This document shows, piece by piece, positions 1 through 33,695 of a stretch of 33,695 bases of DNA. Source of the stretch: Candidatus Rokuibacteriota bacterium (GTDB lineage Bacteria > Methylomirabilota > Methylomirabilia > Rokubacteriales > CSP1-6); NCBI GenBank assembly GCA_016866775.1, contig VGLJ01000053.1, positions 1-33,695 of the forward strand, written 5' to 3'. Below the pieces are notes generated by a model. That model was not told where the DNA came from, did no database searches, and saw only the letters and a list, made by a program, of their open reading frames with translations. A program made the translations under genes and the position numbers. Position 1 is the stretch's first letter; every line of letters starts with the position of its first letter.

Positions 1-37
1 TGTCGTCGAGCGCTACGTAGGTAGTATCCTTCTCCAT
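1..37 (-). CDS. 5' end of a minus-strand gene, possibly IS110-type transposase (partial)
   Basis: Reading leftward from an ATG at 37-35, the sequence encodes MEKDTTYVALDD before the window ends. A strong ribosome binding site (AGGAGG, complement of 44-49) sits 6 nt upstream of the ATG, so this is a real start. The beginning resembles IS110-family DEDD transposases, which open with a short stretch followed by Y-V-x-x-D, the Asp being the first catalytic acid. With only 12 residues this is a resemblance, not an identification; any actin-fold or RuvC-fold protein could start this way. Confidence 0.4.
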   Translation of the reverse strand, partial: MEKDTTYVALDD

Positions 38-111
38 GACCGGCCTCCTATCGCCTGTGGCTCTGTTCCTGCCCGGAACAACCCACGACTATGCGATACG
101 GCAGGCCGGTC
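38..111 (-). other. Structured leader: 9-bp inverted repeat enclosing a 6-bp hairpin
   Basis: GACCGGCCT (38-46) and AGGCCGGTC (103-111) are perfect inverted repeats. Nested between them, TGTTCC (64-69) pairs with GGAACA (75-80) around a 5-nt loop. The outer stem begins next to the start codon of the partial gene and includes half of its ribosome binding site. It could be a translation-controlling leader or the structured end of an insertion sequence. It lies wholly in the 86-nt gap between that gene and the polymerase gene. Confidence 0.45.
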
Positions 112-123
112 CTTCCATATTGT

Positions 124-2376
124 CTAGAACAGCGCCAGCTGCGTCGCTCCGGGCTCCGCCTCCTCGCCCGTGTACGGGTGGAGCCCGGGGCGGTTCGCGA
201 ACATGCGAAAGCGGTCCCAGATGTCCCGCACCTTCGACTGGTAGAACTCCACGTTCTCATCCGGGTGCGCGGCGTTCCAGTCCGACGCCAGGCGCGCGTA
301 CTCGTGCACGGTCACGCCGGCCGTGCGGCCCACCACGTACCAGGAGATCTGATCGCCCTCCGCCCACGTGCGGCCCGACGACGCGGCGACCTCGTACGCG
401 GCGGACGGCGGACGGCCCTTCGCGACCTGCGCGCGATAGTGCTCGACCGACTCCTGGAGCGTCTCCGTGCGCGCGAACGAACGGATCGGCACGCGATGGC
501 GCGCGAAGTCGTCGAGCCAGCGCTCGATCACGGCCTGGGCGTCGGCGCCGCGATCCACCAGGAACAGGTGGATCAGCGCCTCGATGAGCTGGCGCTGGAA
601 GGGCTCGAGGCCGCGCGAGCGGAAGCCCGAGCCCTTGATGGTGACGCGGCCGCGCTCGTCGAGGAGCGCGTAGGTCTTCATCTTGTAGCTCAGCATCGCC
701 GCGTAGCGGCCGTCGAGCTCGAGCGCGATGCCTTCCGGCAAGGTGCGCGCGAGCGTCTCGAGCAGCGCCTCGTCGTGTTCACGGGCGTGGGTCGACGGCG
801 GCACGAAGTACACGCCGTCGGTGTCGGCCTCGACCGGCGTCGCGCCCGCGGCGGTGAGCGCGTCGAGGATGGTGCCGACGACCGCGCGCCCTTCCTCCGT
901 CACGCGGTTGGCCGCCTCGAAGTCGTTCCAGTGCCCCGTGCCGAACGCGAGGTAGCCGTAGAAGGCGTTGATCAGGATCTTGAACGACTGCTGCAGCGCC
1001 GCGAGGTGCGTACGCTCCTCCGCGGTCGGCGCGGTCCGGCTCGCGCGCTTCGCCTCGACCCGGACGTCGCGCAGGTGCGCGAGCAGCGCCCCGAAGACGC
1101 CGAGCGTGTCGCTCTCCGGCGCGATCTTCCGCGTGAGCATCAGCGAGGGATAGAGCGACGTGACGTCCACGTGCAGGACGGGCCGCGCGACGCCGCGCTG
1201 GAACACCGCGGTGTAGCCGCCGCCGACCCCGCGCGGCGGACGCGGGACGGGGACCGCGCGGCGCTGCCGCAGGTATTCGCGGAGCAGCAGCGCGTCGATC
1301 TTCGCCGCCGCGCCGCGCAGCGCCGTCGACTGGTAGTCGAACGGCACGAACTGCGCCTGCGCGAAGTAGGGCGGCGCGAAGACCGCGCCGATGCCCAGCG
1401 TCTCGACGGCGTCGTCGGCGGCGTAGGCCATCAGCTCGTCGGGGGACTCGGCGAACGCCCGCGAGATCCGCGCCGCGTCGACGTACGTGCGATCGGCGGC
1501 GGCGAGGCCGAAGTGGCGGGCGATGTCCTTCAGGCCGAGCGAGGGCAGATCGCGCGTGCCCGCGTCGTGCATCAGCGCGAGCATCCACGTGTCGACGATG
1601 TGGCGGCCCGCGAGCTCGTAGCGCCGGTACGGGACGCTGCGCTCGGCGATCGAGAGCCGCGAGGGCCGGCCGCGGAGCGGGCTCCCGTCGCGTCCCCACG
1701 TGAGCGGCACGTCGTGACGCCGCGCCCGCGCCTCGAGGTACTCGAGGTCGAAGCGGAAGATGTTGTGGCCCTCGATCACGTCGGGATCGCGCTCGGCGAT
1801 GATGCGCCCGCACTCGACGAGCAGCACGCGCTCGTCCATGCGGTCGCCGCGGATTACGTGGCGGAAGCCGGTCGTGTCGGCGAGCGCGACGGCGACGATC
1901 CGATCGCCCTCGCGCGCCGGGTTGGGGAACTCGAAGCCCTCGGTGGTGATCACCTCGATGTCGAGCGCGAGCCGCCGGAGATCACCGAACCGCAGGCCGC
2001 CGAACGACGTGCGCCCGGTCTGCAGCAGGTACGTGTGGCTCGCGTCGCCCGGGAAGAGGTGCGGCGCCGCGGCTCCCGCGCCCTCGCGGTACCGGTCGCG
2101 AGCGGCGAGGGCGTCGGACCAGGACGCGAAGGTGGCCAGCCACGCCAGCTCGCCGGCGCCGTCGAGCCGATCGAGCGACGTCACGCCCGTCGCGTCGCGA
2201 GCGGGCGCGGGATCGGCCACGAGGAGGAACGGCGCGAAGGGCTCGCGCTCGACGATCGTCTCGGCGCCGACCCGGCGATACAGACGGATATGACGGCCGT
2301 CGGCGTCGAGATGGCAGGCGAGGATGCCCGGCGTGGCGTCCCACCCGAAGACGATGGGCGGGCGCGTCTCACTCAC
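124..2376 (-). CDS. Family B DNA polymerase with proofreading exonuclease
   Basis: 750 aa, close to E. coli Pol II (783 aa). The 3'-5' exonuclease is intact: Exo I D139-I-E141, Exo II N205-x3-F-D210, Exo III Y318-x3-D322. Polymerase motif A is D404-x2-SLYPS, motif B K466-x3-N470-A-FYG, motif C EAD518-T-D520-G, and the KKRY-like motif is K565-M-K567-T-Y569. Motif C has Gly where DTDS is usual, but both metal-binding Asp are kept. The protein ends in QLALF, a good match to the sliding-clamp motif QL(S/D)LF. Start is GTG; no Shine-Dalgarno is seen, but TAGAAT lies 6 nt upstream. Probably a repair or translesion polymerase (established role of bacterial Pol II; inferred here). Confidence 0.93.
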   Translation of the reverse strand: MSETRPPIVFGWDATPGILACHLDADGRHIRLYRRVGAETIVEREPFAPFLLVADPAPARDATGVTSLDRLDGAGELAWLATFASWSDALAARDRYREGAGAAAPHLFPGDASHTYLLQTGRTSFGGLRFGDLRRLALDIEVITTEGFEFPNPAREGDRIVAVALADTTGFRHVIRGDRMDERVLLVECGRIIAERDPDVIEGHNIFRFDLEYLEARARRHDVPLTWGRDGSPLRGRPSRLSIAERSVPYRRYELAGRHIVDTWMLALMHDAGTRDLPSLGLKDIARHFGLAAADRTYVDAARISRAFAESPDELMAYAADDAVETLGIGAVFAPPYFAQAQFVPFDYQSTALRGAAAKIDALLLREYLRQRRAVPVPRPPRGVGGGYTAVFQRGVARPVLHVDVTSLYPSLMLTRKIAPESDTLGVFGALLAHLRDVRVEAKRASRTAPTAEERTHLAALQQSFKILINAFYGYLAFGTGHWNDFEAANRVTEEGRAVVGTILDALTAAGATPVEADTDGVYFVPPSTHAREHDEALLETLARTLPEGIALELDGRYAAMLSYKMKTYALLDERGRVTIKGSGFRSRGLEPFQRQLIEALIHLFLVDRGADAQAVIERWLDDFARHRVPIRSFARTETLQESVEHYRAQVAKGRPPSAAYEVAASSGRTWAEGDQISWYVVGRTAGVTVHEYARLASDWNAAHPDENVEFYQSKVRDIWDRFRMFANRPGLHPYTGEEAEPGATQLALF

Positions 2377-2382
2377 GCGACC

Positions 2383-2407
2383 ATTCTAGCGCGAGACTTT
2401 GTATGCT
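2383..2407. promoter_or_regulatory. Divergent -10 elements suggesting leaderless transcripts
   Basis: On the minus strand TAGAAT (complement of 2383-2388) lies 6 nt before the polymerase GTG. On the plus strand TATGCT (2402-2407) lies 7 nt before the ATG at 2415. Neither gene has a Shine-Dalgarno. A TAnnnT box 6-7 nt before a start codon is the known hallmark of leaderless mRNAs. No convincing -35 is seen on either side. Confidence 0.4.
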
Positions 2408-2414
2408 CACCCTC

Positions 2415-3260
2415 ATGGCACGACGAGTGGGTTGGCTCCTCTTCGCGCTCCTGCTGCTCGGCGGTTGTGGCCACGCCCGCGTGACCTATCTCAACGCCAC
2501 GCCGTCGACGCCGCGCTCGATTCCCGCGGAGGTGTTTCGCCCCGGCGGATCGGGGCCGTTTCCCGCCGTCGTCCTGCTCCACGGCTGCGAGGGCGTCTCC
2601 GAGAACTCGCGGCGCTGGGCGCGCTGGCTGAACGAGGAAGGCTACGTGGCGGTCGTCGTCGACAGCTGGACGCCGAGGGGGCTGAAGGAGTCGTGCTCGT
2701 TCACCGTGGAGGATCCGCCGAACACCGAGCGCTTCGACGACGCCATCGGCGCCCTCCGGTACCTCCACGCGATGCCGGATGTCGATCGCCGGCGCATCGG
2801 CGTGATGGGCTGGTCGAACGGCGGCGTGTTCTCGATGGCGGTGGTCAACGGCCCGAGCCTCGAGCGCGCGAAGGCGCGCGGGGTCGTGATCCCGGAGCCC
2901 GGCTTCGGCGCGGCAGTCGGCGTCTATCCGGGCGGCTGCGACTCGCTGGCGCGCGAGCGGGCGGTCAAGCCGCTGCTCGTGGTCATCGGTGACGCGGACG
3001 ACTGGACGCGCGCCACGACGTGCGCCCACATGGTGGAGGCGATGCGGAGCCGTGGCGCCGACGTCACGCTCGAGCTGCTGCCCGGCGCCTACCATTACTT
3101 CGACTTCGTGGGCCAGCAGCGCACCGTGCTCGCACACGTCGGCAACGACAACAAGCCGGGCGGCTGCTGCGGCGCGACCGTGGAGTACAACGCCGCCGCG
3201 CTGGAGACCGCGCGCCGCAAGATCGCCGCGTTCCTCGGCTATCATCTCCGAGCGAGGTAG
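2415..3260 (+). CDS. Lipoprotein alpha/beta-hydrolase, dienelactone hydrolase family
   Basis: 281 aa from the ATG at 2415 (an in-frame ATG at 2403 would add 4 residues). The N-terminus is a short hydrophobic signal ending in a lipobox, LLGGC, with lipidated Cys18, so the mature enzyme should be membrane-anchored outside the cytoplasm. The fold follows the dienelactone hydrolase pattern: VLLHGCEG oxyanion region, nucleophile elbow GWSNG with Ser134, an acidic residue in GDADD near 194-196, and His in GAYHYFD at 227. Bacterial dienelactone hydrolase itself uses Cys, so Ser here points to a general esterase-like hydrolase; the substrate is unknown. The stop codon directly abuts the next gene's ATG, so the two are probably cotranscribed. 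Confidence 0.85.
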   Translation: MARRVGWLLFALLLLGGCGHARVTYLNATPSTPRSIPAEVFRPGGSGPFPAVVLLHGCEGVSENSRRWARWLNEEGYVAVVVDSWTPRGLKESCSFTVEDPPNTERFDDAIGALRYLHAMPDVDRRRIGVMGWSNGGVFSMAVVNGPSLERAKARGVVIPEPGFGAAVGVYPGGCDSLARERAVKPLLVVIGDADDWTRATTCAHMVEAMRSRGADVTLELLPGAYHYFDFVGQQRTVLAHVGNDNKPGGCCGATVEYNAAALETARRKIAAFLGYHLRAR

Positions 3261-4166
3261 ATGGACGCACCCGTCCCACTGGTCAAGTTTCTCCTCGAGA
3301 CCGTCGTCAACCTCCACGCGACGGTGCCCCGCGACCATCCGTCGGCGGCGATCCTCGGCAACGAGCGCATGGGCAGCGGCGTGGTCGTGGACGACGACGG
3401 CCTGATCCTCACCGTCAACTACGTCGTCATGGGCGCGCAGACGGTGCAGGTCTCGCTCATGAAGGGACGGCGGACCAAGGCCGAAGTGGTCGCGCTCGAC
3501 TTCGAGACCGGCCTGGCGCTCGTGCGCGTGAAGCGGCAAGGGCTGCGTCGCGCCGCGCTCGGCACGATGGAGGGCCTCGAGCGCGGCGCGGCGGTGATCG
3601 GCGTCGGGTCCACGGGGACTCAGGAGCGCCGCGTCTCCGGCGGCCTCGTCACGCACCTCGGCGAGTTCGAAGCCTACTGGGAGTACCTGCTGGACCGCGG
3701 CATCGTGTCGAGCGCGGGCAATCCGGGCTACGGCGGCGGCGGGCTCTTCGACATGGCCGGGAACCTGATCGGCATCCTCTATCTGAACCTCAACGAGGTC
3801 GCGCGTAATTCGCTCTCGATCCCCGTGGACGCGTTTCAGACCCACGCGCAGGAGCTGCTGCGGTACGGTCGCGTGGTGAGCCGGCCGAAGCGCGCCTGGC
3901 TGGGCGTGTTCGCGCATGCGCTGGAAGAGGGCGTCATCGTCGCGGGCGTGGTGCCCGGCGGGCCGGGCGAAGTGGCGGGGATCCGAGAGGGCGACGTGAT
4001 CGTATCGTTCAACGCCGAGGAGATCGGCTCGCGCCGCGACCTCTACATGCGGCTCTGGAGCCACGAGCCCGGCGAGCGGCTGTCGATCGAAGTCATGCGC
4101 GAGGACAAGGTGAAGCGCTTCGAGGTCACCGGCGGCGACCGCGCCGAGTTCTTCAAGCAGCGATAA
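3261..4166 (+). CDS. HtrA/Deg-like pseudoprotease with PDZ domain
   Basis: 301 aa: a trypsin-like domain (about 30-200) and a PDZ domain (about 205-290). The HtrA framework is clear: GSGVVVDDDGLILT, then NPG...GGGL...GNLIGI. All three catalytic positions are replaced. The His of TxNHV is Tyr54, the Asp of TDLALL is Gly84, and the Ser of GNSGGPL is Gly158. It should therefore not be a serine protease and may act as a binding or scaffold protein through its PDZ groove. There is no signal peptide or membrane segment, unlike typical periplasmic HtrA. Its ATG follows the hydrolase stop with zero spacing, implying translational coupling. Confidence 0.85.
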   Translation: MDAPVPLVKFLLETVVNLHATVPRDHPSAAILGNERMGSGVVVDDDGLILTVNYVVMGAQTVQVSLMKGRRTKAEVVALDFETGLALVRVKRQGLRRAALGTMEGLERGAAVIGVGSTGTQERRVSGGLVTHLGEFEAYWEYLLDRGIVSSAGNPGYGGGGLFDMAGNLIGILYLNLNEVARNSLSIPVDAFQTHAQELLRYGRVVSRPKRAWLGVFAHALEEGVIVAGVVPGGPGEVAGIREGDVIVSFNAEEIGSRRDLYMRLWSHEPGERLSIEVMREDKVKRFEVTGGDRAEFFKQR

Positions 4167-4184
4167 ATCATCGGAGGGCGCGAG

Positions 4185-4964
4185 ATGGACTTGGGGATTC
4201 GGGGCAAGGCAGCTTTGGTCACCGCCGCCAGCAAGGGCATGGGCAAGGCGACGGCCCTCGGGCTCGCGGCCGAAGGGTGCCGTGTCGTCATGTGCGCGCG
4301 GACCGCGGCGGACATCAAGGCGGCGGCGGAAGAGGTGCGCGCGAAGACCGGCGTCGAGGTCGTCGAGGTCACCGCGGACGTGACCAAGAAGGAGGACGTC
4401 GACCGCCTCGTCAAGCGCGCGCAGGACGCGTTCGGCGGTGTGGACATCCTGGTCGCCAACTGCGGAGGTCCGCCGCGCGGCAACCTCGAGGAGATGACCG
4501 ACGAGCAGTGGTACGGCGCGTTCGAGGTCGCCACGCTCTCGGTCGTCCGGCTGATTCGCGGCGTCGTCCCGTCGATGAAGCAGAAGCGCTGGGGGCGCAT
4601 CCTCACGATCCAGTCCGTCTCCGTGAAGCAGCCGGTGCCGGGACTCCTGCTCTCGAACGCGGTGCGGCCGGGTGTCGCCGGCATGGTGAAGACGCTCTCC
4701 GAGGACCTGGGCGAGCACAACATCACGATCAACGTCGTGTGCCCCGGGAAGATCATGACCGACCGCCTGCTCGGCGGCGCGAAGCAGGCCGGCCTGCCGC
4801 GCGAAGAGTTCCTCGCGAAGGCGGGGCTCGACGTCCCGCTCGGGCGCGTCGGCACCCCCGAGGAGTTCGCGAACGTGATGGTGTTTCTCGCGTCCGAGCG
4901 CGCGTCGTACGTGACGGGTGTGGCGCTCCAGGTGGACGGTGGCCTGATCCGCAGCAACGTGTAG
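4185..4964 (+). CDS. SDR-family oxidoreductase with non-canonical catalytic residues
   Basis: 259 aa, Rossmann-fold short-chain dehydrogenase. The cofactor loop is TAASKGMG (13-20) and the NNAG motif is altered to NCGGPPRG. Ser144 is in the normal catalytic position, but the YxxxK pair is replaced by Ser157 and Arg161 at exactly canonical spacing. This matches the known BKR-like SDR subgroup (cd05344), described as lacking a perfect catalytic tetrad. It is usually annotated as 3-oxoacyl-ACP reductase, but that activity should not be assumed. GGAGGG at 4173-4178 supports the ATG at 4185. It lies 18 nt after the HtrA-like gene, in the same direction. Confidence 0.88.
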   Translation: MDLGIRGKAALVTAASKGMGKATALGLAAEGCRVVMCARTAADIKAAAEEVRAKTGVEVVEVTADVTKKEDVDRLVKRAQDAFGGVDILVANCGGPPRGNLEEMTDEQWYGAFEVATLSVVRLIRGVVPSMKQKRWGRILTIQSVSVKQPVPGLLLSNAVRPGVAGMVKTLSEDLGEHNITINVVCPGKIMTDRLLGGAKQAGLPREEFLAKAGLDVPLGRVGTPEEFANVMVFLASERASYVTGVALQVDGGLIRSNV

Positions 4965-4979
4965 GCGCCGCGCGCGACG

Positions 4980-5786
4980 ATGTTCGCGGGCGTGCGCGGG
5001 GCGTGGGCGCGCTTCTTCGCGGCCGACGGGTTCTTCGTGGCCGCCGGCCTCGCCTTCTTCTTTCTCGTCACGATGATCCCGCTCGTGCTGCTGAGCGTGG
5101 CGATCGTCGGCTTCGTGCTGAGCTCGGAGCAGGCGGGGCGGGAGATCGTGTCCCAGCTCACGCGCAACTTCCCCGTCTATCGCGACGAGATCGGGCGTGC
5201 GATCTACCGCATCGTGCAGACGCGCACGACCTCCGGCGTCGTGGGGACTGTCATCCTCGTCGTCTTCTCGACGCCGCTCTTCAGCGCCTCACGCCTCGTG
5301 CTCCACCGGCTCATGGGCGTGCGCGTGGGGCGCGGGTTCCTCCGCGGCATGGCCGTCGACATCGGGATGGTCTTTCTCCTCGGCGTCCTGCTCTTCGCGC
5401 TGACCGCGATCACGTGGGCGTTCTACTGGTTCCAGGTCTTCGTGCTCGCGCCGGGCGGCGTGCCGCGCGGCTGGCTCGCGGGCGCGACGCTCGGCTTCAG
5501 CCTGCTGCTCTCGATGCTGATGTTCTATCTCGGCTACCGCTACGTGCCGGTGCGCCACATGCGTCCCGGCCCCGCGCTCGCCGGCGCGATCGTCGCCGCG
5601 CTCCTGTGGGAGGTCGCCAAGCAGCTCTTCCGGCTCTACATCCGGCACTTCGGCGTCTACGACCAGATCTACGGCACGCTCGGCGTGCTCGTCGCGTTCG
5701 TCATGTTCGTCTACTACTCGGCGATCGTGTTCGTGGTCGGGGGCGCGTACGCCGCGTCGCTCGACGGCGGGCGTCCCCAGCGCTGA
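4980..5786 (+). CDS. YihY/BrkB-family inner-membrane protein
   Basis: 268 aa with about six transmembrane segments (near 18-47, 85-104, 125-148, 168-187, 198-215 and 233-258). It carries family hallmarks: an N-terminal GLAFFFLVTMIPL helix, RHMRPGPALAGA, and the terminal YIRHFGVYDQIYGTLG block. Function of the YihY/BrkB family is not settled; the name ribonuclease BN was a historical misassignment. The gene begins 15 nt after the SDR gene with no clear Shine-Dalgarno. It is the last gene before the hairpin-element region. Confidence 0.88.
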   Translation: MFAGVRGAWARFFAADGFFVAAGLAFFFLVTMIPLVLLSVAIVGFVLSSEQAGREIVSQLTRNFPVYRDEIGRAIYRIVQTRTTSGVVGTVILVVFSTPLFSASRLVLHRLMGVRVGRGFLRGMAVDIGMVFLLGVLLFALTAITWAFYWFQVFVLAPGGVPRGWLAGATLGFSLLLSMLMFYLGYRYVPVRHMRPGPALAGAIVAALLWEVAKQLFRLYIRHFGVYDQIYGTLGVLVAFVMFVYYSAIVFVVGGAYAASLDGGRPQR

Positions 5787-5800
5787 TCCTCCCACGCTGG

Positions 5801-5980
5801 CGCGTCGGACCGCGAGGGCCAGGCTCGGTTGGGGGTGGGGCCTCTGACCCCCGACCCGCACCGCCCGGTCTGACGCTCGTTATTTCCATCGAACGGCGGC
5901 AGCCCGCGTCGCGTAGCCGTTCCGGGGACGGGTCAACCGGCCCCACCCCCAACCGAGCCCAGCCCTCGCGGTCCGGCGCG
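5801..5980 (-). repeat. Giant hairpin element, copy 1 (180 nt)
   Basis: Left arm 5801-5842 and right arm 5939-5980 are 42-nt inverted repeats with 3 mismatches. Between them lies a 96-nt core, the reverse complement of the core in copy 2: the first ~60 nt match with one substitution, and the remainder diverges. Inside the core GAACGGC and GCCGTTC form a 7-bp hairpin. TGACCC near one end pairs with GGGTCA near the other, continuing the long stem. No U-tract follows and no protein is evident. Read on the minus strand it has the same orientation as copy 2 on the plus strand. Confidence 0.85.
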
Positions 5981-6211
5981 CCGTCGCCTGACCACCAGCG
6001 TGTGAGGACGGCGGCTTCGAGGACTCGCCGGTAAGCGCAGTCGATTGAGCGATCCGGTCATCGATCGATCGAACACCGACGCATCGCGTTCGCGGTTGCG
6101 CGTTCCGTGGTTGCCGGGTGTCGAGGAGATCACGAGCGCGCGCCCCGCCGCTTGATATGGAAGCGACACCCGCGTTGCGGATTCGAGACACCGACACGCC
6201 ACATTGCGGGC
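5981..6211. other. Noncoding spacer between the hairpin elements
   Basis: No convincing gene is present. CGGGTGTCG (about 6116-6124) and CGACACCCG (about 6165-6173) form a 9-bp inverted repeat around about 40 nt. A run of overlapping CGAT units occurs around 6061-6069. Short open frames cross the spacer but run into the hairpin elements and resemble no protein I know. Confidence 0.5.
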
Positions 6212-6404
6212 GCCGAGCGCAGGCGGGCGCGAGGGGCGTGTATGTGCGGGGTGGGGCCGGTTGACCCGTCCCCGGAACGGCTACGCGAAGCGGGCTGCCG
6301 CCGTTCGATGGAAATACCTGACGCCGGACCGGGCCGCCGCGGGGCGGGGGGTCAGAGGCCCCACCCCGCACACACACGCCCCTCGCGCTTCGCCCGCGCT
6401 CGGC
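6212..6404 (+). repeat. Giant hairpin element, copy 2 (193 nt)
   Basis: Arms 6212-6258 and 6357-6404 are about 47-nt imperfect inverted repeats. The core 6259-6356 is nearly identical to copy 1 over its first 60 nt, including the internal hairpin GAACGGC (6275-6281) / GCCGTTC (6300-6306) and the following GATGGAAATA. The inner stem GGGGTGGGGCC and a CGCGAGGG block are shared with copy 1, but about 12 nt between them differ completely. In both copies they still pair with the opposite arm. It ends 44 nt before the SDR pseudogene start. Confidence 0.85.
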
Positions 6405-6447
6405 ACGCGCGAGGTCACGTGATAGTGTGTCGCGGCCGGTACGGGGG

Positions 6448-7306
6448 ATGACGATGCTTCTGAAAGACAAGGTCGCCGTCGTGACGGGCGCGGCGCGCGG
6501 GATCGGGCGCGAGATCGCCCTGCTGCTCGCGCGGCACGGCGCGCGCGTGGTCGTCAACGACTACGGTGGGAGCGAGGCGGGGGCGGGGACCGCGTCGGCG
6601 CCGGCGGATGAGGTCGTCGGCGAGATCAAAGCGGCGGGCGGGCAGGCCGTCGCGAACTACGACTCGGTCGCGTCGATGGCGGGCGGCAAGAGCATCGTCG
6701 ACACGGCGGTGCGGGCGTTCGGGCGCATCGACATCGTGGTGAACAACGCCGGCATCCTGCGCGACCGGATGATCTTCAACATGTCCGAGGAGGAGTGGGA
6801 CGCGGTCATCAACACCCACCTCAAGGGCTCGTTCGCCGTCACCCGCGCCGCCGCTCCGCTCATGCGCGAGCAGAAGTGGGGACGCTTCATCAACATGACC
6901 TCCACCTCGGGGCTGGTCGGTGACAACTCTCGACATGGCCCGCTACAACGTCACCGCGAACTGCATCTCCCCGTTCGCCTGGACCCGGATGATCGGGACC
7001 ATCCCCACCCAGACCGAGGCCCAGAAGTCCCGGGTCGAGAAGATCAAGAAGATGTCGCCGGCGCATATCGCGCCCCTGGCGGCGTTCCTCTGCTCGGACG
7101 ACGCCCGGGACGTGACCGGGCAGGTCTTCGGCGTTCGGGGTAAGGAAATCATGCTGTTCGGCCACCACCGGCCCGTCATGCGGATCCACCACGCGGAGGG
7201 CTGGACGCTGGAGCGGCTCGCCGACATCTTCCCGGGGACCCTGCACCAACACCTCGTGCCCCTGGAGACCTCCGGCCAGTACTTCAACTACGATCCCCTG
7301 GCCTGA
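6448..7306 (+). pseudogene. SDR dehydrogenase pseudogene (active-site deletion with frameshift)
   Basis: The first frame (6448 or 6454 to about 6924) encodes a good SDR N-terminus: VTGAARGIG cofactor loop, VVNDYGG, NNAGILRDR, and NMTSTSG holding the catalytic Ser. The sequence then jumps frame. From about 6925 another frame reads TTLDMARYNVTANCISPFAW and continues to a normal end at 7306. The missing piece is about 20 codons that should carry YxxxK. The N-terminal style (VNDYGG, NNAGILRDR) resembles hydroxyacyl-CoA dehydrogenases of the multifunctional-enzyme type. GGGGG before the start suits ATG 6454. A real deletion is more likely than a single-base error, though assembly error cannot be excluded. 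Confidence 0.82.
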
Positions 7307-7318
7307 GCCGTAAGTCAT

Positions 7319-7350
7319 TGTATTTGTAATAAATACACGATAATATAGAA
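7319..7350 (+). promoter_or_regulatory. AT-rich promoter region with 19-bp palindromic operator-like site
   Basis: TGTATTT (7319-7325) and AAATACA (7331-7337) form a perfect 7-5-7 palindrome, also readable as TGTA-N11-TACA. GATAAT (7339-7344), a 5/6 match to the -10 consensus, follows directly. The block of about 50 nt around it is strikingly AT-rich for this chromosome. A repressor on the palindrome would block a promoter serving the lipoprotein peptidase gene at 7471. No strong -35 is evident. Confidence 0.42.
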
Positions 7351-7470
7351 GATATTTTTCTGTACGGGTCGCGCGTTCGTGTAACATCCCCCGGCGAGGT
7401 AGGCAATTCGTTTCATAGCTCCGATCACCCAAGACCTCGCCTCTTCGATGCCTGCGGCAAGGAGATTCGC

Positions 7471-8352
7471 GTGACGCTTTTCGGCGCGCTTCCGGCTCGC
7501 ATCCGGCAGTACGGTCTGGCCTGCGGATCCCTCCTCCTCGTTGCGCTCGTCGTCGTCGCCGGCTGCGGAAGCGGCCGCGTCGTCCTCCCGGTCACGATCG
7601 ATCCGAACGTGTCGATCGTGCCGACGGACAGCCGTGAGATGACGAATCACGAGCGCGCGGTGCAGGGCATCGCCGCGATCCTCGCGAAGGACCTGAAGCT
7701 GCCGATGCCCGAGCGCGTGACCGTCTACGTGTACTCCTCACGCCAGGTCTTCGAGCAGGGTCTCATTCGCGACGCCCACGTCTCTCCGATGCGCGCCGCC
7801 GAGCTCAGCGACTTCGCCATCGGCGTCGGCCGTCGCCGCCAGCTCCTCTTCAACGACGAGGCCTACGATCACCGCGGGCGCGAGTGGCTGCGCCTGATCG
7901 CCCACGAGCTGGCGCACGTGTCGCAGATCGAGCTCGCGCAGGGCGAGGGCCGCGCCGAGCAATGGCTCGCCGAGGGCATGGCGGAGTGGATCGCGTTCAG
8001 CGTGCTCGAGCGCCTCGGTCTCGACACCGTGCAGCATCGCCGCTCGATCGCCGCGGCCGGTATCCGCACCCACGCCGCGCTCGTCGCCGCGAAGCTGGAT
8101 CTCGACACCCTCGGGACGCCGCGCGGCTTCACGGTGCGCCATCTCAAGGAAGGCTCGCTGCCGACCTACCAGCTCGCGTTCCTGATGGCGGACTACCTCA
8201 TCACGCGCGACGGGTTCGATCGCACGGTGCAGTACTTCCAGACGTTTGGGAAGGGCGGAGGCCGGCGCGACACGTTCCGGACCGCCTTCCACCAGACGCT
8301 CGAGCAGTTCGAAGACGAAGTGCTCGGCCACCTGAAGACGATCGTCCGCTAA
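7471..8352 (+). CDS. Lipoprotein zinc metallopeptidase (gluzincin-like)
   Basis: 293 aa. An N-terminal signal ends in lipobox VVAGC with Cys32, so the mature protein should be membrane-anchored outside the cytoplasm. The zinc motif is HELAH at 145-149, followed by WLAEGMAEW where Glu168 is the likely third ligand, as in the (N)EG(F)A motif of M1-like gluzincins and Peptidase_MA proteins. Substrate unknown. The GTG start is preceded by AAGGAG (7459-7464). Its TAA stop abuts the sigma factor's stop, tail to tail, with no room for a terminator. Confidence 0.85.
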   Translation: MTLFGALPARIRQYGLACGSLLLVALVVVAGCGSGRVVLPVTIDPNVSIVPTDSREMTNHERAVQGIAAILAKDLKLPMPERVTVYVYSSRQVFEQGLIRDAHVSPMRAAELSDFAIGVGRRRQLLFNDEAYDHRGREWLRLIAHELAHVSQIELAQGEGRAEQWLAEGMAEWIAFSVLERLGLDTVQHRRSIAAAGIRTHAALVAAKLDLDTLGTPRGFTVRHLKEGSLPTYQLAFLMADYLITRDGFDRTVQYFQTFGKGGGRRDTFRTAFHQTLEQFEDEVLGHLKTIVR

Positions 8353-9810
<1,458 letters not shown>

Positions 9811-10055
9811 GGTGTCACCAGGAGGGCTTGCCTCACCCTGTATGATGATTGCGCCTTCGCGAGAGATACACGAAACACGCCACAGAGCGGCCCTCTTGCT
9901 AAAGTCGTGTAAGAGTTACTTTCAACGCGTGGACGGCCGGATTTCGGCTGATACGACTGGGTAGCGGCGTTCTCTATTCAGTGCGTACGCGTGGGACATC
10001 GTCGCCGGTTTGACGGACTCCGACGGCGCAGGGTAAAAGCGAGGAAACGGCGGTT
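9811..10055. promoter_or_regulatory. Divergent intergenic region between rpoD and malic enzyme
   Basis: This 245-bp gap must hold promoters for both directions. On the plus strand TGCTAAAGT (9897-9905) is an extended -10 (TGn + TAAAGT), identical to that upstream of rimP. No good -35 stands 17 nt before it. On the minus strand TTGAAA lies near 9930, but its -10 is unconvincing. No RNA gene or open frame of note is seen. Confidence 0.35.
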
Positions 10056-11498
10056 ATGGCGGTTCTTCCGAGCGCGTCCTACAGCCTCACGATCCGGCTC
10101 CAGATCACGAACCGGCCCGGCATGCTCGGGCGCGTCGCCAGCGCGATCGGCGCCGCCGGCGGCGACATCGGCGCCGTCGACCTGGTCGAGCCCGGGCGCG
10201 AGCAGATCCTCCGCGACCTCACGGTCAAGGCGCGCGACAGCGAGCACGGCCAGGAGATCGTCAACCGCCTGCGCCGGGTGCCGGGCGTGCGGGTCGTCAA
10301 CGTCTCAGACCGGACCTTCCTGCTGCATCTGGGCGGCAAGATCGAGATCCAGAACAAGGCCCCGGTCCGCACCCGCGACGACCTGTCGATGGCCTACACG
10401 CCGGGCGTTGCGCGGGTGTGCCTCGCGATCCGCGACGACCGCGAGCGGGCGTTCGCGCTCACCATCAAGCAGAACACCGTCGCGGTCGTGACCGACGGCA
10501 CGGCGGTCCTCGGCCTGGGCGACATCGGCCCGGAGGCGGCGCTGCCCGTGATGGAAGGCAAGGCGATGCTCTTCAAGGAGTTCGCCGGCGTCGACGCGTT
10601 TCCCGTCTGTCTCGCCACCCGGGACGTCGACAAGATCGTCGAGACCGTGAAGCTGATCGCGCCGGGCTTCGGCGGCGTCAATCTCGAGGACATCGCGGCG
10701 CCGCGCTGCTTCGAGATCGAGAAGCGCCTGCGCAAGGAGCTCGAGATCCCGGTCTTCCACGACGACCAGCACGGCACGGCGGTGGTCGTCCTCGCCGCGC
10801 TGCTGAACGCGCTGAGATTGGTCAAGAAGGAGGTCCGCAAGATCCGCGTGGTGGTGACCGGCGTCGGCGCCGCGGGCACCGCGACGATCCGGATCCTCCA
10901 GGCGAGCGGCGTGCGGGACATCGTCGGCGTCGACGAGTTCGGGATCATCCACACGAAGCGCGCACAGGAAATGGACTTCAACAAGCGCTCGGTCGCGGCG
11001 TCGACCAACCCGCGCAGGCTCACCGGGCGTCTGGCCGACGCGGTGAAGGGCGCCGACGTCTTCATCGGTCTCTCGGTGCCCGGCATCCTCACGGTGCGCG
11101 ACCTCAGGCAGATGGCGCGCGACCCGATCGTCTTCGCGATGGCGAATCCCACGCCGGAGATCCAGCCGGAAGAGGCGGGGACGCACGCGCGCGTCATGGC
11201 GACGGGGCGCTCGGACTACGCGAACCAGATCAACAACGTGCTGTGCTTCCCCGGCTTCTTCCGCGGGCTCCTCGACTCGCGCGCGCGCACCGTGAACGAC
11301 GAGATGAAGCTCGCGGCCGCGCGCGCGATCGCCGCGTGCGCCAGCCGGAGCGAGCTCAGCGAGGAGTACATCATCCCGAGCGTGTTCAACAAGAACGTGG
11401 CGCCGGCGGTCGCGCGGGAAGTGGCGCGCGCCGCGCACGCGACGGGCGCCGCGCGGCGGCGGCGCCGCCGGCGTCTCGACTCCTCGTCCCTTTCGTGA
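10056..11498 (+). CDS. NAD(P)-dependent malic enzyme with N-terminal ACT domain
   Basis: 480 aa. Residues about 8-90 form an ACT-type regulatory domain (LQITNRPGMLGRVASAIGAAGGDI), implying control by a small ligand. The catalytic part has YTPGVA (Tyr114), the EGKAMLFKEFAGVDAFP block (167-183) with the catalytic Lys, metal ligands in NLEDI (E211-D212) and FHDDQHGTA (D236-D237), and a dinucleotide-binding VVVTGVGAAGTA. It converts malate to pyruvate and CO2; cofactor preference cannot be read reliably. The C-terminus is a basic Arg-rich tail. GAGG about 15 nt upstream may act in initiation. The stop overlaps the next gene's GTG. Confidence 0.92.
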   Translation: MAVLPSASYSLTIRLQITNRPGMLGRVASAIGAAGGDIGAVDLVEPGREQILRDLTVKARDSEHGQEIVNRLRRVPGVRVVNVSDRTFLLHLGGKIEIQNKAPVRTRDDLSMAYTPGVARVCLAIRDDRERAFALTIKQNTVAVVTDGTAVLGLGDIGPEAALPVMEGKAMLFKEFAGVDAFPVCLATRDVDKIVETVKLIAPGFGGVNLEDIAAPRCFEIEKRLRKELEIPVFHDDQHGTAVVVLAALLNALRLVKKEVRKIRVVVTGVGAAGTATIRILQASGVRDIVGVDEFGIIHTKRAQEMDFNKRSVAASTNPRRLTGRLADAVKGADVFIGLSVPGILTVRDLRQMARDPIVFAMANPTPEIQPEEAGTHARVMATGRSDYANQINNVLCFPGFFRGLLDSRARTVNDEMKLAAARAIAACASRSELSEEYIIPSVFNKNVAPAVAREVARAAHATGAARRRRRRRLDSSSLS

Positions 11499-12217
11499 CG
11501 GCTCCGCGCGTCGCCTGGTCGGTGGTCATCCCCGCGTTCAACGAGGCACGCCGGCTGCCGCCCTATCTCGAGGAGATCATCGCGTTCTTCGACGGCCGCG
11601 GGGAGCCGTACGAGGTCATCGTCGTCGACGACGGCAGCCGCGACGGCACGGCGGAGCGCGTGCGCGAGACGGCCGGCGCCGCGCCGGTGCGCGTGATCCC
11701 GCTCGCGGGCAACGAGGGCAAGGGCGCCGCGGTCCGTCACGGGATGCTCGCGGCGGTCGGCGCGTTCCGGATGTTCGCCGACGCCGACGGCGCGACGCCG
11801 ATCAGCGAGCTCAAGCGGCTCGAAGCGGCGCTCGTAGCCGGTGCGGAGGTCGCCATCGGCTCGCGGGTGGTGCGCGATCCCGCGGTCGCCGTCGTCGCGC
11901 GTCCGCACCGCGTGCTGGCGGGACGGCTCTTCAACGGCGTCGTCGCGCGCGTCGGGCTCCCGGACGTGGGCGACTCCCAGTGCGGGTTCAAGGCGTTCAG
12001 CGCGCGCGCGGCCGAGACGATCTTCGGCAAGCTGCGCACGCGCGGCTTCGGCTTCGACGTCGAGGTCCTGATGCTGGCGCGCTTCTACGGGTTCCGCGTC
12101 GCCGAGGTCGCGGTGAACTGGTCGGACAAGCCCGGCAGCAAGGTCGGCGTGTTCAAGACGGGCCCGGGGATGTTCTGGGAGATCCTGCGCGCCCGGGTCC
12201 GCATGGCGCGGCGATGA
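11495..12217 (+). CDS. GT2 glycosyltransferase, dolichyl/polyprenyl-phosphate sugar synthase-like
   Basis: 240 aa, GT-A fold. It has SVVIPAFNEA, nucleotide-sugar DDGS (45-48), the metal-binding D-A-D (96-98), GSR, then DSQCGFKAF (160-168) and RGFGFDVEVLMLAR, the pattern of dolichyl-phosphate glucose synthase-like enzymes (cd04188). It likely transfers a hexose from a nucleotide sugar to a polyprenyl phosphate on the cytoplasmic face. There is no transmembrane anchor. The GTG start overlaps the malic enzyme stop (GTGA) and its own stop overlaps the aminotransferase ATG (ATGA), so the three are translationally coupled. The product could supply the GT39 enzyme downstream. Confidence 0.88.
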   Translation: MTAPRVAWSVVIPAFNEARRLPPYLEEIIAFFDGRGEPYEVIVVDDGSRDGTAERVRETAGAAPVRVIPLAGNEGKGAAVRHGMLAAVGAFRMFADADGATPISELKRLEAALVAGAEVAIGSRVVRDPAVAVVARPHRVLAGRLFNGVVARVGLPDVGDSQCGFKAFSARAAETIFGKLRTRGFGFDVEVLMLARFYGFRVAEVAVNWSDKPGSKVGVFKTGPGMFWEILRARVRMARR

Positions 12218-13368
12218 CGGTCCGCCGCGCCCTCGAGATCGAGCCCTTCCTCGCCGTCGAGATCGCCGAGCGCGCGTTCGAGCTCGAGCGCGCCGGCGTC
12301 GACGTCGTCCACCTCGAGTTCGGCGAGCCGGACTTCGAGGCGCCGCCGGTCATCACCGACGCGGTCATGCGCGCGATCAAGGACGGACGCACGAAGTACA
12401 CGGGAAGCCTCGGGATCCTGCCGCTGCGCGAGGCGATCGTCGACCACTACGCCGCGACCTACGGCGTCCGCCTCTCGCCGGACCAGGTGCTCGTCACGCC
12501 CGGAACGTCGCCCGCGATGCTGCTGCTCTTCGGGCATCTCCTCGACGCGGGCGACGAGGTCGTGCTCGGCGATCCGTACTACGCCTGCTATCCGAACTTC
12601 ATCCGCTATGCCGAAGGCCGCATGGTGACGGTGCCGACGGACGAGCCGCACGGATTCGCGCTGCATCCCGATGCCGTCCGCGAGCGAATGACGCCGCGGA
12701 CGCGGGCGGTGCTCATCAACTCCCCGGCGAACCCGACCGGCGCGGTCATGCGCGCGGAGGCGATGGCCGGGATCGCGGACGTGGCGGGCCGCGGCGGCGC
12801 CGTCGTGGTGTCCGACGAGATCTACCACGGGCTCGTGTACGAGGGCCGCGCGCGCTCGATTCTCGAGTTCACCGACCGCGCCTTCGTGCTGAACGGGTTC
12901 TCCAAGGCGTTCGCGATGACGGGCTGGCGCCTCGGCTACGCGATCGGGCCGGCGGCGGACATCCGCGCGCTCCAGACGCTGTTCGGGAACTTCTTCATCT
13001 CCACGAACGAGTTCGTGCAGTGGGCGGGCGTCGCGGCGCTGCGCGAGGCGGTGGAGGAGACGAGGCACTTCCGCACGATCTTCGCGGAGCGGCGCCGCGC
13101 GATGATCGACGGGCTGCGGCGCATCGGCCTCGGCGTGGGCTTCGAGCCCACCGGCGCGTTCTACGTGCTCGCGAACGCCCGCGCGTACACGAACGACTCC
13201 ACGCACTTCGCGAAGACGATGCTCGAGGACGCGCACGTTGCGGTCACGCCCGGCGCCGCATTCGGTCCGAACGCCGAGGGCTACCTCCGGTTCTCGTACG
13301 CCTCGTCGGTGGAGCGGATCGAGGAGGGCCTCGGACGCGTGGGCCGCTTCCTGGCCGCACGCCGGTGA
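12214..13368 (+). CDS. PLP-dependent class I/II aminotransferase
   Basis: 384 aa, fold type I aspartate aminotransferase family. It shows the NSPANPTG loop (Asn173), SDEIYHGLVY with Asp201 and Tyr204 against the pyridoxal ring, and NGFSKAFAMTGWRLGY with the Schiff-base Lys231. The amino donor and acceptor cannot be told from sequence; aspartate- or alanine-type activity is most likely. It overlaps its neighbours at both ends by 4 nt (ATGA upstream, GTGA downstream). Confidence 0.92.
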   Translation: MTVRRALEIEPFLAVEIAERAFELERAGVDVVHLEFGEPDFEAPPVITDAVMRAIKDGRTKYTGSLGILPLREAIVDHYAATYGVRLSPDQVLVTPGTSPAMLLLFGHLLDAGDEVVLGDPYYACYPNFIRYAEGRMVTVPTDEPHGFALHPDAVRERMTPRTRAVLINSPANPTGAVMRAEAMAGIADVAGRGGAVVVSDEIYHGLVYEGRARSILEFTDRAFVLNGFSKAFAMTGWRLGYAIGPAADIRALQTLFGNFFISTNEFVQWAGVAALREAVEETRHFRTIFAERRRAMIDGLRRIGLGVGFEPTGAFYVLANARAYTNDSTHFAKTMLEDAHVAVTPGAAFGPNAEGYLRFSYASSVERIEEGLGRVGRFLAARR

Positions 13369-13790
13369 GCGCGCCGGCCTGCACGTTCTGCGCGGGCGCG
13401 GCGCCGGCGGCCGACCACCGGATCGCCGACCTCGGCGTCACGGCCGCGTACCTGAACGACGACCAGTACTTCCCGGGATGGGTCGTCCTGTTCCTCAAGC
13501 GTCACGCCACGGAGCTGTTCGAGCTGGAGGCCGAGGAGCGGCGGCAGATGATGGACGACGTGACGCGCGTCGCCGCGGCGCTGTACGCGCTCTTCTCCCC
13601 CCGCAAGATCAACTACGCGTTCCTCGGCAACCAGCTCCCGCACATCCACTGGCACGTGACACCGCGCCTGCCCGACGATCCCGCTCCGCGCGACGCGATC
13701 TGGGCCGTGCCGCACGCGCCCGTCCGGCTCGCCCCGGCGGAGCGCGACGCGCGGATCGCGCACGTGCGCGCGAAGCTCGCGTCGGGCTGA
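13365..13790 (+). CDS. HIT (histidine triad) family hydrolase
   Basis: 141 aa from a GTG overlapping the aminotransferase stop. The triad motif is HIHWHV (His93, His95, His97), followed by PR as is usual in HIT proteins. C6-x2-C9 near the start could be half of the structural zinc site found in many Hint-branch proteins. HIT enzymes hydrolyse or transfer nucleotides at a phosphoramidate or pyrophosphate bond; the substrate is not predictable. Spacing to the next gene is 1 nt. Confidence 0.88.
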   Translation: MSAPACTFCAGAAPAADHRIADLGVTAAYLNDDQYFPGWVVLFLKRHATELFELEAEERRQMMDDVTRVAAALYALFSPRKINYAFLGNQLPHIHWHVTPRLPDDPAPRDAIWAVPHAPVRLAPAERDARIAHVRAKLASG

Positions 13791-13791
13791 C

Positions 13792-14511
13792 GTGGAGCGC
13801 GCCTACGCCGCCGTTCACATCGAGGAGGACCGGCACCACTGGTATTTCCGCGGGCGCCTCGCGGTCCTGCTGACGGCGCTCGAGCGCACGCTGCCCGCGG
13901 CGCCGTCCCGGGTGCTCGAGCTGGGCTGCGGCACGGGCAACGTGCTGCAGGCGCTCGGCCGGTTCGGCGAGGCCGTCGGCGTCGAGCGCGATCCCGAGCT
14001 GCGCGCCGTCGGCGCGGCCGCGGGGCTCGACATCCGCGCGGGGTCGTTGCCGGACGACCTGCCGCTGCCGGACGGCTGGGCGGACGCCGTCCTCCTCCTC
14101 GACGTCATCGAGCATCTCGACGACGACGTGGCGGGACTGCGGGCCGCGCGTGACGCCGCGCGCCCGGGCGGCATCGTGATGGTGACGGTGCCGGCGTACG
14201 CGTGGTTGTGGAGCGGCCACGACGTCGCGCTCGGCCATCGGCGGCGCTACACCGCGCGCGGGCTGCGCACGGTGATCGAAGCGGCGGGGCTCCGCGTCGA
14301 ACGCCTCTCCTACTTCAACGCGGTCCTCTTTCCTGCGATCGCCGGCGGCAGGCTCGCAAAGCGCGTCCTCGGGCGCACGAGTCACGACCTCCATCGTCCG
14401 GCGCCGTTCGTCAACGAGATGCTCACGCGGCTGTTCGCGCTCGAGCGCCACGTCGCGCTGCGGCCGGGCCTGCCGTTCGGCTCGTCGATCCTCGCGGTGG
14501 CGCGCCGGTGA
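13792..14511 (+). CDS. Class I SAM-dependent methyltransferase
   Basis: 239 aa, starting at a GTG 1 nt after the HIT gene. The N-terminal HWYFRGR is followed by SAM-binding motif I, LELGCGTGN (42-50), the acidic VERD end of strand 2, and motif IV-like LLLDVIEHLDDD. This pattern is common in methyltransferases located in glycan and lipid-linked sugar clusters, which fits its place between two glycosyltransferases. The substrate is unknown. Its TGA overlaps the GT39 GTG. Confidence 0.87.
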   Translation: MERAYAAVHIEEDRHHWYFRGRLAVLLTALERTLPAAPSRVLELGCGTGNVLQALGRFGEAVGVERDPELRAVGAAAGLDIRAGSLPDDLPLPDGWADAVLLLDVIEHLDDDVAGLRAARDAARPGGIVMVTVPAYAWLWSGHDVALGHRRRYTARGLRTVIEAAGLRVERLSYFNAVLFPAIAGGRLAKRVLGRTSHDLHRPAPFVNEMLTRLFALERHVALRPGLPFGSSILAVARR

Positions 14512-16646
14512 GACGGGAGTGGGCCCTGGTCACGGCGACCTTCGCGGTGCTCGCGAGCGTCGCCTTCGCATGGCACGCGATCGATCGCCACCCGCCGGAA
14601 TGGGATCACGCCAACCACCTCGAGCGGGCCGTCCTGTGCGGCCGGGATCTCGCCGCGGGCGACGTCGACGCGGTGATCGCCCGCTCCGCGTTCTATCCGC
14701 CGCTCGTCCCATGCCTCGCGGGCGTGCTCGCTCGTGTGCTGCCGTCGGACCTCGCCGCCGCGCAGGTCGTGCTGCTCGGATTTCTCGCCCTCGGCATGGC
14801 GATGGTCTATTCGATCGGCCGCGATCGTGTCGGCGGCGCCGCGGGAGTGACCGCGGCGCTGATCTTCGGCTCGGCGCCGTTCGTGGTCTTCAACACCTTG
14901 CGCTTCCAGCTCGATCTCCCGCTCGCGTCGACGGTGGCCTTGGCCGTGTGGCTGACGCTGCGCACCGAGGGGTTCGCGCGGCGAGGCTTCGCGATTGCGC
15001 TCGGCGCGGCGATCGGCCTCGGCCTTCTCGTCAAGCCGCCGTTTCCCTTGTACGTGGCGCCGGCGCTCGTGTGGGCGCTCGTCACCGGACGCGGGCGCGG
15101 CCGCACGGCGAACGCGGTGCTCGCGGCGGCGGTCGCCGCGCTCGTCAGCATCGCGTGGTATGGCCCGCGACTGGTGGGGCTGCCCGCGCAGATCGCCAAC
15201 CGGTCGTTCAAGCAGGCGGCGGAGTCGGGCCACCCCGATCCACTCTCGTGGACCGCGCTCGCGATCTACCCGGCGACGCTCCCGATGTTCTTCGGCGCCG
15301 CGGCGACCGTCCTGCTCGCGGCTGGACTCGTCGTCGCCCTCCGCCGTCGCGCGTGGCTCGAGCTCGCCACGGTCCTCGTTCCGTTCGCCGTGTTCCTGGT
15401 GATCCAGAACAAGAACGCGCGCTACACGCTGCCGATCCTCCCGATGGCGGCGATCGTCGCGGCGATGGCGCTCGAGGCGCTCCGTCCGCGGTGGCGGGCG
15501 ATCGCGACGGCCGCGACCGTGCTCGTCGCCGCGACGCAGGTGAGCGCGACCGCGTTCGCGAAGCCGGCGACGCTGCACGTGCCGGGGACGCGGCTCGCCG
15601 CCGCCGTCCCCGCGCCGCCCAGCCGGGACGACTGGCATCACGCCGAGATCCTCGAGGCGATCGCGCGCCACGCCGGGGGCCGCGACGTCGCCGCCGCGGT
15701 CAGCATCGTGCCGAACCACGCGCACTTCTCAACGTCGAACTTCCGCTACTACGCGGTCCGCGACGAACGCGCGCTGCGGATCGTCCGCGCGTGGGACGAC
15801 GTGCCGATCGGCGTGCGCTACATGGTCCTGAAGACGGGCGACGTCGGACCGCCGTGGACGGAGCCGAAATCGCGGCGGGCGATGGCGCGGCTGGACGAGG
15901 ACGCGGATTTCCGCCGCGCGTTTCCCGTCATCGCCGAGCTGCCGCTGCCGGACGGCTCGCGTGCGACGGTCCGCGCGCGCGACGTCGCCGCCGGCGTCGA
16001 CGCGCCTGCCGCGGCGATCGCCGCGACGCTCGCGCGCGCGACTCGCGCGGCGCTCGGCGACTTCGTGGAGGACGTGGCGCGCCTCGACGTGCGCGTCGAG
16101 CATGACGGGGACATCACCCGCGGTCACGTCCGCCGGCTGGTCATCGTCGCGGAGCGCGCGACGGTCGGCGAGCTGCGCAAGCGCAATGCCGCGCGCCTGA
16201 CGGTCCACGACCTCGAGCTGGCCGTCGACGACCTCCTCGTCAACCCGTGGAGCCTGGTCCACGCGGGACGGTTCGAGCCGCTGGACGCCGGGCGTGTCCG
16301 TCTCACGCGGGGGACGATCCGCGCGGCCGAGCTGCGAGCTTTCCTCGCGGCGCTGAAGGGGCTCGCCCGGACGTCCGTGCGTCTCGAGGCCGACGGGATG
16401 CGCTTCGCTGTCGAGCTTCCGGGCCCGGACGTGAGCGGACGCGTCCGCGTGGTGCGAGCACCCGGTCGCCCGTTCGCGCTCGTTCCCGACGGCGTGCGCG
16501 TCGGCGGCGTGTCGGTTCCGGGGCCGCTCGTGAGCTGGGTCTTCCGCAACCTCGATCCTTCGGCACGACTCGGCGATCGCCTGCCGGTGGCGGTCGAGCT
16601 CGCGCCCGTGCGCGTCGCCGCCGACGCGATCTACATCGGCCGCTAG
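14508..16646 (+). CDS. GT39-type membrane glycosyltransferase fused to a DUF2993/LmeA-like domain
   Basis: 712 aa from the GTG overlapping the methyltransferase stop. Residues about 5-352 form a polytopic GT-C core of the PMT/ArnT type: a first helix, then an external loop with EWDH (31-34) supplying the catalytic acid, and KNARYTLPILP before the last helices. Such enzymes use polyprenyl-phosphate sugars on the outer face of the membrane. A soluble external segment follows (about 373-510). From about 515 to the end is a beta-rich region resembling DUF2993, the family of mycobacterial LmeA, a periplasmic phospholipid-binding factor in mannan elongation. The DUF2993 call is by eye. Composition is even across the junction, so it looks like a true fusion. 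Confidence 0.8.
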   Translation: MRREWALVTATFAVLASVAFAWHAIDRHPPEWDHANHLERAVLCGRDLAAGDVDAVIARSAFYPPLVPCLAGVLARVLPSDLAAAQVVLLGFLALGMAMVYSIGRDRVGGAAGVTAALIFGSAPFVVFNTLRFQLDLPLASTVALAVWLTLRTEGFARRGFAIALGAAIGLGLLVKPPFPLYVAPALVWALVTGRGRGRTANAVLAAAVAALVSIAWYGPRLVGLPAQIANRSFKQAAESGHPDPLSWTALAIYPATLPMFFGAAATVLLAAGLVVALRRRAWLELATVLVPFAVFLVIQNKNARYTLPILPMAAIVAAMALEALRPRWRAIATAATVLVAATQVSATAFAKPATLHVPGTRLAAAVPAPPSRDDWHHAEILEAIARHAGGRDVAAAVSIVPNHAHFSTSNFRYYAVRDERALRIVRAWDDVPIGVRYMVLKTGDVGPPWTEPKSRRAMARLDEDADFRRAFPVIAELPLPDGSRATVRARDVAAGVDAPAAAIAATLARATRAALGDFVEDVARLDVRVEHDGDITRGHVRRLVIVAERATVGELRKRNAARLTVHDLELAVDDLLVNPWSLVHAGRFEPLDAGRVRLTRGTIRAAELRAFLAALKGLARTSVRLEADGMRFAVELPGPDVSGRVRVVRAPGRPFALVPDGVRVGGVSVPGPLVSWVFRNLDPSARLGDRLPVAVELAPVRVAADAIYIGR

Positions 16647-16648
16647 CC

Positions 16649-17311
16649 ATGCGTGAAAGCCCGGAAGCCAGGCGGAAGCGCGCGCGCAGCATCATCACGG
16701 CGCTCGAGAAGGCGTATCCCGACGCGAAGTGCGCCCTGAACTTCACGACGCCGCTCGAGCTCCTCGTGGCGACGATCCTCGCCGCGCAGTGCACCGACGA
16801 GCGCGTCAACATCGTCACGTCGTCGCTGTTCAAGACGTACCGAAAGGCGGCCGACTACGCGGCGGCGTCACCCGCGACGTTCGAGCGCGAGATCCAGTCG
16901 ACCGGGTTCTTCCGCGCGAAGACCAGGTCGGTCCTCGGGATGGCGAAGGCGCTGATCGAGCGGCACCGGGGCGGCGTGCCGCAGACGCGCGACGAGCTGG
17001 TGGCGCTGCCCGGCGTGGGCCTCAAGACCGCCAACGTGGTGCTCGGCAACGCCTTCGACGAGCCCGCGATCGCCGTCGACACCCACGTCTTCCGGGTGAC
17101 CCAGCGGCTCGGCCTCACCAAGGCCGAGGACCCCGACAAGATCCACGATCAGCTCACCCAAGTGATCCCGAAGCCACGCTGGACCCGGTTCTGTCACCTG
17201 ATCCAGGCCCACGGGCGGCGGACGTGCACGGCGCGCAAGCCGGCCTGCCCGGTCTGTCCGGCGCGGACGTGGTGCCCGTGGCCCCACAAGACCCGGCCCT
17301 GGACGGCCTGA
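16649..17311 (+). CDS. nth: Endonuclease III (DNA glycosylase/AP lyase)
   Basis: 220 aa, similar to E. coli Nth (211 aa). The helix-hairpin-helix is LPGVGLKTANVV with catalytic Lys126, followed by Asp144 in AVDTHVFRV. The [4Fe-4S] ligands are Cys193, 200, 203 and 209, with the exact C-x6-C-x2-C-x5-C spacing. It removes oxidised pyrimidines in base excision repair. The ATG is 2 nt after the GT39 stop, making it the last gene of the seven-gene operon. Functionally it seems unrelated to its neighbours. Confidence 0.96.
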   Translation: MRESPEARRKRARSIITALEKAYPDAKCALNFTTPLELLVATILAAQCTDERVNIVTSSLFKTYRKAADYAAASPATFEREIQSTGFFRAKTRSVLGMAKALIERHRGGVPQTRDELVALPGVGLKTANVVLGNAFDEPAIAVDTHVFRVTQRLGLTKAEDPDKIHDQLTQVIPKPRWTRFCHLIQAHGRRTCTARKPACPVCPARTWCPWPHKTRPWTA

Positions 17312-17313
17312 AA

Positions 17314-17342
17314 TTGACAGAACCGTGCTTTTCAGTTAAGGT
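17314..17342 (+). promoter_or_regulatory. Promoter of rplM-rpsI
   Basis: A perfect -35 TTGACA (17314-17319) is followed by a 17-nt spacer and TAAGGT (17337-17342), which matches -10 only at its first two and last positions. It starts just after the nth stop, and the ribosomal protein operon begins 57 nt beyond. Confidence 0.65.
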
Positions 17343-17359
17343 GTGGCGTTGCGATTTTT

Positions 17360-17381
17360 GTAAGTCTTCAGGCGTACTTAC
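17360..17381 (+). promoter_or_regulatory. Hairpin in the rplM leader
   Basis: GTAAGT (17360-17365) pairs perfectly with ACTTAC (17376-17381) around a 10-nt loop, 18 nt before the rplM start codon and just upstream of its AAAGGGA ribosome binding site. L13 leaders that bind their own protein are known in other bacteria; similarity here is positional only. Confidence 0.35.
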
Positions 17382-17399
17382 CGGCTCGAAAGGGAAATC

Positions 17400-17831
17400 A
17401 TGCCGACGTCGATGCCCAGGGAGAGCGACATCCAGCGGAAGTGGTTCGTCGTCGACGCGGACGGCCAGGTGCTCGGGCGCCTCGCCACGCGCGTCGCGAC
17501 CATCCTCCGCGGCAAACACAAGCCCACCTTCAGCCCGCACCTCGATGTCGGTGACCACGTCGTCGTGATCAACGCCGAAAAGGTCCAGCTCACGGGGCGC
17601 AAGCTCAAGAACAAGCAGTACCGCTGGCACACCGGCTACATCGGCGGCCTCAAGGAAGTGAGCGCGGAGACCATGCTGCGCACGCATCCGGACCGCGTGA
17701 TCGAATGGGCCGTGGAAGGCATGCTGCCGAAGAATCGGCTCGGCCGCGCGATGGCCAAGAAGCTCAAGGTGTACCGCGGTGGCGAGCACCCGCACGGCGC
17801 GCAGCAGCCGCAGCCCCTGGAGGTCAGGTAA
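17400..17831 (+). CDS. rplM: 50S ribosomal protein L13
   Basis: 143 aa, normal length. Family features include [18 protein letters not shown] near the start, [20 protein letters not shown], and [28 protein letters not shown] toward the end. AAAGGGA (17389-17395) supports the ATG at 17400; an in-frame ATG 12 nt further would also leave a complete protein. Its TAA overlaps the rpsI ATG (TAATG), as often seen in this conserved pair. Confidence 0.97.
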
Positions 17832-18226
17832 TGGCGGTCCTCGATCGCTTCTACGGCACCGGCCGCCGCAAGACCTCGGTGGCACGCGTCTGGATCCGGC
17901 CGGGCTCCGGCCGCATCGTCGTCAACCGCCGCTCGTTCGAGGACTACTTCCCGCGCGAGACGCTGCGGATGATCATCGCCCAGCCGCTGCAGATCACCAA
18001 CACGTTCGGTCAGTTCGACGTGCTCGCGACCGTCGCCGGCGGCGGCCCGACGGGCCAGGCCGGCGCCGTGCGCCACGGCCTCTCGCGGGCGCTCGCGCGC
18101 TTCGACGAGAAGCTCAGGTCGCCGCTCAAGAAGGCCGGGCTCCTCACGCGCGACCCGCGCATGCGCGAGCGCAAGAAGTACGGCCAGCCGGGCGCCCGAC
18201 AGAAGTTCCAGTACTCGAAGCGGTAG
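17831..18226 (+). CDS. rpsI: 30S ribosomal protein S9
   Basis: 131 aa. It begins [14 protein letters not shown], continues with [19 protein letters not shown] and ends in the basic tail [17 protein letters not shown] that reaches the ribosomal P site. The ATG overlaps the rplM stop by one base. argC begins 8 nt after the stop, so the ribosomal and arginine genes are probably cotranscribed. Confidence 0.97.
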
Positions 18227-18234
18227 GGGCGGCG

Positions 18235-19284
18235 ATGATCCGCGTCGCGGTCGCCGGCGCCAGCGGGTACATGGGGGCGGAGCTTCTCCGCCTGCTCCAC
18301 GTGCACCCGCAGGTCACGCTCACGGGTGTGACGTCCGATCGCCTCTCCGGCGAGCGTCTGGACGCCGCGTATCCGCATCTGCGCGGGCTCACCGATCTCA
18401 CGTTCCACGAGCTCGACCCGCGCTGGCTCGCGGAGGTCGCGGACGTCGTGTTCCTCGCGCTGCCGCACCTCGAGTCACAGCGCGCGGTGCCGGCGCTGCG
18501 CGCGGCGGGGACGAAGGTCGTCGACCTGTCCGCGGACTATCGGCTGCGCAGCGCCGACGACTACGTCGAGTGGTACAAGGCGGCGCACCTCGATCCCGAC
18601 GGCCTCGCCTGCGCGGTGTACGGCCTGCCGGAGCTGCACCGGAAGTCGATCGTCGGCGCGTCGCTCGTCGCGTCGCCGGGATGCTATCCCGTCGGAGCGA
18701 TCCTCGCGATCGCGCCGCTCGTGAAGAACGGGCTCGCGCGGCTCGACGGCATCGTCGTCGACGGCAAGTCCGGCGTGACCGGCGCGGGCGCGCAGGGGCG
18801 CAAGGTCGACCCGATGTACCTCTACACCGAGTCGAACGAGAACGTGCAGGCGTACGGCCTCGCGTTCCACCGTCACACGGCGGAGATGGAGCAGGAGCTG
18901 TCGCTCCTCGCCGGCGAGACCGTTCGCGTGTCGTTCACGCCGCACCTGATCCCGCTCAATCGCGGTCTCTTCACCACCGCGTCGGTGCCGCTCGCGACGA
19001 AGCTCGCGACCCCGGACCTGGTGCAGGTCTATCGCGAGTTCTACGCCGGCGAGCCGTTCGTGCGCGTGCTCGGCGAGGGGCAGCGGCCGGCCACGCGCGC
19101 CGTCGTCGGCTCCAACTACTGCGACCTCACCGTCGTCGTCGACGCGCGCACGAGTCGCGCGGTCTGCGTGTCGGCCATCGACAACCTGGGCAAGGGCGGA
19201 TCCGCCAACGGGATCCAGTGCCTGAACGTGATGCTCGGCTGGAACGAGCGCACCGGCCTCGAGGCCCCGCCGGTATACCCATGA
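18235..19284 (+). CDS. argC: N-acetyl-gamma-glutamyl-phosphate reductase
   Basis: 349 aa. The NADP-binding loop is GASGYMGAELLRL (8-20) and the catalytic Cys150 lies in ASPGCYPVGAI. KSGVTGAGAQ and FHRHTAEMEQEL (the latter with the catalytic His region) follow, ending with DNLGKGGSANGIQCLN. It makes N-acetylglutamate semialdehyde in arginine synthesis and is followed by argJ, which acts in the same pathway. Confidence 0.96.
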   Translation: MIRVAVAGASGYMGAELLRLLHVHPQVTLTGVTSDRLSGERLDAAYPHLRGLTDLTFHELDPRWLAEVADVVFLALPHLESQRAVPALRAAGTKVVDLSADYRLRSADDYVEWYKAAHLDPDGLACAVYGLPELHRKSIVGASLVASPGCYPVGAILAIAPLVKNGLARLDGIVVDGKSGVTGAGAQGRKVDPMYLYTESNENVQAYGLAFHRHTAEMEQELSLLAGETVRVSFTPHLIPLNRGLFTTASVPLATKLATPDLVQVYREFYAGEPFVRVLGEGQRPATRAVVGSNYCDLTVVVDARTSRAVCVSAIDNLGKGGSANGIQCLNVMLGWNERTGLEAPPVYP

Positions 19285-19362
19285 CCATCGGCACCCGCGG
19301 AGCGGCACGGCTTTGCCGGGACGCGGAGCGCCGGGGGGCTTGGGGGGCGCCCGGAGCCCCCC
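19285..19362 (+). promoter_or_regulatory. Structured argJ leader masking the ribosome binding site
   Basis: GGGGGGCT (19333-19340) and AGCCCCCC (19355-19362) form a perfect 8-bp stem that ends at the argJ ATG and covers half of its only Shine-Dalgarno, GGAG (19353-19356). The loop contains self-complementary GGGCGCCC. Upstream, CGGC-TTT-GCCG (19308-19318) forms a small hairpin flanked by direct repeats GCGGAGCG (19297-19304, 19323-19330). It may be a translational control or a dispersed chromosomal repeat. Confidence 0.5.
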
Positions 19363-20577
19363 ATGTCTGACATAACCTGGCTCGACGGCGGCGTCACCGC
19401 GGTGCCCGGCGTCCTCGCCGGCGGCGTGGCGGCAGGCATCAAGCCCAGCGGGCGCAAGGACCTCTCGCTCATCTACTCGACCACGCCCGCGCGAGCGGCC
19501 GCGGTCTTCACGTCGAACCAGGTGAAGGGCGCGCCCGTGCTCGTGTCGATGGATCACGTGCGCGGCGGCATCGCGCAGGCGATCGTGGCGAACGCCGGCT
19601 GCGCGAACGTCTGCACCGGCGAGCAGGGCCTGAAGGACGCGCGCGAGATGACGCGGCTGACCGGCGAGCTCTTGAAGATCCCGCCCAAGCACGTGCTCAT
19701 CGCGGCGACCGGCGTGATCGGCGTGACGCTGCCGATGGACAAGATCCGCGCGGCGCTGCCGAAGCTCGTGAAGTCGCTCTCGCCGAAGGGCGGACGCGCG
19801 GCGGCCGAAGCCATCATGACGACCGATACGCGTCCCAAGGAAGCGGCGCTCCGCTGCGAGGTCAACGGGCGCCCGGTCACGATCGGCGGGATCGCCAAGG
19901 GCGTCGCGATGCTCGAGCCGCACCTGGCGACGATGTTCTGCTTCATCGTCACCGACGCGGTCATCGCGCGTGACACGCTCGGCGCGGTCACGCGTCAGGT
20001 GGTGGGGCGGTCGTTCAACCGCGTGACCGTGGACGGCGATCAGTCGACGAGCGACACCGTCGCGGTCCTGGCCAACGGCCTCGCCGACAACGCTCCGCTC
20101 GAGACCGGCGGGCGGGGGATGCGGCCGTTCGTGCGCGCGCTCGACGCGCTGGCGGGCAAGCTCGCGCGGATGCTCGTCGCGGACGGGGAGGGCGCCACGA
20201 AGCTCATCGCCGTCACCGTGCGCGGCGCGGCCAGCCGGCGCGACGCGCTGGCCGCGGCCCGGAGCGTGGCCAACTCGCCGCTGGTGAAGACCGCGATCAA
20301 CGGCATGGACCCCAACTGGGGCCGCATCATGATGGCGCTCGGCAAGTCGCCGGCGCGCATCGACCAGGACAAGGTCGCGATCAGCTTCAACGACGAGACC
20401 CTGGCCGAGCGGGGGATGCTGCGCGACGGCGTGCGCCTCGAGCGCGTTCGCGAGATCATGGGAGGGACGGAGTACACGATCGCCATCGACCTGGGACTGG
20501 GCCGGGGCGAGGAGACCGTCTGGACGTGCGACCTCAGCGAGGAGTACGTCCGGCTCAACTCGAAGTACACGACATAA
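19363..20577 (+). CDS. argJ: Glutamate N-acetyltransferase / amino-acid acetyltransferase
   Basis: 404 aa, normal for ArgJ. It is made as one chain and self-cleaved before the nucleophile Thr190 in [24 protein letters not shown] (116-128) gives the oxyanion threonine and glycines, and [24 protein letters not shown] and the terminal [12 protein letters not shown] are typical. ArgJ recycles the acetyl group from acetylornithine to glutamate; whether this one also uses acetyl-CoA cannot be read. GGAG is 6 nt before the ATG. Confidence 0.95.
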
Positions 20578-20620
20578 ACGGGTCGGTTGTCACCACTACG
20601 CACGCCGCGCACGCATCGGT

Positions 20621-20637
20621 CCGGCGCAGAGCGCCGG
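20621..20637 (+). promoter_or_regulatory. Hairpin in the rpsB leader
   Basis: CCGGCGC (20621-20627), loop AGA, GCGCCGG (20631-20637) is a perfect 7-bp stem in the 91-nt argJ-rpsB gap. No U-run follows, so it is not a standard terminator. It stands 31 nt before rpsB, whose ribosome binding site is GAGGAGGAG. Autoregulatory S2 leaders are known in other bacteria, but no sequence match is claimed. Confidence 0.4.
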
Positions 20638-20668
20638 GAGCGCGGCGGAGGCTAACCGAGGAGGAGAC

Positions 20669-21424
20669 ATGGCCGCGCTGACGATGAAGGAACTGCTCGA
20701 GGCCGGAGTGCACTTCGGCCATCAGACCAAGCGCTGGAACCCGAAGATGCAGAAGTACATCTTCGGCGAGCGCAACGGCATCTACATCATCGACCTGCAG
20801 AAGACCCTCAAGAAGTTCCGCGACGCCTACGCCTTCGTCCGCGATCTCTCCGCGCAGGGCGGGACGATGCTGTTCATCGGCACGAAGAAGCAGGCGCAGG
20901 AGACGGTGTTCGAGGAGGCGGGCCGCTGCGGGATGTACTACGTGAACCAGCGCTGGCTGGGCGGCACGCTCACGAACTTCGCGACGATCCGCAAGTCCAT
21001 CGCCCGGCTCAAGAAGCTCGAGGAGATGAAGGAGACGGGCGAGTTCGACCGCCTGCCGAAGAAGGAAGTGCTCGAGCTCGAGCGCGAGCGCGAGAAGCTC
21101 GAGAAGGCGCTCCAGGGCATCAAGACCATGGACTCGCTGCCGTCGTCGGTCTTCATCATCGATCCCCGCAAGGAGAAGATCGCGGTGATGGAGGCCCAGC
21201 GGCTCGGCATCCCGATCGTGGCGATCGTCGACACCAACTGTGACCCCACCGGCATCGACTACCCCATCCCGGGCAACGACGACGCGATCCGCGCCGTCCG
21301 TCTGATCACCGCGCGCATCGTCGACGCGATCAACGAGGGGCGCGGGACGCTGTCGAAGGACGAGGCCGAGCCTACCGGCGAGGAGGCGGAGCCCGAGATG
21401 GCGGCCGCGCAGGCGGAGGCGTAG
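20669..21424 (+). CDS. rpsB: 30S ribosomal protein S2
   Basis: 251 aa. It starts [22 protein letters not shown], with [18 protein letters not shown], then [26 protein letters not shown] and the C-terminal [20 protein letters not shown]. The middle helix is rich in charged residues as usual, and an acidic Glu-rich tail ends the protein. It is followed 4 nt later by tsf, the standard partner. Confidence 0.97.
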
Positions 21425-21428
21425 GAGG

Positions 21429-22034
21429 ATGGCGGCCAGCGCACAGCTCGTGAAGGAGCTCCGGGACCGCACCGGGGCCGGTGTGATGGACTGCAAGGAG
21501 GCGCTCAACGCCTCGAACGACGACCTCGAGACGGCGGTCGAGTACCTGCGCAAGAAGGGCATCGCGTCCGCCGCGAAGAAGGCCCACCGCGAGGCGAAGG
21601 AAGGCGTGGTCGGCTCCTACATCCACGCGGGGGCGAAGCTCGGCGTGATCGTCGAGGTCAATTGCGAGAGCGACTTCGTGGCCCGCACCGACGCGTTCCA
21701 GGGGCTCGTGAAGGACCTCGCGATGCAGGTGGCGGCGGCCAACCCGACGTACGTCGCGCGCGAAGACATCCCGGGCGACGTGCTCGAGAAGGAGCGCGAG
21801 ATCACCCGCGCGCAGATGGCGGACCAGAAGAAGCCGCAGCAGGTCCTCGACAAGATCGTCGAAGGCAAGCTCGAGAAGTTCTTCACCGAGGCCTGTCTGC
21901 TCGAGCAGCCCTTCATCAAGGATTCGACGGGCAAGACCAAGGTGAAGGATCTCGTCGCCACCGCCACCGCCAAGACGGGCGAGCGGGTGGTGGTCAAGCG
22001 CTTCGCGCGCTTCCAGGTCGGCGAGGCGAGCTAG
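21429..22034 (+). CDS. tsf: Elongation factor Ts (short form)
   Basis: 201 aa, the short type seen in Thermus and others, against 283 in E. coli; one half of the duplicated core is missing. The nucleotide-exchange motif region is [13 protein letters not shown] (14-26) followed by CESDFVAR (79-86). It recycles EF-Tu-GDP. AGGAGG directly before the ATG lies at the end of rpsB, indicating coupling. Confidence 0.96.
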
Positions 22035-22038
22035 GCGC

Positions 22039-22797
22039 GTGACCGCCGGCGGAAGCGTCGGACGTCCGGCCTACAAACGCGTCGTCTTGAAGCTCTCGGG
22101 CGAGGCGCTGGCCGGCGCCGGCGAGTACGGCATCGATCCGGACGTCCTCAAACGCATTGCCGCCGAGCTGCGCGAGGTCATCTCCATCCGGACGGAGGAC
22201 GGCCACGTGCAGGTCGCGGTCGTCATCGGCGGCGGGAACATCTTCCGCGGCATGAAGGCGGAGCAGCAGGGAATGGACCGCGGCACCGCCGACTACATGG
22301 GCATGCTCGCGACCGTGATGAACGCGCTCGCGCTCCAGGACGCCCTCGAACGCGAGGGCGTGCACACGCGCGTGCTGTCGGCCATCGAGATGCGCGCGGT
22401 CGCCGAGCCGTACATCCGCCGCCGCGCGATGCGCCACCTCGAGAAGGGGCGGGTGGTGATCTTCGCGGCGGGCACCGGCAACCCGTTCTTCACCACCGAC
22501 ACCGCGGGCGCGCTCCGTGCCGTCGAGATCGGCGCCGACGCGATCATGAAGGCCACGAAGGTCGACGGCATCTACTCGGCGGATCCCAAGCGCGATCCGA
22601 CCGCGAAGCGGCTGTCGCACGTCACCTACCGCGAGGTCCTCGCCAAGGGCCTCGAGGTGATGGACGCCACGGCCGTCTCGCTGTGCATGGACAACAAGCT
22701 GCCGATCGTCATCTTCGACCTCACACGCGCGGGCAACATCAAGCGCATCGTGCTGGGCGAGCCGGTCGGCTCGATCGTGTCCGCAGAAGGAGGTTGA
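22039..22797 (+). CDS. pyrH: UMP kinase
   Basis: 252 aa, amino-acid-kinase fold. Motifs are KLSGEAL (18-24), [11 protein letters not shown], and [35 protein letters not shown] with the UMP- and ATP-binding residues. It makes UDP from UMP. The GTG start has only a weak ribosome binding site, 4 nt after the tsf stop, so coupling is likely. Its last codons contain the AAGGAGG that serves frr. Confidence 0.95.
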
Positions 22798-22802
22798 CGG
22801 CC

Positions 22803-23378
22803 ATGGGGCAGAACGCCATGCAGGGCGTCCTCAAGGACATCGACACCCGGATGAAGGCCGCGCTGGAGGCGCTCGGACGAGAATTCGCCGCCATCCGCAC
22901 CGGCCGCGCGTCAGCGAACCTGCTCGATACCGTGCGCGTCGACTACTACGGCAACGCGACGCCGGTGAACCAGATGGCGTCGGTCTCCGTCCCCGACGCG
23001 CGCACGATCGTGATCCAGCCGTGGGAGCAGGGACAGCTCAAGGCCATCGAGAAGGCCATCCAGATCGCCGACCTGGGGCTGAACCCGCAGAACGACGGCA
23101 AGATCATCCGGCTCGTGCTGCCCACGCTCACGGAAGAGCGCCGCAAGCAGCTCGCGAAGTCGGTGGGCAAGGTGGCCGAGGAGGGGCGCGTCTCGGTCCG
23201 GAACATCCGCCGTGAGGCCAACGACAAGCTCAAGGCGATGGCGAAGGACAAGAAGGCGCCGATCACCGAGGACGAGGAGCGCCGCGGTCACGACCAGATC
23301 CAGAAGATGACGGACCAGTACATCGCGAAGGTCGACGAGCTCCTCAAGAAGAAGGAGCAGGAGATCCTGTCCTTCTGA
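22803..23378 (+). CDS. frr: Ribosome recycling factor
   Basis: 191 aa from an ATG preceded by AAGGAGG. Typical blocks: FAAIRTGRASANLLDTVRVDYYG, NQMASVSVPDARTIVIQPWE, and VRNIRREANDKLKAMAKDK. It splits post-termination ribosomes with EF-G. TGATG overlap with uppS. Confidence 0.96.
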   Translation: MGQNAMQGVLKDIDTRMKAALEALGREFAAIRTGRASANLLDTVRVDYYGNATPVNQMASVSVPDARTIVIQPWEQGQLKAIEKAIQIADLGLNPQNDGKIIRLVLPTLTEERRKQLAKSVGKVAEEGRVSVRNIRREANDKLKAMAKDKKAPITEDEERRGHDQIQKMTDQYIAKVDELLKKKEQEILSF

Positions 23379-24187
23379 TGCGGTGGCGGCGCGGCTCCAC
23401 CAAGGCGGCGGAGAGCGAGCGCGACGAGCGCACCGCGGAGCGCCTCGACGCGCTGGGCGAGCGCGAGCTCGCGGAGCTCGTGCGCAGCCAGCCCGTGCCG
23501 GCCCACGTCGCCATCATCATGGACGGCAACGGCCGCTGGGCGACCCAGCGCGGGTACCCGCGCATCGCGGGCCATCGCGAAGGCGTGAAGACCGCGCGGA
23601 AGATCGTCCGCGCCGCCGACGCCGTCGGCGTCCGCTACCTCACGCTCTACGCGTTCTCGACGGAGAACTGGACGCGGCCCGAAGACGAAGTCTCGATGCT
23701 CATGACGCTCCTCGAGCACACCGTGCAGTCCGAGCTGCCGGAGCTGATGGAGCGCAACGTGCGCCTGCGCGTGATCGGCCGCACCGACGGCGTGCCGTCC
23801 GGCGTGCGGCGCGGCATCGCCAAGGTCGTCGACGGCACGCGGGCCAACACCGGCATGCAGCTCATGATGGCCTTCAACTACGGCGGGCGGGACGAGCTGC
23901 TCGACGCGTTCCGCCGCCTCGCGGTCGAGGTGCGCGACGGCCGCCTCGAGCCCGAGGCCATCAGCGAGAAGGACGTGAGCCGCGCGCTCTACACCGCCGA
24001 CATCCCCGATCCCGACCTGCTCATCCGCACGAGCGGCGAGATGCGCCTGTCGAACTTCCTCCTGTGGCAGATCGCCTACACCGAGCTCTGGATTACGCGC
24101 GATCTCTGGCCGGACTTCGACGGGCGCGCGCTCTATCGCGCCATCGCCGACTTCCAGGGCCGGACGCGGCGCTTCGGCGGCGTGTGA
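23378..24187 (+). CDS. uppS: Polyprenyl diphosphate synthase (undecaprenyl-PP, cis type)
   Basis: 269 aa, including about 40 extra charged residues before the conserved core. The catalytic Asp49 is in IIMDGNGRWA, with GHREGV, YAFSTENWTRP and the signature RTSGEMRLSNFLLWQ. It extends farnesyl-PP to the lipid carrier for cell-wall and other surface glycans. Such a carrier is presumably also used by the GT2/GT39 pair elsewhere in the window (inference). Confidence 0.95.
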   Translation: MRWRRGSTKAAESERDERTAERLDALGERELAELVRSQPVPAHVAIIMDGNGRWATQRGYPRIAGHREGVKTARKIVRAADAVGVRYLTLYAFSTENWTRPEDEVSMLMTLLEHTVQSELPELMERNVRLRVIGRTDGVPSGVRRGIAKVVDGTRANTGMQLMMAFNYGGRDELLDAFRRLAVEVRDGRLEPEAISEKDVSRALYTADIPDPDLLIRTSGEMRLSNFLLWQIAYTELWITRDLWPDFDGRALYRAIADFQGRTRRFGGV

Positions 24188-24188
24188 C

Positions 24189-25049
24189 ATGGACCTGGTG
24201 GCCGGGGCGGGCGTGGCCGTCGGCTCGGCGGGGAAGCCGGCGTTGCTGAAGCGGCTGGCGAGCGCCGTCGTCCTGCTGCCGGTGTTCCTGCTGATCGTCG
24301 TCAAGGCGCCGGCGTTCCTGTTCAACGCGCTCGTCGTCATCGCGAGCGCGCTCGCGTTGTGGGAGCTGATGCGGCTCTTCGAGCAGGGCGGACGCCCGGC
24401 GTATCGCACGCTCGGCGTCGTGGCGGGCACGGCGGTCACCGCCGCGTTCGGCGCGTCGCGCCTCCTCGAGCCGATGACGCTGCCGGCGCTCGTCCTGGCG
24501 CTCGCGGTCGGCGCCGTGCTGTCGGCGCCGCTCTGGGCGAAGGCGCCCGCGACGGAGCCCGCGGCGAACACGCTGCTCGCGATCCTCTACGTCGGGTGGC
24601 TGCTCGGCTACGGCATCCTCCTCCACCACACGTCGCCGATCGGCGACGAGCTCGTGCTGTTCCTCGTCGGCGTCACCTGGATCGGCGAGACCGCCGCGTA
24701 CCTCGTCGGCTCCGCGGTCGGCCGCCACAAGCTCGCGCCGGTCATCAGCCCCAAGAAGACCGTGGAGGGCGCGGCGGCGCAGGTCGTGATGTCGGTGGTC
24801 AGCGGCGCCGCCCTCGGCGCATGGCTGCTTCCGCAGTGCGGGACCGCGGTGGCGATCGCCGGCGGCGCGCTCGTCGGCGTCGTCGGCCAGGTCGGCGATC
24901 TCGCGGAGTCCGTCATCAAGCGCAGCGTCGGCACCAAAGACACGGGAGGGATCATTCCCGGCCACGGCGGCGTCCTCGATCGCATCGACAGCCTGCTCTT
25001 CAACCTGCCCGCCTTCTACTACTTCACGCTCGCGGCGGGATGCCGATGA
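24189..25049 (+). CDS. cdsA: Phosphatidate cytidylyltransferase
   Basis: 286 aa integral membrane protein with about eight hydrophobic segments. The CDS signature stands near the end: KRSVGTKDTGGIIPGHGGVLDRIDS, with its Lys-Asp and HGG-x-x-DR-x-D residues intact. It makes CDP-diacylglycerol. It starts 1 nt after uppS and its TGA overlaps the dxr ATG. Confidence 0.95.
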   Translation: MDLVAGAGVAVGSAGKPALLKRLASAVVLLPVFLLIVVKAPAFLFNALVVIASALALWELMRLFEQGGRPAYRTLGVVAGTAVTAAFGASRLLEPMTLPALVLALAVGAVLSAPLWAKAPATEPAANTLLAILYVGWLLGYGILLHHTSPIGDELVLFLVGVTWIGETAAYLVGSAVGRHKLAPVISPKKTVEGAAAQVVMSVVSGAALGAWLLPQCGTAVAIAGGALVGVVGQVGDLAESVIKRSVGTKDTGGIIPGHGGVLDRIDSLLFNLPAFYYFTLAAGCR

Positions 25050-26215
25050 AGCGCGTCACGCTCCTCGGCGCCACCGGATCGATCGGGCTGCGGGCCCTCG
25101 AGGTGGTGCAGAGCTACCCGGACGAGCTCGCGGTGGCGGGGCTCGCGGCGCGCGGCTCGAACGTCGAGCTGATCGCCGATCTGTGCCGCCGCCATTCGCC
25201 CGCCGCCGTCGCGCTCATCGACCCGGACGCCGTCGACCGTCTGGCGAAGGCGCTGCCGTCGCCGCGGCCCGAGCTCCTGCGGGGTCCCCAGGGGCTGGTG
25301 ACGCTCGCGCGCGAGGTCGACGCGGACATCGTGCTCTCGGCGCTCGTCGGCGCGGCGGGCTTGCTGCCGACGATGGCGGGCATCCAGGCGGGGCGCGCGA
25401 TGGCGCTCGCCAACAAGGAAACGCTCGTGATGGCGGGCAGCCTGATGACCGCGGCCGCGCGCGACGGCCGCGTGCCGCTGCTTCCCGTCGACTCCGAGCA
25501 CAGCGCGATCTTCCAGTGCCTCGCCGGTCACAACGGCCGTGACGTGCAGCGCATCCTCCTCACCGGCTCGGGCGGTCCGTTCCGCGAGACGCCGAAGGCC
25601 GCGCTCGCCACGGTCACGGTCGACGACGCGCTCCGCCACCCCACGTGGAAGATGGGGCCGAAGATCACCATCGACTCCGCCACGATGATGAACAAGGGCC
25701 TCGAGATCATCGAGGCGCGCTGGCTCTTCGACGTGGACCCCGAGCAGGTGCAGGTCGTGGTGCACCCGCAGTCGATCGTGCACTCGATGGTCGAGTACGT
25801 CGACGGCGCGGTGATCGCCCAGCTCGGCGTCGCCGACATGGGGATTCCGATCCTCTACGCGCTCACGTATCCCGAGCGCCGGCCCGTGCCCGGCTCGCGT
25901 CTCGACCTCACCAAGGTCGGGGCACTCACGTTCTTCGAGCCGGATCCCGACAAGTTCGCGTGCCTCAGGCTCGCGCGCGCCGTCCTGGATGCGGGCGGCG
26001 TCGCGCCGGTGGTGCTCAATGCCGCCAACGAAATCGCCGTGGCGGCGTTCCTGGACAAGCGCATCCGTTTCACGGCGATCGCCGAACTCATCGAGCGCGC
26101 GCTCGCGGCCATGCCGCCCGCCGCGCTCACCTCGATCGAGCAGTGCGTCGCCGTCGACGCCGAGGCGCGCCGCCGCGTCGAGGCGTTCGTCGACGCCGGT
26201 ATCGGAAGAAGGTAG
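25046..26215 (+). CDS. dxr: 1-deoxy-D-xylulose 5-phosphate reductoisomerase
   Basis: 389 aa. NADPH loop GATGSIG (8-14), NKETLVMAG (123-131), and the metal site D149-S-E151-H in VDSEHSAIFQ, then SGGPFR and TMMNKGLEIIEARWLF. First committed step of the MEP isoprenoid route. ATG 25046 overlaps the cdsA stop; an ATG 6 nt earlier (25040) would add Met-Pro. Its product pathway includes ispG two genes downstream. Confidence 0.96.
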   Translation: MKRVTLLGATGSIGLRALEVVQSYPDELAVAGLAARGSNVELIADLCRRHSPAAVALIDPDAVDRLAKALPSPRPELLRGPQGLVTLAREVDADIVLSALVGAAGLLPTMAGIQAGRAMALANKETLVMAGSLMTAAARDGRVPLLPVDSEHSAIFQCLAGHNGRDVQRILLTGSGGPFRETPKAALATVTVDDALRHPTWKMGPKITIDSATMMNKGLEIIEARWLFDVDPEQVQVVVHPQSIVHSMVEYVDGAVIAQLGVADMGIPILYALTYPERRPVPGSRLDLTKVGALTFFEPDPDKFACLRLARAVLDAGGVAPVVLNAANEIAVAAFLDKRIRFTAIAELIERALAAMPPAALTSIEQCVAVDAEARRRVEAFVDAGIGRR

Positions 26216-26221
26216 AGAGCT

Positions 26222-27586
26222 GTGACGACCATCATCTCGTTCGTGATCGTCATCGGGATCCTGATCCTGATCCACGAGCTCGGCCATTTCTTCGTCGCCC
26301 GGTGGACGGGCGTGGGCGTCGAGCGGTTCTCCATCGGCTTCGGTCCGGTGCTGCTGCGCTGGCGCGGCAAGGAGACGGAGTACTGCCTGTCCGCCATCCC
26401 GATGGGCGGTTACGTGAAGATGCTCGGCGAGGAGAACCCGCTCGAGGGCGGCACGGAGCTTCCCTACGACCCGAAGAAGGCGTTCGCGCTGAAGCCGCTC
26501 TGGGCGCGCTTCCTCATCGTCTTCGCGGGACCGGGGATGAACTTCGTGCTCGCCGCCGTCATCGTCGCAGCCGTGCTCGCGACCGTCGGGCGCCCCGTGT
26601 GGCCCGCGATCTCCGGACGCGTCGTCGAGAACGGTCCGGCCGCGAAGGCGGGGCTCCGGTCGGGCGACGTCGTGCTGTCCATCGACGGGCGCCCGGTGAA
26701 GTACTGGGAGGACGTGGACCGCGCGGTGGCCGCGTCCGATGGCCGGCCGCTCGAGATGGTCGTGAAGCGCGGCGAGACCTCGCAGACGATCACGGTCGCG
26801 CCGCAGCGCACGACCGTGCAGGACCCGATCCTGCGCGAGTCGAAGGAGACGCTCGACATCGGCGCCGGGCCGCAGAGCGTGCCCCAGATCAGCTCGGTGA
26901 ATCCCGGCTCGCCCGCGGAGAAGGCGGGGCTGCAGCCGGGCGACGTCGTGCTGGCCATCGGCGGCAAGCGCGTCTTCACGGCCGAAGATCTGGTGCAGGC
27001 CATCCGCTCGCGTCCGGGGCAGACGGTGCCGATCGAGATCGAGCGCGAAGCCAAGAAGCTCACGCTGACGGTCACGCCGAATGCGGAGGAAGAGAAGCAG
27101 CCGAGCGGCGAGACCGTGCAGGTCGGACGCATCCAGGCCGGCATCGGCAGCAAGGCGGTGAGCTTCGTCGCCTACGATCCGATCCGCGCGATCTGGCACG
27201 GCAGCGTCTGGACGAAGGACATGACCGTCATCACCGTGAAGGGGTTCTGGAAGCTGATCGTCGGCACGATCGATCGCTCGAACATCGGCGGGCCGATCCA
27301 GATCGCCTCGATGGCGGGCCAGCAGGCCAGGGAAGGGTTCGGGCCGCTCGCGATGTTCACGGCCATCATCAGCGTGAACCTCGCCGTGCTGAACCTCTTG
27401 CCCGTGCCCATGCTCGACGGCGGCCACCTCTTCTTCTTCATCATCGAGGCCGTCCTCGGCCGCCCGCTCTCGCTGCGCAAGCGCGAGGCCGCGCAGCAGC
27501 TCGGCTTCGTGCTGCTGATGCTGCTCATGGTCTACGCGCTCTACAACGACCTCGTGCGGATCGACGCGTTCAAATTCCTCAAGTAG
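26222..27586 (+). CDS. rseP: Site-2 intramembrane metalloprotease
   Basis: 454 aa, close to E. coli RseP (450). The zinc motif HELGH (18-22) lies in the first membrane helix and the third ligand in PMLDGGH near 396-400. Two PDZ domains lie between (about 118-195 and 205-300), matching the tandem-PDZ RseP type. These enzymes cleave anti-sigma factors or signal peptides within the membrane. The GTG start is preceded by a weak AGAG. Confidence 0.95.
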   Translation: MTTIISFVIVIGILILIHELGHFFVARWTGVGVERFSIGFGPVLLRWRGKETEYCLSAIPMGGYVKMLGEENPLEGGTELPYDPKKAFALKPLWARFLIVFAGPGMNFVLAAVIVAAVLATVGRPVWPAISGRVVENGPAAKAGLRSGDVVLSIDGRPVKYWEDVDRAVAASDGRPLEMVVKRGETSQTITVAPQRTTVQDPILRESKETLDIGAGPQSVPQISSVNPGSPAEKAGLQPGDVVLAIGGKRVFTAEDLVQAIRSRPGQTVPIEIEREAKKLTLTVTPNAEEEKQPSGETVQVGRIQAGIGSKAVSFVAYDPIRAIWHGSVWTKDMTVITVKGFWKLIVGTIDRSNIGGPIQIASMAGQQAREGFGPLAMFTAIISVNLAVLNLLPVPMLDGGHLFFFIIEAVLGRPLSLRKREAAQQLGFVLLMLLMVYALYNDLVRIDAFKFLK

Positions 27587-27593
27587 GGGCGAC

Positions 27594-28679
27594 ATGATCA
27601 CACGGCGGAAGAGTCGGCAGATCCAGGTCGGCAACGTGAAGGTCGGCGGCGACGCACCGATCACGGTGCAGTCGATGACCAAGACCGACACGCGCGACGT
27701 CCAGGCCACGCTGCTCGAGATCTGGTCGCTCGAAGCGGCAGGGTGCGACATCGTGCGCTGCGCCGTGCCCGTGCGCGAGGCCGCGGAGAAGCTCGGCGAG
27801 ATCAAGCGGCAGATCCGCATCCCGCTCGTGGCCGACATCCACTTCAACTACAAGCTCGCCCTCATCGCGCTCGAGCAGGGCGTCGACGGTCTCCGGCTCA
27901 ACCCCGGCAACATCGGCGGCAAGCAGTTCGTGATGGACGTCGTCAACCTCGCCAAGGAGCGGAAGATCCCCATCCGCATCGGCGTCAACGCGGGCTCGCT
28001 CGAGAAGGACCTGCTCGCGAAGTACGGGGGGCCGACGTCCGACGGGATGGTGGAGTCGGCGCTCCGCCACATCCGCATCCTCGAGGACTGCAACTATCCC
28101 GAGATGAAGGTGTCGCTCAAGGCGTCCGACCCGCTGATGATGATCGAGGCGTACCGGATGCTCGCGGACAAGGTCGACTACCCGCTGCACCTCGGCGTGA
28201 CCGAGGCCGGCACGCCCGGTGTCGGCACGATCAAGTCGGCGGTGGGGCTGGGCGCGCTGCTCTCGGAGGGCATCGGCGACACGATCCGCGTGTCGCTGTC
28301 CGCCGATCCGGCCGAGGAGGTTCGCGTCGGCATCGACATCCTGAAGTCGCTCGGACTGCGCAAGGGCGGGCTCACGTTCGTCTCCTGCCCGTCGTGCGGC
28401 CGCGCGGACGTCGACCTCGTGAAGCTCGCGAAGGAGATCGAGGACGAGTTCAGGGGCCTGAGCGAGGAGATCCACATCGCCGTAATGGGATGTGAAGTCA
28501 ACGGGCCCGGGGAAGCGCGCGTCGCGGACATCGGTGTGGCCGGAGGACGCGGGATCGGGTTGATCTTCAAGCGCGGCGAAGTGATCCGGAAGGTGAAGGA
28601 GACGGAGATTCGCGCGGCGATGCGCGAGGAAGTCGATAAATTCCTGGCCGAACGCAAGGCCGAGATGGGAGCCGTCTGA
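27594..28679 (+). CDS. ispG: 4-hydroxy-3-methylbut-2-en-1-yl diphosphate synthase
   Basis: 361 aa, the two-domain bacterial type. TIM-barrel blocks include VQSMTKTDTRDV, RCAVPVREAAE and RIGVNAGSLEKDLL. The [4Fe-4S] ligands are Cys265, Cys268 and Cys300, with Glu307 in GPGE as the fourth, as established for the family. It needs single-electron donation from ferredoxin or flavodoxin. Its TGA overlaps the ATG of the next gene, a small ferredoxin (TGATG). Confidence 0.96.
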   Translation: MITRRKSRQIQVGNVKVGGDAPITVQSMTKTDTRDVQATLLEIWSLEAAGCDIVRCAVPVREAAEKLGEIKRQIRIPLVADIHFNYKLALIALEQGVDGLRLNPGNIGGKQFVMDVVNLAKERKIPIRIGVNAGSLEKDLLAKYGGPTSDGMVESALRHIRILEDCNYPEMKVSLKASDPLMMIEAYRMLADKVDYPLHLGVTEAGTPGVGTIKSAVGLGALLSEGIGDTIRVSLSADPAEEVRVGIDILKSLGLRKGGLTFVSCPSCGRADVDLVKLAKEIEDEFRGLSEEIHIAVMGCEVNGPGEARVADIGVAGGRGIGLIFKRGEVIRKVKETEIRAAMREEVDKFLAERKAEMGAV

Positions 28680-29011
28680 TGGGTCAGTACGAGAAGCACG
28701 TGTTCGTCTGCACGAGCGGCGAGGACTGCCCCACGCGGGGCGACGTCGAGGCGATCGTGAAGTACCTCCGCGGCGAGGGCGTGAAGGCCGGCATGAAGGA
28801 AAGCCTGCGCGTCAACAAGGCGGGCTGCTTCTCGCAGTGCGGCCACGGCCCGATGCTCGTCGTGTATCCGGAAAACGTCTGGTACGCGGGCGTGAAGGAA
28901 AGCGACCTCCCGGAGATCTTCGAGTCGCACATCAAGAACGGCAAGCCCGTGCAGCGTCTCGTCTACGACCCCGGCGTCAAGGGCGCGAACAAGACTCCCG
29001 ACGCCCACTAG
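28679..29011 (+). CDS. Thioredoxin-like [2Fe-2S] ferredoxin
   Basis: 110 aa. The cluster ligands are Cys11, Cys17, Cys50 and Cys54, in CTSGEDC and GCFSQCGHGP, the pattern of thioredoxin-fold ferredoxins (the Clostridium pasteurianum / Aquifex Fd4 type, related to NuoE). The ATG overlaps the ispG stop, so both are probably made together. A role as electron donor to IspG is inferred from this coupling. proS follows after 4 nt. Confidence 0.9.
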   Translation: MGQYEKHVFVCTSGEDCPTRGDVEAIVKYLRGEGVKAGMKESLRVNKAGCFSQCGHGPMLVVYPENVWYAGVKESDLPEIFESHIKNGKPVQRLVYDPGVKGANKTPDAH

Positions 29012-29015
29012 CGGC

Positions 29016-30701
29016 ATGCGGGTCACGCGGTCGCTCCTGCCCACGCTCCGCGACGATCCGGCGGACGCGGAGGCGATCAGCCACAAGCTGATGCTGCGCG
29101 CCGGGCTCGTCCGGCAGCTCGCCGCCGGGATCTTCGTCTGGCTGCCGCTCGGCCAGCGCGTGATGGACAAGGTCGGCGCGATCCTCCGCGAGGAGATGAA
29201 CGCGATCGGCGGGCAGGAGATCACGATGCCCGTGATCCATCCCGCGGAGCTGTGGAGGCAGACCGGCCGCTACGACACCATCCCCGAGCAGTTCAAGCTG
29301 AAGGACCGGCACGGCCGCGACCTCGTGCTCGGCATGACGCACGAGGAGGTCATCGCGTGGCTCGCCGCGCGCGAGATCCGCTCGTACCGCGACCTGCCGC
29401 AGACCTGGTACCAGATCCAGACGAAGGAGCGCGACGAGGCACGCCCGCGCTCCGGCGTCCTGCGCACGCGCGAGTTCGTGATGAAGGACTCGTACACGCT
29501 CGATCCCGACGAGGCCGCGCTCGATCGGTCGTACGCGGCGCACGAGGGCGCCTACCGGCGGATCTTCGACCGGTGCGGGCTCCGCTATCACGTCGTCGAG
29601 TCGGACACCGGGATGATGGGCGGCCTCGGCGCCCACGAGTTCATGGCGCCGAGCGCGGCGGGCGAGGACGACATCGCGATGTGCGCGCAGTGCGGCTACG
29701 CCGCGAACGTCGAGCTCGCGCGGTCGGTACCCGCGAAGCCGGACTTCCCGGCGTGGACGCGCGAGGACGTGGCGACGCCCGACGCGAAGACCATCGTGGA
29801 GGTCGCCGCGTTCCTGAAGATCGATCCGCGGCTCACCATCAAGTCGCTGCTCTACGTCGGCCCGACGAAGGGCCCCGTGCTCGCGCTCGTCCGTGGCGAC
29901 CACACCTTGCACGAGCGCAAGCTCATGCGCGCGGTCGGCGAGGAATGCCGGACGGCGCACCCCGACGAGGTGCGCCAGCACCTCGGCGTGTCGGTGGGTT
30001 CCGTGGGGCCGCTCGCGGCGCGCGTGCCGCTCCTCATCGACGAGACGCTGCGCGAGGGCACCTACGTCGTGGGCGCGAACCGCGAAGGGTTCCACGTGCG
30101 CGGCGTCGCGGCGGGACGCGACTTCTCCGGCACCTTCGCCGACCTGCACGTGGCGCTCGCCGGCGAGGCGTGCGTCAAGTGCGGCGGGCCGCTCGCCGTC
30201 GAGCGCGTGATCGAGATCGGCAACATCTTCAAGCTCGGCACCAAGTACGCGGAGGCGCTCGGCGCGAAGTACCTCGACGAGGCCGGCAAGGAGCGCCCGG
30301 TCGTGATGGGCAGCTACGGCATCGGGCCCGCGCGCATCGCCTCGGCCGCGATCGAGCAGCTCGCGGACGCCGACGGCATCGTGTGGCCGTGGGCGATCGC
30401 GCCCTTCCACGTGCACGTCGTCTCCGTGGGCCGCGACGACGCCTCGAAGCAGGCGGCGGAATCGATCTACGCCGCGTGCTGGAAGGCGGGGCTCGAAGCG
30501 CTCCTCGACGACCGCGACGAGCGGCCCGGCGTAAAGTTCAAGGACGCCGACCTGCTCGGCATCCCGGTGCGCGTGACCGTCGGCAACCTCCTCGCGAAGG
30601 AAGGCGTCGTCGAGCTGCGCGTGCGCCGCACGCGCGAGGACCGCAAGATCCCGCCGGACAAGGTCGTCGAGACCGTCACGTCACTCCGCCCGTCGCTGTA
30701 G
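29016..30701 (+). CDS. proS: Prolyl-tRNA synthetase (bacterial type)
   Basis: 561 aa, class II. Motif 2 is RTREFVMKDSYTLD (150-163) and motif 3 GSYGIGPAR (432-440). Between them is the editing insertion domain typical of bacterial ProRS. Two CxxC pairs, Cys223/226 and Cys386/389, could bind zinc at the base of that domain; not all bacterial ProRS keep them. The C-terminal anticodon-binding domain is complete. The gene ends at a likely terminator. Confidence 0.96.
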   Translation: MRVTRSLLPTLRDDPADAEAISHKLMLRAGLVRQLAAGIFVWLPLGQRVMDKVGAILREEMNAIGGQEITMPVIHPAELWRQTGRYDTIPEQFKLKDRHGRDLVLGMTHEEVIAWLAAREIRSYRDLPQTWYQIQTKERDEARPRSGVLRTREFVMKDSYTLDPDEAALDRSYAAHEGAYRRIFDRCGLRYHVVESDTGMMGGLGAHEFMAPSAAGEDDIAMCAQCGYAANVELARSVPAKPDFPAWTREDVATPDAKTIVEVAAFLKIDPRLTIKSLLYVGPTKGPVLALVRGDHTLHERKLMRAVGEECRTAHPDEVRQHLGVSVGSVGPLAARVPLLIDETLREGTYVVGANREGFHVRGVAAGRDFSGTFADLHVALAGEACVKCGGPLAVERVIEIGNIFKLGTKYAEALGAKYLDEAGKERPVVMGSYGIGPARIASAAIEQLADADGIVWPWAIAPFHVHVVSVGRDDASKQAAESIYAACWKAGLEALLDDRDERPGVKFKDADLLGIPVRVTVGNLLAKEGVVELRVRRTREDRKIPPDKVVETVTSLRPSL

Positions 30702-30707
30702 CCCGCT

Positions 30708-30729
30708 CCGGCAAGGGGGCCGGTTTCTT
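30708..30729 (+). terminator. Rho-independent terminator after proS
   Basis: CCGGC (30708-30712), loop AAGGGG, GCCGG (30719-30723), followed by TTTCTT. The stem is only 5 bp but all G-C, and it begins 6 nt after the proS stop. Confidence 0.5.
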
Positions 30730-30756
30730 GCTGTGCGGGGGCTCACGTGCTAAAGT
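30728..30756 (+). promoter_or_regulatory. Promoter of rimP-nusA-infB
   Basis: TTGCTG (30728-30733), a 17-nt spacer, then TAAAGT (30751-30756), preceded by TGC to give an extended -10. The predicted start falls near 30762-30764, at the foot of the following hairpin. Confidence 0.5.
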
Positions 30757-30759
30757 CCT

Positions 30760-30786
30760 GAAAAGGTGGGCTTAGCCCGCTTTTTC
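30760..30786. terminator. 12-bp hairpin with T-run at the 5' end of the rimP transcript
   Basis: GAAAAGGTGGGC (30760-30771), loop TTA, GCCCGCTTTTTC (30775-30786): twelve pairs including two G-T wobbles. An A-run on one side and a T-run on the other make it terminator-like in both directions. It lies between the predicted promoter and the rimP start 18 nt away, so it could act as an attenuator or as a second proS terminator. Confidence 0.55.
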
Positions 30787-30804
30787 CTTTGGCAGCAGGC
30801 GGGG

Positions 30805-31266
30805 ATGGACGACGAGCAGGGGACTCGCATCGAGGACGTGATCGCGCCCGTGGTGCGCCAGCACGGCCTCACGCTCGTCGATGTCGAGTGGCGTGGGGAC
30901 CGGCGGCGCGGGATTCTGAGAGTCTTCGTCGACAAGGCGGGGGGCGTGGGCATCGACGACTGCGGGCGACTGAGTCGGGAGATCGGCGATCTTCTCGACG
31001 CGGAAGGCGTGATCGATCATGCCTACGACCTCGAAGTCTCTTCCCCCGGCCTCGATCGCCAGCTGCGCAAGGATCGCGAGTTCCAGTGGGCCCTCGGCAA
31101 ACCCGTTCGCTGCTGGCTGACCGGCGGAGCGGAGCATCACGGGAGGTTGACGGAGGTCGCGCCCGAGCGGCTGGTTCTCGACCGCGACGGCGAGCGTGTG
31201 GAGCTTCCCCGCGAGATCGTCACGAAGGCACAGCTCGACGCGAGCGTGCCCTGGCCCCGGGCGTGA
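30805..31266 (+). CDS. rimP: Ribosome maturation factor RimP
   Basis: 153 aa, the usual size when started at the ATG 30805 after AGGCGGGG. An in-frame GTG at 30766 lies inside the hairpin and is unlikely. Blocks: VVRQHGLTLVDVEWRG, LRVFVDKAGGVGIDDCGRLSREIGDLLD, and EVSSPGLDRQLRKDREF. It assists 30S assembly. It heads the conserved rimP-nusA-ylxR-infB order. Confidence 0.94.
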   Translation: MDDEQGTRIEDVIAPVVRQHGLTLVDVEWRGDRRRGILRVFVDKAGGVGIDDCGRLSREIGDLLDAEGVIDHAYDLEVSSPGLDRQLRKDREFQWALGKPVRCWLTGGAEHHGRLTEVAPERLVLDRDGERVELPREIVTKAQLDASVPWPRA

Positions 31267-31275
31267 GTCGGCGAC

Positions 31276-32667
31276 ATGAACCGAGAATTGATCATCGTCA
31301 TCGAGCAGCTCGCACGCGAGAAGGGCATCGACTCGGAGATCCTCTTCGAAGCGGTGGAGTCCGCCCTCCTCTCGGGCTCGAAGAAGACGCACGCCGCCGC
31401 CGATAACAGCCGCATCGAGATCGACCGCAAGACCGGCGTCGTCCGCGCCTACACGCGCAAGAAGGTCGTCGCCGAGGTCACCGACGCGCACCTGGAGATC
31501 GCGCTCGACGAGGCCAAGGGCCTCAACCCCGGCGCCGAGCTCGACGACGAGCTCGAGCTGCCCGAGAAGCCGCCCGAGCTCGGCCGCATCGGCGCGCAGG
31601 CGGTCAAGCAGGTCATCCTGCAGCGCGTCCGCGACGCGGAGCGCGAGGGAATCTACTCGGAGTTCATCGGCAAGGAAGGCCAGATCCTGCGCGGCGTCGT
31701 GCACCGCATCGAGAAGCGCAACGTGATCCTCGAGATCGGCAAGGCCGAGGCGATCCTGCCGGAGCGCGAGCAGATCCCGGGCGAGCGCTACAACCCGGGC
31801 GACCGGATACGCGCGTACGTGCTCGAGGTGCGCCGCACGATCAAGGGCCCGCAAATCGCGCTGTCGCGCACGCATCCGGGCTACCTCGCGCGGCTCTTCG
31901 AGACCGAGATCCCGGAGATCCAGGAAGGCATCGTGATCGTGAAGGCGACCGCGCGCGAGGCGGGCGAGCGCGCCAAGGTGGCGGTGGCCTCGACGAAGCG
32001 CGACGTCGACCCGATCGGCGCGTGCGTCGGCCTGCGCGGGACGCGCATCCAGGTGATCAGCCGCGAGCTGCGCGGCGAGAAGATCGACATCATCGAGTGG
32101 TCGCACGATCCGTCGACGTTCGTGGCGCGCGCGCTGTCGCCGGCCAAGGTGTCGTCGGTCACCATCCGCGAGCAGGAAGAGGGCGAGGAGCAGCCGTCGG
32201 CGCTGGTGATCGTGCCCGACAACCAGCTCTCGCTCGCGATCGGCAAGAAGGGCCAGAACGCGCGGCTCGCGGCGAAGCTGACCGGGATGCGCATCGACAT
32301 CCGCAGCGAGGGCGAGATCGAGGCCGAGCGCGCGCAGGCCGAGGCGGAAGAGCAGGGACGGCAGGCGCTCGCGGGCCTGCCCGGGGTCGACGCGGAGGTG
32401 CTCGGCGCGCTCCGCGAGGCCGGACTCTCCTCGCCCGCGGCGGTGGCGGAAGCCGGCGTGGAGAAGCTGCGCACGATCGAAGCGGTCGGTGATCGTGCCG
32501 ACGCGCTCCACGAGGCGGCGGCGGCGTGGGTCACTGCCCATGCGCCGGCGCCCGACGCGGCGCCGGGTGAGTCGGAGGACGCGGCGCGCACGGACGACGC
32601 GGCGCGCACGGATGACACGCCGGCAGCGGAGGGACCCGACGCACGCACCGCGTCGGCGTCCGAGTAG
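31276..32667 (+). CDS. nusA: Transcription termination/antitermination factor NusA
   Basis: 463 aa. The N-terminal polymerase-binding domain (about 1-130) is followed by an S1 domain (135-200), KH1 with DPIGACVGLRG (245-255) and KH2 with AIGKKGQNARLA (about 320-331). A helix-hairpin-helix repeat lies at about 355-420. An acidic, disordered tail ends the protein and carries a tandem AARTDD repeat. It controls pausing, termination and rRNA antitermination. Its TAG stop is in the same frame as the downstream ylxR coding sequence. Confidence 0.96.
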   Translation: MNRELIIVIEQLAREKGIDSEILFEAVESALLSGSKKTHAAADNSRIEIDRKTGVVRAYTRKKVVAEVTDAHLEIALDEAKGLNPGAELDDELELPEKPPELGRIGAQAVKQVILQRVRDAEREGIYSEFIGKEGQILRGVVHRIEKRNVILEIGKAEAILPEREQIPGERYNPGDRIRAYVLEVRRTIKGPQIALSRTHPGYLARLFETEIPEIQEGIVIVKATAREAGERAKVAVASTKRDVDPIGACVGLRGTRIQVISRELRGEKIDIIEWSHDPSTFVARALSPAKVSSVTIREQEEGEEQPSALVIVPDNQLSLAIGKKGQNARLAAKLTGMRIDIRSEGEIEAERAQAEAEEQGRQALAGLPGVDAEVLGALREAGLSSPAAVAEAGVEKLRTIEAVGDRADALHEAAAAWVTAHAPAPDAAPGESEDAARTDDAARTDDTPAAEGPDARTASASE

Positions 32668-32952
32668 GCGGCGACGGGACGCGCGAAGCAGTGTCCGGTC
32701 CGCACGTGCGTCGGCTGCCGGCGGTCGCGGCCGCGCGAGGCGATGGTGAGGTTGGTGCGCATGGCGGACGGCGTGGTGGTCGTCGATGCGCGGCGAAGGA
32801 TGGCGGGACGGGGCGCGTGGATGTGTGCCGACGACGCGTGCGTGGAGCGAGGGCTCAAGCGCGAGCGTCTCGCGCACGTGTTCCGAAAGCCGTGCCGGGT
32901 GACGACAGGGCTGGGTGCGGAGATAATGGCCGGGTTGTCGAGCAGGAGGTGA
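32668..32952 (+). CDS. ylxR: YlxR-family RNA-binding protein, start codon unclear
   Basis: The frame carries the YlxR hallmark RTCVGCRRSRPREAMVRLVRM followed by GRGAWMC and LAHVFRKP. No ATG, GTG or TTG occurs between the nusA TAG (32665-32667) and the Cys motif. The first canonical start, ATG 32743, would cut off the conserved CVGC. The extent given here is the open frame after the nusA stop. Options are a non-standard start (ACG at 32674, for example), TAG read-through from nusA, or a sequencing indel; a GTG at 32691 lies one frame away. The family is a small RNA-binding fold, usually found between nusA and infB. Confidence 0.75.
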   Translation, partial: AATGRAKQCPVRTCVGCRRSRPREAMVRLVRMADGVVVVDARRRMAGRGAWMCADDACVERGLKRERLAHVFRKPCRVTTGLGAEIMAGLSSRR

Positions 32953-32959
32953 GGGAGCT

Positions 32960-33695
32960 GTGCCAGCACCGAAGATAAAGGTCATGGAACTCGCGAAGGA
33001 CCTCGGGGTCACGAGCAAGGACCTCATGCTCGCCGCCGAGGAAATGGGTCACAAGGGCGTGCGAGTCTCGACCCCGCTGGACACGACCCTCGCCAACGCG
33101 CTCCGCACGAAGCTCGGCAAGGGGCGCGAGCTCCCCGAGGAAGTGAAGCCCAAGCGCGCGCCGCGTCCGAAGAAGACGGCCGCGGAAGGCGAGGACGGCG
33201 CCGCCGCGACCGCGAAGAAGCCGGCCGTGCCGCGCGTCCGCAAGCCGAAGACGACCGCCGAGCCGCTCGAAGAGACGCCGGTCGAGCTGAAGCCGACCGC
33301 GACGATCGTGAAGCCGAAGCCGGCGGAGCCCGTCGTCGAGCCGGTGGCGGCCGGGGCGGCCCCTGCGCCGCCGCCGATCAAGCCCGTCGAGCCGGTGGTG
33401 GAGTCTCCGCTCGCGCCGCCGGCGCCGCCCCTCGAGCCGGTGCGGCCGGCCGCCGTGACCGCGCCGCCCGCTCCGGCCGCGCCGAAGAAGCCGGAGCCGA
33501 AGATCGTTCCGTTCCGTCCGCTCGAGCGTCCGACGCCTCCGCCGCCGCCGTCGCGGCCGTCGCGTCAGCCCAGCGGGCCGTTCGCTCCGCCGCGCGTGAC
33601 GGTCGGGCCGCCGCGTCCGGCGCCGCCGCCGCGTCCCGTCGTCGAGCGTCCCGCCGTCGAACGTCCCGCGGCGCCCGCCGCCGCGACGCCACCGG
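32960..33695 (+). CDS. infB: Translation initiation factor IF-2, N-terminal part (cut by window end)
   Basis: A GTG at 32960, 7 nt after the ylxR stop, opens a frame that runs off the window (245 codons seen). It starts MPAPKIKVMELAKDLGV followed by SKDLMLAAEEMG, the IF-2 N-terminal module. A long Pro/Ala/Lys-rich linker then extends to the edge, with KPAEPVVEPV-like and PPRP-like repeats, as is typical of high-GC IF-2. The GTPase domain lies outside. GGGAG is just upstream and AGGAGG lies in the end of ylxR. Confidence 0.93.
   Translation, partial: MPAPKIKVMELAKDLGVTSKDLMLAAEEMGHKGVRVSTPLDTTLANALRTKLGKGRELPEEVKPKRAPRPKKTAAEGEDGAAATAKKPAVPRVRKPKTTAEPLEETPVELKPTATIVKPKPAEPVVEPVAAGAAPAPPPIKPVEPVVESPLAPPAPPLEPVRPAAVTAPPAPAAPKKPEPKIVPFRPLERPTPPPPPSRPSRQPSGPFAPPRVTVGPPRPAPPPRPVVERPAVERPAAPAAATPP

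Follow-up and report, generated by a model that had tools for sequence, protein, structure and literature searches.

Giant hairpins with a conserved core and copy-specific arms at gene 3' ends in one family of Rokubacteria

The window, that is, the whole analysed stretch of 33,695 nucleotides from a Candidatus Rokuibacteriota genome, contains two giant hairpins, c53a (about 5799-5982) and c53b (about 6211-6405), between a gene for a BrkB/YihY-type membrane protein and the start of a gene for a short-chain dehydrogenase (SDR). The initial annotation had placed the hairpins at 5801-5980 and 6212-6404, essentially the same coordinates, and its core lengths of 96-98 nt agree with the 96 nt (c53a) and 98 nt (c53b) that were measured. 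The near-identity described for the first 60 or so core nucleotides was also recovered: a single base separates the two cores within their first ~58 nt, and they are 88% identical over their whole length. Paired arms are present within the limits that had been proposed, but the pairing does not end there, and decayed extensions with 70-75% complementarity span 5781-6000 and 6169-6447. On the gene-proximal side of c53a the decayed pairing reaches 5781 and thus includes the stop codon of the BrkB/YihY-type gene, and on the 5' side of c53b the flank homology extends past the arm. The folding energies were -154.9 kcal/mol for c53a and -149.3 kcal/mol for c53b (z = -10.8 and -9.5), and 0 of 200 shuffled sequences folded as well. 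Covariance model R1 matched c53a at 5827-5954 on the minus strand (134.8 bits) and c53b at 6243-6372 on the plus strand (133.4 bits). In the SDR gene behind c53b, a frame change was observed near position 6920 (region 6900-7306), which points to a pseudogene or an assembly error.

Table 1. Features around the two hairpins in the window
Feature	Position	Strand	Remarks
BrkB/YihY-type membrane protein gene	4980..5786	+	Pfam PF03631 and ORF; 3' end faces c53a, host gene of c53a
c53a gene-proximal arm	5799..5842	-	starts 12 nt past the stop codon of the BrkB/YihY-type gene
c53a core, 96 nt	5843..5938	-	plus strand carries CTCTGACC / TATTTCCATC / GGGTCAACC
c53a gene-distal arm	5939..5982	-	decayed pairing on to ~6000
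c53b 5' arm, G-rich	6211..6258	+	perfect stretch 6227-6258; decayed pairing from 6169
c53b core, 98 nt	6259..6356	+	GGTTGACCCGTCCCC...GATGGAAATA...CCGGACCGGG...GGGGTCAGA
c53b 3' arm, C-rich	6357..6405	+	decayed pairing out to 6447
SDR gene start	6451..6921	+	Pfam PF00106; directly downstream of c53b

The first family copies were found by a DNA search of the source genome (G000). A first covariance model was then built from nine source-genome copies and a second from 23 copies; because the core folds differ from copy to copy, the models were restricted to the arms and the inner helix. DNA and covariance model searches, which had been proposed for counting copies, revealed that the core does recur. 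With the first model, 10 copies were found in the source genome, together with related elements in other genera of its family. The second model was applied to 95 genomes of the class; 20 had elements, each of them a member of the window's family, and the 38 genomes outside that family had none. Fuller counts were 30 copies in G030, 15 each in G002 and G012, nine in G009 and eight in G031; these numbers are lower bounds, as orthologues with diverged cores (e.g. L209 and L235) escaped the model and were recovered by synteny only. In a pattern scan of 84,980 species, true hairpins occurred only in records named Candidatus Rokubacteria or Rokuibacteriota. The pattern matches in four other genomes and one viral contig were without arms, and an occurrence in viruses or other phyla was rejected on these grounds. 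All genomes compared were metagenome-assembled genomes (MAGs), and the carriers, which live in soil and groundwater, belong to a single Rokubacteria family.

In 819 kb of the source genome only 15 hairpins of comparable strength exist. Ten of these contain the core under study, one of them truncated by a contig end; the other five comprise three with a second type of core, one whose arms enclose a classical bidirectional terminator, and one weak, imperfect repeat that differs in composition. For 66 of 85 cores the nearest relative was found in the same genome (13.6 expected). The cores thus cluster by genome and have therefore been copied within genomes, which bears out the suggestion of a mobile or amplified non-coding family. 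Two or three elements may also follow one another in tandem with the same orientation (L179 and L184 in G030, L200 and L234 in G012, and L212 in G026), and some of the cores in these arrays are 98% identical. The ends of contigs often lie no more than a few hundred bases away from hairpins (L022:1-69; C226, C8 and C45 of G002; C15 of G012; C122 of G031), and the copy numbers are therefore probably underestimated. The initial annotation had not recognised a named family, and the Rfam scan likewise yielded no match in the window at the gathering score and none at the elements at E<=5; in the relatives, it returned three weak miRNA matches only, far under the cut-off. A description of the family was not found in open-access papers, and the hairpin family is in this sense undescribed.

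In plus orientation, the elements consist of a G-rich 5' arm, CGG, the helix strand TGACC, CGTTCC, a GGAA motif, CGTGG, the helix strand GGTCA, GAG and a C-rich 3' arm. The conserved parts of the core are the asymmetric internal loop (CGG / GAG), the helix TGACC/GGTCA, and the motifs CGTTCC, GGAA and CGTGG. The inner helix covaries, and the versions TGACC/GGTCA, TGGCC/GGCCA, TCACC/GGTGA and CGACC/GGTCG were all observed. Past this helix, no consistent internal RNA fold of the core was found, as the folds vary among copies, and the 7-bp hairpin that had been noticed within the cores of the window is not conserved in other copies. The core of about 95 nt is conserved, whereas the arms vary between 20 and 55 bp (median 33 bp, 95% paired). 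Of the arm cells, 97% and 94.7% were paired, and the covariation was 0.64-0.69, compared with 0.14-0.16 in shuffles; G-U cells were rare among the compensated arm pairs. The arm sequences are mostly unrelated between copies, even when the cores are 88-96% identical, and at some sites this holds also for orthologues in sister species; recent copies may have the innermost 11-22 bp or the entire arm in common. The G content of the 5' arm was 57%, compared with 35% in ordinary 3' flanks. With a G content so far above that of ordinary 3' flanks, the arms were not copied at random from just any 3' end.

Position and orientation of the elements are fixed relative to the neighbouring stop codon. Stop codons were placed with a simple codon-usage gene caller, and such automatic calls may misplace some starts and stops; with this method, a stop codon was found within 60 nt on the GGTCAGAG side for 62 of 85 elements (median 20 nt), on the other side for 15, and on both sides for 10. 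When only elements with a stop codon on one side were considered, the GGTCAGAG side was favoured by 52 to 5 (p=6e-11). In the window, c53a follows this rule with its distance of 12 nt to the BrkB-type gene, and c53b is an exception, because it precedes the start of the SDR gene. The opposite orientation of the two hairpins is real, but it is not the signature of a composite repeat; opposed pairs (e.g. C86 and C72) typically lie between convergent genes, and each element adjoins the 3' end of its own gene. One copy, L125:6183-6385 in the source genome, lies in frame within the linker of a LigD-type protein, between the ligase and the PrimPol (polymerase) domains; in a single comparison, this linker was 58 residues longer than that of a distant LigD. 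At L213, L230, L079 and other loci of the dctM site, another intergenic repeat (TCGGAGGGGGCCTCGACGGCCCCCTCCGA...GCCGGCGAAGCCGGCGCTCGA-like) occurs at the same gene-end sites, and at L213 it is flanked by direct repeats of about 25 nt that duplicate the gene end.

The origin of the arms can be read from several copies, in which the gene-distal arm repeats the 3' end of the host gene in inverted form. At L045 the 41-bp perfect arm reaches into the neighbouring gene and covers its stop codon and 12 coding nucleotides, and therefore the gene-side arm is native and the other arm is the inverted copy. At L050 and L150 the far arm is likewise an inverted copy that extends over the stop codon. At the orthologous loci L196 (G012) and L163 (G031), about 25 coding nucleotides recur as a decayed inverted copy, and behind this copy lies a core fragment, i.e. 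a partial second core. For 78 elements, the inverted similarity of the flanks past the arms was above that of shuffled pairs (p=3e-10).

Hairpins persist at orthologous sites while their arm sequences change completely. The L198 site has a hairpin in G012, G031, G005 and G026, each with different arms; the L199 site has one in G012 and G031 and is empty in G026; and the L203 site is occupied in G031, G012 (two tandem copies) and G026. The identity of orthologous arms was 0.52-0.76, compared with 0.68 for unrelated arms, while the flanking DNA is 80-95% identical. Between G012 and G031, the arms at the L198 and L199 sites differ by multibase block changes in both arms; the closest relatives compared are about 93% identical. 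In G005, the core at the dctM site lies in the opposite orientation to that in G026 and G031, and in G012 half of the core is deleted; this site provides the one case of inversion.

The explanation towards which we lean, with modest confidence, is that the hairpins represent a dispersed gene-3'-end element, that its arms are built and re-homogenised by fold-back template switching, and that it probably forms an mRNA 3'-end structure or a transcription-blocking structure. The core, a stable hairpin, would stall DNA synthesis during replication, the nascent strand would then use its own gene-proximal flank as the template for an inverted copy, and subsequent template-switch events would re-homogenise the arms or flip the core. 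From the end products at the loci, we infer that fold-back template switching during replication both generates the arms and keeps them complementary. In published work, polymerase template switching between inverted repeats has two signatures, the homogenisation of arms and the inversion of the spacer (PMC8604942). The process has been shown to give rise to stems and to preserve them (PMC8794818), and in yeast such events are promoted by transcription and depend on it (PMC3820800). That giant arms of this kind in the source genome also enclose a classical bidirectional terminator (L107) and a second core type speaks for the same explanation.

Because the orientation to the host gene is fixed, the distance to the stop codon is short, and the elements persist across genera, the element probably acts at the transcript 3' end, where it would be a transcription barrier or a 3'-end protecting hairpin. 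No T-run was found next to the hairpins (per 12 nt, 1.4 T on one side and 2.1 T on the other), and because no T-run follows, they are not ordinary intrinsic terminators. TATAAT-like promoters were not found near the elements. Read on the strand that is antisense to the host gene, the mismatches comprised 58 G-U and 28 A-C (p=0.0016), and a count per element gave 30 versus 12 (p=0.008). This bias is suggestive of a functional RNA on the antisense strand, or of a barrier to antisense transcription, but it could have a mutational cause. A further-reaching idea, possible although doubtful, is that the core is self-reinforcing: downstream of any gene, replication would fold back at the core and form long perfect arms out of the gene's 3' end. 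The cell would use the hairpin as a strand-specific barrier, possibly to keep antisense transcription out of the gene, and would retain it for long periods while its arms are continually rewritten.

Several other explanations were weighed. The hairpins could be an ordinary structured RNA, i.e. a 3'-UTR element that is shaped by point compensatory mutations under selection, without template switching. The strong covariation, the covarying inner helix TGACC/GGTCA, the orientation rule, and the excess of G-U over A-C on one strand would all fit such an RNA. However, orthologous arms are no more alike than unrelated ones although their flanks are 93-95% identical, which is too fast for stepwise compensation, compensated pairs are rarely G-U, and the flanks hold inverted copies of coding sequence as well as a partial core; we therefore regard a purely selected RNA as unlikely. 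Amplification within genomes, the orientation fixed to transcription, and recent copies that have only the inner part of the arm in common would be compatible with a retro-mobile RNA, for which a target-primed reverse transcriptase would copy the core RNA into gene 3' ends and fold back to make the arms. Several carriers do have reverse transcriptases, but no RVT_1 match was found in the carriers G009, G026 and G005, four genomes with RVT_1 matches are without a found element, and arms still change at old sites, so that insertion alone is insufficient. Reverse transcriptase presence does not track the elements among genomes, it was set aside as the obvious mobiliser, and a retro-mobile origin seems quite improbable. 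Similarly poor are the prospects of a core that entered long palindromes or terminators already in place, by insertion into their loops. G030 and G074 have short terminator hairpins at the orthologous galT/gdh site, and the giant arms of L107 enclose a classical terminator; against this, the 819 kb of G000 contain no pool of core-free long hairpins, arms take in coding sequence of the neighbouring gene, and the G026 equivalent of the L204 site of G031 consists of directly overlapping stop codons, without a palindrome of that size. We consider loop insertion very improbable.

Movement by a DDE transposase, as a MITE or DNA transposon bounded by terminal inverted repeats, is suggested by G079, in which three hairpin copies (L148, L160 and L205) lie within a MITE-like unit with the terminal repeat TGTCCTGAGTCgGAAGTT and a CTAG target duplication. 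Terminal repeats or target duplications were found nowhere else, the 85 copies have no conserved terminus in common, and the arms differ between copies. The G079 unit looks like a hairpin that was captured by a separate MITE, and a transposon of this type is a highly improbable source of the family. The initial annotation had also considered a transposase-dependent element like REP/RAYT units, which are likewise short intergenic hairpins near gene 3' ends. This reading was rejected on the search for the Y1 transposase (PF01797), which gave no match in five carriers including the source genome (G000, G030, G012, G026 and G005); in addition, 180 nt with a constant centre and a variable base are the reverse of REP, and the REP/RAYT explanation is almost certainly wrong. 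Fold-back chimeras in MAG assembly might be suspected because hairpins often lie at contig ends. However, the same core, position and orientation recur in at least three differently named Rokubacteria records and in 20 genomes, and decayed orthologous copies exist, which makes an artefact extremely improbable. In the preferred explanation, a dispersed element with template-switched arms, the core would reach new genes without a Y1 transposase and, so far, without terminal inverted repeats.

A second family of giant hairpins was observed in the source genome (L024:6736-6876, L026:7027-7136 and L117:11964-12063). It has its own conserved tip, TCCkGTCCTCGCAG...CTGCGGATGTC, and near-perfect, G-rich, copy-specific arms of 36-41 bp; the members at L024 and L026 sit after gene ends. 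At L107:4695-4824, which lies between convergent genes, a classical bidirectional terminator (AAAAAGGCGAGCC...GGCTCGCCTTTT) is enclosed by giant arms of 35 bp. At the end of L202 in G031, a stretch of 103 nt is near-identical in more than 20 contigs, often at contig ends, and is probably the end of a high-copy insertion sequence.

The dozens of independent loci form a natural series in which long RNA or DNA stems apparently arise and persist through a mutational mechanism and not through stepwise compensation, in agreement with the proposal that stems are created and maintained through template switching (PMC8794818). They also call for caution, as very strong arm covariation alone need not prove selection on RNA pairing. 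The family adds a hitherto undescribed gene-3'-end element for a lineage known here only from metagenome-assembled genomes, and the hairpins suggest one cause of contig breaks in Rokubacteria assemblies.

Among known systems, REP/BIME elements with RAYT are also dispersed non-coding intergenic palindromes, mostly downstream of genes and sometimes in opposed pairs. In contrast, the Rokubacteria element is a hairpin of about 180 nt with a conserved centre, variable arms and a fixed orientation to the host gene. The short conserved REP palindrome (20-40 nt) with its GTAG/GGAG foot is absent, and not the foot of the hairpin but its centre is conserved. The conserved terminal inverted repeats and target duplications of MITEs and insertion sequences were seen only in G079, and the termini are mostly copy-specific. 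In ERIC-type units, the entire sequence is conserved, whereas the Rokubacteria arms are mostly copy-specific. ERIC/IRU and other intergenic repeat units (e.g. RU-1 with 127 bp, PMC2759123) do resemble the element in size range, intergenic location, palindromic structure and MITE-like spread. Intrinsic (bidirectional) terminators have in common with it a GC-rich hairpin just past stop codons, a location between convergent genes and a G-rich 5' arm, but the Rokubacteria hairpins have no T-run, a conserved core of ~95 nt, arms that are several times longer and a strand-specific orientation. The palindromes in Nematomorpha mitochondria (PMC6649704) likewise occur at many loci of a single genome as long, near-perfect inverted repeats; they lie inside protein-coding genes and are not reported to have a common core, whereas the Rokubacteria hairpins lie at gene 3' ends and have a conserved core. 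Template-switch quasipalindromes (PMC8604942, PMC8794818, PMC7202029) exhibit the same perfect arms, arm homogenisation and spacer inversion. The known cases are isolated mutation events or short stems, whereas here a conserved element with arms of 20-55 bp is found at dozens of loci. Three of their hallmarks were observed: adjacent sequence inverted in the other arm (L045, L050, L150, L196 and L163), spacer inversion (one case, at the dctM site), and block changes in both arms (L198 and L199).
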